This document shows, one piece after another, positions 1 through 64,000 of a DNA stretch of 64,000 nucleotides. The notes beneath the pieces are model-generated. The model saw nothing but the letters and a program-made list of their open reading frames with translations, did no database searches and was not told the origin of the DNA. The position numbers and the translations under genes were made by a program. The stretch lies in assembly GCA_020073485.1 (NCBI GenBank), contig JAIQFB010000023.1, positions 1 to 64,000 on the forward strand, given 5' to 3'. Positions within the stretch are counted from its first letter, which is position 1. Every line of letters begins with the position of its first letter. Source of the stretch: Terriglobia bacterium (GTDB lineage: Bacteria; Acidobacteriota; Terriglobia; Acidiferrales; UBA7541).

Positions 1-531
1 AGCCGGCTGAGCTCGAAACTTTGCAGGGATGCGGGCGATGCTTGTCGAAGGTACTCTCGCGGAGGAACGATTCTGGGTAAGACCATGGTTTTGCCCCGGT
101 ACTGAGATTGGGTGGAAACAGCTAGCCCGTATGTTTAATGAACCGTAATAAGTTGGAGCGAAGGTAGCGACCGCGAGTTTGTCCGGTCCCTGACCCACGC
201 GTCCAAGTCGGAAATATCCGGCTTAGATACGTGGGTTTTTGATTTTATGCCCACGAATTGGCCACCAGTGCGCGAAGACGCACTTATGCGGGATTCGGAG
301 GATTCTATGAAGGTTCAGTCCGAAACACGTTGTCGATCGCCACCAGGCCGCATGGTTGTATCATCAGCTTATTGAACGAACCCCCGCCGGAGGTTGACAC
401 TTCTGGTGGGGGCATCTCACCAAAGCGGGCGAGACTGCTCCCCCTAGGCAAATCCCAAACTGTTTTCGGGCCTCATTGCCTCACATCGGCTTTCGACAAA
501 GGTCCGGTTTTCACCTAAGATACTCGGAATT
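1..531. other. Unassigned left-edge region with hairpins
   Basis: I recognise no gene here. A short plus-strand open frame (258-518) has no recognisable motif, low-complexity turns and no convincing ribosome site, so I do not call it. The stretch holds a terminator-like hairpin at 193-240 and a second G/C-rich inverted repeat near 380-414 (arms built on CCCCCGCC and GGTGGGGG). The bases left of 193 could be the 3' part of an untranslated RNA or of a gene outside the window, but nothing matches tmRNA, RNase P RNA, SRP RNA or tRNA features that I know. Confidence 0.3.
193..240 (+). terminator. Rho-independent terminator-like hairpin
   Basis: The arms ACCCACG (193-199) and CGTGGGT (230-236) pair perfectly. 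A second nested stem, AAGTCGG with CCGGCTT, lies inside the loop, and the outer arm runs straight into a T-run. This would end plus-strand transcription entering from the left of the window. Confidence 0.45.
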
Positions 532-1533
532 ATGACTCATACGATTACACTGCTTCCGGGGGATGGGATTGGGCCAGAGGTCGCGGAGGCCGCGCGGCAG
601 ATTATTGAGGCTGCGGGAGTGGCGGTGGAGTGGGAGGTGTATTCCGCGCCGCTGGAGGATGGCAAGCGCGTGGGAGAATTTCCGCGGGAGCAGGCGGTGG
701 CGTCGGTGCGGCGGACGCATGTGGCGCTGAAGGGGCCAATGGCGACGGCCGTGGCGGGGGGCGCGCGCAGCATCAACGTAGCGCTGCGCAAGGAACTGGA
801 TTTGTACGCCAATCTGCGGCCGGTGCGCAATGTTGCCGGTGTTTCCTCGCGGTGGACCGGGGTGGACCTGGTGATCGTGCGGGAAAATACGGAAGATCTT
901 TATGCCGGGCTCGAGCACACGGTGGTGCCGGGGGTGGTCGAGAGCCTGAAGATTATTACCGAGCATGCATCGACGCGGATCGCGCGATTTGCGTTTTCGT
1001 ACGCGCGCAAGAACGGGCGCAAGAAAATCCACGCCATTCACAAGGCCAACATCATGAAGCTGTCCGACGGGCTTTTTCTAAACTCGATTCGCGACGTGGC
1101 CAAGGAATATCCGGACATCGAATACCGGGAAATGATCGTGGACAACACGTGCATGCAGCTGGTGATGAATCCGGCGCAATTCGACATGCTACTGCTGCCG
1201 AATCTGTATGGAGACGTGGTGAGCGACCTGGCGGCGGGGCTGGTGGGCGGGCTGGGCGTGGTGCCCAGCGGAAATATCGGGGATGAGGCGGCACTGTTTG
1301 AGGCGGTGCACGGGACGGCGCCGGACATTGTGGGCAAAGGGATCGCGAATCCGACGGCGCTGGTAATGTCTTCGGCGATGATGCTGAATTATCTGGGCGA
1401 GACGGAAGCGTCGCGGCGCGTTTCGGGCGCGCTCGACAAGGTGTATCGTGAGGGAAAGCATACGACGCGGGACGTGGGTGGAACAGCGACGACGCAGGAG
1501 TTTACGAAGGCCGTGATTGGGGCGCTGGGGTAG
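532..1533 (+). CDS. Isocitrate/isopropylmalate dehydrogenase family protein, probably NAD-dependent isocitrate dehydrogenase
   Basis: 333 residues, the usual length of the short, homo-oligomeric beta-decarboxylating dehydrogenases. The N-terminus carries the family start (LLPGDGIGPEV). The substrate loop is followed by RENTEDLYAGLEH, which resembles isocitrate dehydrogenase more than isopropylmalate dehydrogenase. Further on are DNTCMQLVMNP (metal-binding Asp region), NLYGDVVSDLAAG and the NAD-site motif EAVHGTAPDI. The likely reaction is oxidative decarboxylation of isocitrate to 2-oxoglutarate in the cytoplasmic TCA cycle; isopropylmalate or homoisocitrate as substrate cannot be excluded from sequence alone. 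No leu or other TCA genes lie beside it. The ATG has no clear Shine-Dalgarno. It stands alone on the plus strand and is followed by an intergenic hairpin element. Confidence 0.85.
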   Translation: MTHTITLLPGDGIGPEVAEAARQIIEAAGVAVEWEVYSAPLEDGKRVGEFPREQAVASVRRTHVALKGPMATAVAGGARSINVALRKELDLYANLRPVRNVAGVSSRWTGVDLVIVRENTEDLYAGLEHTVVPGVVESLKIITEHASTRIARFAFSYARKNGRKKIHAIHKANIMKLSDGLFLNSIRDVAKEYPDIEYREMIVDNTCMQLVMNPAQFDMLLLPNLYGDVVSDLAAGLVGGLGVVPSGNIGDEAALFEAVHGTAPDIVGKGIANPTALVMSSAMMLNYLGETEASRRVSGALDKVYREGKHTTRDVGGTATTQEFTKAVIGALG

Positions 1534-1556
1534 GCGCCGCTGCGGCTACGGGCGAC

Positions 1557-1717
1557 GTCCTAATTTGATGAGCGGCGAGATTTCAGAGGGCGAGGCTATA
1601 GCCCCGACGAAGAGCATCATCCGATCCGAGATTTCAACCCCTGAAACTTCAGGGGCTCAAGCCCACAAAAACGAAGCGCGTATGTCCGAGCTAAAGCTCG
1701 GACCTCCGAACGCTCAC
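1557..1717. repeat. Composite multi-hairpin intergenic element (family A, copy 1)
   Basis: It begins with GTCCTAATTTGA (1557-1568) and then holds three small perfect palindromes: GGCTATAGCC near 1594-1603, CCCCTGAA-AC-TTCAGGGG at 1638-1655, and GTCCGAGCT-AA-AGCTCGGAC at 1684-1703. Read on the minus strand, the same hairpins follow in the same order as in the element at 25576-25777, which also ends in the TCAAATTAGGAC motif. It lies between convergent genes. Confidence 0.7.
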
Positions 1718-1745
1718 GGAATTATCGAATTGAAATATTCCCCCG

Positions 1746-2591
1746 CTACGCCCCCATTTGTTGGGCCAAGTCGATTATGCTCTCGGAGACCACATCGAAA
1801 TCTCCCGGTTGAGCCGTGTCCGGGACGCGCACATGTCCGTTGCCGTATTCGGTAGGCCGATGGATGAATCCAGTGCGGAGACCACTGCTGCGAGCGGCCT
1901 GCAAATCGGCGGTGTGCGCCGCGCACATCATTACTTCTTCGGGCTTCAGATCGAGATAATAGTACGCGGAGACGTACACTTCCCTGTCCGGCTTGTAGTG
2001 CCGGGCCAGTTCCGAGCCCAGGATGGCGTCCCAGGGCAAACCGCCGAATTTGGCGAGGTTAGTCATCAGGGCGATGTTGCCGTTCGAGAGCGGCGCGATC
2101 ACGTACTTCTTTTTTAGCCGCGTGAGACCCTCGACGGAATCGGGCCAGGGCTTGAGCCGGCGCCACGCGTGAGTCCAGGAAACTTTTTCTTCCTCGGTGA
2201 GCCCTTCGATTTTGAATTCTTTCAGCAAATCGTCCAAAATCATGCGATGCAAGTCGTCGAGTCTGGTCCAGGGGATTTCGCCTTTGCGGACTTTGTCCAT
2301 CGCCGGTCTGTAGCCGAGGCGCCAGCGGTCGGCGAAGTCCGCCCAGTTGACGTTCAGGCCTTTGGCCTTGCCCCAGGCCATGCCTTCGGCGATCACGGAG
2401 TTGCGCCAGTCCACAACGGTACCGAAGGTATCGAAGACGAGCGCTTTTACGTTGGCCAGTTCGGGTTTCATTTTCTGAGGATTGCCTGGTGTCTGCCGCG
2501 CAAGAACCGGGTTTAAGTCGGAGAATGAAATTGTTGCGGCTCCCGCGCCTGCGGCTGCCAGAAACTTTCGCCGATCGAGCTTGAGTCCCAT
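1746..2591 (-). CDS. Tat-exported HAD-superfamily hydrolase, haloacid dehalogenase type II-like
   Basis: 281 residues from the ATG at 2591, which has a good ribosome site (GGGAGGTG, about 7 bases upstream). The open frame continues upstream without a better start. Residues 7-20 form a twin-arginine signal (DRRKFLAAAGAGAA). The mature part has HAD motif I as FDTFGTVVDW (nucleophile near Asp54), motif II as PLSNGN, the motif III Lys in HYKPDREVY and a motif IV region MMCAAHTADLQAARSSGLRTGF typical of L-2-haloacid dehalogenases. Family knowledge suggests hydrolysis of 2-haloacids or small phosphoesters; the substrate is unknown. Export is unusual for this family, whose members are mostly cytoplasmic. 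A 127-bp segment shared with the next gene's upstream region lies just upstream. Confidence 0.75.
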   Translation of the reverse strand: MGLKLDRRKFLAAAGAGAATISFSDLNPVLARQTPGNPQKMKPELANVKALVFDTFGTVVDWRNSVIAEGMAWGKAKGLNVNWADFADRWRLGYRPAMDKVRKGEIPWTRLDDLHRMILDDLLKEFKIEGLTEEEKVSWTHAWRRLKPWPDSVEGLTRLKKKYVIAPLSNGNIALMTNLAKFGGLPWDAILGSELARHYKPDREVYVSAYYYLDLKPEEVMMCAAHTADLQAARSSGLRTGFIHRPTEYGNGHVRVPDTAQPGDFDVVSESIIDLAQQMGA

Positions 2592-2664
2592 GGGATGCAC
2601 CTCCCTCGCGAACGGTGAATTCCCTGCTTGGATGTCTGGCTCGGCATCGTACGCCGCTCCCGAG

Positions 2665-2791
2665 ATGAGCACAACGAATTTGGGGTGAGAGCCTGCCGCA
2701 CTGGCAATTGGCATGCGCAGGCGGATAAGACGTAAAACGCATGGTTATTGGAAACTCGCGGGTTGCTCAAGGGCGCAAAAGCCAAATTCCG
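2665..2791. repeat. 127-bp duplicated segment, copy 1
   Basis: Aligned without gaps against 4616-4742 it differs at about 27 of 127 positions (hand alignment). The ends and the core (GGCATGCGCAGGCGG and GCAAAAGCCAAATTCCG) are identical. It lies about 70 bp upstream of the start of the HAD hydrolase gene. Confidence 0.7.
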
Positions 2792-2813
2792 CGTTGCGGG
2801 ACAGCCGATTGTG

Positions 2814-4379
2814 TCACTTCGCGTATGGATATTCGGAGAGCCTGGGAGGGCCGGCGGGGTTCGTCCATTGCAGCAGCGGCCGCAGTTCGTGGATATTTTT
2901 GATTTTCTCAAGTTCGAGCACACGATCAATGAGACGCGACGTGGATGTGTCTCCTATGACCGGTTCCATGAGGTCGCGCGCTTTTGCAATCACTTGCTCT
3001 CGCGTCAACGGGTTCTGAACGTAGGTTGGGACGTCGTCCTGAACCAAACGCGTGCCATCCGTGAGGGTAATCTGAATGAGCGGGTCTCGCCTGCCAGGGA
3101 AGCCCGGCTCCAGCCGGACTTTCTGGCGCAGAGCTACAATCGCTGGATCCTGCATGCGGGCCTTGTCGTGGATGGAGCGGAACGTGGCCTTCTTGTCGAT
3201 CAGCATCAATGCGAGTAAGTACTGGATGTTGAGATCCGGCCAGCCGCCATTGTCCGTGTTGTTGTCATGGCCGCGGACGGCCCGGAGGATGACCTCTTGT
3301 ATTTTGTTCGGATCGATGGGCTGCCGCTTCAGCATGGCCTCCATGGCGTACAACGGTTCCTGGCTGGGGCCCCCGGAGGTCCAGCGCTTAATGCCCGCGT
3401 CCATCATGGCGTAGTGCTCGCCGAGTTGATCGATGAGCAGCGCGGGATTGGCCGCCGGGTAGTTGGCGAGGAGGAAGTTGTCAGGTCCTGACATGATATC
3501 GTTCACGCCATTCCAGCCTTCATGAACCAACAACGCCGCGGTCACACCACTTCGGGCCGGCATGCCGGCAAAGTCGAAGCCCTTTTCAATATGGTCCAAA
3601 TCGCGAGGGTAGGTCCCGGAAAGTCCGGAGCACTGCTGTGCGGCATAGGACAGGGCCCAGCGCATCTGCTGGTCCGTCAGGCTTGCCGAACAGGCGGCAG
3701 CGGCCGTAGCGCCGAAAACGCCGCCGAGACTGAAGGACGACTTGTGGACGTCAAGCCCAGGCTGGACTGTGTGAAGGACGCGCGCGCCGATGTCGTAGCC
3801 GAGCACGACGGCTCGCAGGAAGTGCATGCCGCTGGTGCTGAATTGCTCTCCGACGGCCAAGGCCGCGGATACAGAGCTATTTCCCGGATGGTAACCGACA
3901 CCCATCATGTGATCGTCGCTCTCATCGGCGTGCGCCATGACGGCGTTGGCCAAGGCTGCCTCAATCGGGCCGCAAAGGACCGTATCCGCAACAATCGTCG
4001 CCACCTCTTTGCCGCCATAGGCGCGCGCAAATCGGATAGCAGCCCGCCCCGCGGGCAATTCCGAGCCGGAAACCATCGCCCCGAAAGTGTCAAGGATATG
4101 GAGTTTCGCCCGCTCGACAACATCATCGGGCAGAGCATGGTCGCGCGCTTGACACATGTAGGTGCTGAGCCTTGTCATGACGTCGCTGATTGGATAGTCG
4201 GCGCGCGTTTGCGCCCCTGCCGCCGGCGGGACTCCGAAGAGCGGTCGAGCGGCCAAAGGAGGGAACGTTGCAGCGGCGAGAATCCAGCCAGCCCGCTGCA
4301 GCACACTGCGGCGCGTCAGCGGAAGGGCGTTCTCACGTTCCGAGTCCTTCGTTTTATTACAGGCCACATGACGCACCAT
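2814..4379 (-). CDS. Tat-exported MmgE/PrpD family protein
   Basis: 521 residues from the ATG at 4379, chosen because GAGGTGAT lies just upstream and because the product then begins with a Tat signal (LTRRSVLQRAGWILAAATFPPL). The mature part shows the MmgE/PrpD fold: LHILDTFGAMVSGSELPAGRAA, then AHADESDDHMMGVGYHPGNSSVSAALAVGE with the conserved Asp/His cluster, then FLRAVVLGYDIGARV and a C-terminal domain with DPLIQITLTDGTRL. Known members are 2-methylcitrate dehydratase and cis-aconitate decarboxylase/iminodisuccinate epimerase-like enzymes. An exported member must act on something else in the periplasm, so I assign no substrate. The neighbours are other exported hydrolases rather than propionate genes. 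Confidence 0.75.
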   Translation of the reverse strand: MVRHVACNKTKDSERENALPLTRRSVLQRAGWILAAATFPPLAARPLFGVPPAAGAQTRADYPISDVMTRLSTYMCQARDHALPDDVVERAKLHILDTFGAMVSGSELPAGRAAIRFARAYGGKEVATIVADTVLCGPIEAALANAVMAHADESDDHMMGVGYHPGNSSVSAALAVGEQFSTSGMHFLRAVVLGYDIGARVLHTVQPGLDVHKSSFSLGGVFGATAAAACSASLTDQQMRWALSYAAQQCSGLSGTYPRDLDHIEKGFDFAGMPARSGVTAALLVHEGWNGVNDIMSGPDNFLLANYPAANPALLIDQLGEHYAMMDAGIKRWTSGGPSQEPLYAMEAMLKRQPIDPNKIQEVILRAVRGHDNNTDNGGWPDLNIQYLLALMLIDKKATFRSIHDKARMQDPAIVALRQKVRLEPGFPGRRDPLIQITLTDGTRLVQDDVPTYVQNPLTREQVIAKARDLMEPVIGDTSTSRLIDRVLELEKIKNIHELRPLLQWTNPAGPPRLSEYPYAK

Positions 4380-4615
4380 GGGATCACCTCGCGGCTTGCC
4401 AATGTTCCGCGCATACGCGTCCCATCCGCGACGCAGGGCGATGGCAAGCGAGTTTATGGAGGCGGTAACTATCCGCCATTTGGTCATGGCTTGCTGTGTC
4501 GAAGGACACAGGGGCCAGTGCTCCAGGTCACAACTGAGTTCATCCAAGGCATGTTTACTCGCGCCAAAGTCGAACCGGCCGGAAACCGAATCACATAGTC
4601 GAATAAGCTCCTGCA

Positions 4616-4742
4616 ATGAGCACAACGAATTTAGCGCGAGAGCCGGCTGCGCTGGAAACTGGCATGCGCAGGCGGCCAAGATGCAAAGTGCGAGATTGCT
4701 GGAGGCTGGCCGGTTCCTCACAGGTGCAAAAGCCAAATTCCG
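4616..4742. repeat. 127-bp duplicated segment, copy 2
   Basis: Partner of 2665-2791, roughly 79 percent identical by hand alignment without gaps and in the same orientation. It lies about 240 bp upstream of the MmgE/PrpD gene start. Confidence 0.7.
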
Positions 4743-4787
4743 AGAAGAAGACATATCGGGACCTATCCCAGGTATGCCGTGATTCAA

Positions 4788-5150
4788 TTACCGAGGGCGC
4801 AATTGGTGGGCAGTTGCGATGCCTTTCCTGTTTCTTGCCAGTATGAATATGGCCACCAAGGCGTTCACCATGATCATTGTGAGGGGGGCAGCGCGGTCGC
4901 AATGTTGTGGGCCTGAAGCGCGAAGAGCGCGAGGATGTGTCTCAGCACATTTGAGGCGTAGAGAATGGGTGTTTCGGTCGACGGGTAATCCCAGGTCTTG
5001 CGCAGTGTTGGCAGAAAAGCCGTAAGGTCGATACCGACCGCGATAATAACGGCAATCGTCGGGTCGCGCGTAAGTATCCACGGGATAGTGCCAAGAAGCG
5101 CGGCCACGTGGGGACGAAATCTGCGGCAGGGGCAGCATCTGGATGCAATT
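4788..5150 (-). pseudogene. Frameshifted fragment of a small multi-helix membrane protein
   Basis: Two overlapping minus-strand frames join into one hydrophobic protein if one base is added to a run of six G (4883-4888). The upstream frame gives AALLGTIPWILTRDPTIAVIIAVGIDL..., then LPTLRKTWDYPSTETPILYA and ALFALQAHNIATALPP. The downstream frame continues LTMIMVNALVAIFILARNRKG before a stop. The combined product has three or four membrane segments and the 'FLPTxRKxW..P..ET' signature of a conserved uncharacterised integral membrane family of about 200 residues. The N-terminal half is missing or too altered to see. Either a decaying gene or a homopolymer sequencing error is possible; the missing N-terminus favours decay. 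Confidence 0.5.
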
Positions 5151-5478
5151 CCACAGTTGCTTAGCGGGGGAGAAATTCGGCGATCGGTCAGCTTCAAGAT
5201 GATTTGGGAATTGAACTCAGACCAGGCAAAGAGGACACCTTAGTTGGGAATGGTGGAGTTTCACGGGAGGGTTGGATCAACAACGCTCGACGTGTAGTCC
5301 TCCCCCTCGGCGGTTTATGTTTTGTGCAGCAGGAATGGCATGCGACTAATGCGCACAACTAGAGGCGGGCTTGGGCAGTGCCATAGCACAGTGAATTACG
5401 GCCGTAGGGGCAGGAATCGTGGGCCCGTAAGCTCCACGAATGGGCAATCGTTTTGCGCTTTTCGATCTATAATTCCGC
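5151..5478. other. Intergenic region without recognised gene
   Basis: No coding signal that I trust is present. The right end carries the promoter-like box described for the gene starting at 5479. A plus-strand frame covering 5322-5855 is the out-of-frame shadow of that gene. Confidence 0.35.
5468..5473 (+). promoter_or_regulatory. Consensus -10 box immediately before an ATG
   Basis: TATAAT ends five bases before the ATG at 5479. There is no Shine-Dalgarno, so a transcript starting at or next to the ATG (leaderless) is plausible. No good -35 box is seen at the usual distance. Confidence 0.4.
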
Positions 5479-6102
5479 ATGGCTTTTCGACCATGGCGAC
5501 GATTGGGTTGTTTCGGCGGCCTCGTGTTCGGCTGCGTGTTGATCTTGCTTGTGACCGCGGTTCTGGCTCCCTGGGCCTATCATATCGGCGGACGGTGGAC
5601 TCCGGCTATGTGGCGGGGATTGGGAATGCTGCGAACCGAATCCGGCGACACGTACCCGTTATACATTTATTTTTATCCACACTTCAGAAGCATGTCGCGG
5701 TTGCGATTGAATGGCCAGCGCCCCACCAGCGGATTACGGGGTATGGGTTGGCTGTGTTCGGCGCAGGGGGTAACGCAGCGCCTGGACCTGAGCGGCGACA
5801 TCTATGGCACTTATCTGAACACCGACGGCAACCAGATGGGCATACGGCTGCTTGATGCCAGACACTACTTTCAGATCAATCCGCAGCGCAGGCGCTACTT
5901 CGATCTCTACGGCAGATGGCATGGGCCGGAACTCGTGATGGAGGATAACGGCGGCTGGGAAAGAGGATTTCATCCCGATCCGCACAATCCGAAAGAACGC
6001 GCGAAGGTGACTTTCACCTGGGGCAGCTTTGAGGACTTCAAAAAATTGTGCGACGCCACTGCGATACCGGAAAAGGCGCGGATTGCGCCGCCCCGCGAGT
6101 GA
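5479..6102 (+). CDS. Hypothetical membrane-anchored protein
   Basis: 207 residues that I cannot assign to a family. An N-terminal basic patch (MAFRPWRR) is followed by one membrane segment at about residues 10-35. The remainder is a soluble extracytoplasmic domain rich in Tyr, Arg and Gly (TYPLYIYFYPHF near 60-70, then GMGWLCSAQGVTQRLDLSGDIYG, HYFQINPQRRRYFDLYGRWHGPELVMED, and HPDPHNPKERAKVTFTWGSFEDFKKLC). The even mix of conserved-looking motifs and the absence of stops in a GC-rich frame support a real gene. It has no operon partners. The start is set by the only ATG before the membrane segment. Confidence 0.6.
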   Translation: MAFRPWRRLGCFGGLVFGCVLILLVTAVLAPWAYHIGGRWTPAMWRGLGMLRTESGDTYPLYIYFYPHFRSMSRLRLNGQRPTSGLRGMGWLCSAQGVTQRLDLSGDIYGTYLNTDGNQMGIRLLDARHYFQINPQRRRYFDLYGRWHGPELVMEDNGGWERGFHPDPHNPKERAKVTFTWGSFEDFKKLCDATAIPEKARIAPPRE

Positions 6103-6550
6103 TGCGACCTTCACCCTCAAGCGAGCAGAAAACAAGCGGGTACATTCAACAGGCTGACCGCGAAGGTGCGAGGAAGGAAGAGCTCTTGTTGCCTCACAAA
6201 CGTGATTTGGGCCGCATTCCGATAAGAGGTGCCAGCTCAACGGGTCGATGCGACACTTTGTAATTAGTTGATTAGAAAATATTTCATTTAGAGAATCGAT
6301 CTGTACAACAGTACCCGATCAGATCTAAACAGGGCGGTATTCCGCTTGACTCAACGCACGCGAACGAAATCAGCCTCGTAGACTCCTACTAGTGGACTTC
6401 GAGCAAGTGTTGCGTCGACGCATTGAGACCGCCGGGATTACCGGAATGTGGCGCGCTGCCGCGATTTGAGCGCAAGTGGCAATAACGTGTTCAGAGCCCC
6501 CACGCGGTGCAATCTTCGGAGCGCGAATGTGCGAAACGCCCACGCCGGGA
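6103..6550. other. AT-richer intergenic region, nothing recognised
   Basis: A 448-bp gap between convergent genes. The middle part (about 6250-6330) is clearly more AT-rich than its surroundings. I see no tRNA, terminator with a T-run, or repeat family member. Confidence 0.4.
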
Positions 6551-8347
6551 TCAGAAACCCTGCGGGCGCTCGACGGTTACGCCGAAAATGTTTTCCAGGG
6601 CGAGGCCTGCGCGGGCCAGTGTGCCTTCGTCGAAGAGACGGCCAATCAGGGTGACGCCGTGCGGGACGCGGCGCGGCGGGGTGAAGGTGGGGAGCGGGTG
6701 GGCCGGGTCGGGGGCCCAATCGGAACGCGCGGTGGAGACTTGGACGAATCCGGCGCGCAGGGTGAGCGAGGGGTGGCCGGTGTAGTTCGTGATGGTGAGC
6801 ATTTCGTCGCGCAGCGATGGGACCAGGAGCAAGTCAACTTCCCGGAAGACGCGGGCCATTTCCATGGCGACGTTGCGGCGGAAGCGGTCTGATTGGACCA
6901 GATCGACGGCGGAGAGAAATCGGGACTGGCGGAAAAGATTCGGCCACGCGTCGATCACCTGCATTTTCATCTGGTCGACTCCGTGGCTGAGGGTGAGTTC
7001 CTCGAAGGCGGCTGCGGATTCGGCGAACAGAATCACGTTCAGCGAATCGTAGGGCCAGTCGGGGATGGACACTTCCACCGGAATCATGCCGGCTTTCTTG
7101 ACGGCCTCGAGGGCTGAGCGGTCGACATCAGTCGCGGGCAATTCCTTCATCCAGGCCGGAAAGTAGCCGACGCGAATTCCCTTCCCGCTTGCTTCGGCGT
7201 CGAAATCCAATTTGCTTGGGACGCTGGAGAGGTCTCCGGCATCGAAACCCGAAATCGCATTCAGGACGAGGATCGCGTCGGTGACGCTGCGCGTCATGGG
7301 GCCGAGCTTGTCAAGCGACCAGCAGAGGGTCATGGCTCCGGTGCGCGGGACACGTCCGTAGGTGGGGCGCAATCCGGTGAGGCCGCAGCGCGTGGAAGGG
7401 CTGACGATGCTGCCCTCGGTCTCGCTGCCGATGGCGAACGCGACGAGGCCGGCAGCGGTCGCGGCACCGGGGCCGGCGCTGGATCCGGACGATCCCTCCT
7501 CAAGCAGCCACGGATTCATGGTCTGCCCGCCGAACCAGATGTCGTTCAGGGCCAGGGCGCCCATGCTCAGTTTTGCGACTAGGACGGCTCCAGCATCGTG
7601 GAGACGCTTGACGACGGCGGCGTCGGTTTCGGGGACGCGATTGCGGAAAGGCTCGGCGCCGTAGGTGGTGGGAATTCCGGCGGTGTCGAGCAAATCCTTT
7701 GCGCCCCAGGGAATGCCGTGCAGCGGGCCGCGATATTTTCCGGCGGCGATTTCGTCGTCGGCTTTCTTGGCCTGGGCGAGGGCGGAGTCGCGCAAGAGGG
7801 TAATGACGCAGCGAAGCTTGGAATCGAATTTCTGGATGCGGTCGAGATAGATTTGCGTGAGGCGGACGGAGGTGAGTTTGCGCTGCTCGATCCAGCGCGC
7901 GAGTTGGGTGACCGGGGCGAAGGCGATGTCCTCGTCCTTCGCCGGTAATGGTCCCGGATCGATTTTGCGGAGGATGAAACGGTCTTTGGAGGGGCCTGCT
8001 TTTTCGCCGGGAAGGATTGGGTCCCAACGCGAATACGGAGCGGCTGCCGATTCCAGAGCGATTTTGCGCGGGCCATTGCGGCGCTCGTAGAGCGCGGCCA
8101 TGTTGGCGCGCCAGCTGCTTGCGGCTTGTTGCAGCTCCGGCGCGGTCAAATCTACTTGCACCAGCTTTTCCGCCGCTGCAAAGGTGGATGAAGAGACTTC
8201 GGGGCCAACCGGGGGCGAGGTTCCGAAGGCGGGCGGGGCTCCGGGCGGCAACTGGCCGGGCTTTTGCTGCTTGCCGCCGCAGCCTGCGGCTGCTCCCAGC
8301 AAGGCCAGGGATGTTCCCTTCAGGAAATGCCTGCGTGAATTTGCCAT
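6551..8347 (-). CDS. Amidase, Tat-exported putative lipoprotein
   Basis: 598 residues from the ATG at 8347, preceded by GGAGGAG. The start MANSRRHFLKGTSLALLGAAAGCGG combines a twin-arginine motif with a lipobox (Cys23), so the enzyme is probably folded before export and lipid-anchored. The amidase signature catalytic triad is present: Lys217 in GIPWGAKD, the cis-Ser near 289 in GSSGSSAG and the nucleophile Ser near 313 in SETEGSIVSPS. The family hydrolyses amide bonds (amidases, GatA-like enzymes). Absence of gatB/gatC nearby and the export signal argue against tRNA amidation; the substrate is unknown. An N-terminal region of about 130 residues precedes the amidase core. Confidence 0.85.
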   Translation of the reverse strand: MANSRRHFLKGTSLALLGAAAGCGGKQQKPGQLPPGAPPAFGTSPPVGPEVSSSTFAAAEKLVQVDLTAPELQQAASSWRANMAALYERRNGPRKIALESAAAPYSRWDPILPGEKAGPSKDRFILRKIDPGPLPAKDEDIAFAPVTQLARWIEQRKLTSVRLTQIYLDRIQKFDSKLRCVITLLRDSALAQAKKADDEIAAGKYRGPLHGIPWGAKDLLDTAGIPTTYGAEPFRNRVPETDAAVVKRLHDAGAVLVAKLSMGALALNDIWFGGQTMNPWLLEEGSSGSSAGPGAATAAGLVAFAIGSETEGSIVSPSTRCGLTGLRPTYGRVPRTGAMTLCWSLDKLGPMTRSVTDAILVLNAISGFDAGDLSSVPSKLDFDAEASGKGIRVGYFPAWMKELPATDVDRSALEAVKKAGMIPVEVSIPDWPYDSLNVILFAESAAAFEELTLSHGVDQMKMQVIDAWPNLFRQSRFLSAVDLVQSDRFRRNVAMEMARVFREVDLLLVPSLRDEMLTITNYTGHPSLTLRAGFVQVSTARSDWAPDPAHPLPTFTPPRRVPHGVTLIGRLFDEGTLARAGLALENIFGVTVERPQGF

Positions 8348-8463
8348 GACTCCTCCGGATCGCATCCTTTGCCTGCGTTGAAGAGAACGGATTCGATTGT
8401 GCCGCTTGCGCTCCATCGCATTGCGAAAAAAAGTGAAAAAGCGGTTATTCCGAGACTGATCCC

Positions 8464-8546
8464 GCGGGTGAGGAGTCTGTATTTGCTTTGGCTCCAAAAC
8501 CAGGAGGGATTCCTCACCCGCAGGAGCGGGTTCGGAATGACGACGG
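8464..8546. repeat. Hairpin repeat (family C, GGATTCCTC type)
   Basis: The arms GCGGGTGAGGA (8464-8474) and TCCTCACCCGC (8511-8521) are followed by AGGAGCGGGTTCGGAATGACG. The second half is almost identical over about 40 bases to 21406-21447. Confidence 0.7.
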
Positions 8547-8647
8547 GTTGAGTAGCGCCGCAATCCGCCAGGAAAACGACAAGCGTTTCTTAATCGGTCC
8601 ATCTGGCAACGATTCATCCACCAGACACTACAACGGGTGGAGAATTA

Positions 8648-8676
8648 TTGACAAGTTTTGCGCGGTCGGTAAGAAT
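8648..8676 (+). promoter_or_regulatory. Sigma-70-type promoter for the ferredoxin gene
   Basis: A perfect TTGACA (8648-8653), a 17-base spacer and AAGAAT (8671-8676). The GTG start of the ferredoxin gene lies 34 bases further on, leaving room for its GGAGG ribosome site. Confidence 0.6.
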
Positions 8677-8709
8677 ACGGGATAAGAAGTTCACTCGTGG
8701 AGGCTCGAC

Positions 8710-9087
8710 GTGGCTTATACGGCTCCCAGCATCGAGGAATACCAGGCAGGCACGGTCGTCAAGTACTCACCGATCTCCACGGGACAAACGAATCAGCGCA
8801 AACGCAAGCCACATATTCTTGCGGTCATTAATGAATCTTGCACGGGATGCTCGGGTTCTCCGGCGTGCGTGGAGTACTGCCCGGTTGCGGATTGTATGTA
8901 CTGGTCGCCGGACGAGGACCATCCGCCATTCGGGCGCATTATCGTAGATCCGCTGCTGTGCATCGGGTGCAAGCTGTGCACCAGCAAGGGGCCGGACGGA
9001 GCGTTTCTGGAAGGGTGCCCATGGGATGCGATTGACATGGTGCCGCTGGCGGAGTTTGAGGCGAAAGAGGGAACGCTGCCGTTTTAA
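8710..9087 (+). CDS. Two-cluster [4Fe-4S] ferredoxin
   Basis: 125 residues from a GTG start with GGAGG six bases upstream. Two cysteine sets are visible: CTGCSGSPACVEYCPVADC (C-x2-C-x5-C-x3-CP, then a further Cys) and CIGCKLC...GCPWDAI, where the second set has an insertion before its CP. The N-terminal 35 residues are not part of the cluster fold. It would serve as a cytoplasmic low-potential electron carrier; the partner is not shown by the context, as the gene is alone on the plus strand beside the respiratory island. The long insertions in the motifs recall bacterial 7Fe/8Fe ferredoxins of the Azotobacter/Chromatium kind, but I cannot tell whether one cluster is 3Fe. Confidence 0.85.
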   Translation: MAYTAPSIEEYQAGTVVKYSPISTGQTNQRKRKPHILAVINESCTGCSGSPACVEYCPVADCMYWSPDEDHPPFGRIIVDPLLCIGCKLCTSKGPDGAFLEGCPWDAIDMVPLAEFEAKEGTLPF

Positions 9088-9263
9088 TGCGGTGCCTAGT
9101 GGCTGGCGTAAAGATGGAATCGGCGTCTGCTATTTCTTGCTTTCCTATTTGTAATCCTGTTTGATTCCCTACCCAATTTTAGTGTGATTCGAGGATGCTC
9201 GTTCGCGAGATTTTCCACCAGTTAGCAGTCACTAGTCGCCAGTCGTTTTCCCCTTGTCACCAA

Positions 9264-10142
9264 TCACTGTTTCTCGCTGCGAGAAGAAATCTCCTTGGCC
9301 GTCAGAGAAGCCTGTTGGGCGACCTGTGGGGGCATGCCGTCGACGCCGCGGACGTAGCGGTTGACGGAGGGGAGATCGTCTTTCTGGCCGATCAGGTAGA
9401 GGGCTCGCAGGGATTCCCAAACCATTTCGGCGCTGGGATCGACCAGCAACATGGACTTGCCGGTCTCGATTGCGGCGTTGTCGGGTGAGGTCCATCCGAG
9501 GATCGTGCCGGGGACTTGCGAGCGGACTTCGGTGTTTTGTCCATTGACGGAGATGTGGCCGACCAGGGTGCCAGGATTGATGACGTCGCCGGGCTTGAGG
9601 CGCGTGGCCAGCTTGCCGGCAATGGGCGCGGGCATGGCATAGGGCGCGAGCATGGCGGAAATTACGTCATGGCCGGCGGGATCGGCGAAGCGGACCAGGG
9701 ACAATGCGGCGTTGCGGGTGACCATGGGATTGGGGTCGGCGAGCAGTTTCAGCAGGGCGGCGTGAAATTCGGAGGAGGTGTTGTCCTGGCCCATGACCCA
9801 GGCAGACGTGACGCGCAATTCATCGCTTCCCTGCCGGGAAAATTTGACGACTTCCGGGTACCAGGGCTTGGCCGATTCGCGGATTTGGGGATTGGGGCTC
9901 ATCATGCGGTCGGCGATCTGCGAAAGGGCGTGCTGGGCGCGGCGGGGATGAATTGAATCGGCGAAATAGGCGCCCAGGTCGGCGTCGGTGAGCGGGCGGG
10001 TGAAGGTGGTCATGTACCAGAGCAGGAACGGCATCAGGACGAAGGCGAAGGTGAGAACCAGGATGGCGATGAGCCATTTTTTTGCCATGGGCGCTTTGGG
10101 GTTTGCCGGTGCGGAATCGGCGGCTTGGGGGACGCTATTCAT
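9264..10142 (-). CDS. Membrane-anchored HEAT-repeat protein with a biotinyl/lipoyl-like barrel
   Basis: 292 residues. A cytoplasmic Pro/Ala-rich start precedes one membrane helix at about 22-45 (KKWLIAILVLTFAFVLMPFLLW). Alpha-helical HEAT-like repeats follow: ADRMMSPNPQIRESAKPWYPEVV, LLKLLADPNPMVTRNAALSLVRF and, near the end, SLRALYLIGQKDDLPSVNRYV. Between them, about residues 178-235 look like a barrel-sandwich hybrid domain (LKPGDVINPGTLVGHISVNG, then VRSQVPGTILGW). I infer a scaffold or assembly factor for the respiratory complex, because it ends a gene series with DUF420, ctaB and ctaA. No catalytic residues are seen. Confidence 0.6.
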   Translation of the reverse strand: MNSVPQAADSAPANPKAPMAKKWLIAILVLTFAFVLMPFLLWYMTTFTRPLTDADLGAYFADSIHPRRAQHALSQIADRMMSPNPQIRESAKPWYPEVVKFSRQGSDELRVTSAWVMGQDNTSSEFHAALLKLLADPNPMVTRNAALSLVRFADPAGHDVISAMLAPYAMPAPIAGKLATRLKPGDVINPGTLVGHISVNGQNTEVRSQVPGTILGWTSPDNAAIETGKSMLLVDPSAEMVWESLRALYLIGQKDDLPSVNRYVRGVDGMPPQVAQQASLTAKEISSRSEKQ

Positions 10143-10178
10143 GGCGCTTCACCACGGCACGCATTGGGATGGCGCGAT

Positions 10179-10616
10179 TCATGGATGCGCCGCATATACC
10201 TGATACAAGACCACGTAGATCAGGACTCCGGTGACCGAGACGTAGGCCCAGAGCGGGAGCGTCCATCGGGCGATGCGCTTGTGCGCGGGAAAATTTCCGC
10301 GGAAGGCGCGGACCAGGGAGAGGATGACAAGCGGCACGATGACGGCCGCGAGGATCGTGTGGCTGGTAAGCATGGTCAGATACGCGTAGCGCGGCGCGCC
10401 GGTGCCGGGGAAATGGACCGTGCCGGCGCCCGAGACGTACAAGTTGTAATGGTAGATGAGATACGAAATCAGGAAGGCCGTGGAGGTGGCCGTGGCCGCA
10501 AGCATGCAGGTCTTGTGGGCCAGAATGCGCTTGCCGCGGATCATGACGTATCCGACGGTGACAAAGACGCCGCTCGAACCGTTCAGGATGGCGTTGAGGG
10601 CGGGATGGGAAATCAA
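10179..10616 (-). CDS. DUF420 membrane protein
   Basis: 145 residues with four predicted membrane helices. The motif HKTCMLAATATSTAFLISYLIYHY and the later LTSHTILAAVIVPLVILSLVRAFRG with HKRIARWTLPLWAYVSVTGVLIYVVLY are typical of DUF420 (YozB/CtaM-like), a family linked to cytochrome oxidase assembly in Gram-positive bacteria. The start is a TTG with GGAAG eight bases upstream. Its place after ctaA-ctaB supports a role in haem A or oxidase maturation (inference). Confidence 0.8.
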   Translation of the reverse strand: MISHPALNAILNGSSGVFVTVGYVMIRGKRILAHKTCMLAATATSTAFLISYLIYHYNLYVSGAGTVHFPGTGAPRYAYLTMLTSHTILAAVIVPLVILSLVRAFRGNFPAHKRIARWTLPLWAYVSVTGVLIYVVLYQVYAAHP

Positions 10617-10633
10617 TGGAGCACTTCCTTGCT

Positions 10634-10824
10634 TCAGCGGCTAAAGCCGCACTCACTGCAATGCTTTAATGCCATGGCTGAAGCCACGACCCACAAAAAT
10701 CCAAATTTTGCCGCGCCGGCGCGAATGACTTCGTTAAAGAATCCGGCATTCGCATTTGTAGCGGCCGCCTTCGAGCGGGCACGCGCTCAAGTTAAGAGTG
10801 TCCGCCTGAGGGCGGACGCTACAA
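10634..10824. repeat. Two intergenic hairpin elements
   Basis: The first holds GCGGCT-AA-AGCCGC (10637-10650) and TGGCTGAAGCCA (10675-10686). The second is bounded by TTGTAGCG (10756-10763) and CGCTACAA (10817-10824) and contains GTCCGCC-TGAG-GGCGGAC (10800-10817). They fill the space between the DUF420 gene and the small membrane-protein gene. Confidence 0.65.
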
Positions 10825-10838
10825 GATGCGGAATCGTT

Positions 10839-11093
10839 TTACTTGGCCGCGGCTGGCGTGCTCCCTGAGCTCTCGCCATTGGATTTTTTGCCGAGCCAGC
10901 CTTGCTCCTTGGCCAAGACCAGGAGGAGGATCGCGGCGATCAGGGCCATCATCAGGCAAATGCCCAGGATGAGGATGCCGTCCATGTTGCCGAACAAGCC
11001 TTTGGAAAAGCCCCCGACAATGCCCAGGAGCGACAGCACGAACACCACCGCGCAGATTACCAGCAACTCGATCGGATTTTCTTTTCCGTTCAT
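10839..11093 (-). CDS. Small two-helix membrane protein
   Basis: 84 residues. There are two membrane segments (about 9-30 and 39-62) and a short charged C-terminal tail (KEQGWLGKKSNGESSGSTPAAAK). AGAGG sits two to three bases before the ATG. I do not recognise a family. It follows ctaB by 33 bases in the same direction, so it may be a small accessory subunit of the oxidase or its assembly machinery. Confidence 0.6.
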   Translation of the reverse strand: MNGKENPIELLVICAVVFVLSLLGIVGGFSKGLFGNMDGILILGICLMMALIAAILLLVLAKEQGWLGKKSNGESSGSTPAAAK

Positions 11094-11126
11094 AACCTCT
11101 CGCGGCCGTCCCGACGGCGCAGAAGA

Positions 11127-12029
11127 TTACCGGGTGAATTTATCGTAGATGAGCAAGCCCAACAGCACCGGCAGGTGAAGCACGGTAGCATGCATGAGCC
11201 ACTTGGCGCGAACGTTGGTTTTCGACGCGGCGGCCCACAGACAAACCTCGACGAGCATGATTCCCAAAACCAGGGCGCTGAAAAAATAATGCGCGCCCGC
11301 AAGGCCGGTGAGCGCCGGCAAAAGGCTGACGGGCACCAGCAGCGCGGCGGTCAAAAGGATTTCGCGGAAGGTGCGCTTTCCCTCGCGGTCCACCACCGGA
11401 AGCATTTTGATTCCGGCGCGGGCGTAATCCTCGCGGTAGACCCAGGCGATGGCGTCAAAATGCGGGAACTGCCACAAAAATAGAATGGCGAAAAGAATCC
11501 AGGCATCGAGGCCAATCGTGCCGCGGGCCGCGGCCCATCCGATCAGCGGAGGGACGGCTCCCGGGAACGCGCCGATAAATGTGGCCAAAGTGGTTTTTCG
11601 TTTGAGCGGAGTGTAGGCGCACAGATAAGAGATTGAGGTCGCGACTCCCAGAAGCGTGGCCAGGGCGTTGGTGGCCAGTGCCAGATACAGCGTGCCGATG
11701 ACGATCAGGCTGGCGCCGAACAAGAAGGCTTCGCGCGGGCTCAGCTGGCCGGACGGGAGAGGCCGGGAGGCGGTGCGGCGCATGAGGGCGTCGGTATCGC
11801 GCTCGAAATAATGGTTGAGGGCGGAGGTGCCGGCCGCGATCAGCGTGGTGCCGAAGACGGTATGGGCCATGCGCATCCAGTCGAGCGGACCGCGCGTGCC
11901 GAGGGCGTATCCGGCGACGGTGGTCATGACCACCAAAAAGGAGACGTCCGGTTTTGTGAGCGCCAAATAAAGGGCGGGGCGGCTGGCCTCAGAATTCACC
12001 GCAGTGGTTGTGGCTACGGAATTTCTCAT
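11127..12029 (-). CDS. ctaB: Protohaem IX farnesyltransferase
   Basis: 300 residues, normal for CtaB/CyoE. It adds a farnesyl group to protohaem to give haem O in the membrane. The UbiA-family signature ALNHYFERDTDALMRRTASRPLPSG (N-x3-D-x-D type, about 70-94) and the second Asp/Lys-containing loop WVYREDYARAGIKMLP (about 197-211) are intact, with about nine membrane helices. Its ATG overlaps the ctaA stop (ATGA at 12029-12026), which implies translational coupling and a stepwise haem O to haem A pathway. A longer upstream reading frame exists but only shadows ctaA. Confidence 0.95.
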   Translation of the reverse strand: MRNSVATTTAVNSEASRPALYLALTKPDVSFLVVMTTVAGYALGTRGPLDWMRMAHTVFGTTLIAAGTSALNHYFERDTDALMRRTASRPLPSGQLSPREAFLFGASLIVIGTLYLALATNALATLLGVATSISYLCAYTPLKRKTTLATFIGAFPGAVPPLIGWAAARGTIGLDAWILFAILFLWQFPHFDAIAWVYREDYARAGIKMLPVVDREGKRTFREILLTAALLVPVSLLPALTGLAGAHYFFSALVLGIMLVEVCLWAAASKTNVRAKWLMHATVLHLPVLLGLLIYDKFTR

Positions 12030-12919
12030 TGCGCGACTTGCTCCGTGGTCCTGATGGATTCGCCGGCGAGCTTTCCGGCACCCGCCAGGCGATACGTGAT
12101 TAATGACGTTACCAAAGTTGCCGCCAGCACCAGCGCTCCGGTGACCGTGTGAATCACGGTGAGCGCCACCATGACGGCAATCGGCTGCGGAAATTGCGCG
12201 GCATAAATCCGCGACCAGTACGCCCCGCCGCCCAGCAGAAGCTGCACTCCGATGAGGATGTGCAGGATTCTGGCGCAGTTGCGCAGCGCCGGCACATTTG
12301 CAAAGCGCCGCTTCAGGGCCCCCGCCGTCATAAAGATGAGTATTGTAACAATTACGGCGCCAATCAGATGCGGAATTATTCCGAAAGCCTTGTGGCGGAA
12401 GGCCGCGCCCAGAATGAGTTGCAGGAAGATGGCCACTGCGGTCCAAACCACCAGGGAACGAACCGGAGGGGATTTCGGATCTTCGAGCGTGGGCAGTTCC
12501 CTGCTCCACCACGGGCTGGTGAAAACGGCGATGGCCACGACGGTGGAGAAGAACAGCTGCGCCAGAGTGGCGTGCGCGGCGGAAACCGGAGGGGGCTGGA
12601 ACATGCGAACGGTCATGCCTCCGAGGATTCCTTGCGCAATGACTCCGCCAAGGGCCGCAATGCCCATCCAGCGCATCCAACCGCGTTTTTCGGCCCTCCA
12701 TAACCAGACGGCGAGTCCGATTGTCAGAAGGCCAATGCAGGTGGCAATTACGCGGTGCGTGAATTCATAGCGGATCCCGCCGACCATAGGCGGGGTGAGC
12801 GAGCCGTAGGCCAAGGGCCAGTCGGGGATGGAGAGGCCTGCGTCGTTCGAAGTAACCAGCGCTCCGGCGATGAGCAGCAGGAACGTAGAGCAAGCCGTGG
12901 TGACTGCATAGCGATGCAT
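12026..12919 (-). CDS. ctaA: Haem A synthase
   Basis: 297 residues from the ATG at 12919. Starts at 12943 (ATG) or 12982 (GTG) are also open, but none of the three has a ribosome site, and 12919 begins right at the first membrane helix. Eight membrane helices are visible with the conserved histidines of CtaA/COX15: YEFTHRVIATCIG, VSAAHATLAQLFF, IIPHLIGAVIV and VIHTVTGALVLA. It oxidises the haem O methyl group to formyl, giving haem A for an aa3-type oxidase. No cox genes are in the window. TACAAT ends six bases before the chosen ATG, so the mRNA may be leaderless. Confidence 0.9.
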   Translation of the reverse strand: MHRYAVTTACSTFLLLIAGALVTSNDAGLSIPDWPLAYGSLTPPMVGGIRYEFTHRVIATCIGLLTIGLAVWLWRAEKRGWMRWMGIAALGGVIAQGILGGMTVRMFQPPPVSAAHATLAQLFFSTVVAIAVFTSPWWSRELPTLEDPKSPPVRSLVVWTAVAIFLQLILGAAFRHKAFGIIPHLIGAVIVTILIFMTAGALKRRFANVPALRNCARILHILIGVQLLLGGGAYWSRIYAAQFPQPIAVMVALTVIHTVTGALVLAATLVTSLITYRLAGAGKLAGESIRTTEQVAQ

Positions 12920-12925
12920 GTTGGA

Positions 12926-12931
12926 ATTGTA
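12926..12931 (-). promoter_or_regulatory. -10-like box directly before ctaA
   Basis: On the minus strand TACAAT lies six bases before the ATG at 12919. With no Shine-Dalgarno, initiation of a leaderless message is one explanation. Confidence 0.35.
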
Positions 12932-13061
12932 CACGGTGCCCATTCTAACCAAAGGCAGGCTCGCCTTCACCAAAATCCGCACTTACCGGAAGCAACCTGC
13001 GACCAACGAAGCGCAAAAGTAAAGCAATTCTCAAGAATCGAGCGGTTCCCGGTCAGCCGTA

Positions 13062-13084
13062 GGGGCACGGCATTGCCGTGCCCC
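13062..13084. repeat. Perfect 10-bp hairpin GGGGCACGGC/GCCGTGCCCC
   Basis: The arms are 13062-13071 and 13075-13084 with a three-base loop. It lies just after the stop of the cupredoxin-like gene. It has no T-run, so it is more likely a repeat or an mRNA-stabilising hairpin than a classical terminator. Confidence 0.6.
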
Positions 13085-13110
13085 TGCAACCAACCTAATC
13101 AAGCGATGTT

Positions 13111-13911
13111 CTAGTCGCCCGAAGCAGTGGCCTTGAACGTGAAGGTCACGGTCTTGGACTCTTTGGCGCCGATGGTGATCGTCTGCGGATCGGTCTTGTA
13201 GAGTTCGTGCCAGGCGACGATCGTGTAGGTGCCGGGAGGCAGGTTCTTCAGGTCAAACTTGCCGTCCTTGTCGGTCACCTGGAAATAGGGGTTGGGGAGC
13301 ACGGCCATGTAGGCCTTCATCCACGGGTGGACGTTGCACTTGACCGGGATGGCGACTTCCTCGCGCGCAAAGGATTTCTCGATGGGCGCGGCGCCGGGCG
13401 GCTGCGATTCGTTCCACTCGCGGTTTTCCATGGGAATGGGGTGGATGTTGTGCGTGGTCTGGTCACTGTTGATGACGTCCACATTCTGGGCGACCATCAT
13501 GCCGGCGACGTGGGGATGATACTGGCATCCCTCTTGGGTAAATTTCACCGGCGCGGAGGGTGCGGGGAACGAATAGCCTTCCAGGCCGCTCTTGATGTAG
13601 ACGACGACGTTGGCGAGCGAGCCGCCGTCGCCGGTCACGACTTCCTCGCTGGTCAGGGGCGTGGTGCGCGTTTTTGCGCAGGCCGGTTCGGCCGCGATAC
13701 TGATGGCCTTCATTTTCGGCGGGGCGCCGTCGAGTTTCACAGTGCCCATGACTTCGCCGGCCGTGGCCGGGTCAACCGTTTTCCCCGCGGGGGCGTTGGC
13801 TGCTGGTGCAGGCGCTTCCGCGGATTCGTCTTTCTTTCCGCCGCAGCCGGTGATCGCCAGGGCGAATGCGCCGAGTGCCAGCGAGTAGATGCCCAATCTG
13901 GTTATCTTCAC
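13111..13911 (-). CDS. Cupredoxin-like lipoprotein with carboxypeptidase-regulatory-like fold
   Basis: 266 residues from a GTG with AGGAGG nine bases upstream. The signal peptide ends in a lipobox (LAITGCGG, Cys23), followed by an Ala/Pro-rich linker. The C-terminal domain has the ligand set of a type 1 copper site: His154 (TTHNIHP), Cys192, His195 and Met198 (KCNVHPWMKAYM). It then runs into a beta-rich segment (FQVTDKDGKFDLKNLPPGTYTIVAWHE) like carboxypeptidase-regulatory or plastocyanin/methylamine-utilisation-like proteins. Placed directly after the octahaem cytochrome gene, it is a good candidate for the periplasm-facing electron acceptor or donor of that complex (inference). Cys129 and His132/134 could be a further metal site. 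Confidence 0.7.
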   Translation of the reverse strand: MKITRLGIYSLALGAFALAITGCGGKKDESAEAPAPAANAPAGKTVDPATAGEVMGTVKLDGAPPKMKAISIAAEPACAKTRTTPLTSEEVVTGDGGSLANVVVYIKSGLEGYSFPAPSAPVKFTQEGCQYHPHVAGMMVAQNVDVINSDQTTHNIHPIPMENREWNESQPPGAAPIEKSFAREEVAIPVKCNVHPWMKAYMAVLPNPYFQVTDKDGKFDLKNLPPGTYTIVAWHELYKTDPQTITIGAKESKTVTFTFKATASGD

Positions 13912-14006
13912 GAAACAGTTCCTCCTGTGGCAAACATTCTCGAACTTTTCAAGAATTGAACGGCTCGCGATGGATGAGCCTTACAACACCCAACAATACG
14001 CCCCTG

Positions 14007-17000
14007 CTATTTCCCTGCGCCACCAGAACCTCCGCCTGAGGGCATACGGCCTATCAGAGACCGTTGTTCCTCCGGTGTCAATTCAAACATGTAGCGGACC
14101 AGCAGGTTGGCCTGGTCGCCCATGTATCCGTGGAAGCTGGCGGGGAGCGGGCCGGAGAACACCCAGCGATCGCCCTCGCGGTTGAAAAGTCCCGAGGGCA
14201 TGGCGGTTCCCGGAGCGATCAAGGCCGGGTTGGTGATCCAGCGTTCGGTCCAGGCGGGCTGCAAGCGCTCCTTGGCGAAAAGGAAATTGGGAGCGATGGC
14301 CGACTTGTCGTGCGTCGGGTCTCCTGTCGCGTGGCACTTCAGGCACGGCGCGGCCGTGCTGGTGAAGAGCTGACGGGCCATTTCTTTTTCGGCCGTGGTT
14401 ACCGGAGTCAGCTTCTGCGGGATGAATGGCTGCGGCTGGCTGGACATGGCCTCAAAGAACAGAACCAGCGTGCGGATCTCGTCGTCGGACAGGAAGAAGG
14501 TGGGCATGCGCACTTGCAGGTACGAGCGGATGCCGTTGCGGTTGACGTCCGTGGTGCTCAGGGCCGGGTTGGCGAGAAAACCCTTGAGCCATTCCGGATT
14601 GACGCGCGCGCCTTCGCTGGTGAGGACCGGCGGCAGGTTCTGTTTGTTCTCTCCCTGGAATTGCGGCAGGCCCATGAGCACGGATTTCTGGCCGATGCCG
14701 ATCTGGTGGCAGCCGATGCAATTGTATTTCGTGACGATCCACCAGCCCTTTTGGATCGCGGCGCGCTGGTCCGCGGGCTTGTACATGTACTCGGGCGGGA
14801 GCGACGGATCGGTCGAGCCGAGCAGGAATGTCGTCAGGGCGTCGATGTCTTCCTTGGTGACATTCGGCTTGGGCATGCGCAGGCGGTCCATCGGATCCGG
14901 TTTGTATTTGCCGTGATCGAATACCGCGGGATCGGTGAGCTTGTTCTCGAAGAAGCCCTTCAGGTCATACCACGGGCCTCGCGGCGATTTTTTGCCGTCG
15001 GGCAGGATGCCTTCCTTTGCGTCCTCGGTGTAGAGAGCGAAGTCGAGGCGCTCGATGGGCTTGCTGCCTTCGTTGGTGAGCTCGGTGCCGATGCGGCCTT
15101 CGTCCTCGAGGCCGGAAATTTCATGGCATCCGGCGCAGCCGTAATGCTGGATTAATTCCTTGCCGTGCGCCTTGAGTTTCGGATCGTCCATGAAAGGCGC
15201 CGGGTCATAGCTGGCGTCGGCGTGCTTCTGGGTTTCGAGGTAGCTGGCGATGTCGCGCGCGTCGTCGACGGTGAGGCGCAGGCTGGGCATGACCGTAGGC
15301 TGCTCGACGACCAGTTCGTGGCCGTCGTTGGGCGAGCGGGAATGATCGAGGTCAAACACGAAGGGGAGATCGTGCTTGGCGTAATCTTCCGGGCCGAGAT
15401 CCTTGTGCTCGAACGGGCTGTAAGGGCGCGTGCGCACGCGAGGATTCAGGATCCAGCGGACCAGGTAATCGTAATTATCTTTTTCGCCGACGCGGGAAAG
15501 ATTGGCGGCGAAATCTCCACCGACCATGTTGGGGCCTTCGCCGATGGAATGGCAGGCTTCGCAGCCGCGCTGCTCGAAGAGTTCTTTTCCGTGGGCGGCG
15601 TTTCCTGGCGCTTGCTTGGGAAGTTCGGGCCCGGTGATGGCCGATTGCCAGATGTATGCGGCGATGGCTTGAATTTCATCGTCCTGCAAGCGAAACTGCG
15701 GCATTTTCGTGGTCGGGCGGAAGGTGTGCGTATTTTTCAGCCAATACGGGATCCATTCCTTGTGGATTTTCATCCGGACCTCTTTCAGGTCCGGGCCGAC
15801 TTTTTTAATTTCCTGCAGGAGGTTGTGGGAACGCTGCTCGAGCGATTCCATTTGCGCATCGATTCCCGACGTGGTGACGGTCAGGTTGGTGGCCTGTGCG
15901 TAGAAGGCGCTTGCCGCGGCGTTATCGGTGGCGGTGTCGCCCTTCTTGTTGAGCGCGGCGATCTCCAGGCGATTGTCCTGTTTCTGATTTTCGAGTTGAG
16001 TGATGGCCTGGCGCGCGGAGACCAGTTGTTCGTCCTGATTGTCAAAGCCCTGGAAGCGGTGGCAGCCGATGCAGCCCTTTTCGCGGTAGAGCTTCTTGGC
16101 TGTGTTCAGGACCGGGGCGTGCTCGGTGACCATGTCGGCGGCGTGGCACTGCTGGCAGCCGGCGTCGTAATTTTCCTTGTAATACAAGGGCCAGAGCCAG
16201 TGCTCATAGCGGCCATGCGCTTTTTCGACGGTGTCGAGGGCGCGGCCGTTTCCGCCGTGGCAGGGCGAGCAGCCGAATTTTTCCAAGGGATGATACTTCA
16301 TCATGTCCTGATCGGGATGGCTGGTGAACGGCGCGTCGGTGCTCTTGGCGAGGCCCAGATCGGCTTTCGTCAACGTCATCGTGACCGGAACCAGCAGAGG
16401 ATCGCTTCCCAGATGGCAGGACTGGCAGCGATCGACCAGGCCCGCGCCGCCGAGATTATTGAGCGAGGCCCCGCTCGGATTCACGTTGACCTGCCGCAGG
16501 CGGATGTCCAGGCCCTTGATGCTTTGGCCCAATGTGTACAAATCCTTTGAGGCCAGGCCGGGCAGATTCTCCTTCACGTACTCGTTCAGTTTGTCCTGTG
16601 CGTCCTTGGCGGGCTGATCGACTTCGCCGCGCTGGGCGACGAGTTTGGCCTTGGACGTCATGATCGAGGTGAAGAGATTGTTGAGCTGCTCGTAATTGAA
16701 TTTCCGGGGCTCGGTCTTCCCGCCTTCCACGGGCCATACGACGTCGTAGGTCTGGGCCTTGGCTTCGTTCAATTCTTTGAGCTTGGAATCCTTCGCGCTC
16801 TTGTCTTTTTCGTCGATCTGCTCGAGCTGGTAGGTGAGCGAGCCGACCAAGCCGCGGGAATTCTGGAAAGAATCGGTCATGGCGGCGCGCTGGCGGTCGA
16901 GCAGGTCGATTTGGTCGCCAATCTGGCGGTCCTGGACGCGGGCGGCGTCGGTGGCGGCCTTGATGTCAGCCGTCATTTTCAGATATTGCGGCGTGGCGTA

Positions 17001-17219
17001 GAATTTCTGTTCGTCGGCTTTGCGCTGCACGTATTGCTTCTCCAGGTAGGCCGAGTACACCTTGGAGAATTCGCCCTGGTAGCTGCGCCACGGGCGCAGG
17101 CCGAAGAATTCGTCGTAGAGCGACCAGGAGACGGTCAGCATCAGGAGAAAAATGGAAATCAGGACAAGCCCGGCCATGGGCTTGGTTGTGACTGGATCAT
17201 TCGGAAGAAGCTCAGGCAC
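14007..17219 (-). CDS. Octahaem membrane-anchored cytochrome c of a Rieske/cytochrome b complex
   Basis: 1070 residues from the GTG at 17219, preferred because AAGGAG lies seven bases upstream; an in-frame TTG at 17273 lacks this. One membrane helix (about 16-32) is followed by a helical, probably coiled-coil region (about 60-250). Eight CxxCH haem motifs start near residues 265, 317, 355, 383, 553, 695, 834 and 959. The first four are close together; the last four sit in separate monohaem cytochrome c-like modules with likely Met ligands (TKMPQF, VMPSLR, LRMPKP, VRMPTFF). The gene follows the two cytochrome b genes and probably replaces cytochrome c1/f as electron acceptor from the Rieske protein. 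It needs the ccm system encoded upstream. It is far larger than any c1 or f subunit. Confidence 0.85.
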   Translation of the reverse strand: MPELLPNDPVTTKPMAGLVLISIFLLMLTVSWSLYDEFFGLRPWRSYQGEFSKVYSAYLEKQYVQRKADEQKFYATPQYLKMTADIKAATDAARVQDRQIGDQIDLLDRQRAAMTDSFQNSRGLVGSLTYQLEQIDEKDKSAKDSKLKELNEAKAQTYDVVWPVEGGKTEPRKFNYEQLNNLFTSIMTSKAKLVAQRGEVDQPAKDAQDKLNEYVKENLPGLASKDLYTLGQSIKGLDIRLRQVNVNPSGASLNNLGGAGLVDRCQSCHLGSDPLLVPVTMTLTKADLGLAKSTDAPFTSHPDQDMMKYHPLEKFGCSPCHGGNGRALDTVEKAHGRYEHWLWPLYYKENYDAGCQQCHAADMVTEHAPVLNTAKKLYREKGCIGCHRFQGFDNQDEQLVSARQAITQLENQKQDNRLEIAALNKKGDTATDNAAASAFYAQATNLTVTTSGIDAQMESLEQRSHNLLQEIKKVGPDLKEVRMKIHKEWIPYWLKNTHTFRPTTKMPQFRLQDDEIQAIAAYIWQSAITGPELPKQAPGNAAHGKELFEQRGCEACHSIGEGPNMVGGDFAANLSRVGEKDNYDYLVRWILNPRVRTRPYSPFEHKDLGPEDYAKHDLPFVFDLDHSRSPNDGHELVVEQPTVMPSLRLTVDDARDIASYLETQKHADASYDPAPFMDDPKLKAHGKELIQHYGCAGCHEISGLEDEGRIGTELTNEGSKPIERLDFALYTEDAKEGILPDGKKSPRGPWYDLKGFFENKLTDPAVFDHGKYKPDPMDRLRMPKPNVTKEDIDALTTFLLGSTDPSLPPEYMYKPADQRAAIQKGWWIVTKYNCIGCHQIGIGQKSVLMGLPQFQGENKQNLPPVLTSEGARVNPEWLKGFLANPALSTTDVNRNGIRSYLQVRMPTFFLSDDEIRTLVLFFEAMSSQPQPFIPQKLTPVTTAEKEMARQLFTSTAAPCLKCHATGDPTHDKSAIAPNFLFAKERLQPAWTERWITNPALIAPGTAMPSGLFNREGDRWVFSGPLPASFHGYMGDQANLLVRYMFELTPEEQRSLIGRMPSGGGSGGAGK

Positions 17220-17394
17220 CCCAGGTCTCCTTTTCTTTCCAGCGGGCTGCCCTTCGTACCTCAGGGCAAACAAGTACAGCCCGCACGTGCTCTACTTGAA
17301 TCCGCATCGACTGCCGCATCAAAGAACGGTATTCGAGAAACTCTAAAAGCGCATCCTTCGCGACATCCCTCTTGCACTTTCGCTACAAATCGAA

Positions 17395-17424
17395 GAGGGA
17401 TTCCTCGCTTCGCTCGGAATGACG
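17395..17424. repeat. Family C repeat, half copy
   Basis: GAGGGATTCCTCGCTTCGCT followed by CGGAATGACG, the same motif as in the copies near 52.3 and 52.8 kb. It lies in the 226-bp gap between the cytochrome b C-half and the octahaem gene. Confidence 0.65.
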
Positions 17425-17445
17425 GGCGAAAACAAAATACTAAAA

Positions 17446-18429
17446 CTAAATGCTAAACCACGGCGTCACCCAGACGTACTTGACGCGGAACACCAGCCGC
17501 AGAATGATTTTGATGGGCAGGCTAAGCATCAGCACGAGAAACAGCTCGGTCGTGACCATCTGCAGCAGAGTCATGCGCTTGAAAATCTTCCGGCTGAAAT
17601 CCGTGAGCAGCAGCAGGCGGTGCGAGAAATATCCGGCCACCAGGAAATACAGGATCAGCGGGAAGACGCCGAAAATAATGCGGGCCAGGATGGGCGCGTA
17701 GGCCACATTCGCAGCGGGCATCAGATGGGCGATCCACGAACCGTTGACGCCGAAAATCTGGTCGAGGTTGCGGTTCACGGCGAACTCGACGCGCTGCGCA
17801 TCCCAGGTTTGGCCCGGCCAGAACCACATCCATCCCGGACCGCGGATGAATGTGCCGATGACAATCATCAACACCCACAGGCCGATGAAGCCGAACAGGA
17901 ATGTCCAGATCGCGAATTTGCGCTGTTTGTAAGTGTAGTAGCCGTTGCCCAGGGGATTCGCGTCAATGTAGGGTATGACCATCAGGCCGACAATGATGAG
18001 CGTCGGCATGATCACCCCCGCGATCCAGGGATCGAAGTAGACGAGCATTTCCTGCAGGCCAAGGAAATACCACGGCGCTTTCGCAGGATTCATGGTGACG
18101 TTGGGATTGGAAGGCTCCTCGAGCGGAGCGTTCAGCGTGATGGACCAGACCATCAGCAGCACGGTTACCAGGATGGCGGCAACCAGCTCGATGCGCATCA
18201 GGTACGGCCAGGTGTGAACTTCTTTTTCCCACTTGGGATTCCAGGGCTCGGTCTTGCGATATTCGGTCTTGGCCAGCGCGGGATCGGCGGACAGCTTGTC
18301 GATCAATGCGTCGTTCTCGAGGGCCTGGTGGAAGGCATACCAGGTGTAGAACGGAATCAGGAACAGCAGCGCCACGATGGGCACGTTGTCGGGCGCGGAA
18401 GCAACTTCCCAGATCTGATGCCAGTTCAT
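17446..18429 (-). CDS. Cytochrome b C-terminal subunit (subunit IV-like)
   Basis: 327 residues. After a membrane helix at about 15-35 comes a hydrophilic stretch and the quinol-site signature in NPAKAPWYFLGLQEMLVYFDPWIAG (about 113-138), the counterpart of the PEWY-containing region of b6f subunit IV. Several more membrane helices follow, then an extra C-terminal pair (about 255-310) beyond the usual subunit IV length of about 160. It pairs with the preceding cytochrome b N-half gene (69-bp gap) to form a split cytochrome b, in the cytoplasmic membrane. PEWY itself is not seen, although 'APWYF' is retained. Confidence 0.85.
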   Translation of the reverse strand: MNWHQIWEVASAPDNVPIVALLFLIPFYTWYAFHQALENDALIDKLSADPALAKTEYRKTEPWNPKWEKEVHTWPYLMRIELVAAILVTVLLMVWSITLNAPLEEPSNPNVTMNPAKAPWYFLGLQEMLVYFDPWIAGVIMPTLIIVGLMVIPYIDANPLGNGYYTYKQRKFAIWTFLFGFIGLWVLMIVIGTFIRGPGWMWFWPGQTWDAQRVEFAVNRNLDQIFGVNGSWIAHLMPAANVAYAPILARIIFGVFPLILYFLVAGYFSHRLLLLTDFSRKIFKRMTLLQMVTTELFLVLMLSLPIKIILRLVFRVKYVWVTPWFSI

Positions 18430-18498
18430 ATCGGCCTCAAACCCCCAGAGAGATTCCTCAGTCGCCGTGGCGACTTCGCAAAGACGAACTAAAAAACT

Positions 18499-19449
18499 TT
18501 ACTGCAAGCCGCTCGGCCGCAGCACGACCGGGCGGTGGCCCTTCTCTTCCTTGATTTCCGATTCGAGCATGACCGGCGCGGGGCCGGAGATGCCGCCGTC
18601 CTTGCGGACGCGCCAGAAATGCAGCGCCATAAAGATGCTGGCAATCAGCGGAATGGCGATGCAGTGCCAGATGTAGGCGCGCAGCAATGCGTTGGCATCG
18701 ACGATCGAGCCGCCGAGCAGGGCGAAGCGCACGTCGTTATAGGGCGTCATGCCCAGGAGCGCGCCGAACGGACCTTCCGTTCCTAACAAGGGCGTGGCGC
18801 GGGCCATGTTCGTGCCTACGGTGACGGCCCAGAATCCGAGTTGATCATCCGGCAGCAGGTATCCGGTGAATGACAGGAGCAAGGTCAAAACCATCAAGAG
18901 AACGCCGATGCACCAGTTGAATTCCCGCGGGCGCTTGTAGGAGCCGGTGAGGAACACGCGGAACATGTGCAGCCAGACGGCGATGATCATCAAGTGCGCG
19001 GCCCAGCGGTGCATGTTGCGCAGCAGCTTGCCGAAGGGCACGTCGTTTTCCAGGTACAGAATGTCGCGGAAGGCCTGCACTTTGCTGGGGTGGTAATAGA
19101 ACATCAGCAGGACGCCGGTGAAGGTAAGGACGATGAACAGGTAGAAGGTGATGCCGCCCATGCCCCAGGTGTATTTGTATTTTACGGCGTCGCGATTGAC
19201 CTTTGCCGGATGCAGGTGGAAGAAAACGTTGGACAGGACCGAGAGCGCGCGATTGCGGGGAGTCTCGTCGTGCTTGACGCGAAAAACGGACCGGAACAGC
19301 TGCGACTTCTCGGGCTCTTTCAAGCCCTCGAGCTCTTCCTTGCCCTTTTCCTTAAAGGTTTCCTTGAGCTCCGTGACGTCCTGGCGGACACGGTCGAGCA
19401 AACCTGTGCTCTTTTTTGCGCCGTTGTTTTCGCCGTTTGATTCGGCCAT
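18499..19449 (-). CDS. Cytochrome b N-terminal subunit (cytochrome b6-like)
   Basis: 316 residues with GGGGAG eight bases before the ATG. A charged cytoplasmic extension of about 85 residues precedes the four-helix haem-binding domain. The four haem-ligand histidines are His147, His161, His262 and His277; the second pair is 15 apart, the b6f-type spacing rather than the bc1-type 14. The motif LLLSFTGYLLPDDQLGFWAVTV follows the b6/b pattern. It binds two b haems and, with the next gene product and the Rieske protein, oxidises quinol. It lies 132 bp after the Rieske gene, with a 9-bp hairpin in the gap. Confidence 0.92.
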   Translation of the reverse strand: MAESNGENNGAKKSTGLLDRVRQDVTELKETFKEKGKEELEGLKEPEKSQLFRSVFRVKHDETPRNRALSVLSNVFFHLHPAKVNRDAVKYKYTWGMGGITFYLFIVLTFTGVLLMFYYHPSKVQAFRDILYLENDVPFGKLLRNMHRWAAHLMIIAVWLHMFRVFLTGSYKRPREFNWCIGVLLMVLTLLLSFTGYLLPDDQLGFWAVTVGTNMARATPLLGTEGPFGALLGMTPYNDVRFALLGGSIVDANALLRAYIWHCIAIPLIASIFMALHFWRVRKDGGISGPAPVMLESEIKEEKGHRPVVLRPSGLQ

Positions 19450-19547
19450 CCCTAGCTCCCCCGAGAGTGTCCCAAGTCCTGAGGAACAAACCCAATGCAG
19501 TACTGGAATTTGCTAGCGGGCCACCCAATCCAACCCGCTTTTCCCAC

Positions 19548-19570
19548 CACAGGCTCGAAGAGAGCCTGTG
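19548..19570. other. Intercistronic hairpin between Rieske and cytochrome b genes
   Basis: CACAGGCTC (19548-19556) and GAGCCTGTG (19562-19570) form a perfect 9-bp stem with a five-base loop. No T-run follows on the minus strand, so it may be an mRNA processing or attenuation structure rather than a terminator. It shares the CACAGGCT core with family B repeats. Confidence 0.5.
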
Positions 19571-19581
19571 CACAAAGTTTC

Positions 19582-20187
19582 TTACACCGGCAAGTAGGCG
19601 CCGGGATCGTTGAACTGGTTCACACCGGCGCGCGGATCGTCCATATACAGGCGGCTAGTATCCACGATGAGCTTGCCGGTGGGATCCAGGTCGACGTGCG
19701 CGCGGTCCATGGGACGCGGTGCCGGGCCTTCAAAGTTCACGCCTTCGCTGTCATAGCCGCTGCCGTGGCAGGGGCACTTGAATTTATTTTCCGACGCCTT
19801 CCATTCGGGCGTGCAGCCCAGGTGCGTGCAGCGCGCGAAAATCACGAAGATGCGGTCGGGTTCGCGAATGATCCACACGCGATTGGTCATCAAGTAGCGT
19901 TGGTCGATGCCCAACGAGAAGTCGGCCGGATAACCGATATTGAAAATCGTGTTGGGTTCGTACAGGGCGCGCGGGAAGAAAAACCGCAGGAACATGAGCA
20001 GGTTAATGCCCAGGTAGCCGTAGACCATGCCCCAAATCACGCGTCTGCGCATGGGGTCGGGAGGAGCCCCGCTATCGGCTTTGGCTTTTGCCGCGGGCTT
20101 TGCTGCCGCCGGCGGCGGTGCTGCTGGTGGTGCCGCTACTTTTGGTGCCTGGGGTACCGGGGTCGTTCCGTCCTTGGGTTCGGCCAT
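19582..20187 (-). CDS. Rieske [2Fe-2S] protein of a quinol oxidase complex
   Basis: 201 residues from the ATG at 20187. An unusual Ala/Pro/Lys-rich cytoplasmic N-terminus (about 8-45) comes before one membrane helix (about 50-70). The cluster ligands are intact: Cys120 and His122 (CTHLGC) and Cys138 and His141 (CPCHGSGY), with Cys125 and Cys140 for the disulfide. It passes electrons from quinol at cytochrome b to the c-type subunit. It is first of the Rieske-cytb-cytb'-octahaem series; the intergenic region upstream separates it from hemH by 176 bp. Confidence 0.93.
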   Translation of the reverse strand: MAEPKDGTTPVPQAPKVAAPPAAPPPAAAKPAAKAKADSGAPPDPMRRRVIWGMVYGYLGINLLMFLRFFFPRALYEPNTIFNIGYPADFSLGIDQRYLMTNRVWIIREPDRIFVIFARCTHLGCTPEWKASENKFKCPCHGSGYDSEGVNFEGPAPRPMDRAHVDLDPTGKLIVDTSRLYMDDPRAGVNQFNDPGAYLPV

Positions 20188-20363
20188 AATTCCAGTACGT
20201 AACCTCTCGATATAAGTTATGAATCGAGAAAAATTAATTGGCCCGGGAACACGACTCTTATATTTCCGCGAGGCCCATTCTGTCAAGCCAATTCCCGTTT
20301 TGGATCAAAATTTTTGGGAGAGTTATTTTCGCAGAGGATGCGGAATCGACTCCGGGCGAGGGT

Positions 20364-21371
20364 TTATTTCAAGGACTGAAGGACCAGGTCGGCGAGAGCG
20401 GAAATAAAAGTGGGTGAATCTCCGACGGCGGGCATCATCTCAAATTGTTCGATGCCGGCTTTGTGGGCCTGTTCGCGGGCTTCGATGTTGATTTCGTGGA
20501 GGGTTTCGATGTGCTCGGTGACGAAGGCCACGGGAACGACGAGGAGATTTTTTTCGCCGGCGCGGGCGAGGCGGTCGATGGTTTCGACCAGCGAGGGCGA
20601 CAGCCATTTGCGGCGGCCGACTTTGCTTTGGTAACAGAGGAGGTGCGGATTTTTCCAGCCTCCCTGCTGCATCACGAGGCGAACGGTTTCTTCCATCTGG
20701 CGGGCGTAGGGATCGCCGCGCTCGATGAGGCTGAGGGGCAGGCCGTGCGCGCTGAAGACGATGTGCGCTGAGTCCGGATGGTCAAAGTGCGTGAGCGAGA
20801 GGGCGATTTTTTCGGCGACGGCCTGAATGTAGAGCGGGTGGCTGAAGAAATTTTCGATAGTGTGCGTTTTGGGAGCGCTTCCATTGGGGCGATACACGCG
20901 CTGCCATTCCTTGAGGCTGCTGGACGTGGTGGCGAAGGAATATTGCGGGTAGAGCGGCAAGAGGACGAGTTCGGGGGCGTTCCAGGCGTTTACCTCCGCG
21001 GCGGCTTCGGCGGTCAATGGATTCCAGTAGCGCATGGCGATGAAACATTTGGCGTCGAGTTGCGGGGCGAGGGCCTTTTCGAGTGCGCGGGCCTGGCGCT
21101 CGGTCAGGAGGCGAATGGGGGAATATCCGCCGATGTCGTCATAGTGCTCGCGCACAACGCCGGCGCGTTTTCTGGCGATGTATCGCGCCAGCGGACGGCG
21201 GGCAAACCAGGCGCCGAAAAAATCGATGATGTCGGGATCGCAGAACAGGTTGTAGAGGAAGGGTTCCACGGCGTCGGCGGAGTCCGGACCGCCGAGTTGG
21301 AATAGTACGACGCCGATTTTTTTCTTTTCGGTCACCTGCGAATCTCGCTTTCCTTCCGTGCGTGAAAACAT
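20364..21371 (-). CDS. hemH: Ferrochelatase
   Basis: 335 residues, normal length. It inserts Fe(II) into protoporphyrin IX (or coproporphyrin III in the alternative pathway). The catalytic His209 in VFSAHGLPLSLIERGDPY and the conserved Glu in FVTEHIETLHEIN (about 280-292) are present, as is the N-terminal LFQLGGPDS. It sits between the ccm cluster and the Rieske/cytochrome b genes, in line with haem supply to both. The ATG at 21371 has GGAG upstream at a longish distance; an in-frame GTG at 21335 is a possible later start. Confidence 0.93.
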   Translation of the reverse strand: MFSRTEGKRDSQVTEKKKIGVVLFQLGGPDSADAVEPFLYNLFCDPDIIDFFGAWFARRPLARYIARKRAGVVREHYDDIGGYSPIRLLTERQARALEKALAPQLDAKCFIAMRYWNPLTAEAAAEVNAWNAPELVLLPLYPQYSFATTSSSLKEWQRVYRPNGSAPKTHTIENFFSHPLYIQAVAEKIALSLTHFDHPDSAHIVFSAHGLPLSLIERGDPYARQMEETVRLVMQQGGWKNPHLLCYQSKVGRRKWLSPSLVETIDRLARAGEKNLLVVPVAFVTEHIETLHEINIEAREQAHKAGIEQFEMMPAVGDSPTFISALADLVLQSLK

Positions 21372-21405
21372 TTGCCGCCCGCGTTCTCCGTCCTAACTGT
21401 CGATC

Positions 21406-21447
21406 GAGGAGGGATTCCTCACCCGCAGGAGCGGGTTCGGAATGATG
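21406..21447. repeat. Family C hairpin repeat
   Basis: GAGGAGGGATTCCTCACCCG, then CAGGAGCGGGTTCGGAATGA, nearly identical to 8507-8546. It is located between ccmD and hemH. Confidence 0.7.
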
Positions 21448-21525
21448 GCTTAGGGTTTTCGCGATTTGGGCAAAATGCCGCTCTCCCACATAACATTTGA
21501 GCCACTGTAACCGTGGCTGCCATCC

Positions 21526-21660
21526 TTACTTCCCGTTTCGTTTCAAGCGGCGGATATCGTCCTGCAAACTGGCCATGCGACGGGCTACCGAGAATAGGTA
21601 TCCGCAGAACACCACCCAGATTGCGATGTAGGCTGCCACCAAGAAATTCAAATTCTTCAT
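21526..21660 (-). CDS. ccmD: Haem exporter/cytochrome c maturation protein CcmD
   Basis: 44 residues, found by translating the gap after ccmC: it begins MKNLNFLVAAYIAIWVVFCG and ends with RRMASLQDDIRRLKRNGK. One membrane helix (about 5-27) is followed by a basic amphipathic tail, the standard CcmD architecture. GGGAG lies about eight bases before the ATG at 21660. CcmD stabilises the CcmC-CcmE complex and helps release holo-CcmE. Position directly after ccmC supports the call. Confidence 0.85.
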   Translation of the reverse strand: MKNLNFLVAAYIAIWVVFCGYLFSVARRMASLQDDIRRLKRNGK

Positions 21661-21722
21661 TCCCTATCTCCCTTTTAGGCGCAACGAAGGGCACGCGTCC
21701 CTCGTCCGCCGCAAATTCTGAT

Positions 21723-22433
21723 TCAACCATTTCGCGAAACGTTCATGCGATAGGCGTCGACTTCCGAGCGCATGGCTTCGAGATGGTAGCGAACGCGGAT
21801 CAGGACGGTCATGACGCCGAGCGTCGCGGCCCAGCACATCAGCAGCGCGTAGCCCATGCGCGGGGCCAGCGAGCCGCCGTCGCCGATGACGGGCTGCGGG
21901 TGCTGCGTGCGGAACCACCAGATCGAAAAATAGACCAGGGGAATATCGAGCGCCGCGAAAATTCCGAATACGGCCGAGACCAGGGCGCGGCGCTCGGGCT
22001 CATCGAGCAGCGTGCGCAGGATGAGGTAGCTGACGAACAGGACCCACAGTAGGAATGAGGACGTGAGGCGCGCGTCCCAGGTCCACCAGATGCCCCAGAC
22101 GGGCTTGGCCCAGATGGGGCCGGTGATCAGGACGATGGTGAAAAACGCGACGCCGACTTCGGCGGAAGCCACGGCGAGCCAGTCCCACTTCAAGGCGCGC
22201 GTGCGCAGGTAGGCGACGCTGCCGATGAAGACCATGATGAACGAAATGAAACCGGACCAGGCGCTCGACACATGGAAATAAAAAATGCGCTGGATCAGGC
22301 CCATGGTGGCCTCGGTGGGCGCCCAGATCAGCGCGGCGTAGCTGGCCGCGGCGAGCAGGAGAAACACAATCAAGATCGACGGCAAGGAGATTGCCGGGCC
22401 GGACGAGGCTTGCGATTGCGCTTCGGTTGCCAT
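21723..22433 (-). CDS. ccmC: Haem lyase/exporter subunit CcmC
   Basis: 236 residues with six membrane helices. The tryptophan-rich WWD motif reads WGIWWTWDARLTSS (about 113-126) and is flanked by the two haem-ligand histidines in FYFHVSSAW (His54) and WFRTQHPQP (His178). CcmC places haem on CcmE at the outer face of the membrane. GGAGGAG within the end of ccmB serves as ribosome site; ccmB's stop ends one base before the ATG. Confidence 0.95.
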   Translation of the reverse strand: MATEAQSQASSGPAISLPSILIVFLLLAAASYAALIWAPTEATMGLIQRIFYFHVSSAWSGFISFIMVFIGSVAYLRTRALKWDWLAVASAEVGVAFFTIVLITGPIWAKPVWGIWWTWDARLTSSFLLWVLFVSYLILRTLLDEPERRALVSAVFGIFAALDIPLVYFSIWWFRTQHPQPVIGDGGSLAPRMGYALLMCWAATLGVMTVLIRVRYHLEAMRSEVDAYRMNVSRNG

Positions 22434-22434
22434 T

Positions 22435-23121
22435 TCACTCCTCCAGGAGATACTCGCCGACCAGCCATGCCGCAGTCAAAAATACCACATCGAAAGACGT
22501 TAAAAATGTAATCCACACCAGGGACAACTCCGGCGGGTCGCGCAGGATGCCGATGGTGGATTCGGTGCTGGCGATCAGGACCGGGGCCAGGACCGGAAGC
22601 AGCAAGAGTGGCAGGAGCAATTCGCGCAGACGCGCCTGCGAGGCGACGGCGGAAAATACGGTGCCGGTGGTGGCCAAGCCGACCGTGCCGAGCGCGAGAA
22701 CCAGCAGCAACTGCGGCAGGACAGGGAGAATTGCGGTGTTGTAGAGAACCGCGAACACGGGCAGCAGAATCACCTCGACCAGCAGAAGGAAAAGGAAATT
22801 CGCGGCCATCTTCCCCGCCAGGATGCTGAACGGGTCGATGGGGGCGAGGCGCAGCGCGGCCAGGGTGTCGTTGGTCTGCTCGCGCAAGAAGGAAGGCTGG
22901 AGCATCAGCGATCCGGCGAAAAGAAACGCAAGCCACAACAGGCCGGGGCCGAAGCGGCGCGATTCCTCGGACGTCGGGTTGAATGTGAAGCTGAACAGGA
23001 CGATGACGATCAGGACGAAGACGAGCGTGGTGCCGAGCAGTTCGCGGGAGCGGAACTCGGTGCGGAGTTCCTTGGCGAGGATGATGCCGGCGGCTCGAGC
23101 GATGCTCATGAGGGGAGGCAT
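22435..23121 (-). CDS. ccmB: Haem exporter permease CcmB
   Basis: 228 residues, six membrane helices, normal length. The start AKELRTEFRSRELLGTTLVFVLIVIVLFSF and the motif FLFAGSLMLQPSFLREQTNDTLAALRLAPID are typical of CcmB. With CcmA it forms the ABC transporter that drives holo-CcmE release. An alternative start lies four codons later; neither has a strong ribosome site. It is separated from ccmA by a 247-bp repeat-filled gap, unusual inside this operon. Confidence 0.93.
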   Translation of the reverse strand: MPPLMSIARAAGIILAKELRTEFRSRELLGTTLVFVLIVIVLFSFTFNPTSEESRRFGPGLLWLAFLFAGSLMLQPSFLREQTNDTLAALRLAPIDPFSILAGKMAANFLFLLLVEVILLPVFAVLYNTAILPVLPQLLLVLALGTVGLATTGTVFSAVASQARLRELLLPLLLLPVLAPVLIASTESTIGILRDPPELSLVWITFLTSFDVVFLTAAWLVGEYLLEE

Positions 23122-23172
23122 CCTGATTTGGTGGAATTCCGAGCGTGCGCACGGAGGGTTGCGGATTCGGAG

Positions 23173-23287
23173 GTCCGGGCTTCAGCCCGGACGTATTGCA
23201 CAGTTTTGGAGGGGTTTTTAAGCCCTGAAGCTTCAGGGGCTAAAGCCCCACATAATGCAAGCTGAACGTCGGGGCTGAAGCCCCGAC
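23173..23287. repeat. Composite multi-hairpin element (family A-like, copy 2)
   Basis: Three palindromes in order: GTCCGGGCT-TC-AGCCCGGAC (23173-23192), CCCTGAAGCTTCAGGG (23223-23238) and GTCGGGGCT-GA-AGCCCCGAC (23268-23287). The order and cores match the elements at 1557-1717 and 25576-25777, but I do not see the TCCTAATTTGA ends here. Confidence 0.6.
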
Positions 23288-23292
23288 CTCCT

Positions 23293-23355
23293 GAAAGACG
23301 ACCACGTCCGACCGAAGGACGACCACGCGCGACTGAAAGACCACCGCACACGAAA
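23293..23355. repeat. Imperfect 21-bp tandem repeat, three units
   Basis: Units start at 23293, 23314 and 23335 with GAAAGACGACCACG, GAAGGACGACCACG and GAAAGACCACCGCA. It lies just after the ccmA stop codon on the side of ccmB. Confidence 0.55.
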
Positions 23356-23368
23356 TTGGCGTAGTGCC

Positions 23369-24142
23369 TCATGATTCGTTGTCCTCGTCGGCATCGCGGA
23401 CGGCGGCCATGACCAGGACTTGATTGGGGTCGCCGCCGGGGCCGGAGTCGTGCGTGATCTTGCCGCCGTGCAGGCGGATGGCGCGGGTGACGGAGGCCTG
23501 GGTCTCGTTGCGGCCGTGCGTGCTCATCAGGATCGTGCAGCCGGAGGCGTGCAGGCGCTCGAGAGTTTCGCCGAGCCACTGCTGGCCTTCGGGATCGAGG
23601 CCGGCGGCCGGTTCGTCGAGGAGCAGCAAGCCGGGGGATGCCAGAAGCGCGCGAGCTATGCCCATGCGCTGGCGCATGCCGCGGGAAAATGTGCGCACCA
23701 TGTCATCGGCGCGATTCGCGAGGCCGACCGGCGCGAGCGCCTGGCGCGCGCGTTCGTGCGGATCGGGAAGTGAAAAAAGTTTGGCGAAGAAGACGAGGTT
23801 TTCCTCGGCGGTCAGCTCGTCGTACACCAGCGTGTGATGGCCCACCATACCGATGCGGCTCTTGATTTGTTCGGGGGCGAGGGCGGAATCGCGTTCGTAG
23901 TAGGTGAGCTTGCCGCGCGAGGGCCGAGAGAGCTGGGCGGCGATTTTAAGCAGCGTGGTTTTTCCCGAGCCGTTGTGGCCCACCAGGGCGACGCATTCTC
24001 CGGGGGAAATTTCCAGGGAAACGCCGCGCAACGCGAGGCGCATGCCGTAGCGCTTTTCGACATCGCTGAACTGGATTTTCAGTCCGGAGGCAGGGGCGCC
24101 GCCAGGGCTAGCATTCGGGGAAGATGCGGGCGCTGTGGACAC
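23369..24142 (-). CDS. ccmA: Haem exporter ATP-binding subunit CcmA
   Basis: 257 residues from the GTG at 24142, chosen because it lies ten bases after the upstream gene's stop; a longer frame would overlap that gene. Walker A is GHNGSGKTT (about 55-63), the ABC signature FSRGMRQRM (152-160) and Walker B LLLLDEP (172-178), followed by STHGRNE for the switch His. It is the ATPase of the CcmAB(CD) transporter. Ser/Ala/Pro-rich residues 1-20 before the ABC domain are unusual for CcmA, so the true start could be later. Confidence 0.88.
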
Positions 24143-24152
24143 GCGCGACGGC

Positions 24153-25454
24153 TCAGCCCTGGACCAGATCGCGCAGGAGTTGTTCGGCGCGACCTCGCTC
24201 CAACGCGTACTCCGCATCGGTGATGGTGCCGGCCTGGCGGCGCAGTTCGATGCGCAGCAGGGTGTCCTTGAGCGAATCGAGATTGGCGTTTACTTCCTGC
24301 TTCACTTGCTCGACCGGAGGCGGAGGCGGCGGAGCGGGAGCGGCCTTTGCCTGGGCGGCTTGCTGCGCGGCGCGTTGTGCCTTGCGGCCCTTGGGAGCAT
24401 TGTTCTGCGCCGGAACGGGAGCTTCAATGGGAACTGGTTTTCGCCAGAGCAAGGCCACGCCTACGGCAAAGATCGCTCCGAGGCCGCCGAGTAAAATCCA
24501 TTTTTCGTCGCCAATGCGCGCGGGGGAAGTTTCGATGGTGGCGCCGGATTCATGGCCGTTGGCTTCGTCCTGCGGCGCGGCTTGTCCTCCGCCCGCTCCT
24601 CCTCCCGCGGAAGCATCGGAGGGAGGCGGCGCGGTTCCGGAGACGGAAATGTCAAAGCCCATGCCCTTCTTGAACGATTCCTTGGAGAAAACGTTAAAGC
24701 CCTGTTCCTGGCCCGCGGCGTTGAATCCGGCGCTGGAAATCTGCATGGTGGGCGGGATTACCAGCAGCACGCGCTGCGCGTCGTAAGTGGACGATTCCTT
24801 GATCGACGCGGCGTTGCCCGAATAAGGATAAGTGTAGGAAATGCGAACGCCGTTTTGTCCCGGTTGAAACGCGTAGGCGATGGCGTACTTCCCTTTTCCC
24901 TTGTCAATGGTGCCCTGGCGGACGGGCATGCCGGAAGGGCCGAAGGTGGAAACCTGATCGAGTTCGGCGCCAGACGGGATGGTGAACTCAAAATTGCCGT
25001 CCTGCTTGTAAAAGGCGGCCGGGGGATTCGAGTTGTTGGTGATGGAATATTCTTCGCCGACCATGAGCTTGTCGCCATTGGGCTGGAAGACCAGCAAGCG
25101 CAGCGGGACTTGAATGGAGGCGGGATTAGTGGTCGGTTCGTAGACGGTGACGTCCACGGTGGAGGTGCCGGGAGTGAGCGGCTGGTGGAAAAAGACGCCG
25201 CGATAGACGGCGCGGATGAGCATGGGGCCCGAGCCGATGGCGGGGTTATCGAAATGATAGGCGCCGGTCGCGTCGGTCTTGGTGTTGGCGACGACCTGCA
25301 TGCCGCCCATGAGTTGAATGAGCAGGACGTCCACGTCGCCGGCGGGCTTGTTGCCGTTGGTGCCGTTGTGAACGACGCCCGAGACGGTGCCGGCTTGCGC
25401 GGTTGCGGCCGCGAGACACAGGCACAACAGCAGAGCGATTCGACGCAAACTCAT
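24153..25454 (-). CDS. Carboxypeptidase-regulatory-like membrane protein inside the ccm operon
   Basis: 433 residues from the ATG at 25454, where GGGAG lies six bases upstream. It has a signal peptide ([21 protein letters not shown]), then a beta-rich domain of the carboxypeptidase-regulatory kind ([10 protein letters not shown] near 22-31, then [15 protein letters not shown]) and a long extracytoplasmic beta region. A single membrane helix (about 320-340) is followed by a Pro/Ala-rich linker and a cytoplasmic helical tail ([19 protein letters not shown], then [17 protein letters not shown]). The tail resembles the C-terminal helix of the ccmI-like gene two positions upstream. I know of no role for such a protein in E. 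coli-type System I. The conserved placement between ccmH/I and ccmA suggests an added maturation factor. Confidence 0.65.
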
Positions 25455-25503
25455 CCAATTCTCCCAAGTCTTCATGAACAAAAGGTGTCCTTTTTGACGG
25501 CGC

Positions 25504-25560
25504 CAGCGGCTAAAGCCGCAACTATTTCGGTGCGTTTATGTCGTGGCTGAAGCCACGACC
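25504..25560. repeat. Hairpin pair GCGGCTAAAGCCGC / CGTGGCTGAAGCCACG
   Basis: The same pairing of a 'ggctaaagcc' hairpin with a 'ggctgaagcc' hairpin recurs at 10634-10695, 30336-30400 and 35720-35783, always between genes. Confidence 0.65.
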
Positions 25561-25575
25561 CACAAAGATTGGTAC

Positions 25576-25777
25576 TGTCCTAATTTGAATTTTCATTGAG
25601 AAGCCGGAGGTCAGAGCTTTAGCTCTGAAACTCCCTCTTCGCATGTCGCGGGCTTTAGCCCCCGAAGCTTCAGGGGTTAAAACCCCTTCTCCGTCGATGC
25701 TTTTCGTCGGGGCTGAAGCCCCGACTTCCGAAATCCGATCACACTTCCGAAATCCGATTACACTTCAAATTAGGACA
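25576..25777. repeat. MITE-like composite element with 14-bp terminal inverted repeats (family A, copy 3)
   Basis: TGTCCTAATTTGAA (25576-25589) is repeated in perfect inverted form at 25764-25777. Inside are AGAGCTTTAGCTCT, CCCGAAGCTTCAGGGG, AACCCCTT and GTCGGGGCTGAAGCCCCGAC, then two 19-bp tandem units (25724-25742 and 25743-25761, ACTTCCGAAATCCGAT core). It contains no gene. Total span is 202 bp. Confidence 0.75.
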
Positions 25778-25810
25778 CCATCAAATATTCCTTTGTCCTC
25801 GCGCTCACTG

Positions 25811-26170
25811 TCAGGCACGCGGGCCTGTGACCGGCGCATCCCGGCGCGGGATCGGGGCCTGGTTTCCGGTTACGCGCTCGATTTCCAGGAGGACTTCGGC
25901 GGCTTCGTTCTCCAGGGAGTCGCGCATCTGCTCGTAATCCTGTTCGGCGTATTTGCCGGCGCGGTTCTCGAATTTAAGGTCGCGCAAATTATCGTAGATG
26001 GAATCGCGGCGCTCGAGCAACTGGTCGAGTTGCGAGCGGCGCGGCGCGGAATCGCCCGGGTCGGGCTCAATCCAGAAGACAAAGATGAGCGAGGCCAGGG
26101 TGAGCACCAGGCAAGCGGAAAGCATGATGGCGTCGGGCATGACGATCGCGGCGAAGGTCAGGGGAATCAC
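25811..26170 (-). CDS. CcmI-like small membrane protein
   Basis: 119 residues. The GTG start overlaps the ccmH stop (GTGA) and has GGAGGAATT just before it. An N-terminal membrane helix or helix pair (about 4-33) is followed by a cytoplasmic amphipathic helix region: LLERRDSIYDNLRDLKFENR, then AGKYAEQDYEQMRDSLENEAAEV. This looks like the N-terminal part of CcmI (membrane plus leucine-zipper-like segment) without the TPR domain that holds apocytochrome. Position directly after ccmH supports a role in the haem ligation complex (inference). Confidence 0.6.
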   Translation of the reverse strand: MIPLTFAAIVMPDAIMLSACLVLTLASLIFVFWIEPDPGDSAPRRSQLDQLLERRDSIYDNLRDLKFENRAGKYAEQDYEQMRDSLENEAAEVLLEIERVTGNQAPIPRRDAPVTGPRA

Positions 26171-26688
26171 AATTCCTCCGTGTCGCGATCGGCTTGTTCG
26201 CGGGCGCGTCTGCGCTGAATTTCATCCATTGTGGATGACGCGGTGGCGGCGCTGACCGGGGCCGAGGATGCGGACGCGAGGCGCGCGATATCGCGCTGTC
26301 GCCACAGGCGGATCAAAACGATAACGATGGCCAGGCCCAGGGCGAAGGCCACGCCCGGAATGTACCAAGCGATGCTGTTAAAACCCGTGGAGGGCGGCGA
26401 ACTCAGAACTTTTTCGCCGTATTCCTGGACGAAATCCTGAATGATCAGGTTGTCGGCCTCGCCCTTTTCGACGTGGGCGTCGAGTTCCTTGAGCATGGGG
26501 CCGGACGACGGGCAGTTGATGTGATTGCACTGCGTGAGAATCTGTCCGCAGCCGCACATGCACATGAGTTGCGTGCCCAGGGATTTGGCGCGGTCGGTTT
26601 TTTGCGCGTCTACGCGCAGAGGGACCAGGGCCGAAGCCAGGGCCACGAAGGCCGCGCACATTAATGCGAGATGTCGGCGCTTAGTCAT
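26167..26688 (-). CDS. ccmH: CcmH-family thioredox subunit of cytochrome c maturation
   Basis: 173 residues: signal peptide (to about 28), a three-helix redox domain, one membrane helix (about 106-128) and a cytoplasmic charged tail. In place of the LRCxxCQ motif of proteobacterial CcmH it has QLMCMCGCGQILTQCNHINC (Cys43, 45, 47, 54, 59), a cysteine-rich variant. DFVQEYGEKVLSSPPSTGFNSIAWYIPG is standard for the family. Its start overlaps the ccmF end by eight bases. It should keep the CxxCH cysteines of apocytochromes reduced. Confidence 0.85.
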   Translation of the reverse strand: MTKRRHLALMCAAFVALASALVPLRVDAQKTDRAKSLGTQLMCMCGCGQILTQCNHINCPSSGPMLKELDAHVEKGEADNLIIQDFVQEYGEKVLSSPPSTGFNSIAWYIPGVAFALGLAIVIVLIRLWRQRDIARLASASSAPVSAATASSTMDEIQRRRAREQADRDTEEL

Positions 26689-28759
26689 GATTCTCGGGAA
26701 GCTTTGAGCGGGCGGAATACGACGCGCGCGCGGGCTGCGGGCCGCCCGGCAAGGGCGATGCGGCGGTTGCGGGCGCCGCGGACATTACCATGACCGCCTG
26801 GCGGTTCGGAATGAGCGCGAGTATCGTGCCCAGGACAACGATAACGCCGCCCAGCCAAATCCACTTCACCAGTGGATTCAAGTAGGCATGGATCACGGGA
26901 AGATTGGTGTCAGGGTTGGTGCCGGCATAGACGACGTAGAGGTCTTCGCGCAAGGTGGACGAGATCGCCACCATGGTACCGGATTCCTGGTTCGACGGAT
27001 AAAAACGGCGAGTGGGATAAAGCATCATGACCGAGCGGCCGTCCTTATCGACGTCGATGGTGGCGCGCTCGGAGGAGTAATTGGGCTTCTGGTCGGAATC
27101 GAAATTCTGCAGGTGCAGGGTGTACGGCCCGATGCTCATGACCGATCCGGCCTTCATGTCCATCTGCTTGTCTTGATTGAATGCGGTGCCGGAGATGCCG
27201 ATGAAGACCAGCACCATTCCGAAGTGGACGACGTAGCCGCCGTAGCGGCGCGTATTACGCATGGTGAGCTGCGAAGCGGAAGAAAGCAGGTTGGAGCCGG
27301 TGCGCGCGGAGATCACGCGGGCGCCGCGATAGAACTCAGCCAGGATCGTGAGCGTGACGAACACTCCCAGCAGCAGGCACAGGCCGACGTAAAACTCGCG
27401 CAATCCCATGGCGACGGCGATGGCCGCCGCGATGCATCCGCCAATCAGGGGCATGCCGAAATTCTTTTTCAGGCTTTCGACCGAAGTCTTGCGCCAGGCC
27501 AAAAGAGGACCAACCCCGGTAAGGAACAGCAGGAACATAGCGATCGGTATATTCACGCGGTTGAAGAACGGAGGGCCGACGCTGATTTTCGATCCGCGGA
27601 CCGCTTCGGAAAGCACCGGGAAGAGCGTGCCGGCCAGGACCGCGATGCAGGCGACCAGCAAGATCAGGTTGTTGAACAGGAAGCTGGATTCGCGGGAAAG
27701 CATGGAGTCGAGTTGATTGTCGCTGCGCAGGTAATCACGATTTTTGAAATAGGCCGCGACGCAGACAAGGATGACCAGCAGCAAAAAGCCCCAGAACCAG
27801 TGGCCGATATTGGATTCGGCGAAGGCGTGCACGGAGTTGACGGCGCCGCTGCGCGTCAGCGAGGTGCCCAGGATGCACAGCATGAACGTGAGGAACACCA
27901 GCCAGACATTCCACACGCGCATCATGCCGCGCTTTTCCTGCATGATCACGGAATGCAGGAACGCGGTTCCGGTGAGCCAGGGCATCAGCGAAGCGTTTTC
28001 CACCGGGTCCCAGCCCCAGTATCCCCCCCAGCCGAGGACGGCGTAGGCCCAGTGCGCGCCCAGCAGGATGCCCGCGGACTGGAAAGCCCAGGCGATCATG
28101 GTCCAGCGGCGCGTCAGGTGAATCCACTTCTCTCCCGGGTAGCGGCCGAGCAATGCGGCCAGAGCGAACGCAAACGGAATGGTGAATCCGGTGTAGCCGG
28201 AATAGAGCGTGGGAGGATGGATGGCCATTTCCGGATATTGCAGCAGCGGATTGAGGCCGCTGCCATCGGGGCGCGTCACCAGGTGCATGATCCCGCCCGG
28301 GCCGCTGGCGGCGAATACGCGGAAGGGGCTGGCGATGAAATTATTCATCGTAAGGAAAAAGATCTGGACGCCGGCCATGACCACGCCCACGTAAGGCATC
28401 AGTTCGGGATGCTTGCCGCGGTAGGTGAAGAGGACGGAAAAAACGTAAATCGAAAGCAGGAAGCTCCAGAACAACAGGGAGCCTTCCTGGCCGGACCAGA
28501 GCGCGGAAAATTTATAGTACGGAGCGAGGTTGTGGTTGCTGTGCGCGGCCACGTAGGCCATCGCGTAATTGTCCGTATAAAACAGGTAGATCAGGCTGGC
28601 GGTTCCCATCCAGATGAGAACGCAAACCGCGAACCCCGCATTCCGGGCGGATTTGATGAGCAGAGGGCGGCGGGTGACAATTGCGGCAATGCCTCCAGCA
28701 ATGGCATACACCGCAAAGGCAAACGCCAAGAGCAGTGCGTAAGAGCCGAATATATCCAA
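26681..28759 (-). CDS. ccmF: Cytochrome c haem lyase subunit CcmF
   Basis: 692 residues with about 14 membrane helices, within the usual 630-700. The WWD signature reads WGGYWGWDPVENASLMPW (about 244-261), and conserved His-containing loops lie before it (NHNLAPYYKFSALWSGQEGSLLFW near 76-98, EMAIHPPTLYSGY near 177-189). CcmF transfers haem from CcmE to apocytochrome thiols. The start is TTG at 28759, supported by GAGGGA six bases upstream. The gap to ccmE is 98 bp. Confidence 0.94.
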   Translation of the reverse strand: MDIFGSYALLLAFAFAVYAIAGGIAAIVTRRPLLIKSARNAGFAVCVLIWMGTASLIYLFYTDNYAMAYVAAHSNHNLAPYYKFSALWSGQEGSLLFWSFLLSIYVFSVLFTYRGKHPELMPYVGVVMAGVQIFFLTMNNFIASPFRVFAASGPGGIMHLVTRPDGSGLNPLLQYPEMAIHPPTLYSGYTGFTIPFAFALAALLGRYPGEKWIHLTRRWTMIAWAFQSAGILLGAHWAYAVLGWGGYWGWDPVENASLMPWLTGTAFLHSVIMQEKRGMMRVWNVWLVFLTFMLCILGTSLTRSGAVNSVHAFAESNIGHWFWGFLLLVILVCVAAYFKNRDYLRSDNQLDSMLSRESSFLFNNLILLVACIAVLAGTLFPVLSEAVRGSKISVGPPFFNRVNIPIAMFLLFLTGVGPLLAWRKTSVESLKKNFGMPLIGGCIAAAIAVAMGLREFYVGLCLLLGVFVTLTILAEFYRGARVISARTGSNLLSSASQLTMRNTRRYGGYVVHFGMVLVFIGISGTAFNQDKQMDMKAGSVMSIGPYTLHLQNFDSDQKPNYSSERATIDVDKDGRSVMMLYPTRRFYPSNQESGTMVAISSTLREDLYVVYAGTNPDTNLPVIHAYLNPLVKWIWLGGVIVVLGTILALIPNRQAVMVMSAAPATAASPLPGGPQPARASYSARSKLPENHD

Positions 28760-28857
28760 ATTAATCCCTCGTTTCCGGCCGGGTCAAATACGTCTCAAGC
28801 CCTGCTTGCCGTGCGACCGCTTCCATCACACTGCCCAGTTAAAGTTCGCAGGTCCGA

Positions 28858-29301
28858 TCAGCTCTTGCCGCCCTGATAGGAACCGGAGGTTCCGTCTGCC
28901 GGCTGTGTTTGGCCGGGAGCAGCCTCATATTTAGACGCGCACTTGGCTTGAACGGTCTCGGCGACAAAGCGGCCGTCGGGCTGCACTTTGCCTTCCACCA
29001 GGCATTGCGCGCCATCCTTAAAGGTGTCGGGAAGCGGATCGGTGCCGACATAGCTGACCGGCATGCCTTTGCCCTGCTCGACGAGTACAAAATCGGTGCG
29101 CCCGGAATAATGCTGGATCGAACCGGTCTTGACGTCACCGCCGACGCGCAGGCGCTGATGCAGCGCGGAACCGTTCAGCGTGGGGATTTCCGAGATGGTG
29201 TGGTAGTAGGTCTTGCTTTGCTGGGCTCCCACGTAGGCCAGGCAGGAGATCGCGACCACAATAATTCCCGCCCCAATCGCAAATTTCGATTTCGCTTTCA
29301 C
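28858..29301 (-). CDS. ccmE: Haem chaperone CcmE, Cys (CxxxY) type
   Basis: 147 residues from the GTG at 29301, with a GGGGG-containing ribosome site; an in-frame TTG lies seven codons earlier. An N-terminal signal-anchor (about 7-25) precedes an OB-fold beta barrel (LRVGGDVKTGSI, DFVLVEQGKGMPVSYVGTDPLPDTFKDGAQCLVEGKV). The haem-attachment site reads AKCASKYE: Cys121 replaces the usual His of the HxxxY motif, giving CxxxY with Tyr125. CxxxY CcmE is known from Desulfovibrio and archaea. It carries haem from CcmABCD to CcmF. A disordered Gly/Gln/Pro tail follows. Confidence 0.92.
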   Translation of the reverse strand: MKAKSKFAIGAGIIVVAISCLAYVGAQQSKTYYHTISEIPTLNGSALHQRLRVGGDVKTGSIQHYSGRTDFVLVEQGKGMPVSYVGTDPLPDTFKDGAQCLVEGKVQPDGRFVAETVQAKCASKYEAAPGQTQPADGTSGSYQGGKS

Positions 29302-29328
29302 GATGTTCCCCCTGCCACGCAATATGCG

Positions 29329-29961
29329 CTACGCCTGCTTACACTGCATTCTATCATAATCCGAAAGTCGATTTTCGGATGATGCGCCAGTCGATAACGC
29401 TGTTCGCAGGGTAGAACGAAACCCTGCCCTGGCGGACAGGTCCGCAGTCACGGGAATGGACAGCGGCTTTCCCTGATCGAGCAACAAGAGAGGGCCAAGC
29501 CCGGATTTTTGCAGAATTTCGATCAAGGGCGCCAGGACGTTTCCCAGGAGCGCGATGTGTTTGGGCTTGTAGTTGAACCGGATGCGGCGGATGAGCGCGG
29601 GGCTAAGCGCGGAAATCGCCGCAGCTTCGCTGCCCTGCTCCCCGGGGATCGGACATTCCGACAAATAGGCAAGGTAATAGCCTTTGCGCTGAAATTCGGG
29701 CAGATGCGCCGCGGCGTCGCCGGCTGGAGGCGTGATATCGAGAGCGTCCATGAGCGATTCATAAAAGATGTTGGATTGCGGAGGCCCGTAAAAATCGTCC
29801 TCGGGGCGAGCCGTGGGCGCCAAGGCCACGAAGAGCACGTTGATGTGCACGGGGCGAAAGCGCGTGGCGCGTTCCAAGCGGGCGAGGCGCTCGGCGATGT
29901 GGTCGGGGGATGCGGGCCGGGCGCAGCCGTCGCAGACGATCGGATTTGTCGGGATTTGCAT
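29329..29961 (-). CDS. Hypothetical protein upstream of ccmE
   Basis: 210 residues, family not recognised. It begins with a possible Cys pair (IVCDGCARPASPDHIAERLARLE), followed by a beta-strand/loop VLFVALAPTARPEDDFYGPPQSNIFYESLMDAL and later YLAYLSECPIP and IALLGNVLAPLIEIL. The 'VALAPT...FY' and 'LGN' elements and the length faintly recall uracil-DNA glycosylase-like folds, but I would not assign that function. No signal peptide or membrane helix is seen. It stops 27 bases before ccmE in the same direction, so it may be the first gene of the ccm transcription unit; the ATG lacks a ribosome site. Confidence 0.55.
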   Translation of the reverse strand: MQIPTNPIVCDGCARPASPDHIAERLARLERATRFRPVHINVLFVALAPTARPEDDFYGPPQSNIFYESLMDALDITPPAGDAAAHLPEFQRKGYYLAYLSECPIPGEQGSEAAAISALSPALIRRIRFNYKPKHIALLGNVLAPLIEILQKSGLGPLLLLDQGKPLSIPVTADLSARAGFRSTLRTALSTGASSENRLSDYDRMQCKQA

Positions 29962-30112
29962 TGGCAGGGTTTATCGTACAGCAAGCAGTCATGCCAAGGG
30001 TATGGGAAACAGCGGGAAAGATATCGCTCGCAGGAAGGTGTTTTAGCGACGTGCCGGAAAAACCCTGCCTCTGATTCCTTGATGCTTCCCGGGAAAAGAG
30101 ACGCGGCTACAG

Positions 30113-30154
30113 AAAAACGAAGGGCGCGCCGTAATCGGGGACGGAGCGCCCTTC
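30113..30154 (-). terminator. Rho-independent terminator
   Basis: On the minus strand GAAGGGCGC (30154-30146) pairs perfectly with GCGCCCTTC (30127-30119) and is followed by GTTTTTCT. The nearest minus-strand gene upstream ends 336 bp away at 30490, so it may end that gene's long trailer or a separate small RNA. Confidence 0.65.
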
Positions 30155-30330
30155 CCTGCGCAAACCCAACGGCCCGGGGGTTCCAGGGGAGGAAGTCAGG
30201 CCGTGGACCTGAGCAAATCCATACGGTTACAAGGGGTTCAACACGCGTGGCGGGAAAAAGTTGCGGGGTGGGTAGAGGTTGAGAAAACTTTTTAGGCGCA
30301 ACGGGGATGGTGTGCGGAACCGCATTTCCA
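30155..30330 (-). ncRNA. Candidate small RNA preceding the terminator
   Basis: Nothing here codes for protein. Read on the minus strand, the stretch contains a short hairpin TCAGG-TCCACGG-CCTGA (from about 30214 down to 30198), a C/G-rich part CCCCCGGGCC and then the strong terminator. I do not recognise 6S, SRP or RNase P RNA features. It could also be only the 3' trailer of the upstream ferredoxin-like gene. Confidence 0.25.
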
Positions 30331-30335
30331 ATACG

Positions 30336-30400
30336 CCAGCGGCTAAAGCCGGTTCGAGTTTGCGTATCTTCCGGCACGGCCGAAGCCGTGCCCTACAACG
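30336..30400. repeat. Hairpin pair of the GGCTAAAGCC / GGCACGGC type
   Basis: CAGCGGCTAAAGCCGG (about 30338-30352) and GGCACGGC-CGAA-GCCGTGCC (30373-30392). Confidence 0.65.
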
Positions 30401-30489
30401 ATTTACGAATTCTCGGATTTGTGGGCTCTTGGAATTGCGGGCTCTTGCGCTGACGCGATGGAGCGCGTGCGGCGGAAGTTCGGCGGCGC

Positions 30490-30843
30490 TTACTTGCCGA
30501 GTTTGCGCTGGAGGCAATACTTGAGTTCGGGGCTAATTTCAGTGATTTCCATTCCAGCGCTTACCAGGAATTTGCAGCTGAGCATTTCGCGGGGGGTGTC
30601 GTCGTCCACCATTTTGCCGACCACGCGGCAATACTGGCAATCTTGGTTCCAGCAGAACCTGCCGTAGGGGATGGTTTCCGGGCTGATGTATTGAAAGCAG
30701 CGAAGAATGGTGTTTTTTTCCGGGACCTCGAAGGACTTCCCGAGAATCTTGATTTCCACCAGACGTTCATAAGGGCGAAAGACCTGACTCGTCCCATTTC
30801 CCGCGGATGTTTCCGTCACCTGCGCGTCCGTCTGCTTTGGCAT
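30490..30843 (-). CDS. Small 2Fe-2S ferredoxin-like domain protein
   Basis: 117 residues; GGAG lies eight bases before the ATG at 30843. After about 25 disordered residues comes a beta-grasp ferredoxin-like domain (LVEIKILGKSFEVPEKNTILRC) with four cysteines in the order Cys64, Cys69, Cys72 and Cys90 (RFCWNQDCQYCRVV, then LSCKFLVSAGMEITEI). This matches the N-terminal 2Fe-2S domain of NuoG/formate dehydrogenase-type proteins as a stand-alone carrier. Cys49 may be extra. The partner is unknown; no hydrogenase or dehydrogenase genes are near. Confidence 0.7.
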   Translation of the reverse strand: MPKQTDAQVTETSAGNGTSQVFRPYERLVEIKILGKSFEVPEKNTILRCFQYISPETIPYGRFCWNQDCQYCRVVGKMVDDDTPREMLSCKFLVSAGMEITEISPELKYCLQRKLGK

Positions 30844-30962
30844 GGCCCCGTCTCCGTTCCATCAGACTAGACGAGATATTGCGGCGCAACAACGAAGATG
30901 CGGGGGCGTGGTGCGAATGCAGCAATGCCGGATGGGAGGCATTGAAAGGCGGGAGTTTGGGT

Positions 30963-31030
30963 TCGTAGCGCCAGCCTTCAGGCGGGCATTTTCTGGGTCA
31001 AGCACGCGGCCGCCTGAAGGCGGGCGCACC
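30963..31030. repeat. Hairpin repeat GCCTTCAGGC / CCGCCTGAAGGCGG
   Basis: A palindrome GCCTTCAGGC at 30974-30983 and CCGCC-TGAA-GGCGG near 31010-31023. It lies between accA and the ferredoxin-like gene. Confidence 0.55.
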
Positions 31031-31062
31031 ATTCGCGCAATGAAGAATTCGGAGGGAATTTT

Positions 31063-32019
31063 TCAGGCGCGAATCGTTTCAAAAAACAGGCCCATGCGGC
31101 GGAATTTGAGGTAGCGGCGTTCGAGAAGTTCGGCGCGCGGAATGGCGAGCAGATCACGCAGGGTGCGGTCGAGAACGCGGTCGAGAAGCGCGGCGGCGGC
31201 TTCGTGGTCCAGATGCGCGCCGCCTTCGGGCTCGGAAACGATTTCGTCGATGATGCCGAGCTCGTTGAGGTCTCGCGCGGTGATTTTCAGGGCCTCGGCG
31301 GCGGTTTCCGCTTTTGCCGCATCACGCCAGAGAATCGAAGCGCAGCCTTCGGGAGAGATGACGGAGTAAACGGAATTCTCCAGCATGTGAATGCGGTCGC
31401 CGACGGCGATGGCAAGGGCGCCGCCGGAGCCGCCTTCTCCGGTGATGGTCACGACGATAGGAACCGGGAGTCGCGCCATTTCGCGCAGGTTGCGGGCGAT
31501 GGCTTCGGCCTGGCCGCGTTCTTCGGCGTCAATGCCGGGGTATGCGCCGGGAGTGTCGATGAACGTGAAAATGGGGCGGCCGAATTTTCCGGCGAGTTGC
31601 ATGACGCGCAGGGCTTTGCGGTAGCCTTCGGGTTTGGCTTGGCCGAAGTTGAGGGCGACCCGTTGCTTGGTGTCTCTTCCCTTCTGCTGGCCGATGACCA
31701 CGACGGGGCGGCCGTGATATTTGGCGAATCCGGCGATCATCGCGGAGTCGTCGCCGTAGGCGCGATCGCCGTGGAGTTCGCGGAAGTCCTCAAAGAGCAA
31801 GCGGATGTAATCCATCAGGTAGGGGCGCTGGGGATGGCGAGCGAGCAGGGTGCGCTGCCAGGGGCCGAGGTGCTCGTAAAATTCGTGGCGCAGTTGAGTG
31901 ACTTCGGTGCGCAGGCGTTCGACGTCGGCGGCGGGAATTTCCGGGCGGGCGAGGCGCTGCAGGTCTTCGACCTCGCGGCGGAGTTTTTCGATTTCGTCTT
32001 TTGGAGAGTCTCGCTTCAT
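31063..32019 (-). CDS. accA: Acetyl-CoA carboxylase carboxyltransferase subunit alpha
   Basis: 318 residues from the ATG at 32019; a TTG three codons upstream is possible. The N-terminal coiled coil ([17 protein letters not shown]) and the crotonase-like carboxyltransferase core are present, with [23 protein letters not shown] and [40 protein letters not shown]. It forms the A2D2 carboxyltransferase with AccD (not in the window) and makes malonyl-CoA for fatty acid synthesis. No Shine-Dalgarno is seen, but TATATT lies seven bases before the ATG, at the edge of a family B repeat. Confidence 0.95.
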
Positions 32020-32032
32020 ATGCCGCAATATA

Positions 32033-32108
32033 GTGGCACAGGCTGCAGCCTGTGCGGTGTGTGATTTTCAATAGATCGAAAAAATGCACAGGCTGAAGCC
32101 TGTGCCAC
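32033..32108. repeat. Family B inverted-repeat element, copy 1
   Basis: GTGGCACAGGCT (32033-32044) and AGCCTGTGCCAC (32097-32108) form 12-bp outer inverted repeats. Each arm is also palindromic with a GCAGCC or TGAAGCC centre. It lies between dnaE and accA. Confidence 0.75.
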
Positions 32109-32129
32109 CAAAGCCGCCCGAAAAACGCA

Positions 32130-35100
32130 TTAAGACCGCGCCTCCAATTGCACCGCGTTATCGCCGCACAGGCGGCAGACTTCGCGGACCAGGTCCTGGT
32201 CAGGCTTCACGCGCTGATCCGCGCGGAACGTGGCGATTTCTCCATCGGGAGAAATCAGATCGAACGCCACTGAACAGGAACCGGGCTTGCTGGAAAACAA
32301 TTCCTTCAGCTCGTCCAATTTCGCGGCATCGAGCGCGGACATATCGACGCGCACGCGCATGACGCCGGGAAGACGCTGGCCCATGTCCTCGAGTTTGCGC
32401 GCTTCCATCACGGCCAGGCGCGTGCCGGCTTCCTCGACGTTGACGCGGCCTTTCAGGATCAGCGGCGCGTTGCTCTTGAAGACCGCTTCCAGGCGGCCGT
32501 AGGATTCGGGAAAGGCGAGGACTTCGAGCACGCCGGTGGTGTCCTGCAGGGTGAGGATGCCCCAGCGGTCGCCCTTGCGCGAACGCATGCTGCGCTGGGC
32601 GATAACGATGCCGGCGACGGCGATCTCTTCCCCGTTACGGCGGCCTTCGACCGAAGCCAGATCGACGGCTTTCAATTCCGCAAGGCGCGCTGCATATTTT
32701 GCCAGCGGGTGGCCGGAAATATAAAAACCGACGGTGGCGTATTCCGACGCGAGCATTTCGTGCTCTGGCCATTCTTCCAGGTCGGGCAGCGGCTCTTCGA
32801 GAGGCTCGGGCGCGGCGGCCGCGCCGCCGAACAGGCCGTGCTGGCCGGAGGCTTTTTCGCGCTGGCGGCGCTGGGCGCGCTCCATCGCGCGGTCGATGAC
32901 GGCAAATATCTGGGAGCGGCGGGCGCCGATCGAATCCATGGCGCCGGATTTGATCAGGCTTTCGAGGACGCGCTTGTTTATGAGGCGCGGATCGATGTGG
33001 TCGCAAAACTGGTAGATGGAGGAGAAGCGGCCGAGTTCGGCGCGCGCTTCGAGAATTCCCTTTACGGTGTTTTCGCCGACGTTTTTGATGGCGCGCAAAC
33101 CGAAGCGGATGGCTTCACCGACGGGCGTGAAATCCAGATCGCTCGAATTGACGTCCGGAGGGAGCACAGTGATGCCCATGCCGCGCGCTTCGTTGATGTA
33201 TTTCACGACCTTCTCGGTGTTGCCGGTTTCCGACGTGAGCAACGCGGCCATGAACTCGACCGGGTAGTGGGTTTTCAGATAGGCGGTCTGATAGGCCAGC
33301 AGCGCGTAGGCGCAGGAATGCGATTTATTGAAACCGTATCCGGCAAATTCGGCCATCAGGTCGAAAATCTTTTCGGCTTTTTTCGCGGGAACTTTTCGCG
33401 TGGCGCAGCCGGCCAGGAATTTTTCCTTTTGGGCGGCCATTTCGGCGTGGTTCTTTTTGCCCATGGCGCGGCGCAGGATGTCGGCTTCACCGAGGGAAAA
33501 GCCGGGCAGGCGGTTGGCAATCTGCATCACTTGTTCCTGATACAGGATGACGCCGTAGGTTTCCTCGAGAATTTCCTTCAGTTCGGGGAGATCGTAGGTG
33601 ACTTTCTTTTTCCCGTGCTTGCGATTGATGAAATCGTCGATCATGCCGCCCTGGATGGGGCCGGGGCGATAGAGAGCGTTCAGCGCGGTGAGGTCTTCCA
33701 GGCGCGTGGGCTGGTAGCGGCGGAGAATGTCGCGCATGCCGTGAGACTCGAACTGGAAGATGGCAGTTGTTTCTCCGCGCGCGAAGAGCTTGTAAGTCGC
33801 CTCGTCGTCCAGTGGCAGCGTGCCCAAGTCGACGTGGACGTTGCGGTTCTGCTCGACCATGCGCACGGCGTCGTCCAGGACGGTGAGCGTCGTTAGGCCG
33901 AGGAAATCCATTTTCAGCAGGCCGATGTGCTCGAGGCCCTTCATGTCGTACTGCGTCGTTATTTCTTCCCGGTTGGACTTGTAGAGCGGGACGATGTTGG
34001 TGAGCGGCTCGGGGGAGATCACGACGCCGGCGGCGTGCGTGGAGGCGTGGCGCGCGAGGCCTTCGAGGCGCCGGGCCACCTCCATCATGTCTTTGTAGCG
34101 CGCGTCGCTATCAATTTGCGCTTTGAGCTGCGGAGACTGTTTCAGCGCTTCGTCGAGGGTGATGTTGAGCTGCGCGGGCACGAGCTTGGCGATGCGGTCG
34201 ACTTCGCCGTAGGGCAGGTCCATGGCGCGGCCGACATCCTTGAGGGCAGCCTTGGCGGCCATGGTGCCGAACGTGATGATTTGGGCGACGTTCGCTCGGC
34301 CGTATTTTCCGGTGACGTACTCGATCACTTCGCCGCGGCGGCGCATGCAGAAATCGATGTCGATATCGGGCATGGAGACGCGTTCGGGATTCAAAAAGCG
34401 CTCGAACAGCAAATCGTACTGCATGGGATCGACGTCGGTGATCTGCAGCGCGTAGCTGACCAGGCTTCCGGCGGCGGATCCACGCCCGGGGCCCACGGGA
34501 ATTCCCTGCGTGCGCGCGTGACGGATAAAATCCCAGACGATCAGGAAATATCCGGAGTACTTCATTTGCTGGATCATGCGGATTTCATTGGCGAGGCGCG
34601 TTTCGTATTCGGCCAGGGTCTTGCGCAGCAGGCCGGCTTTGGCTCGCGCTTCGAGGACCGGGACGCGCGCGGCAAATCCCTCGCGGGCGACGGCCGCAAA
34701 ATAGGTGTCGACCGTGTGCCCCTCGGGGACCTGGAAATCCGGGAAGGAATTTTGCACCGCTTCGATTTTTACGTTGCAGCGGTCGGCAATCGCGACGGTG
34801 CGTTCGAGGGCTTCGGGGATTTCGCCAAACACTTGCGCCATTTCCTCGGCGGTCTTGAAAAAAAACTGGTCGGTGGCGAATTTCATGCGGTGCGCGTCGC
34901 TCATGGTCTTGCCGGTCTGTATGCAGAGCAGGACTTCCTGAGCGTGGGCGTCGGAATGTTTCAGGTAATGGCAGTCGTTGGTGGCGACCAGGGGAATTCC
35001 GGTTTCTTTCGAGAGCGCGACGATTTGCGGGTTTACACGTTTGTCGATATCGAGCCCCTGATCCTGAATTTCGAGGAAGAAGTTTCCTTTGCCGAAGATG

Positions 35101-35645
35101 TCGCGCAGGCGGTAGGCCGCTTCGCGGGCCTGGTCGGGGCGCTCCTCGACCAGATTTTCGGTGACCGCGCCGCGCAAACATGCGGAAAGAGCGATGAGGC
35201 CGCTGCTGTGTTTGGCGAGCAGGTCGTAATCGATTCTTGGCTTGTAATAAAAACCTTCCAGATAGCCGGCGGAAACCAGCTTGACCAGATTGCGGTAGCC
35301 TTCGGCGTTTTCACAGAGCAGAACGAGGTGATTGTTGCCGCGCTGGCCGGGCTCGGCGGCTGGATTGGACGCGCCGTTGGCGGCATCGCGCGTGGAGGAT
35401 TCGCCGCGATCGTGGCGGCTGCCCTTGGCGACATAGACTTCGCAGCCAATGATGGGTTTTACGCCGCGGGTTTTCGCCGTGTGGTAGAAGGATTCGGCGG
35501 CGAACAGGTTGCCGTGGTCGGTGACGGCGACGGCGGGCATCTTGCGGCGGGCGGCTTCGTCGACAACTTCCTCCAGATCGCATGCTCCGTCCAGGAGACT
35601 GTAATCGGTGTGCAGATGAAGATGAACGAATCTGGGAGTTTCCAT
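32130..35645 (-). CDS. dnaE: DNA polymerase III alpha subunit
   Basis: 1171 residues, normal for DnaE. The PHP domain is at 5-210 (HLHTDYSLLDGA, then AVAVTDHGNLFA with its metal-site His/Asp residues). The catalytic palm has GPGRGSAAGS (385-394) and PDIDIDF (426-432), with the helix-hairpin-helix and a C-terminal OB domain (AGIVIAQRSMRSRKGDRWGI near 1000). The chain contains a short Asn/Ala/Pro insertion at 82-102 inside the PHP domain, probably a surface loop. It is the replicative polymerase. It seems to be a single gene; the ATG lacks a clear ribosome site. Confidence 0.96.
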   Translation of the reverse strand: METPRFVHLHLHTDYSLLDGACDLEEVVDEAARRKMPAVAVTDHGNLFAAESFYHTAKTRGVKPIIGCEVYVAKGSRHDRGESSTRDAANGASNPAAEPGQRGNNHLVLLCENAEGYRNLVKLVSAGYLEGFYYKPRIDYDLLAKHSSGLIALSACLRGAVTENLVEERPDQAREAAYRLRDIFGKGNFFLEIQDQGLDIDKRVNPQIVALSKETGIPLVATNDCHYLKHSDAHAQEVLLCIQTGKTMSDAHRMKFATDQFFFKTAEEMAQVFGEIPEALERTVAIADRCNVKIEAVQNSFPDFQVPEGHTVDTYFAAVAREGFAARVPVLEARAKAGLLRKTLAEYETRLANEIRMIQQMKYSGYFLIVWDFIRHARTQGIPVGPGRGSAAGSLVSYALQITDVDPMQYDLLFERFLNPERVSMPDIDIDFCMRRRGEVIEYVTGKYGRANVAQIITFGTMAAKAALKDVGRAMDLPYGEVDRIAKLVPAQLNITLDEALKQSPQLKAQIDSDARYKDMMEVARRLEGLARHASTHAAGVVISPEPLTNIVPLYKSNREEITTQYDMKGLEHIGLLKMDFLGLTTLTVLDDAVRMVEQNRNVHVDLGTLPLDDEATYKLFARGETTAIFQFESHGMRDILRRYQPTRLEDLTALNALYRPGPIQGGMIDDFINRKHGKKKVTYDLPELKEILEETYGVILYQEQVMQIANRLPGFSLGEADILRRAMGKKNHAEMAAQKEKFLAGCATRKVPAKKAEKIFDLMAEFAGYGFNKSHSCAYALLAYQTAYLKTHYPVEFMAALLTSETGNTEKVVKYINEARGMGITVLPPDVNSSDLDFTPVGEAIRFGLRAIKNVGENTVKGILEARAELGRFSSIYQFCDHIDPRLINKRVLESLIKSGAMDSIGARRSQIFAVIDRAMERAQRRQREKASGQHGLFGGAAAAPEPLEEPLPDLEEWPEHEMLASEYATVGFYISGHPLAKYAARLAELKAVDLASVEGRRNGEEIAVAGIVIAQRSMRSRKGDRWGILTLQDTTGVLEVLAFPESYGRLEAVFKSNAPLILKGRVNVEEAGTRLAVMEARKLEDMGQRLPGVMRVRVDMSALDAAKLDELKELFSSKPGSCSVAFDLISPDGEIATFRADQRVKPDQDLVREVCRLCGDNAVQLEARS

Positions 35646-35719
35646 GCCGGAGGGTATTCTAATCGCGCGGGAAGATTTTAGCTACGGGGTGATTTTGCGC
35701 GGGTCTCGATTCCAAGAGA

Positions 35720-35783
35720 GCCAGCGGCTAAAGCAGCTTCACTTTGCTTGCGTGACGGCACGGCTGAAGCCGCGCCCTACAAA
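35720..35783. repeat. Hairpin pair of the GGCTAAAGC / GGCACGGCTGAAGCC type
   Basis: CAGCGGCTAAAGCAGC (35722-35737), imperfect, followed by a GGCACGGC...GCCGCGCC hairpin (about 35757-35777). The rest of the 295-bp gap between dnaE and the CCA enzyme gene shows nothing else. Confidence 0.6.
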
Positions 35784-35940
35784 ATGTCGGCACTTGGCAC
35801 GCGGATTCTTCCGTGCGTCGCAGTTTCAGCGTTTCGAAGAAATCGAACCCGACAGGCTGCCCGTCGTTGCCCTCAGGGTAAAAAGCCTGTCCTGTTGAAT
35901 TGCTAGCAGGCGCGGGGTGCGCGAATAAAAATAAGGCGCG

Positions 35941-37452
35941 CTACTTTTTGCCCCTCTTCGTTTTTGTCTTCCCTTTGGCGGCACTTGCCGGCGCGGGCGC
36001 GGGAACTTTTCCGGCTGGCTTTCCTTTGCCCGCAACAGCGGCGGGCGGCGGCGCGGATTTGCCTTTACCGGAATCGGCGGGCACGGAAGCGTCCGGCGCG
36101 GCGGAAGCTTCGCCTTTTTTCTTTCCCTTCTCGGGCTTCTTTTTTTCTTCCACTTTTTTCGGCGGTTCCTTGATGCCGGCGAGCTTCCGGAGGATCTTGG
36201 CGTGATCCTCGGGCTTGCGAGCGCGGCCCATGAGCTGGGCGCGAAAGAACTCTTCCAGCACTTTGTCGAATTTGGGGCCGTGTTCCAGGCCGATGGCTTC
36301 GAGCTCGACGGCCACTCCGGGCAAACCCTGGCGCAGGGGCTTCCACTTGTTCAAATAGGCGCGGATTTTGGAGACGGCCTTGCCGTTGGAGGACTCGGCG
36401 AGTAGATAGGCCTGGAGATCGAGCGGCGTCTTTTCCAGGAACGAGTAGGCATCGGGAATCGAAGCGGTCTTGGGGCCGGACAAAATTTTCGCAACCTTCA
36501 AGGCTTCGGGCTCGAGCTGCTGCACGGCGTGCAGCTCGGCCGCGCGCAAGGCCATGCGGCTGAGCACGGCTGTCCGTTCGCGATCCTTGAGGCGGCCGGC
36601 GATGGCCGAGACCACGGGAGCGAACAGGCGGGGGCGGAATCCGGCCGACACCATGTCGTCGCGGACGCGGGTGACGCGCTGAATGGCTTCGTAATCGGGA
36701 TGACGCCGGGCGAGTTGCGGGTGCAGGACTTCCATGAGGCCGGCGGATTCCCAGGCTTTGAGGACGGCGACGGGCTTTTCCTCGCGCGCCGCCTGGCGAA
36801 GCTCGCTGCCGGCGTCCTCGGCGGAGATAGTTTCCTGCAGCTGCCGCTCGAGGGCCAGCTTGAACCACTCGGCAGTGCGCGATTCCATCTTGAAATCCAT
36901 GCGCGCCTCGTAACGCTTGGCGCGCAGCAGGCGCACGGGCTGATTGGTGAAGCTGTGGATGGACAGCGCGCGGATTTCGCGGCGCTCGAGATCGGCCAGG
37001 CCGTTGGTGGGATCGAGAAGCAGGCCGCGGGAGTTGGCGTTCAGGGAGATGGCGATGGCGTTGATGGAGAAATCGCGGCGCCGGAGATCTTCCATGATGG
37101 TGGAAAAACGGACTTCGCTTTTGGCGCCGGGACGGGCGTAGACATCCTCGCGGGCGGCGGCGACGCTGACTTCGACGTCGCCGGCGAGAATCAGCTCGAC
37201 GCTGCGCAAGGCCTCGTTTTCGGCGGCGATCTGCGCGCCGCCCTTTTCGAGTTCGCGGATCATGCGCGCGGGGTTTCCCTCGACGGCGAAATCCAGGTCG
37301 CGGATGGGCATCCCGGAAATCAGATCGCGGACGGCTCCGCCCACGAGATAGAGATTGGTCTCTCCGGCGGCGGAGAGTTCCTGGATGCGAAGCAGACCCG
37401 CCCATTGATCGGCGGAGAGCCGGCTTTCCAGCTGGTACATATAATCAGGCAT
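35941..37452 (-). CDS. CCA tRNA nucleotidyltransferase/poly(A) polymerase family protein
   Basis: 503 residues. The nucleotidyltransferase head has NLYLVGGAVRDLISGMPIRDLDFAVEGN (about 33-60; metal-site DLD) and RRDFSINAIAISL (about 124-136), and a neck with PVRLLRAKRYEARMDFKME. It completes or repairs tRNA 3' CCA ends, or possibly only adds A or CC; no HD domain is seen. The last 85-95 residues are a low-complexity Lys/Ala/Pro/Gly tail (KKVEEKKKPEKGKKKGEA, then PAGKVPAPAPASAAKGK) absent from typical members, perhaps an RNA-binding extension. Confidence 0.85.
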   Translation of the reverse strand: MPDYMYQLESRLSADQWAGLLRIQELSAAGETNLYLVGGAVRDLISGMPIRDLDFAVEGNPARMIRELEKGGAQIAAENEALRSVELILAGDVEVSVAAAREDVYARPGAKSEVRFSTIMEDLRRRDFSINAIAISLNANSRGLLLDPTNGLADLERREIRALSIHSFTNQPVRLLRAKRYEARMDFKMESRTAEWFKLALERQLQETISAEDAGSELRQAAREEKPVAVLKAWESAGLMEVLHPQLARRHPDYEAIQRVTRVRDDMVSAGFRPRLFAPVVSAIAGRLKDRERTAVLSRMALRAAELHAVQQLEPEALKVAKILSGPKTASIPDAYSFLEKTPLDLQAYLLAESSNGKAVSKIRAYLNKWKPLRQGLPGVAVELEAIGLEHGPKFDKVLEEFFRAQLMGRARKPEDHAKILRKLAGIKEPPKKVEEKKKPEKGKKKGEASAAPDASVPADSGKGKSAPPPAAVAGKGKPAGKVPAPAPASAAKGKTKTKRGKK

Positions 37453-37523
37453 GCGAAATCCGTCCTTGGCCGGAGGCGTTCATGAATTGCATGCGTCTCC
37501 GCGCCCGGTTAAATTTTTGAAGC

Positions 37524-37541
37524 CACGGAAAATTTTCCGTG
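37524..37541. other. Perfect 18-bp palindrome between xerD and the CCA gene
   Basis: CACGGAAAATTTTCCGTG reads the same on both strands. It could be an operator or the stem of a weak terminator after xerD, but a T-run is lacking on the minus strand. Confidence 0.5.
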
Positions 37542-37557
37542 AATTGATTGTTGGCCT

Positions 37558-38460
37558 TCACGCGCGCGGGTGATGCGCTTTATACACTTGCTTCAAGCGC
37601 TCCTCGACCACGTGCGTGTAAATCTGAGTCGTGGAAATATCCGCATGGCCCAGCATGAGCTGGACCGAACGCAGGTCCGCACCCCGTTCGAGCAGGTGCG
37701 TGGCAAAACTGTGGCGTAGTTTATGCGGAGTAAGGCGCCCGCGCAAACCCAGCCGAATTCCGTAATCGTGCATGATCTTCCAGATGCTGATGCGGCTGAG
37801 CCGGCGGCCAATCCGGGTCAGAAACAGAACCTGATTGTGCGGAGGAGGGCTGCCGGGGCGCGCAAAACGCGGCCGCGAAAACTGCAGGTATTGCTCGACC
37901 GCCTCGATGGCCTTGCGGCCGATGGGAACCAGGCGCTCCTTGTTCCCTTTCCCGATGCAACGAACGCAACCCATGCGCATGTCCACGTCGGAAAGGCGCA
38001 GGTTCAAGACTTCGGAAACGCGCAGTCCGGTGGAATAGAAAACCTCGAGCATGGCGCGGTCGCGCAGGCCGACGGGGGTCTTCAGATCGGGAGCGGCCAG
38101 CAGGCGGTCAACCTCCTCGACGCGCAGGTAGGTCGGAAGGCTCTGGCGGATTTTGGGAGATTCCAGATTCTCGGTCGGATCCTGGCGAACGTGCTCCTCC
38201 AGCATGAGGTATTTGTAAAAACTGCGCAGGGAAACCAGGTAGCGCGCCACCGAGCGGCTGTCGAGCTTTTCGTGGTAGAGGCTGGAAAGGAAATCGACGA
38301 TGTCGTCGCGGGTGACCTTGGCGGCGTCGCGCGTGCCGCGCTTGGCGAGAAAGGCGTCGAAGCGGCGGAGGTCGCGGCCGTAGGCGAGGATGGTATTTTG
38401 CGCCAGGCCTTTTTCCACGCGCAGGTAGCTGAGAAAGACGTGAATGGTCGCATCCATCAT
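37558..38460 (-). CDS. xerD: Tyrosine recombinase XerC/XerD type
   Basis: 300 residues, the standard Xer size. SAM-like N-terminal core-binding domain (about 1-90), then the catalytic domain with Arg147 (STGLRVSE), Lys171 (IGKGNKER), His246-x2-Arg249 (HKLRHSFATH), His272 (LGHADI) and the nucleophile Tyr281 (TQIYTHV). It resolves chromosome dimers at dif with a partner recombinase. XerD rather than XerC is preferred because of HKLRHSFATHLLERGADLR, but this is not certain. It begins two bases after the murJ stop, so the two are co-transcribed. No integron or phage genes accompany it. Confidence 0.88.
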   Translation of the reverse strand: MMDATIHVFLSYLRVEKGLAQNTILAYGRDLRRFDAFLAKRGTRDAAKVTRDDIVDFLSSLYHEKLDSRSVARYLVSLRSFYKYLMLEEHVRQDPTENLESPKIRQSLPTYLRVEEVDRLLAAPDLKTPVGLRDRAMLEVFYSTGLRVSEVLNLRLSDVDMRMGCVRCIGKGNKERLVPIGRKAIEAVEQYLQFSRPRFARPGSPPPHNQVLFLTRIGRRLSRISIWKIMHDYGIRLGLRGRLTPHKLRHSFATHLLERGADLRSVQLMLGHADISTTQIYTHVVEERLKQVYKAHHPRA

Positions 38461-38462
38461 GG

Positions 38463-40082
38463 TTAACCGGGCAACCCTGTCTTCCCGGCCTGTGCGGCTT
38501 CCCTGTGGAAGGCAATGCCGTAGACTTCGCTGAGTTCATCGCAACGCAGCAGCCAGGCGAGGCCCAGATAGGTGAGCGTCGCGGAAACGATCAGGCCGAC
38601 GAACACGGCCAGGCGCGGAAGAAAAAACTGGATCATGTCGAAGCGGGAGTATTGCAAGCTGCTCCAGCACACGATCCCCATGATCGCGGCGCAAAGGGCG
38701 ATCTTTCCGATCGACAGCATGACGTCCCGGGTTCCTAGCCGCCCGAAGCGCAGGCGAAAAATTACAAACAAAACGGAAACGTTGAAATACCCGGCCAGGG
38801 CGCTGGCCAGCGCCGGGCCGCCGTTCTTGAACTTCGCGAAAAAATAAAAAAGAAAAATCACGTTGAGCAAAATATTGACCAGCAGCGTGAATACCGCGAC
38901 GCGCACCGGGGTACGCGTATCCTGCGTCGAGTAAAATGCCGGGACGATCAATTTCACCGCGGCAAACGCGGGAAGCCCTATCGAATAATACAGCAAGGCG
39001 CGTGCCGTCAATCGCGTGGATTCGGCGACGAACAAACCGTGCTGAAACAGGACCTGTACAATCGGCTCGCGCAAAATCACCAGGCCGACCATCGCCGGAA
39101 TGGTGATGAACGAAACGATGCGCAGCGAAAATGTGAACGTCTTCTTCATCCCCTCATGATCTCCGGCCGAAGCCTGGTGCGACATCATGGGCAGAATGGT
39201 GGTGGCGATGGCGATGGCATAGCCGCCCAGAACCAGCTCGGTGACGCGGTCGGCCACGTAGAGCGACACCAGGCTGCCATCCGGCATGACTTTGGCATTC
39301 GCAAAAATCGTGTCGACCAGCAGATTGATCTGAGCCACGCCGATGCCTACGAAGCCCGGCACCATCAAACGCGCCACGCGCCGAACGCCCGGGTCCGAAA
39401 ACGAAACGCCGAATTGGAAATCCATTCCCCGGTGCACCAGTTGGGGCACCTGCAGGAAAAATTGGAATATACCACCAATCAGCACGCCCACCGCCAGGGC
39501 CGCGGCGGGACTGGAGAAATGCCTCCACACGGCCGCCGTGGAAAAAACAATGAACGAGATATTCAACAGGATTGGCGTGGCCGCCGGCATGCCGAAGATA
39601 TGAAAACAATTCAAGATGGCCATGGCCATGGCCGCCATGCCGATGAACAGGATGTAGGGAAACATCAGCCGGTTCAGGTATACGGCCTCGACCTGCACTT
39701 GGTGCTTGCCGAACATGGAAAACAGGCGCACGGCCAAGGGAGAAAAAATGACGCCAAGAACGGTTAGTCCGGCCAAGACCACCGAAAAAGTCCAGAACAG
39801 ACGGTTGGCAAAGGTCCAGGTCTCCTGCCGGGTGCGATTGCGCATGTAATCGGTGAACACCGGGATAAACGAGGCGGTCATCGACCCTTCGCCAACCAGG
39901 CGGCGAAGGATGTTGGGAATGCGGTAAGCCAGGACGAAGGAATCGGCGATGCCCGTGGTACCCAGCAGCAAGGTTAAGCGCTGATCGCGGACATAACCGA
40001 GAATTCGACTGACGACCGTAATGATGCTGATGACAGAGGCAGACTTGAGAATCTGCTTCTTATGGGTAGCGATTTCAGTCAA
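38463..40082 (-). CDS. murJ: Lipid II flippase MurJ (MviN)
   Basis: 539 residues with about 14 membrane helices. The N-terminus ASVISIITVVSRILGYVRDQRLT and the motif AYRIPNILRRLVGEGSMTASFIPVF are diagnostic for MurJ of the MOP superfamily. It flips lipid II across the cytoplasmic membrane for peptidoglycan synthesis. The start is TTG at 40082, with GGGGG upstream at a long distance; no nearer alternative is visible. It is divergent from the plus-strand gene at 40208. Confidence 0.94.
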   Translation of the reverse strand: MTEIATHKKQILKSASVISIITVVSRILGYVRDQRLTLLLGTTGIADSFVLAYRIPNILRRLVGEGSMTASFIPVFTDYMRNRTRQETWTFANRLFWTFSVVLAGLTVLGVIFSPLAVRLFSMFGKHQVQVEAVYLNRLMFPYILFIGMAAMAMAILNCFHIFGMPAATPILLNISFIVFSTAAVWRHFSSPAAALAVGVLIGGIFQFFLQVPQLVHRGMDFQFGVSFSDPGVRRVARLMVPGFVGIGVAQINLLVDTIFANAKVMPDGSLVSLYVADRVTELVLGGYAIAIATTILPMMSHQASAGDHEGMKKTFTFSLRIVSFITIPAMVGLVILREPIVQVLFQHGLFVAESTRLTARALLYYSIGLPAFAAVKLIVPAFYSTQDTRTPVRVAVFTLLVNILLNVIFLFYFFAKFKNGGPALASALAGYFNVSVLFVIFRLRFGRLGTRDVMLSIGKIALCAAIMGIVCWSSLQYSRFDMIQFFLPRLAVFVGLIVSATLTYLGLAWLLRCDELSEVYGIAFHREAAQAGKTGLPG

Positions 40083-40134
40083 AAATCGAGGCCCCCTGAT
40101 CCAGCCTCTATCTAAAGCATTGAAAAGTATGCAC

Positions 40135-40164
40135 TTGACAGCAAAAGACCGCTTAACATAACAT
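40135..40164 (+). promoter_or_regulatory. Sigma-70-type promoter in the divergent region
   Basis: TTGACA (40135-40140), an 18-base spacer and TAACAT (40159-40164). It would drive the gene starting at 40208 and perhaps lpxD. Confidence 0.5.
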
Positions 40165-40207
40165 ACCTGGACGCGACTCGCAAGGCCTGTGCCGCGTCTT
40201 TACTCCC

Positions 40208-40696
40208 GTGAAACTACGCGCCCCTGCTTCCACGCACAAGAAAGTAGTGGTACTTCTGCTCAACCGAACCGCCCTGCGCGGCTACCTGAACCCGGCAAGA
40301 CTTGGCACCGCCGAAACGCTGGATCTGCTGACTCCGGAGGGAGAACACCGGCATTTTGCGGTGGAGGATGTGCGGAGCATCTATTTCGTGCGTGAGTTTT
40401 CGGACAACTATGAGCCGGAACGAAAGACGTTTTTGTCCCGGCCGAAGCTGGACGGCCTGTGGGTGCGGCTGAAATTCAGGGATGAAGACACGATTGAGGG
40501 CGTGGTACCCAACGACCTGCTGTCGCTGCTGGATCGCGGAGTGCAGATCACTCCGCCGGACTTGCACGGCACAACGATTAAGATATTCATTCCGCGGACG
40601 GCGCTCGCGGAGATGACGGTGCTGGGAGTTGTGGGCATTGCCCGCAGGAAACCACAGGCGGCGCCGGAGGCGCAGCCCGGGCTTTTTGCGGAGTAG
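40208..40696 (+). CDS. Hypothetical small beta-rich protein upstream of lpxD
   Basis: 162 residues from a GTG without a ribosome site. Beta-strand-like segments dominate: KKVVVLLLNRTALRGYLN, EGEHRHFAVEDVRSIYFVREF, LWVRLKFRDEDTIEGVVPNDLL and IKIFIPRTALAEMTVLGVV. The repeated 'change/adhere to a sheet' pattern with 'VEDVRSIYFVR' resembles the DUF6982-type proteins common in Acidobacteriota and relatives, some of which sit near PilZ-like regulators; this is a weak recognition. No membrane segment is seen. It lies 116 bp before lpxD in the same direction. Confidence 0.6.
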   Translation: MKLRAPASTHKKVVVLLLNRTALRGYLNPARLGTAETLDLLTPEGEHRHFAVEDVRSIYFVREFSDNYEPERKTFLSRPKLDGLWVRLKFRDEDTIEGVVPNDLLSLLDRGVQITPPDLHGTTIKIFIPRTALAEMTVLGVVGIARRKPQAAPEAQPGLFAE

Positions 40697-40812
40697 TTTT
40701 TCTCTCCCGCCTTAGTTCAAATTTCAGCCCAAACCGGGAATGTTGTACAGTGAGCGGTTGGGCTGCAGGCATTGAGTCACGTGCGGCACTGCCCTTTCAA
40801 GGAGACGCACAC

Positions 40813-41856
40813 ATGAAACTCGGTGAACTGGCTTCGCGGCTCGGATGCAGGCTCGAAGGCGACGCGGAGGCCGAAATTCACGGTATTGCGGGGATCGAAG
40901 AGGCGCGAGCCGGGCAGGTTACGTTCCTGACGAATCCGAGGTACGCGCGGGAGTTGGCGAAGACGCAGGCCTCGGCGGTGCTGGTAGACGATAAGGCCGT
41001 GCTCCAGCGCGATCCCGGCTTGCCGCCGGTGGCCGCGCTGCGATCGCAGAATCCGTACCTGGATTTTGCGCGCACCATCGAATTCTTCAACGAAGCGCCG
41101 GCGTATCTGCCGGGGGTTCATCCCACGGCCGTGGTGGCCAAGTCGGCGAAAATTGGCGAAGGCACGCACATCGGGCCCCACTGTTTTGTGGATGAGGGCG
41201 TGACGATCGGGCGCAATTCGGTGCTGCACAGCCTGGTGACCATCTACCGGGACACCCGCATCGGCGATAATTTTCTGGCGCATTCGCAAACGGTGGTGCG
41301 CGAAGGGTGCACCATTGGCAATCGCGTGATCCTGCAGAACGGCGCGGTGATCGGTGGAGACGGGTTTGGATTTGCCAAGCGCTCCGACGGGCGCTGGCAC
41401 AAAATCATGCAGACGGCGCCCGTGGTGATTGAGGACGACGTGGAGATCCAGGCCAATTCGTGCATCGACCGCGCGACGGCGGGCGAGACGCGCATCCGGC
41501 GGGGCGCGAAAATCGACGATCTGGTGCTGGTGGGGCACGCCTGCGAAATCGGGGAGGACGCCATTCTGTGCGGGCAGGTGGGCCTGGCGGGCTCGACGCG
41601 CGTGGGCAACCGCGCCATCTTGGCGGGGCAAGTGGGTTCCGCGGGGCATCTGGATATTGGGGATGGCGCGATCATCACTTCGCAGAGCGGGATGCATCTG
41701 GATGTGCCGGCGGGGGCGGTACGGTCGGGGTCGCCGGTGATGGAAAATAAATTGTGGTTGAAGGTGATCGCGGCGATGAAGCGGCTGCCGGAGATGCAGA
41801 AGACGCTGCGGCATTTGGCGGCGGAGATGGAAGAGCGGAAGGCTGCCGGGAAATAG
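40813..41856 (+). CDS. lpxD: UDP-3-O-acyl-glucosamine N-acyltransferase
   Basis: 347 residues from the ATG at 40813 with AAGGAG eight bases upstream; an upstream in-frame start is less likely. The N-terminal uridine-binding domain (MKLGELASRLGCRLEGDAE..., VTFLTNPRY) is followed by a left-handed beta helix of hexapeptide repeats (from about residue 100) and a C-terminal helical part. The catalytic His lies in DLVLVGHACEIGED. It adds the second hydroxyacyl chain in lipid A synthesis, so the organism makes LPS. Other lpx genes are not in the window. Confidence 0.95.
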   Translation: MKLGELASRLGCRLEGDAEAEIHGIAGIEEARAGQVTFLTNPRYARELAKTQASAVLVDDKAVLQRDPGLPPVAALRSQNPYLDFARTIEFFNEAPAYLPGVHPTAVVAKSAKIGEGTHIGPHCFVDEGVTIGRNSVLHSLVTIYRDTRIGDNFLAHSQTVVREGCTIGNRVILQNGAVIGGDGFGFAKRSDGRWHKIMQTAPVVIEDDVEIQANSCIDRATAGETRIRRGAKIDDLVLVGHACEIGEDAILCGQVGLAGSTRVGNRAILAGQVGSAGHLDIGDGAIITSQSGMHLDVPAGAVRSGSPVMENKLWLKVIAAMKRLPEMQKTLRHLAAEMEERKAAGK

Positions 41857-41860
41857 GGTT

Positions 41861-41936
41861 GGTGGCACAGGCTTCAGCCTGTGCGTCTTCTGGGCGGATG
41901 AGAATTAAAACCGCACAGGCTGAAGCCTGTGCCACC
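41861..41936. repeat. Family B inverted-repeat element, copy 2
   Basis: Perfect 25-bp inverted repeats: 41861-41885 begins GGTGGCACAGGCTTCAGCC and 41912-41936 is its exact complement, with a 26-base spacer. Each arm has its own AGGCTTCAGCCT palindrome. It lies between the convergent ends of lpxD and plsC. Confidence 0.8.
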
Positions 41937-41944
41937 ACGAAACA

Positions 41945-42661
41945 CTACATCGCGGGCTTCTGGTCTTCAGGTAATTCGGCAGCGATGGCGTCGTGCACGG
42001 CTTTGGCGAGGTCATCGCGCTGTTCGATGGTGTAAGCGGAGGCGTCGATCGGCTTTCCGAAGCGCACGGTGACTTTTCCCGGATGAATCACCAGCGATTT
42101 CTTTTTCATGACGCGGTGCGCGCCGGCGCACATCACGGGGACGACCGGGACTCCCGCTTCAATGGCCATCACGAAGGAACCTTTTTTGAAACGCGAGAGG
42201 CGTCCATCCGCGCTGCGCGTTCCCTCCGGGTAAACCAGGAACGACGATCCGGTCTTCATGTATTCGACAGCCTGTTTCACGCTGGCCAGAGCGGCGTCGC
42301 GGTTGCCGCGATCCACGGGCACGAATTTCGCCAGGCGAAACGCCAGGCCGACGATGGGAATATCGAACAGGGATTTTCTGCCGAAAATCGCCAGGCGGCG
42401 CGGGATGGCGCCGACGATCGCGGGGGCATCGGCGTTGCTGGTGTGATTTGCGGCGAACATGCACACGCCCGCGGGAATATTTTCGCGGCCCTCAACCTGG
42501 ACGCGCATGCCCGCAAGGCGCGTAATGAACACGACGCCCTTGACGCCCACCCAGTACATGAGGTCGGCCGACCTGGTGGCCAGCGTGAACAGAATCAGCG
42601 GCGGCCCCAACACAAGGGTGTACAAGCCCAGAAATATTGCGACGATCGTTGTGCGAATCAT
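41945..42661 (-). CDS. plsC: 1-acyl-sn-glycerol-3-phosphate acyltransferase
   Basis: 238 residues. N-terminal membrane helix(es) (about 4-45), then the acyltransferase motifs: NHTSNADAPAIVG (HxxxxD, motif I), the FGRKSLFDIPIVGLAF region, LVYPEGTRSADGRL (EGTR, motif III) and VPVVPV. It makes phosphatidic acid from lysophosphatidic acid at the inner membrane; acyl transfer to another lyso-acceptor is possible. Its ATG overlaps the stop of the M61 peptidase gene (ATGA). Confidence 0.88.
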   Translation of the reverse strand: MIRTTIVAIFLGLYTLVLGPPLILFTLATRSADLMYWVGVKGVVFITRLAGMRVQVEGRENIPAGVCMFAANHTSNADAPAIVGAIPRRLAIFGRKSLFDIPIVGLAFRLAKFVPVDRGNRDAALASVKQAVEYMKTGSSFLVYPEGTRSADGRLSRFKKGSFVMAIEAGVPVVPVMCAGAHRVMKKKSLVIHPGKVTVRFGKPIDASAYTIEQRDDLAKAVHDAIAAELPEDQKPAM

Positions 42662-44463
42662 CTGGCGGGGTCGGTCGAGCCGCGCAGGATGCCGTTGCGA
42701 ATGCGGCGCTGTTTGTCGGTGGCGTCCGGCATTTCCGTAATCTGATAGGTTCCGTCGGTCAAGCGCCCGAGGGGAAACGAAAATTCGCGTTCTTCCCCGC
42801 TTCTGCGGACTCTCAAGGTGACGCGCTCGCCGGGCTGGCGGTCACGCAGCCAGCGTTCCGGGGAGCGCGGGATTGCTTCTCCGTTCAAACGAACCAAGGC
42901 GTCTCCGTCAAGCAAACCCGATTGTCCGGCCGCGCTTTCCGGGTCGAGAGAGTCGACCGATAAGACACCGGAGAATTCGCGAGCGATCGTGAAACCCAGC
43001 GAAGCTCGATGCTGCGCGGTGTCATGAATCGCAAGGCCCGCACGCTCCAGAATACTCGAAAATGGAATTTCCGCGGTGCCGGAAACGTATTGGGCGAAAA
43101 AATCCTTGAGGTCGGCGTTTGCGTCAGGGGCATTCTTGCGAATGACCTGCTCGGCCACGGCGCGGATGCCCTCGCTGTCATTATAGAAGCGGCCGCGCTG
43201 GGCGTATTCCACGTTCAGGGTTCTCAGGACATCATCGAGGCTGGCGCGATTGTCGGTGCGGTCCCGCAGGGTGATATCCAGGACCAGGCCCACGAGTCCT
43301 CCCTTGTCGTAGTAGGAGATGCTTTCCTCGGGGCGCGTGTACAGGGGATATTTTTCATACCAGGCGTCCAGGCTGGACTGCTCGACGCTTTGCCAGCGGT
43401 GCGCGGGGCGCGTTTCCAGTTCGTTGATCTGGCCGGCGACATCGGAATAGAACTGCTGGGTGGACCAAAGGCCGGTGCGCACCAGGGTGTAGGCCGCGTA
43501 GGTATTGGTGACGCCCTCGGCGAACCAGAGCGAGCGCGTATACATTTCTTTCGTGTAGTCCACCGGTTCAAGCGATTGCGGACGGATGCGTTTCACGTTC
43601 CAGGAGTGAAAAAATTCATGCGCGGAATAGCTGGCGAGCTGCGCGGGGATGTCCGCGGAGATGGCCGTGCAGTTGGAGTGCTCCATTCCGCCGCCGCCGA
43701 AATTCTGGCCGACGTGAAGCAGGAACATGTACTCGCGGAACGGTGCGCCGCCCATGAGCGAGACTTCGTAATCCACGATGCGCTTGAGCGTGTCGGAAAG
43801 GCGCATGCGGTCGCCCGCGTCGCCATGCACGACAATGCGGATCGGGCGGCCGCCGGCCGCGATGCGGGATTCGTCAAATACGCCAATTTCCACGGGAGCG
43901 TCCACCAGGGCGTCATAGCTGGGAGCAACGAAGGTGGTGTTCGCGCCCGCGGCGGATTTTCCGGCAGTATCCAGTTCCACGGCAACGCGCCACGGTTCGG
44001 GCACACTTTCAAATTTCACGCGGGTGTCTTCTGCGCGGCGGTCCGGAACGTAGAGCAGGACCATGGCGAGGTTGAGAAAGGCGTGATCCGCGTTGAGCTG
44101 CGAGGCGAAGGGGCCGGGCTCGTCCCAGTAGATGGGATAGGTAATCGTGACCGTGCCTGTGGCGGATACTTGCCAGGTTTGTTTGTCGAGTTTCACCAGC
44201 GGGAGGACGTGATTGTCTTCGTCGTGGGCGGTAACTTGCATGACGTGCGCGGAAAAATCGCGAATTTGGTACAACGCGTCCCAGGCGGGCATCTGGACGG
44301 TGAGGGTGCTGCGCGTGTTGGGAACACGCATGGTGACGAAGAAAATATGTCGTTCGGGGTGGGCGATCGAAACCGTGTAATCGATGGTGGCGTGCGCGGG
44401 CCGCGCGAATAACAGCGCCACAAACACCATGGCCCAGCACGTGCTTCGGGCGCTCACGATCAT
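42658..44463 (-). CDS. M61-family (glycyl aminopeptidase-like) peptidase with PDZ domain
   Basis: 601 residues from the ATG at 44463, which overlaps the mpl stop by ATGA. The signal peptide (about 1-25) directs it to the periplasm. Zn site: HEFFHSWN (His282, His286; Glu283 as base) and Glu316 in FAEGVTNTY. A PDZ domain is near the C-terminus (about 495-570, including LGFTIAREFSGVLSVDSLDPESAAGQSGLLDGDALVRLNG). M61 enzymes remove N-terminal Gly/Ala residues. Within an operon for muropeptide recycling it might act on cell-wall-derived peptides, which is my inference. Confidence 0.88.
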   Translation of the reverse strand: MIVSARSTCWAMVFVALLFARPAHATIDYTVSIAHPERHIFFVTMRVPNTRSTLTVQMPAWDALYQIRDFSAHVMQVTAHDEDNHVLPLVKLDKQTWQVSATGTVTITYPIYWDEPGPFASQLNADHAFLNLAMVLLYVPDRRAEDTRVKFESVPEPWRVAVELDTAGKSAAGANTTFVAPSYDALVDAPVEIGVFDESRIAAGGRPIRIVVHGDAGDRMRLSDTLKRIVDYEVSLMGGAPFREYMFLLHVGQNFGGGGMEHSNCTAISADIPAQLASYSAHEFFHSWNVKRIRPQSLEPVDYTKEMYTRSLWFAEGVTNTYAAYTLVRTGLWSTQQFYSDVAGQINELETRPAHRWQSVEQSSLDAWYEKYPLYTRPEESISYYDKGGLVGLVLDITLRDRTDNRASLDDVLRTLNVEYAQRGRFYNDSEGIRAVAEQVIRKNAPDANADLKDFFAQYVSGTAEIPFSSILERAGLAIHDTAQHRASLGFTIAREFSGVLSVDSLDPESAAGQSGLLDGDALVRLNGEAIPRSPERWLRDRQPGERVTLRVRRSGEEREFSFPLGRLTDGTYQITEMPDATDKQRRIRNGILRGSTDPAR

Positions 44464-45905
44464 CCGTTCGACTTCCCTGCCGGCGCGCCGCGTTCCTGCA
44501 GTTTTCCGAGCAGCTTGCCGCACAGGCCGTCGAAGCTGCCGTTGGACATGATCAGGACCAGGTCGCCAGGGCGCGTTTCCGACGCGAGATATTCGGCAAT
44601 CTGCCCGGCGGACTCGAAACCTTCCGCTTTTCGTCCGGCGGAACGCACGGATTGCAGGACGCGATCCGGGGACAGGCGTTCTTCATCACCGAGCAGGTTG
44701 GCGCGATTCACGGCGCCCAGGACGGCGGCGTCGGCGGTGGCGAGCGAAGCGGCGAGATCAGATTCAAAGACGCGGCGGCGCATGGTGTTGGAGCGCGGCT
44801 CGAATACAGCCCAGAGGCGGCGGCCGGGCCAGCGGTGTCGGGCCGCGTCGATGGTGACCCGTATGGCCGTGGGGTGGTGCGCGAAATCGTCGACCACGAG
44901 GACGCCCGAGGTTTCGCCTTTCACTTCCAACCGGCGCAGCACTCCCTGAAACTCGGCGAGCGCGCCTTCAAGGGCTTCGCGCTGGACGCCGCGGCCGTGC
45001 GCGATGGCGATGGCCGAAACCGCGTTCAAGACGTTGTGGCGACCGGCGAGTTGCATTCTGACTCTGGCGACTTCGGCCCCTCGATAGGAGACGCGGAAGC
45101 GCGTTTCGCCTTCGGTGAATTCGACGTCGCCGGCGAGCCAATCGACTCCGGGCGTGAAGCCATAGGTTTCAACGGGGCAAAACGCCTTGGCCACAACGCC
45201 GCGAACCGTTTCGCTTTCGCCCCAGGCGACGATGCGGCCGCTGCGCGGGACCAGGTTCACCATGCGCCGGAACTGAAGCTCGATTGCGGCGAGATTCTCG
45301 TAAATATCGGCGTGATCGAATTCCAGCGACGTAATGATCGCTTCGCGCGGGTGGTAGTGCAGAAATTTTGGGGCTTTGTCGAAGAAGGCGGAGTCGTACT
45401 CGTCGCCTTCCAGGACAAATTCGCCGCCGCCGCCGAGGCCAAAGCTGCGGCCGAAATTTTCGGCCACTCCGCCGATGAGGAAATTCGGGCGGCGTCCCGC
45501 GTAATGAAGGATCCAGGAAAGCATCGAGGTGGTGGTGGTCTTGCCGTGCGTGCCGGTGACGATCAGCGAATCGTGACCGGGCAGAAAAAATTCCTCAAGA
45601 GTCTGAGGCAGCGAGCGATACGGAATATTCCGGTCCAGAACGGTTTCCACTTCCGGATTGCCGCGCGACAGCGCATTGCCGAGAACCACGATGTCGGGCG
45701 CGGGATCGAGACTTGATTCGGAAAAACCGTTGGTCCAGCGAATGCCAAGGCCTTCGAGCAGCGTGGAGGCGGGGGGATACACGCCCGTGTCCGAGCCTGT
45801 TACGCGATGGCCGCTCTCGGCGAGCATTCCGGCGAGCGGGGCCATGGCCGCGCCGCCAATTCCCGACAGATGAAAATGCAGGGGCTTGGTCAAGGATTTG
45901 GTCAT
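44460..45905 (-). CDS. mpl: UDP-N-acetylmuramate:L-alanyl-gamma-D-glutamyl-meso-diaminopimelate ligase
   Basis: 481 residues of the Mur ligase family: Rossmann-like start (FHLSGIGGAAMAPLAGMLAESGH), ATP loop GTHGKTTTTSM (118-128), the central EGDEYDSAFFDK motif, and the Mpl-specific FEPRSNTMRRRVF near the C-terminal domain, which separates it from MurC. It attaches recycled tripeptide directly to UDP-MurNAc. Both gene borders are ATGA overlaps (with ldcA before and the M61 gene after). Confidence 0.92.
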   Translation of the reverse strand: MTKSLTKPLHFHLSGIGGAAMAPLAGMLAESGHRVTGSDTGVYPPASTLLEGLGIRWTNGFSESSLDPAPDIVVLGNALSRGNPEVETVLDRNIPYRSLPQTLEEFFLPGHDSLIVTGTHGKTTTTSMLSWILHYAGRRPNFLIGGVAENFGRSFGLGGGGEFVLEGDEYDSAFFDKAPKFLHYHPREAIITSLEFDHADIYENLAAIELQFRRMVNLVPRSGRIVAWGESETVRGVVAKAFCPVETYGFTPGVDWLAGDVEFTEGETRFRVSYRGAEVARVRMQLAGRHNVLNAVSAIAIAHGRGVQREALEGALAEFQGVLRRLEVKGETSGVLVVDDFAHHPTAIRVTIDAARHRWPGRRLWAVFEPRSNTMRRRVFESDLAASLATADAAVLGAVNRANLLGDEERLSPDRVLQSVRSAGRKAEGFESAGQIAEYLASETRPGDLVLIMSNGSFDGLCGKLLGKLQERGAPAGKSNG

Positions 45906-46840
45906 GGGCGCACCGCCGGTTCGAGAATGTCCAGCCGGCCTTCGCCGGTGGCGTGCAGGCGGGCGGGAACGCCCAACGGCAACGTCAGCATCGGGCGCAG
46001 GGTGTGGCCCACGGGGGCGCCATACACAATCGGAATTCGCAACGGGGCGAGGATGCGTTTGCAGACTTCGGCGACAGTGACCGTGCTACCCTCGGGCGGC
46101 TCCGACTCGGGAAATTCGCCTAGGACGATGCCCTTTACTCCTTTGAATTTTCCGGCCTGCCTGAGATGCAGCAACATGCGGTCGAGCTGGTACGGTTTCA
46201 CGCCGCGGTCCTCCAGGACTAGGATACTGCCGTGAGTGTCAAGTTCCCAAGCAGTACCGAGCGAAGTTTCGATCAGAGTAATGCAGCCGCCGAGCAGGGT
46301 CCCGGTGGCCGAGCCGCGCACCAGGGTTTCGCCGCGCAGCGGGGCGGACCAGCCGGTATTGGTTGCGGTCATCGAGCACATGAAGGTGTCGGGATCGTAG
46401 CCGCCGGTGGCGTTGGCTCCGGCGTCAAAGCCTCCGGCTACCAGCGGGCCGTAGAACGTGACCCAGCGGAGTTTTTGCCACAGAAAAATGTGGACCGAGG
46501 TGAGATCGCTGAAGCCGCAAAATATTTTGGGGCGTTTCAGCCGCGCGGGCTTCAGGCCTTCCAGGAGTTCCGAGCTGCCGTATCCTCCCCGGGTGCAGAA
46601 CACTCCGCGGACATCCGGGCGTGTGAGCGCTTCCCGCAATTCGGCCAGGCGCGATTTCAGCGGGGCGGAAAAATAGCCTTCCGGATTGCGCTGCGCCGAT
46701 TCCTCGACGACGCGATAGTCGAGCTGTGTCAGGTTTTCGCATCCGCGGCGGATGTGTTCGATTTTGGCGGAACTGGCCGGGGCGACGACGGCGATGGTGC
46801 TTCCCGGGACGAGCGCTGGCGGCTTGAGAGCTTTGGGCAT
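45902..46840 (-). CDS. ldcA: LD-carboxypeptidase (muramoyltetrapeptide carboxypeptidase), S66 family
   Basis: 312 residues from the ATG at 46840; a TTG ten codons earlier is open but overlaps the -10 box. The S66 nucleophile Ser sits in CTRGGYGSSELLEG (about 82-95 after the chosen start). The later catalytic Glu/His region includes LVLEDRGVKPYQLDRMLLHL and YGAPVGHTLRPMLTLPLG. It removes the terminal D-Ala from murein tetrapeptides in the cytoplasm, making the tripeptide that Mpl uses. That explains the ATGA overlap with mpl. Confidence 0.9.
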   Translation of the reverse strand: MPKALKPPALVPGSTIAVVAPASSAKIEHIRRGCENLTQLDYRVVEESAQRNPEGYFSAPLKSRLAELREALTRPDVRGVFCTRGGYGSSELLEGLKPARLKRPKIFCGFSDLTSVHIFLWQKLRWVTFYGPLVAGGFDAGANATGGYDPDTFMCSMTATNTGWSAPLRGETLVRGSATGTLLGGCITLIETSLGTAWELDTHGSILVLEDRGVKPYQLDRMLLHLRQAGKFKGVKGIVLGEFPESEPPEGSTVTVAEVCKRILAPLRIPIVYGAPVGHTLRPMLTLPLGVPARLHATGEGRLDILEPAVRP

Positions 46841-46861
46841 GGGAGTAGAAAACGAAGTTGG

Positions 46862-46867
46862 ATTATA
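46862..46867 (-). promoter_or_regulatory. -10 box for the ldcA-mpl-M61-plsC operon
   Basis: TATAAT on the minus strand, 21 bases before the ldcA ATG. No convincing -35 box is seen. Confidence 0.4.
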
Positions 46868-46949
46868 CAACGCGCAAATGACTGGAACGGATCACCGATG
46901 TGCTCGCTGTTGCTCTGGCTACTAACAGTTTGCGAAAAAACTCAAAGTA

Positions 46950-47065
46950 TGATCATTCCTAGGCATGATCTTGCCGAGGAATCCTTCTTTCTTGTCCTGC
47001 GATTCAATCGAATAGGGATTCCTCGCGTAGTTTATCCCGATCGCTACCGGGACTCGGAATGACCA
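46950..47065. repeat. Family C hairpin repeat, diverged full-length copy
   Basis: Starts ATCATTCCTAGG..., holds GCCGAGGAATCC and GGGATTCCTCGCG, and ends ACTCGGAATGACC. The inverted order of halves is the same as in the copies at 52245 and 52716. Confidence 0.6.
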
Positions 47066-47091
47066 CGCATTTAGGGTTTCCGCAGCCTGAC

Positions 47092-48000
47092 CTAGAGCGC
47101 AAAATGCGTCATCTTCTGAAAGTGCCTGGCCCGTGCGCTGATTTCCGAGCGTTTTAAGGTGCGCAGGCGGTCCAGGCCGAATTTTTCGACGGTGAAGCTG
47201 CCCATCACGGAGCCGTAGACCATGGCGCGGCGGAGTTCCGCATCGCCAGCTCGCGGGACGCTGGCCAGGTAGCCCATGAAGCCTCCGGCGAAAGTGTCTC
47301 CGGCGCCGGTGGGATCGTGGACTTGTTCGAGCGGGAACGCCGGAACGTGAAAGGTGCGGTTCTGGTGGACCAACATCGCGCCGTACTCGCCGCGCTTGAT
47401 GACCAGGGCTTTCGGGCCGAGCGTAAAAATATGGCGGGCGGCGCGAAGCAGGTTATGCTCGTTCGATAGCTGGCGGGTTTCGGAGTCGTTGATCATCAAG
47501 ATGTCGGTGTGCTTCAGGGTTTCGCGAAGTTCTTTTGGCGTGCGCTCGATCCAGTAGTTCATGGTGTCGAGGGCGACGACCTTCGGACGCTTGCTCACCT
47601 GGTGCAGCACCGAGCGCTGCAGGGTGGGATCGATATTGGCCAGAAACACGTGCTCGGAGGATTGGTACGGGCCGGGCAGGCGCGGCTTGAATTCCGCGAA
47701 GACGTTTAATTCAGTGGCCAGCGTGGTGCGGTCGTTCATATTTTCGCTGTACTTCCCCGCCCAGAAGAACGTCTTTCCGTCGGCGCGCTCCAGGCCCAGG
47801 GTATCCACCTTGCGGCCTTTAAAAATGGACGCATCATTTTCGGTGAAATCGGTGCCAACGATGCCCACCAGATTTACGTGGGTAAAAAAACTGGCGGCGA
47901 CGGAAAAATAGGTCGCGGCGCCGCCCAGCATGCGGTCCACTTTTCCATGAGGAGTTTCGACTGCGTCAAAGGCTACCGACCCGACCACGAGTAAGGACAT
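47092..48000 (-). CDS. PfkB-family sugar/nucleoside kinase
   Basis: 302 residues of the ribokinase superfamily: GSVAFDAVETPHGKVDRMLGGAATYFSVAAS at the start and the ATP/anion-hole motif VHDPTGAGDTFAGGFMGYL (catalytic Asp near 245). It starts two bases after the stop of the methylthioadenosine phosphorylase gene, so a substrate from that pathway (ribose or adenosine-like compounds) is likely, but the exact one cannot be read from the sequence. The C-terminus (RARHFQKMTHFAL) is typical of an uncharacterised acidobacterial/planctomycete subgroup as far as I can judge. Confidence 0.85.
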   Translation of the reverse strand: MSLLVVGSVAFDAVETPHGKVDRMLGGAATYFSVAASFFTHVNLVGIVGTDFTENDASIFKGRKVDTLGLERADGKTFFWAGKYSENMNDRTTLATELNVFAEFKPRLPGPYQSSEHVFLANIDPTLQRSVLHQVSKRPKVVALDTMNYWIERTPKELRETLKHTDILMINDSETRQLSNEHNLLRAARHIFTLGPKALVIKRGEYGAMLVHQNRTFHVPAFPLEQVHDPTGAGDTFAGGFMGYLASVPRAGDAELRRAMVYGSVMGSFTVEKFGLDRLRTLKRSEISARARHFQKMTHFAL

Positions 48001-48002
48001 AT

Positions 48003-48920
48003 TCAGCGCGCTCCCGGCTTCAAGTATTTTCCAGCAATGACGTGCAGGCGTTTGCGGGCCGCGGCGGGGACCACCTTGGGATCGGTGACGATGGCGTGGG
48101 CCAGGGCCGATCCGCAGCGGCAGGTTCGGTCCGCGGGGATCGCGCGTACCGCTTCGCGGATCACATTTTGCGCGTTTTCCGCGTTCTTGTTCAGGTTGGA
48201 GATGATTTCCTCGAGCGTGACCGAGGAGTGCTCGGGATGCCAGCAGTCGTAGTCGGTGATCATGGCCACGGTGGCGTAGCAGATTTCGGCTTCGCGGGCG
48301 AGCTTGGCTTCGGTGACGTTGGTCATGCCGATGACCTCGAAGCGCATTTGGCGGTGGACGTGGGCCTCGGCCAGGGTGGAAAACTGCGGGCCCTCCATGC
48401 AGATGTAGGTGCCGCCGCGATGCACTTTTACTTTGGCTTGGTCGCAGGCATTGCCAAGGACTCCCGCGAGGTGGGCGCAGACCGGTTTGTCAAAGCCGAC
48501 GTGCGCGACGACGCCGCCTCCGAAAAATGTGGAGATGCGGTGGCGCGTGCGGTCGAAGAATTGATCGGGGATCAGGAAATCGAGCGGCTTCAGATCCTCC
48601 TGCAGCGAACCGACGGCGCTGACCGACATAATTCGCTCGACGCCGAGCTGCTTCATGGCGTGGATGTTGGCGCGGTAATTAATTTCCGAAGGCGTGAAGC
48701 GATGGCCCCGCGCGTGGCGCGCGAGAAAGGCGACGCGCTTGCCTTCCAGAGTGCCCGTGACGAGGGCGTCGCTGGGATCGCCGAACGGCGTCTTGACGCG
48801 AACCTCGCGAGTCTGGGCAAGGCCGGGCATGGTGTACAGGCCGCTGCCGCCGATAATGCCGATGGTGACCGCGTCCTTGCGAGCGTCGCGGGGTTTTGCC
48901 GGGTGCTTCTTCTTGGGCAT
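48003..48920 (-). CDS. mtnP: S-methyl-5'-thioadenosine phosphorylase
   Basis: 305 residues from the ATG at 48920; AAGGA lies seven bases upstream. The family I nucleoside phosphorylase motifs are present: IGIIGGSGLYTMPGL, VKTPFGDPSDALVTG, LARHARGHRFTPSEINYRANI, GGTYICMEGPQFSTLAE and MITDYDCWH. It splits methylthioadenosine, a by-product of polyamine or quorum-signal synthesis, into adenine and methylthioribose-1-phosphate. A basic N-terminal extension (MPKKKHPAKPRDARKDA) is not part of the fold. The next gene is a PfkB kinase. Confidence 0.92.
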   Translation of the reverse strand: MPKKKHPAKPRDARKDAVTIGIIGGSGLYTMPGLAQTREVRVKTPFGDPSDALVTGTLEGKRVAFLARHARGHRFTPSEINYRANIHAMKQLGVERIMSVSAVGSLQEDLKPLDFLIPDQFFDRTRHRISTFFGGGVVAHVGFDKPVCAHLAGVLGNACDQAKVKVHRGGTYICMEGPQFSTLAEAHVHRQMRFEVIGMTNVTEAKLAREAEICYATVAMITDYDCWHPEHSSVTLEEIISNLNKNAENAQNVIREAVRAIPADRTCRCGSALAHAIVTDPKVVPAAARKRLHVIAGKYLKPGAR

Positions 48921-48943
48921 GAACAAATCCTTGTGAAAATAAT

Positions 48944-49786
48944 TTAGGCGTCTAATTGTACGGGTTCGAGGACGAATTTGCCCTTTTGTTCGGTCAGGTA
49001 GCCGCAGGGCGTGCGCGCTTCGTGGCCGAAAATCACCAGCCATTCGCCGCGTACGGCTTGCGGGATCCATTTCTGCTTGTTCTCGAGCGTCGTCAGCGGG
49101 TAGAGATCATAGCCCATGATCCAGGGATACGGAACGTGCGCGGCCGTCGGGATCAGGTCCGCGGTGAAGAAGACCGTCTTGCCGCCGCCGGTGAGGCGGA
49201 CGCACATCATGTCGCGGTTGTGGCCTGGGACGCGAATGAGTTCGATGCCGGGAACCGGCTCGGCATCGCCCTCCAGCAGTTGCCACTGGGCCGATTTCTG
49301 CATGGGCATGTAATTTTCGAGGAAATAGCTGGCGCGGTCGCGATCGGTGGGAGACTGCGCGTGTTCGAATTCGGCGCGCTGGACGATGTAGCGCGCGTTG
49401 GGAAACAGGGGGATGGCTTCCCCGTTGATGAGGCGCGTGTTCCAGCCGCAGTGATCGAAGTGCAGGTGTGTGTTGATGACGATGTCGATTTTTTCGGGCG
49501 GCACGCCGTGGGTGACCAGCTTGTCGGGGAGGCGCGGGGCGTCATCGAAGGAATAAATTTCGGTGCGCTTGGCGTCCCACTTGTCGCCCGCGCCGGTCTC
49601 GATCAGGATCCATTTTCCGGCCGCGCGGATCAGCAGCGAATTCATAGCCATGAGGATGCGGTTGCGCTCATCGGGGGGCGCTACGCGCTCCCACATTGGC
49701 TTTGGGATCACGCCGAACATCGCTCCGCCATCCAGACGAAATGTTCCGTCCGTGATGAGCCAAAATTCCAGGTCGCCGAGTTTCAT
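48944..49786 (-). CDS. Metallo-beta-lactamase-fold hydrolase
   Basis: 280 residues. The zinc motif is THLHFDHCGWNTR (HxHxDH), with further ligands in VPGHNRDMMCVRL (His), FFTADLIPTAAHV (Asp) and VIFGHEARTP (His). It most resembles the MBL-fold enzymes that include lactonases such as AHL lactonase. A lactonase or thioesterase role is a family-level guess. No signal peptide. Its ATG overlaps the meaB stop (ATGA, with GGAGAGG as ribosome site), and it lies 23 bp before mtnP. Quorum-signal synthesis yields methylthioadenosine, so the pairing with mtnP is suggestive only. Confidence 0.8.
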   Translation of the reverse strand: MKLGDLEFWLITDGTFRLDGGAMFGVIPKPMWERVAPPDERNRILMAMNSLLIRAAGKWILIETGAGDKWDAKRTEIYSFDDAPRLPDKLVTHGVPPEKIDIVINTHLHFDHCGWNTRLINGEAIPLFPNARYIVQRAEFEHAQSPTDRDRASYFLENYMPMQKSAQWQLLEGDAEPVPGIELIRVPGHNRDMMCVRLTGGGKTVFFTADLIPTAAHVPYPWIMGYDLYPLTTLENKQKWIPQAVRGEWLVIFGHEARTPCGYLTEQKGKFVLEPVQLDA

Positions 49787-50772
49787 TTCCTCTCCCAGGA
49801 TTTTTCCGCGTGCGTTAGAAGTTCACGAGCCGCCGCATAAGGGTCTTTTTTCCGGGCCGCCACTTCGCCGGCCAGCGCGTCCAGGAGGGACTCTCCTGTT
49901 TCGCCCGAAATTATGCGCCTTAAAAACTGTTCCTCAGCCAGCGCCAGAAGCCGCCGTTTCCAGTGTTCCAATCTTTTGGCCCGCTGCGCTGCATCGTTGC
50001 GGGATTGTTCGCGGTATTGCTCGACGGCCGCGGCCAGTTCGCCGATGCCCTTGTTCTCGGTGGCCACGGTGCGAATAATTCTGGGCTTCCAGCCGGCGCG
50101 CTCCGGGGCCAGATGGAGCATGGCTTCCAGCTCGGCCTCCATGCGATCGGCTCCCTCGCGTTCGGATTTATTCAGAACGAATATATCGGCGATTTCCATC
50201 AGCCCGGCCTTCATATTTTGCACGTCGTCTCCGAGGCCCGGAACCAGAAGGACCAGCGTGCAATCGGCCAGGCGCACAATGTCGACTTCATCCTGCCCGA
50301 CGCCGACTGTCTCGACCAGGATAAATTCTTTTCCCGCGGCGTCCAGGACCAGGGCCACTTCGCCTGTGGCGCGGGCGAGGCCGCCGAGAAATCCGCGCGT
50401 GGCCATCGAGCGGATGAAAATTCCGGCGTCGCCGGCGTGGCCCTGCATGCGGATACGGTCACCCAGGATTGCGCCGCCCGTGTAGGGGCTGGTGGGATCA
50501 ACGGCGATGATGCCGACCTGGTGGCCGGCCTTGCGGTAGTTTGCCGCGAGACGGTCGACCAGCGTGCTCTTGCCCGTGCCGGGGGCTCCGGTGATTCCGA
50601 GGACGAAGGCGCGGCCGGTGTCCGGAAACAGTGTGCGAAGAAGTTCCTCCGAGTGCGGGTCGTGAGCTTCCACGGCGGTGATGGCGCGGGAAACGGCGCG
50701 GATGTCTCCGCTTCGGATTTGTTCGGCCCAAGCTGCGACGTCGACGGGCACGGTTGAGGGCGCAGGATTCAC
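49783..50772 (-). CDS. meaB: Methylmalonyl-CoA mutase-associated GTPase MeaB
   Basis: 329 residues. G-protein motifs: GITGAPGTGKSTLVDRL (P-loop), VDPTSPYTGGAILGDRIRMQ (the MeaB/ArgK-type G2 region), ILVETVGVGQDEVDI (G3) and VLNKSERE (G4). It protects and reloads adenosylcobalamin-dependent methylmalonyl-CoA mutase. No mutase gene lies in the window; the neighbouring acyl-CoA dehydrogenase fits branched-chain/propionyl-CoA catabolism. It starts with GTG without a clear ribosome site. Confidence 0.92.
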   Translation of the reverse strand: MNPAPSTVPVDVAAWAEQIRSGDIRAVSRAITAVEAHDPHSEELLRTLFPDTGRAFVLGITGAPGTGKSTLVDRLAANYRKAGHQVGIIAVDPTSPYTGGAILGDRIRMQGHAGDAGIFIRSMATRGFLGGLARATGEVALVLDAAGKEFILVETVGVGQDEVDIVRLADCTLVLLVPGLGDDVQNMKAGLMEIADIFVLNKSEREGADRMEAELEAMLHLAPERAGWKPRIIRTVATENKGIGELAAAVEQYREQSRNDAAQRAKRLEHWKRRLLALAEEQFLRRIISGETGESLLDALAGEVAARKKDPYAAARELLTHAEKSWERK

Positions 50773-50890
50773 AGGAGTTTACAAGTTAACATGGAATTGC
50801 GTTCGCGAAAAATGGAGGAAGAACTTTTTGAGGGGCTTCAAGCAGGCGCTGGTTGGCAATTCTCTACTCACACGGCATCAAGGCAAAAGA

Positions 50891-50930
50891 AGGAGGGATC
50901 CCTCGGCGAAGAACTTGCCTCGGAATGACG
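50891..50930. repeat. Family C repeat, half copy
   Basis: AGGAGGGATCCCTCGGCGAA ... CTCGGAATGACGG, a diverged half element between the acyl-CoA dehydrogenase and meaB. Confidence 0.55.
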
Positions 50931-50962
50931 GCGTTTTTCGCCGCCTGCAAAGACTGTTGGGC

Positions 50963-52150
50963 TTACTTCGCGTCCAGGATCTGACGGGCGATGACCATGC
51001 GTTGGATTTCGCTGGTGCCTTCGCCGATGGTGCAGAGCTTGGAGTCGCGATAGAACTTTTCGACGGGGTAATCCTTGACGAAACCGTAGCCGCCGAAAAT
51101 TTGCACGGCTTCGTTGGCTACGCGCACTCCTACCTCGCTGGCGTAGAGTTTAGCCATGCTGGATTCCTTGGTGAAGCGCGGGCCTTTCTGGTCGGCGAGC
51201 CAGGCGGCGCGGTAGACCAGCCAGCGGGCAGCGTCGATTTCGGTGGCCATGTCGGCCAGCTTGAATTGAATGGCTTGGAATTCGCTGATGGTCTTGCCGA
51301 ATTGTTTTCGCTGTTTGGCGTATTTTGTGGCCGCTTCGTAAGCGCCTTGCGCCATGCCCAAGGCCAGTGCGGCAATCGAGATGCGTCCGCCGTCAAGGAC
51401 CTGCAGCGTGTTCACGAATCCGCGGCCTTCGGCGCCCAGAAGATTTGCTTCCGGGACCAGGCAATCACTGAAGACGACTTCGGAGGTATCGCTGGCGCGC
51501 ATGCCCAGCTTGTTTTCTTTTTTTCCGGGGCGAAATCCCGGATTCCCTTTTTCCAAAATAAATGCGGAGATTCCTTTTGCGCCCTTGGCTTTGTCGGTCA
51601 CGGCCATGGCCACGCAGACGTCGGCATAGTGGCCGTTGGTGGTGAAAGTTTTCGCGCCGTTCAGGATCCAGCCGCTGTCCTTGCGCACGGCCACGGTACG
51701 CGTACCTCCGGCGTCCGAGCCTGCGCCGGGTTCGGTCAGGGACCAGCATCCGAGTTTCTTGCCCTGCGCTAAGGGCACGACGTATTTTTTGCGCTGGTCT
51801 TCGTTGCCGAACTTATAGATGTGATTTGTGCACAGCGAGTTGTGGGCCGCGACGATCAGGCCGATAGAGCCGTCGACGCGAGCCAATTCTTCGATCACGC
51901 CGGCGTATTCGATGTAGCCGAGGCCGGCGCCGCCGTATTCCTCTGGGAAAATCACGCCGAGCAGGCCCATTTCGCCGAGTTTGGGGATCAGTTCGGAGGG
52001 AAAATGCGATGCTTCATCCCATTCCATGACATGCGGGAGGATTTCGGACTCGGCGAATTCGCGGACGGTGCGGCGGAGGTGCTGTTGTTCGTCGGTGAAG
52101 GAGAAATCCACGGCGCCTCGGGGGAGCGGAGTGTTCCGGTTACGTTCCAT
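50963..52150 (-). CDS. Acyl-CoA dehydrogenase (short/branched-chain type)
   Basis: 395 residues. FAD/substrate signatures [21 protein letters not shown] and [12 protein letters not shown] are near 135-175. The C-terminal motif [41 protein letters not shown] carries the catalytic Glu in GEGTSEIQ, the position used by short-chain/butyryl-CoA dehydrogenases. It forms the 2,3-double bond of acyl-CoA in beta-oxidation or amino-acid catabolism, passing electrons to ETF. The ATG has no ribosome site but is preceded by an AT-rich box (TATAAA three bases upstream). Confidence 0.9.
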
Positions 52151-52244
52151 TTATTTATACCATAGGCGTGAATGGCTGCTTTTCGGTCTGTTGGGGAGAG
52201 GTACCGAACACGCAACCTTGGCGGTCTTGCGTCGCACTCCCGCT

Positions 52245-52335
52245 ACCGTCATTCCGGGCCGAGCGAGGAATCCCTCTTGAGTTTTTGCTGGGCGGGAAAG
52301 AAGGAGGGATTCCTCGCTTCGCTCGGAATGACGGT
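52245..52335. repeat. Family C palindromic repeat, full copy left of the GIY-YIG gene
   Basis: ACCGTCATTCCGGGCCGAGC then GAGGAATCCCTCTTGAG...GGCGGGAAAGAAGGAGGGATTCCTCGC and finally TTCGCTCGGAATGACGGT. The outer 12 or so bases are exact inverted repeats. Nearly identical to 52716-52806. Confidence 0.8.
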
Positions 52336-52385
52336 CCAATGGGGTATTTTGCAAGGTTCGTTGTAATGAGCCGTTCGGTACATTT

Positions 52386-52694
52386 TCATTTTTCCAATGG
52401 AGGATCCGGATTTAGCAAGTAGCTTATGTCAACCCAAAGCGGATTAGTCGCTTCGATGAGCGCGATTTTCTTCGCGCGGCTCCAACCTTTTAGCTGCTTT
52501 TCGCGGGCTATGGCGCTGGTGGCTCTGCCGTGAGCCTCGAACCAGACTAATTTGGTCACGTTATATTTCTGCGTGAAGCCTGGGACTTTCCTTGCCTTGT
52601 GCTCACGGGTTCGGCGAAACAAGTCGTTTGTCATTCCCGTGTACAAGACAGCGGATTCGCTTGCGAGGATGTAGACGTGGAAGGTTCTGTCCAT
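52386..52694 (-). CDS. Small GIY-YIG nuclease domain protein
   Basis: 102 residues from the ATG at 52694. A longer frame upstream only reads through the adjacent repeat. The GIY-YIG core is seen as HVYIL (6-10) and LYTG (17-20), with Arg27 (NDLFRRTREHK) and the metal-binding Glu65 (AIAREKQLKGW). The C-terminal WSRAKKIALIEATNPLWVDIS is usual for the stand-alone UvrC-like/UPF0213 group. Function is unproven for this group; nicking of branched or repeated DNA is often assumed. The gene lies exactly between two family C repeats (about 50 bp from the left one, about 20 bp from the right one). No ribosome site is seen. Confidence 0.82.
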   Translation of the reverse strand: MDRTFHVYILASESAVLYTGMTNDLFRRTREHKARKVPGFTQKYNVTKLVWFEAHGRATSAIAREKQLKGWSRAKKIALIEATNPLWVDISYLLNPDPPLEK

Positions 52695-52715
52695 AGAGGG
52701 TTGCGCCACTCTACC

Positions 52716-52806
52716 ACCGTCATTCCGAGCGGAGCGAGGAATCCCTCTTGGGTTTTTGCTGCGCGGGAAAGAAGGAGGGATTCCTCGCTTCGCTCGGAAT
52801 GACGGT
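52716..52806. repeat. Family C palindromic repeat, full copy right of the GIY-YIG gene
   Basis: ACCGTCATTCCGAGCGGAGC ... GAGGAATCCCTCTTGGG ... GCGCGGGAAAGAAGGAGGGATTCC ... GCTCGGAATGACGGT. Its two ends are a perfect inverted repeat. It differs from the left copy at only a few positions. Confidence 0.8.
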
Positions 52807-52865
52807 TTTGTGGTGGGTGCTTGAAAGTAGGTTCCGATAGCGCACCGGAGGGGTTTGGTAGCACG

Positions 52866-52955
52866 GGCACTCTTGAGCGTGGGATTTTGTGGGGTACACG
52901 CGCGCCACTGATCCATGTGCGCCGGCAAAAACCGGACAGGCAAGAGTGCCTGTCC
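52866..52955. repeat. Inverted repeat with GGCACTCTTG arms
   Basis: GGCACTCTTG (52866-52875) and CAAGAGTGCC (52941-52950); the right arm is part of a second hairpin GGACAGGCA-AGAG-TGCCTGTCC (52934-52955). It ends just before the M2 peptidase stop codon. Confidence 0.6.
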
Positions 52956-52958
52956 TAC

Positions 52959-54842
52959 TTAATTCCAGCCGACTTTGTGGCCGGCGTTTTGTTCGTCGAG
53001 CCACTTTTTTAGGGGGGCGAAGTAGTCGAGCATGGCGGTGGCGTCCATCTGGCGCTGGCCGGTGAGGGCTTCGAGGGCGTCGGGCCAGGGGTGGCTCTGG
53101 CCCAGGGCCAGCATTTTCGCGAATTTTGCTCCGGCAGCCTTGTTGCCGTAGATCGAGCAGCGATTGAGGGGGCCGGTGTAGCCGGCTTCCTTGCACAAGG
53201 CGCGATGAAATTGGAATTGCAGGATGGTGGCCAGGAAATAGCGGGAGTAGGGGACGTTGGCGGCAACGTGAAATTTCGCGCCGGGATCGAAATCGGCTTC
53301 GCTGCGGGCGACGGGCGGAGCGACACCCTGATATTTCCGGCGCAGCTCCCACCAAGTTTTGTTGTAGTCGGCGGGCTTGATTTCGCCGGAAAAGACTTTC
53401 CAGCGCCACTGATCGACCAGCAATCCAAATGGCAGGAAGGCCACTTTGTCGAGCGCGCGGTCGAGAAGGATGCCGATGTCGGCCGAGGCGGGCGGCACGG
53501 AATCGATCAGGCCAATATGTTTGAGGTACTCGGGTGTGACCGAGAGGGCGATTGTGTCGCCGATGGCTTCGTGGAAGCCGTCGTTGGCGCCGCTCTGAAA
53601 CAAGGGAGGGAGCGTGTTGTAGGCGCGCTGGTAAAAATTGTGGCCCAGTTCGTGGTGGACCGTTGTGAAATCCTCCGCGGTTTGATCGAGGCAGAGTTTT
53701 ACGCGCAGGTCGTCCTTAAAATCGAGGCTCCAGGCGCTGGCGTGGCAGACGACGTCGCGGTCGCGGGGTTTCGTAAACAGCGAGCGGTCCCAGAACGTCG
53801 AGGGCAGCGGATCGAAGCCGAGCGAGATGAAAAATCCTTCGCCATAATGGACCATGCCGCGCGCGTCGATTTTTTTGGCGCGCAGAGCTGCGGAAACATC
53901 CGGGCTGGATGCGGCGTCGGCGGGAGCGAGCAGCGGGTAAATGTTGTTCCATTCCTGCGACCACATGTTGCCGAGCAGGTGCGCGGGGATCGGCTGGTCT
54001 TCGCCGACGACGTCCTTGCCGTATTTTTCCGCGAGCCTCCAGCGAACGTAGGCGTGCAAGGAGACGTAGAGCGGGCGGACTTGCAGCCAGAGGCGGTCCA
54101 TTTCTTTCGCGAAATCATCGGGCGGCATGTCGTAGTTCGAGCGCCACATCGCGCCCACGTCGGCAAAGCCCACTTCCTGCGCGCCTTTGTTCGCCAGTTG
54201 CACCATGCGCGTGTAGCGCTGCCGCATGGGAGGAGCGATCGCATGCCAGCCTTCCCAGGCGCTCAGCAGTTCCTTGGGATCGCGGCTGGTGGCCAGAATT
54301 TTTTCGATGTCCGGCAACTGCTTGCAGTTTTCTTTTTTGTCGTCGGGACACCAGGTTCCCTTGCCGTAGTCGGAGGGAAGCGAAGCGTCGATTTTGGCAA
54401 GCTCGGCCTGCTCAGCGGGATCGCGCGGCGAAGGAATGTCCACCGACAATTTCAGGAGTTTGAATTTGCGGGCCACGTCGGGAGGGAGCGAGAGTTTCTG
54501 GTATCGCTTGGCTTCGGTGGCTAGCTCGGACGTGGCGGCTTTGACGGCCTGATCGGCGTCGGCGGAGATGCCTTCGGTATCTTCGGTGATGAAGTTTGCG
54601 GCGACCCAGGAGGCGCGGGCGCTCTTGATCCACAGATCGAGCAAGCGCGATTCCGCGCGGGTGATGAAGCGTTCAGCCTCGGCCACAGTGGGCGCGGCGG
54701 TTGCGGATTTTGGCGCGGGAGCCGGCTTTGGCTTTGCCGGCGATTGTGCCCGCGCCACGGGACTCAACAAAATAATTGAGGCGACAATCGGCCCAATTAA
54801 ATATTTGAAAGGAAGACTCGCATCGGATCTGATTGCGGCCAT
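52959..54842 (-). CDS. M2-family peptidyl-dipeptidase (ACE-like)
   Basis: 627 residues from the ATG at 54842 with GAGAGG upstream. A signal peptide (to about 32) is followed by a Pro/Lys/Ala linker and the M2 peptidase domain. Zn site: HHELGHNFY (His397, His401, Glu398 as base) and GANDGFHEAIGDTIALS (Glu425 as third ligand). Bacterial M2 enzymes remove C-terminal dipeptides in the periplasm. Length is close to the single-domain ACE core. It follows hemW by 16 bp, so it is probably in the same operon, although the functions look unrelated. Confidence 0.9.
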   Translation of the reverse strand: MAAIRSDASLPFKYLIGPIVASIILLSPVARAQSPAKPKPAPAPKSATAAPTVAEAERFITRAESRLLDLWIKSARASWVAANFITEDTEGISADADQAVKAATSELATEAKRYQKLSLPPDVARKFKLLKLSVDIPSPRDPAEQAELAKIDASLPSDYGKGTWCPDDKKENCKQLPDIEKILATSRDPKELLSAWEGWHAIAPPMRQRYTRMVQLANKGAQEVGFADVGAMWRSNYDMPPDDFAKEMDRLWLQVRPLYVSLHAYVRWRLAEKYGKDVVGEDQPIPAHLLGNMWSQEWNNIYPLLAPADAASSPDVSAALRAKKIDARGMVHYGEGFFISLGFDPLPSTFWDRSLFTKPRDRDVVCHASAWSLDFKDDLRVKLCLDQTAEDFTTVHHELGHNFYQRAYNTLPPLFQSGANDGFHEAIGDTIALSVTPEYLKHIGLIDSVPPASADIGILLDRALDKVAFLPFGLLVDQWRWKVFSGEIKPADYNKTWWELRRKYQGVAPPVARSEADFDPGAKFHVAANVPYSRYFLATILQFQFHRALCKEAGYTGPLNRCSIYGNKAAGAKFAKMLALGQSHPWPDALEALTGQRQMDATAMLDYFAPLKKWLDEQNAGHKVGWN

Positions 54843-54858
54843 GTTTTGCAGCCTCTCC

Positions 54859-56016
54859 CTAATCCAGAAGATTGACGAAGACTTCGTTGGAAACCGCTAA
54901 GCGGTCCGGGGCCAGACGGAGCAACCCGCCATGCCATTCCAGCAGGCCTTGGGCGCGCAACTGCTCAACACGCGGTGCGAGATTTGTTCCATATTTAGAC
55001 TCGATTTCCGCCAAATCGATACCTGCGAGCTGCCTTAAGCCAAGAAATAATTCCTCTTCGAGGGCCTGCTCGCGCGTTACGGTTTCCATCTGTTCGACGG
55101 CAAATCGCCCTCGGTTGATCGTGCTTGCGTAGGCCGCGGGATCATGGGCGTTGGCCCAGCGCTGGGTACCGTTGAAGGAATGAGCGCCGGCGCCGAATCC
55201 GAAGTACGGCTCCCGCCGCCAATATTTCAGATTGTGGCGCGATTCGAAACCAGGCAACGCCCAGTTTGAGATTTCGTAGTGCACGTATCCGGCGGAGGCC
55301 AGGCGCGCGCAGGCGCGTTCATAGAATCCAGCCATGACGTCATCGGTCGGCAGCGCAGCGGCAGAATATCTGCTTCCGCCATTCAGGACTTCGAGGCCGA
55401 GGCGACTGCCTTCGTCGATTTCCATCAGGTAGATGGAAATATGTTCGGGCCGCAAGGCCAATAATTCCCCGACCGAACTGTCCCAGGTTGCGTCGGTCTG
55501 ATGCGGCAATCCGGCGATAAGATCAGCGCTGATCTTGTGGAAGCCAGCATCGCGCAGGATGCGCGTCGCGTTGAAAATATCTTCCCGGCGGTGCATGCGC
55601 CCGGCCGCTTTGAGTTCGGTGTCGTGAAAGGATTGCACGCCCATGCTGATGCGATCAAAACCGGCGTCGCGCCAGGCGGCGGCTTTTTCCGGGGTGATTG
55701 TTTCAGGATCGGCCTCGAGGGTCACCTCTTCAAAATCGCATCGAAATCCGGCGCGAATCGCATCGAGGACTCCGCGAAGAGTTTTCGGATCGAGTAGGCT
55801 GGGAGTTCCCCCGCCGACGTAGACGGTGTCGACGACCGTGTCCGGAATTTCCTGGATCTTATTTTCGCGCAGAAGGCGGGGGTATTCGGCGATCTCGCGG
55901 GCGACGGCGTCAACATACGGCGCGTACAGATCATGGGAGAACACACCGGTGTGGAAGTTGCAATAGGTGCATTTGGTCTGGCAGAACGGGACTTGAACGT
56001 AGGCGCCGGCATTCAT
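54859..56016 (-). CDS. hemW: Haem chaperone HemW (oxygen-independent coproporphyrinogen oxidase-like radical SAM protein)
   Basis: 385 residues from the ATG at 56016. Radical SAM motif CQTKCTYCNF (C-x3-C-x2-C) near 12-20, VYVGGGTPSLLD, then SMGVQSFHDTELKAAGR. The HNLKYW motif (in FESRHNLKYWRREPYFGFGAGAHSF) and the lack of the extra N-terminal region of true HemN point to HemW, which delivers haem to respiratory proteins. The call fits the haem-rich content of the window. Confidence 0.9.
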   Translation of the reverse strand: MNAGAYVQVPFCQTKCTYCNFHTGVFSHDLYAPYVDAVAREIAEYPRLLRENKIQEIPDTVVDTVYVGGGTPSLLDPKTLRGVLDAIRAGFRCDFEEVTLEADPETITPEKAAAWRDAGFDRISMGVQSFHDTELKAAGRMHRREDIFNATRILRDAGFHKISADLIAGLPHQTDATWDSSVGELLALRPEHISIYLMEIDEGSRLGLEVLNGGSRYSAAALPTDDVMAGFYERACARLASAGYVHYEISNWALPGFESRHNLKYWRREPYFGFGAGAHSFNGTQRWANAHDPAAYASTINRGRFAVEQMETVTREQALEEELFLGLRQLAGIDLAEIESKYGTNLAPRVEQLRAQGLLEWHGGLLRLAPDRLAVSNEVFVNLLD

Positions 56017-56112
56017 TTTGGGTTCTTCCGCGGGCCTCGCTGAACGACACCGCAAGCCAAAACAGTAGCATAGGAATGGGTTTCCGTGCTTACAGATCGG
56101 GGTTTCTTGGGG

Positions 56113-56148
56113 GAGCGGAAAAACCCCGCCTCTGAAGAGGCGGGGTTT
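56113..56148 (-). terminator. Strong Rho-independent terminator after the aldolase gene
   Basis: AAACCCCGCCTC (56121-56132), a four-base loop and GAGGCGGGGTTT (56137-56148) form a perfect 12-bp stem. On the minus strand it is followed by TTTTTCC. It lies 46 bp beyond the aldolase stop. Confidence 0.85.
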
Positions 56149-56194
56149 GTATGACTCTGCGAACCACTATCGCCGCGCCGATGAGACGGTTTAC

Positions 56195-57211
56195 CTAACC
56201 AAGAGCCGAAGCCGACGTGGCGCCGTAGAACGAAAACCACGGTTTGGCGGCGGTCAGGCGGCCGTTGACATTCTTGATGTTTTTTACGCCTTGATCGTTT
56301 AGCCAGTCTTCCAGGGCTTTTACGCCGTGTTTGCCGTAGACGGGGATGGCGTCTTTCCAGGTGGCGCGGCCGCAGAGGACGCCGGAGAAATTGACGCCGG
56401 TTTCCGAAGCCAGGTCGAGGGTTTCGGTGAAGGTTTCGTTGCTGACGCCGGCGGAAAGATAGATGAACGGTTTTTTCGCGGCGGCGGCGGCCTTGCGGAA
56501 ATTTTCCTTGGCTTCCTCGCGCGTGTAGGCGGAATCTCCCTTGCAGGAACTGGTGCCCTTGACGAAGGCCATGGTCACGGGGACCTCGACTTTGAGGACG
56601 TCGACGGCGTACTGCGGCTTGCTGAATTCTTCCATGCTGGCGCGGACGACTTCGGGTTTCTTCTTCGCGAATTCCAGGCCTTTTTCGTCGACGCCTTCCT
56701 GGTAGCCCACAAATTCCAGGAAGAACGGAATATCGGCGGCGACGCATTCGGCGCCGATGCGCTCGACCCAGGCGTGCTTGACGTCGTTAATTTCGGCGGA
56801 ATCGAACGGCGTGTAGTACAGCAGAATCTTGACGCAATCGGCGCCTTCGGCCGCGATGCGGCGCACCGAGTAGTGGTCCAGCAGATCGGGCAGGCGGCCG
56901 GGGCGCGTGTTGTCGTAGCCGCTGTTTTCGTAGGCGAGCAGGAGGCCGGCGTTTTTGGCGCGCTGCTTGGCTGCGGTAAGTCCGTATTCTGGGTCAAGCA
57001 GGATGGCGCTCGCGTGCGGCGTGAGGACGCGCACCACGGCTTCCTTGAATTCGGACATCATTTCCTTGGTGACCGCTTTTTTGTCGATGCCTTTATCCTT
57101 GGCGATGGCGCTCATGAGCGAACCGCGCTGATCCATCGCGGCCGCGGCGATCACTCCGCGCGAATCCGAAACCGCTTCCAGTCCCTTGCGTTTGCCAGGG
57201 GTGAGTTTCAT
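56195..57211 (-). CDS. LacD/class I-type tagatose- or fructose-bisphosphate aldolase
   Basis: 338 residues from the ATG at 57211 with GGAGGA seven bases upstream; a longer frame is open but unsupported. TIM-barrel of the DeoC/LacD superfamily: VIAAAAMDQRGSLMSAIAKDKG at the start, SAILLDPEYGL, then GADCVKILLYYTPFDS with the likely Schiff-base or substrate Lys, FFLEFVGYQEG, VPVTMAFVKG and the phosphate-binding LSAGVSNETF and VLCGRATWKDA. The likely reaction is reversible cleavage of a ketose 1,6-bisphosphate to triose phosphates; it could serve as the organism's glycolytic aldolase. It is a single gene with its own terminator. Confidence 0.82.
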   Translation of the reverse strand: MKLTPGKRKGLEAVSDSRGVIAAAAMDQRGSLMSAIAKDKGIDKKAVTKEMMSEFKEAVVRVLTPHASAILLDPEYGLTAAKQRAKNAGLLLAYENSGYDNTRPGRLPDLLDHYSVRRIAAEGADCVKILLYYTPFDSAEINDVKHAWVERIGAECVAADIPFFLEFVGYQEGVDEKGLEFAKKKPEVVRASMEEFSKPQYAVDVLKVEVPVTMAFVKGTSSCKGDSAYTREEAKENFRKAAAAAKKPFIYLSAGVSNETFTETLDLASETGVNFSGVLCGRATWKDAIPVYGKHGVKALEDWLNDQGVKNIKNVNGRLTAAKPWFSFYGATSASALG

Positions 57212-57759
57212 CCCGCTATCCTCCGGTTGTAGGCTGAAAAATAAAATCTTCCTGAGGGGCATAGTACCACGCCAAAACAAGGGGGCAATTCCCTGTTCGA
57301 GTTTGTGCGCGAAAAACACAATTACAGTTTGATGTCATTGGATAGATTTATCTGGTTTTGCCCGCTTGGATCGATCGCAGGCCATGCAATTGCGCCATCG
57401 GCGCGGAGGATCCCTGTGCCCTTTCAGGGTGCAACACAAATGATGGACTCCCATACCTGGGGCGTTGCCCCAGGCTGGTCACCGCCGGCGCTTTCAGCGC
57501 CGGGAGACAGCGAAATGGCAGAGGCTACGGGGGGATGGTTTTGAGAATGGAAATTTGAGATTTGAAATCAAGCTATCTCATGAATGGCCAGTCGGCAAAC
57601 TATGTAGGCTGTCAGGGGCTAGAGTTCAGTTTTTCTCCGTGTTTTGATGTCGCGGCTGAAGCCGCAACCCACAAGACATTTTTATGAGCTGGCTTGATTA
57701 CAGATTTGATATTTCAAATTGAGATTTGAAATTTGAGATTTGACACGGGAGATTTGAGA
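57212..57759. other. Intergenic region rich in small palindromes and GATTTGA iterations
   Basis: Holds CCTGGGGC-GTT-GCCCCAGG (57456-57474), CCGGCGCT-TTC-AGCGCCGG (57485-57503), a GCGGCTGAAGCCGC hairpin near 57650-57663 and repeated AGATTTGA units at 57551-57568 and 57701-57766. No gene is recognised in the 548 bp. Confidence 0.55.
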
Positions 57760-59367
57760 TTAGAGATCGACAACGCAGTGTTCGCCGGTGCCGATTTTTA
57801 TGAGGCGGTCGAGGCGGTCCAGGAGTTCACGGCCCTCGTTGGCCAGGAATGGGAGCAGCGAAAGGGAGCGCTCCTGCAGGGCGTTGTTGGGGAGGAGCGC
57901 GGCGGCGATTTCATTTTCGTGGGTGTTGAGGACGCCGGAGCGGAAACCCTCGGCGCGTCCGGCCTTGCTGCGCAGTCCGTTGAATTGATAGAGCATTTTT
58001 TCGGAGGCGGTGTCGAGAGCGCCGATCAATGTCTGGTCCAGTTTGGTGAGTGGCTCGCGCAGGCCGTCCAGCATGTCCTTGATCGACTTTTCTCCCTGCT
58101 CGAATCGCGCGGTGAGCGCCCGAGGCAAGGCTTCCGATTCCATTTTGGCGTGCAGGCGGTGTCGGCCGGCGAAGACGTCCTCGATTTGTAAATTATATTT
58201 CTTCAGCAGGTTGGCCACGTGCGCGGGCACCAGCGTGAAACCCGCGCGCGGCAAAATGGCGGGCGCCCTGCCGAGAAGGCGCTGGTAGACGACGGAGGTC
58301 TGCGCCTGGTAAACGATTTCGGCGGCGCCGCCGACGTAGGCGACCGTGGGAAGCAGCGTGTCTTGAATTACCGGGCGCAGCAGGGCGCTCGGGCTGAATT
58401 CCTCGGGGTGAAGTTCCAGCGCGCGCAGGGTGGCTTCTTCCGATTCCTGCTTTTTCCCGGCGACAAATCCGCCGTCGGAGGGGCGCAGCGCGAGGCGCTG
58501 GCCGTCGACGATGCGGAATACCAACATGCTGTATTCGGTGACTTTTACCTGCGCGTGATATCCCGCGTGCTCCAGCGCCGCCGAGCGGGCGACCAGTTCC
58601 TGGGCCAGGATTTTGTGTTCGCGGATGGCGCGCAGCATCGTGGGCGCCGAAAAGCGATGCAGGTCCGGGGAAAGCGGATCGAGAAAGATCAACCCTTGGC
58701 CTGCGAAAATCCGGGTCATGAGTTTTCCGAACGCGGAGCCGAAGGTTTCCTGCGGCGTGTAGCTTTCCGCCAGCCAGCGCTGGACCTCTTCTGACGACGG
58801 ACCCTCGAGCATTTGGGCGGCGCGAGTGGAAAGTTCGCGGAGCGCGTCGCCGAATTGGATTTCGCCCACGCGGCGGTCGGGAATTCCTTCCGGGGCAAGG
58901 TCGAAACGCTCGGCGCCGCCGCGTTTTGAAAAATAATTGTGGTTCACTTCGGCGAGGTCGTGGTCTTCGGTCGCCAGCCAAAAGACGGGGACGGCGTTCG
59001 TGCCCTTGGCGGTCAGTTCGCGCGCCGCACGGATCGCCGTGAGGGCTTTGTAGACGCAGTAGGCGGGACCGCCGAAGAGGCCGACCTGCTGGCCGGTGAC
59101 GACGGCCACGGCGCCGTCGCGCAGGCGGTCGAGATTGTGATCGGTGCGTTCGTCCCCGCCGAGAGCGCGATTTTGCGCACGCAGGACTTCGGCGACGCCG
59201 CGGCGCATGGAATCGTCCATGCGTATTTCCGCAGCGGCCTGCTGGATGCCGGTCCAATTGGGGGGATGGGAATAAAATCCGGAAACGCGGGAAAAATTAT
59301 TGAGAAAGGTGGTGTACAGGAGCGTGGCGCCGGGCAGATCGCCCGCAGGGATTCTGTGACACTCCAT
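57760..59367 (-). CDS. bshC: Putative cysteine ligase BshC (bacillithiol-type thiol biosynthesis)
   Basis: 535 residues from the ATG at 59367, where GGAG lies six bases upstream; two in-frame ATGs lie a few codons earlier. The length matches Bacillus BshC (about 540). Diagnostic motifs are AVVTGQQVGLFGGPAYCVYKALTAI and PVFWLATEDHDLAEVNH, and PTVAYVGGAAEIVYQAQ later. BshC adds cysteine to GlcN-malate, the last step of bacillithiol synthesis. A coiled-coil region follows (about 395-450). bshA and bshB are not in the window. The gene stands alone between repeat-filled spacers. Confidence 0.9.
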   Translation of the reverse strand: MECHRIPAGDLPGATLLYTTFLNNFSRVSGFYSHPPNWTGIQQAAAEIRMDDSMRRGVAEVLRAQNRALGGDERTDHNLDRLRDGAVAVVTGQQVGLFGGPAYCVYKALTAIRAARELTAKGTNAVPVFWLATEDHDLAEVNHNYFSKRGGAERFDLAPEGIPDRRVGEIQFGDALRELSTRAAQMLEGPSSEEVQRWLAESYTPQETFGSAFGKLMTRIFAGQGLIFLDPLSPDLHRFSAPTMLRAIREHKILAQELVARSAALEHAGYHAQVKVTEYSMLVFRIVDGQRLALRPSDGGFVAGKKQESEEATLRALELHPEEFSPSALLRPVIQDTLLPTVAYVGGAAEIVYQAQTSVVYQRLLGRAPAILPRAGFTLVPAHVANLLKKYNLQIEDVFAGRHRLHAKMESEALPRALTARFEQGEKSIKDMLDGLREPLTKLDQTLIGALDTASEKMLYQFNGLRSKAGRAEGFRSGVLNTHENEIAAALLPNNALQERSLSLLPFLANEGRELLDRLDRLIKIGTGEHCVVDL

Positions 59368-59585
59368 GGGAATCTCCATCATACCGTCCGCGCGGAAATC
59401 CGGCAACGCGCACTTGCCGTTTCAATTTAGATGAAGTGAAACTGGTTACGATTCAGGCTGTGACCGGTGCGAGAGCAAGTGCCGCGACCAATGTTTCTCT
59501 CCAGATTGCATTCTTCACCGGGGCTGCCCGGCCGAAGGCCGCGAACTGATCGTCACAGCCCAGGAATGCTTGGGATGCACAGCCC

Positions 59586-59660
59586 GGTGGCACAGGCTTC
59601 AGCCTGTGCGGATTGGATCCTGGTGTTCGGAAAAGCGCACAGACTGAAGCCTGTGCCACC
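59586..59660. repeat. Family B inverted-repeat element, copy 3
   Basis: 59586-59610 begins GGTGGCACAGGCTTCAGCC, identical to the left arm of the copy at 41861. The right arm (59636-59660) is its complement with one mismatch. The spacer is unrelated to that of copy 2. It lies between carB and bshC. Confidence 0.8.
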
Positions 59661-59662
59661 AT

Positions 59663-62920
<3,258 letters not shown>

Positions 62921-62923
62921 GAA

Positions 62924-64000
62924 TTACTGAGCCCTCGTCTGTCCGCGCCGCAGAGTGCCGGACAATTTCCAATGCTTCATCGTCTCGGTGAACTGGCGGA
63001 ACAAATAATGGGAATCGTGAGGCCCGGGCGAAGCCTCGGGGTGGTATTGCACGGAAAACAGCGGCAGGGTGCGGTGCCGCAGGCCTTCGTTGGTGTGGTC
63101 GTTCAGGTTTACGTGCGTGATTTCGACTTCGCTCGACGGGAGTGAATCGGGATCGACACAGAAACCGTGATTCTGCGCGGTGATTTCGACCTGGTCGGTC
63201 AGAAGATTTTTCACCGGATGATTCGACCCGTGATGGCCGAAGCGCAATTTGAATGTCTTTCCACCGAGCGCCAAGCCGCACAACTGGTGCCCCAGGCAGA
63301 TTCCGAAGACCGGGGCCTTGCCCAGCAGGTTGCGAATCGATTCGACGGCGTAGGTAGCGGGTTCGGGATCGCCGGGGCCGTTGGACAAGAAAACTCCGTC
63401 GGGCTTGAGCGCGAGGGCGTCCTCGGCCGACGTTTTCGCGGGGACGACCAGCACTTCGCAATTGTGATCGACCAGGAGGCGCAGAATATTCTGCTTGATG
63501 CCGTAATCGTAGGCCACCACGCGAAATTTCTGAACCTCGCCATCGGGCTGCACCTCGCCCATGCCTTCGTGCCAGGGCGACGCCGTGAGTTCGATGGAGC
63601 CTTTGTCCCAGGCGTATTGCTTTTCCGACGACACGCGGCTGGCCAGTTCCTGACCTGCCATCGACGTCAGCGCGCGCGCTTCCGTGACGAGAGCCTCCGC
63701 GGCAGATCCGTCGGTCGCCAGGACGCCGCGCAGCGCGCCTTGTTTGCGGATGTGGCGGACCAGGGCGCGCGTATCCACGTCCCAGAGAACGGGAATGTTG
63801 TGGCGCGTCAGGTATGCCTGCGTGGATTCGGTCGAGCGCCAATTCGAGGAAATGGCGGAAAATTCGCGCACCACCAGCGATTCGATGTGCGGCGCGGGCG
63901 ATTCCTCGTCGTCGTGGTTCGTGCCGACGTTTCCGATGTGCGGATACGTCAGGCAGACGATTTGCCCCGCGTAGCTCGGGTCGGTAAAAACTTCCTGATA
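62924..64000 (-). CDS. carA: Carbamoyl-phosphate synthase small subunit (5' end outside the window)
   Basis: 358 residues are in view, open at the right edge. The first visible residues YQEVFTDPSYAGQIVCLTYP belong to the N-terminal domain, so roughly the first 35 to 50 residues are missing. The class I glutamine amidotransferase domain has the nucleophile Cys in GICLGHQLCG and the His/Glu pair in SVQYHPEASPGPHDSHYLF. It supplies ammonia to CarB. The gene order carA-carB is normal. Confidence 0.95.
   Translation of the reverse strand, partial: YQEVFTDPSYAGQIVCLTYPHIGNVGTNHDDEESPAPHIESLVVREFSAISSNWRSTESTQAYLTRHNIPVLWDVDTRALVRHIRKQGALRGVLATDGSAAEALVTEARALTSMAGQELASRVSSEKQYAWDKGSIELTASPWHEGMGEVQPDGEVQKFRVVAYDYGIKQNILRLLVDHNCEVLVVPAKTSAEDALALKPDGVFLSNGPGDPEPATYAVESIRNLLGKAPVFGICLGHQLCGLALGGKTFKLRFGHHGSNHPVKNLLTDQVEITAQNHGFCVDPDSLPSSEVEITHVNLNDHTNEGLRHRTLPLFSVQYHPEASPGPHDSHYLFRQFTETMKHWKLSGTLRRGQTRAQ

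Follow-up and report, generated by a model that had tools for sequence, protein, structure and literature searches.

The analysis of a GIY-YIG endonuclease gene and of the palindromic repeats on either side of it identified a specific pairing of one gene subfamily with one hairpin repeat, and this pairing is not a product of chance. The gene lies in the window, by which is meant the whole stretch of 64,000 nucleotides that was analysed, part of contig C24 of a Terriglobia assembly of 5.05 Mb in 46 contigs. The real unit of the repeat is a hairpin of approximately 26 nt, CGTC-AT-NNN-GAGCGNAGCGA-N'N'N'-AT-C, and the 91-mer that brackets the gene is two such units placed head to head. The explanation that is favoured here, and that is considered reasonably likely, is that of an Ssn-like nuclease with its cognate hairpins, which would together form a mobile cassette.

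The nuclease gene and its flanking doublets

The gene occupies positions 52386-52694 on the minus strand and has 102 codons. PF01541 is the only Pfam match in the 102 residues, at 51 bits against a cut-off of 22.6, and there is no second domain, so the preliminary description was right to call this a GIY-YIG gene. The domain, the conserved site residues and the fold match all place the protein in the GIY-YIG superfamily. In an AlphaFold2 model with a pLDDT of 91.8 the nearest solved structures are UPF0213 protein BH0048, Slx1 and the N-domain of UvrC, with only BH0048 below an E value of 0.001, and by sequence BH0048 is likewise the only PDB entry below 0.001. No NCBIfam family was matched at 0.001, and the best named relative comes from a Terriglobia MAG. 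An alignment of 32 rows contains 15 invariant columns, including Y18, G20, R28, H32 and E65, all of which are kept in the window protein. Given that the site residues are among these columns (Y18, R28, H32 and E65, which we take to be the catalytic Tyr, Arg, His and Glu of the GIY-YIG site), the nuclease is probably active.

The other three GIY-YIG genes of the genome were considered as members of the subfamily and rejected. Two of them, small genes on other contigs (L001:1430-1805 and L004:1415-1638), stand beside tRNA-Ile and tRNA-Arg, with gaps of 18 and 9 bp between match and tRNA, and have no unit by eye; the third, L003, lies in an open frame of 628 residues, whose length is the sole ground for reading it as UvrC. 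Part of the tRNA end recurs beyond the gene at L001, which by eye looks like the trace of an insertion of the gene.

As had been claimed, the gene is bracketed by two 91-bp doublets, which are 96% identical and have their spacer in common. The first (52245-52335) lies 50 bp 3' of the stop codon and the second (52716-52806) lies 21 bp 5' of the start codon. Unit 1, CGTC-ATTCC-GGGCCGAGCGA-GGAAT-C (52247-52272, plus strand), is the most degenerate of the four arms, with 2 mismatches to the core, and the others match the core exactly: unit 2, CGTC-ATTCC-GAGCGAAGCGA-GGAAT-C (52308-52333, minus strand), unit 3, CGTC-ATTCC-GAGCGGAGCGA-GGAAT-C (52718-52743, plus strand), and unit 4, which again reads CGTC-ATTCC-GAGCGAAGCGA-GGAAT-C (52779-52804, minus strand). 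The cassette of doublet, gene and doublet (52245-52806) has as its neighbours an acyl-CoA-dehydrogenase-like gene (50963-52150) and a peptidase-like gene (52959-54842), names that were read from the translations and not from a database.

The terminal inverted repeats of the doublets had been called perfect; the complementarity of the arms over 32 nt is in fact 91% in the first copy and 97% in the second, and the outermost 12 nt are perfect in both. Nor are these the freshest copies of the family, as was first supposed. Ranking of the 40 genome copies read by their mismatches to the family consensus placed the second copy 11th, in a tie for ranks 7-11, and the first 24th, in a tie for ranks 19-24, which rules out that the flanking doublets are the youngest; six other copies match the consensus exactly, and 10 of the 40 have perfectly self-complementary arms. 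The two window doublets are each other's closest relatives, the next best copy being 87-88% identical.

At least 40 places in the genome match the 91-mer, a number that is a floor since only 40 of 142 candidate places were scored (38 were fetched besides the two of the window). Doublets measure 75-92 bp where complete, and two inverted units are present in 38 of the 40 copies, L162 and L165 matching only part of the left arm; doublets are favoured in this set because the copies were found with a doublet query. The strict single-unit pattern has 39 + 30 matches in the genome and the reversed control pattern has none. Within the window, a core pattern of 23 nt, allowed up to 3 mismatches, matches five times, against none in 100 shuffles; four of the matches are the arms of the two doublets and the fifth is at 17399, where a further, partly degenerate copy of the family runs from 17366 to 17425 on the minus strand. 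Partial or diverged copies near 8464, 17395, 21406, 46950 and 50891 are present, as had been described. The predicted DNA fold of the whole doublet is far better than that of shuffles (z = -10.6).

Further repeats are found in the window. To the right of the cassette, in the same intergenic stretch (52858-52958), there is a diverged inverted pair, GTAGCACGGGCACTCTTG ... CAAGAGTGCCTGTCCTAC, which looks GTAG-tagged and which has a better version at the same place in the congener G090. The palindromic family GCACAGGCTGAAGCCTGTGCCACC occupies five places in both orientations (32076-32111, 41859-41937 and 59586-59661), and similar palindromes, GGCTTCAGCC, adjoin the dehydrogenase gene in G088 and G089. 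A partly palindromic family of 66 nt, CAGCGGCTAAAGCCGC...GGCTGAAGCCACGACCCACAA, lies at 10635-10700, 25504-25569, 30337-30402 and 57613-57678.

The hairpin unit and its covariation

Written out, the unit reads CGTC-AT-NNN-GA-GC-GNA-GC-GA-N'N'N'-AT-C with the CGTC outside, an architecture of 5 bp, G.A/A.G mismatches, 2 bp and a 3-nt loop. Units were gathered by the anchors GTCAT, 17 nt and ATC, and inner pairing was not demanded; as shuffled loci gave approximately 16 anchor matches against the 184 observed, nearly a tenth of the units may be chance. The 80 cross-phylum loci yielded 87 distinct units. Pairing is seen in 68 of them at columns 0-16, in 69 at 1-15 and in 66 at 2-14, where shuffling gave means of 31, 44 and 34, and the first of these stem columns uses T-A, C-G, G-C and A-T. 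The inner column 5-11 pairs in 62 of the 87 (shuffled 33), alternating between G-C and A-T, and columns 3-13 and 4-12 are mostly G.A and A.G (54 and 53 of 87). Little covariation is seen at the innermost pair, 6-10 (52 of 87 against a shuffled 43.6, maximum 51), because it is mostly a constant C-G.

The units of the order behave similarly. In 28 distinct units from 49 order-level loci, with the window's own locus (L091) left out, columns 0-16, 1-15, 2-14 and 5-11 pair in 23, 23, 24 and 22 (shuffles 12, 17, 14 and 14), and pair 6-10 was not seen above shuffles in these 28. The window's own genome has 71 units, 17 of them distinct, in which the stem triple hardly varies, so that only pair 5-11 covaries there (G-C in 58 and A-T in 10 of 71). 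Given that covariation is seen across genomes and that the stem is near-constant within this one, the stem drifts by compensatory change between genomes around a centre, GAGCGNAGCGA, that is largely kept.

The sequence GCGNAGC is a very stable DNA mini-hairpin, and tandem GA/AG mismatches are favourable in DNA. The GCGNAGC centre of the unit and its GA/AG mismatches suggest a DNA hairpin; fold prediction of solo units gives this no support, since ViennaRNA, a program that to our knowledge credits tandem G.A pairs and GNA loops poorly, gave the five units tried no predicted advantage in stability over shuffles (z from -0.6 to 0.1).

Pairing and distribution among genomes

A profile of 32 relatives gave 71 matches in 41 of the 95 genomes of the order: 50 strong (E up to 2.4e-28, with up to three strong copies per genome), 17 weak and four that are partial or interrupted (G061, G082, G080 and G065:C369) and stand outside the flank test. 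A unit-like 11-mer lies within 300 bp of all 50 strong genes (30 of 30 in a first set, the window's own included, and 20 of 20 in a second), and on both sides of 43, as opposed to 1 of the 17 weak GIY-YIG matches and 0 of 30 ribosomal S15 genes of the same order (30 loci from 91 matches). This 11-mer, which generalises the window's own GTCATTCCGAG, was picked after flanks had been read, and the order-level loci and controls were fetched or read after the choice; its letter classes were widened slightly for the order-level and Y1_Tnp counts and again for the loop-agreement counts. Across phyla, it lies within 250 bp in 65 of 80 loci and on both sides in 47, at a density of 6.3 per kb within 100 bp against 0.14-0.19 per kb beyond 1 kb. 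The preliminary description had proposed that nuclease and repeat belong together in the manner of RAYT and REP, and the enrichment (50 of 50 against 0 of 30 in the order, 65 of 80 across phyla) supports this.

The pairing was also seen by structure. A first inverted-repeat scan that was free of sequence gave a weak signal because the stems have mismatches: a score of at least 14 was reached by 29 of 155 flanks and by 4 of 320 controls. A search for GTC with a hairpin of A-T, T-A and three free pairs was used instead. It found such a structure in 61 of the 80 loci, as compared with 11 of 237 placements displaced within these loci and none of 30 S15 loci. By eye, and outside all counts, 14 of the 15 loci without the 11-mer show another GTC-tagged palindrome of similar look. 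Among these loci the tag varies by eye to GTCGTT in L034 and GTCACC in L037, and L060 has, again by eye, a CCGCGG hairpin without tag beside the gene. The gene is flanked by GTC-ATTCCCGCGCAGGCGGGAAT, of type ATTCCC-N8-GGGAAT, in L057 (Gammaproteobacteria), and adjoins a CCGCGG-type palindrome in L042 (Coxiellaceae), ATTGCCCGC in L055 and forms of GTCATTGCG in L032, L039, L059 and L072 (partly by eye); an automatic scan for short hairpins within 260 bp found none in L032, L034, L072 and L080. Given that loci without the 11-mer often hold other palindromes of its class, one gene subfamily goes with one repeat class, the exact sequence of which changes by lineage. Palindromes of the type TGTCAT..GAGCG..AAG..ATC adjoin these genes in Acidobacteria, Cyanobacteria, Chloroflexi, Bacteroidetes and Proteobacteria.

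Agreement of loop type between the two sides of the gene was observed directly, as were the stem covariation and the doublet geometry. The loop base x of GAx is the same on both sides in 35 of 43 order loci, the window's own L091 being left out (shuffled mean 22.6, maximum 31), and in 44 of 53 loci across phyla (shuffled mean 33.8, maximum 42), and the stem triple agrees in 34 of the 53 (shuffled 6.1) and in 23 of the 43 (13.6, maximum 22). The nearest units face inward, as unit, gene and inverted unit, in 27 of the 53 cross-phylum loci and 22 of the 43 order loci, about twice the quarter expected from four equal arrangements, and thus the gene often takes the place of the spacer of a doublet. 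In 6 of the 80 relatives (L020, L022, L034, L035, L048 and L067) the frame reads into the unit and ends in a tail like SLRSE or SLRSG, where the repeat seems to supply the C-terminus.

Comparison with congeners showed that the cassette is present or absent at one site, missing from the window junction in G090, G092 and G088. In G090, the closest congener, whose flanks are 86-87% identical, the matches to the neighbouring genes are approximately 200 bp apart, against approximately 760 in the window, and the corresponding distances are 183 bp in G092 and 94 bp in G088, where the window has approximately 840. G089 and G091 are uninformative on this site because other sequence follows the dehydrogenase gene on the cassette side; G091 has a related gene elsewhere, itself flanked by units on either side. 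The junction would be most simply read as a gain in the window's lineage. No clean target-site duplication was seen at the cassette ends, where the adjoining sequence is too diverged. In Spirosoma the gene keeps the same upstream neighbour end in 4 of 5 loci (by eye), so it can stay in place for long.

Genomes with the gene also hold more of the repeat. At a completeness of at least 90% (a cut on completeness alone, contamination being unfiltered, with G061 and G082 counted as gene-bearing), the median number of strict units is 17.5 with the gene (n=22) and 5 without (n=30; p=0.002, relatedness ignored), and 8 of the 22, as compared with 1 of the 30, hold at least 30 strict units. When all 95 genomes are taken, the medians are 15 with a strong gene (n=35) and 4 without (n=60). 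Among the genomes of at least 90% completeness, the share that has any unit is not significantly different (21 of 22 against 23 of 30, p=0.12). Genomes full of the repeat and lacking the gene, which the preliminary description had held would speak against a link, were found in part: 3 of the 30 gene-less genomes at this completeness hold at least 20 strict units (G058 34, G077 22 and G014 22). G089, of the same genus and 89% complete, has 111 strict units and no subfamily gene, and its units may be a relict population, or the gene may have been missed, or there may be another mobiliser. Conversely, no strict unit was found in three gene-bearing genomes, G042, G038 and G063, although the 11-mer adjoins their genes; the GAA loops of G042 and G038 escape the strict GAG pattern.

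Related systems and rival explanations

It is suggested that this small, probably active GIY-YIG endonuclease has the hairpin unit of approximately 26 nt as its cognate site and that the unit would be presented on single-stranded DNA, in lagging-strand gaps or in incoming DNA. Cleavage by the nuclease would probably fall at the folded unit or next to it, after which repair or strand exchange would place copies of units, at times of the entire cassette, in further intergenic locations. The gene and its flanking units would thereby constitute a small mobile cassette, and the genome doublets, at least 40 in number, would be its gene-less (MITE-like or REPIN-like) relatives. We infer the cleavage, the single-strand substrate and the copying step, and judge it fairly probable that action of the nuclease on the unit, a single-strand substrate and spread hold together.

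A comparable system has reportedly been described in Neisseria, where, according to a 2025 study, the Ssn proteins (site-specific single-strand nucleases) are GIY-YIG nucleases that cut single-stranded DNA at the NTS repeat; Ssn is said to act in transformation there and to have thousands of homologues, each with its own sequence. The statement of the preliminary description that no system pairing a GIY-YIG protein with such repeats had been described is therefore probably wrong; a literature word search, with most subscription journals and preprints outside its scope, found no paper on Ssn and none with any of six written forms of the unit. The likeness to what is reported of Ssn lies in a small GIY-YIG protein with a genome-wide palindromic repeat as partner and in a gene or genome linked to a repeated cognate sequence. 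Here, by contrast, there is the GAGCGNAGCGA centre, a stem that varies between genomes, an arrangement in doublets and a cassette present or absent between congeners, and the partnership may be of the kind reported for Ssn and NTS with a different hairpin family.

The window unit fits the superfamily of CGTC-tagged REPs, as defined in its 2013 survey, and not its four families. There (Di Nocera 2013, PMC3733652) the superfamily is characterised by an unpaired CGTC (or TGTC) beside the palindrome, A-T first stem pairs and mostly head-to-head dimers, with stem and loop subtypes in five phyla, Acidobacteria not among them. Its four families, CGTC-1 to CGTC-4, have stems of 8-9 bp and loops of 4-5 nt, dRS3 of Neisseria belongs to CGTC-1, and the survey gives these REPs no dedicated transposase and no link to Y1 transposases; a word search of this text did not find GIY-YIG. 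Most of the 40 copies in the window's genome read CGTCATTCC...GGAATC, with a few CGCC or CGTCAA variants, head-to-head dimers prevail here too (38 of 40), and the copies found by BLAST read ATTCC...GGAAT, that is, with A-T and T-A as first pairs. Relatives collected by anchor or structure are no independent test of the A-T pairs because AT was imposed in their collection. The window unit, in which two G.A mismatches separate stem segments of 5 and 2 bp and the loop has 3 nt, differs in stem and loop sizes from the four families and is therefore at most a further family. The GTC-ATTCCCGCGCAGGCGGGAAT flank of L057 measures 20 nt and contains an inverted repeat of 6 nt, in keeping with the description of dRS3 in PMC10745880.

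Given that some genomes retain many units and no gene, that the gene stays long at one locus in 4 of 5 Spirosoma loci (by eye) and that Ssn reportedly functions in transformation, it is conceivable that the repeats are not mobilised and that the nuclease is a domesticated modulator. By cutting single-stranded DNA at the units, whether incoming or of the lagging strand, it would tune transformation, recombination or genome stability, and the flanking units would let its own locus spread by homologous recombination. This is unlikely, though not strongly so: presence and absence at one congener junction and up to three strong copies per genome look mobile. A second possibility, that a homing-type GIY-YIG gene has landed in harmless intergenic repeats and has no biochemical link to the unit, draws on the two small GIY-YIG genes 18 and 9 bp from tRNA genes, from which it follows that the superfamily does exploit standard sites. 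It is improbable nonetheless, since residence in these repeats is particular to this subfamily (50 of 50, compared with 1 of 17 weak matches), the units on both sides of the gene have their loop type in common, and elsewhere the same subfamily adjoins other members of the repeat class (the ATTCCC-N8-GGGAAT type in L057 and the CCGCGG type in L042). GIY-YIG homing endonucleases have the same catalytic fold and likewise form selfish-looking cassettes. Unlike them, the cassette shows no intron or intein, has high-copy hairpins as flanks and not a unique target, and its protein has no second Pfam domain.

REPs are held to be mobilised by RAYT/Y1 transposases, and the present repeats resemble the REP/REPIN-RAYT systems in their short palindromes, inverted doublets, repeat-flanked gene and gene-less copies that outnumber the gene; they differ in that the partner is a GIY-YIG nuclease and not an HUH Y1 transposase and the tag is CGTC and not GTAG. 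There are also three Y1_Tnp matches in the window's genome. That such a transposase spreads the repeats, with the GIY-YIG gene as passenger, is nevertheless very improbable: G091, with the gene and 37 strict units, gave no match to Y1_Tnp at 1e-8. Among 30 Y1_Tnp loci of the order, drawn from more than 150 matches, one has the unit-like 11-mer within 400 bp and none has a structured unit, and RAYT as mobiliser is disfavoured by these loci without units. The doublet does form a strong inverted repeat, and the start codon follows one doublet at a distance of 21 bp, as would suit terminators or mRNA stabilisers whose proximity to the gene is incidental or regulatory; such a role at the RNA level leaves the specificity for one gene subfamily across phyla unexplained and is hardly credible.

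The reading of a nuclease with cognate hairpins can be taken further. The neighbourhood of gene and repeat in many phyla suggests that the enzyme is the missing partner of a bacterial palindromic repeat class. It is proposed tentatively, as an idea with modest prospects, that the GIY-YIG subfamily supplies the mobilising enzyme that has been missing for the CGTC-tagged REP superfamily as a whole, dRS3-type repeats included, with unit-gene-unit as the autonomous form and doublets as non-autonomous offspring, and that a single-strand nuclease of approximately 100 residues reads the loop of the mini-hairpin while the stem drifts by compensation. What may be new is the connection of this gene family with the CGTC superfamily. 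Repeats for which the 2013 survey (PMC3733652) has no partner enzyme would gain one candidate, a single small gene family, and a concrete candidate substrate can be named, the hairpin of approximately 26 nt with its GCGNAGC core. If the nuclease drives spread, this would be a transposition route without HUH, DDE or tyrosine/serine recombinase chemistry, and it would explain the TGTCAT..GAGCG..AAG..ATC-type palindromes beside these genes in several phyla.

Relatives of the gene are also carried by 35 IMG/VR contigs (L238-L272), with the 11-mer within 300 bp in 5 of the 35 and a GTC-AT hairpin within this distance in 18, and because of these 18 the subfamily may travel with phages or prophages.
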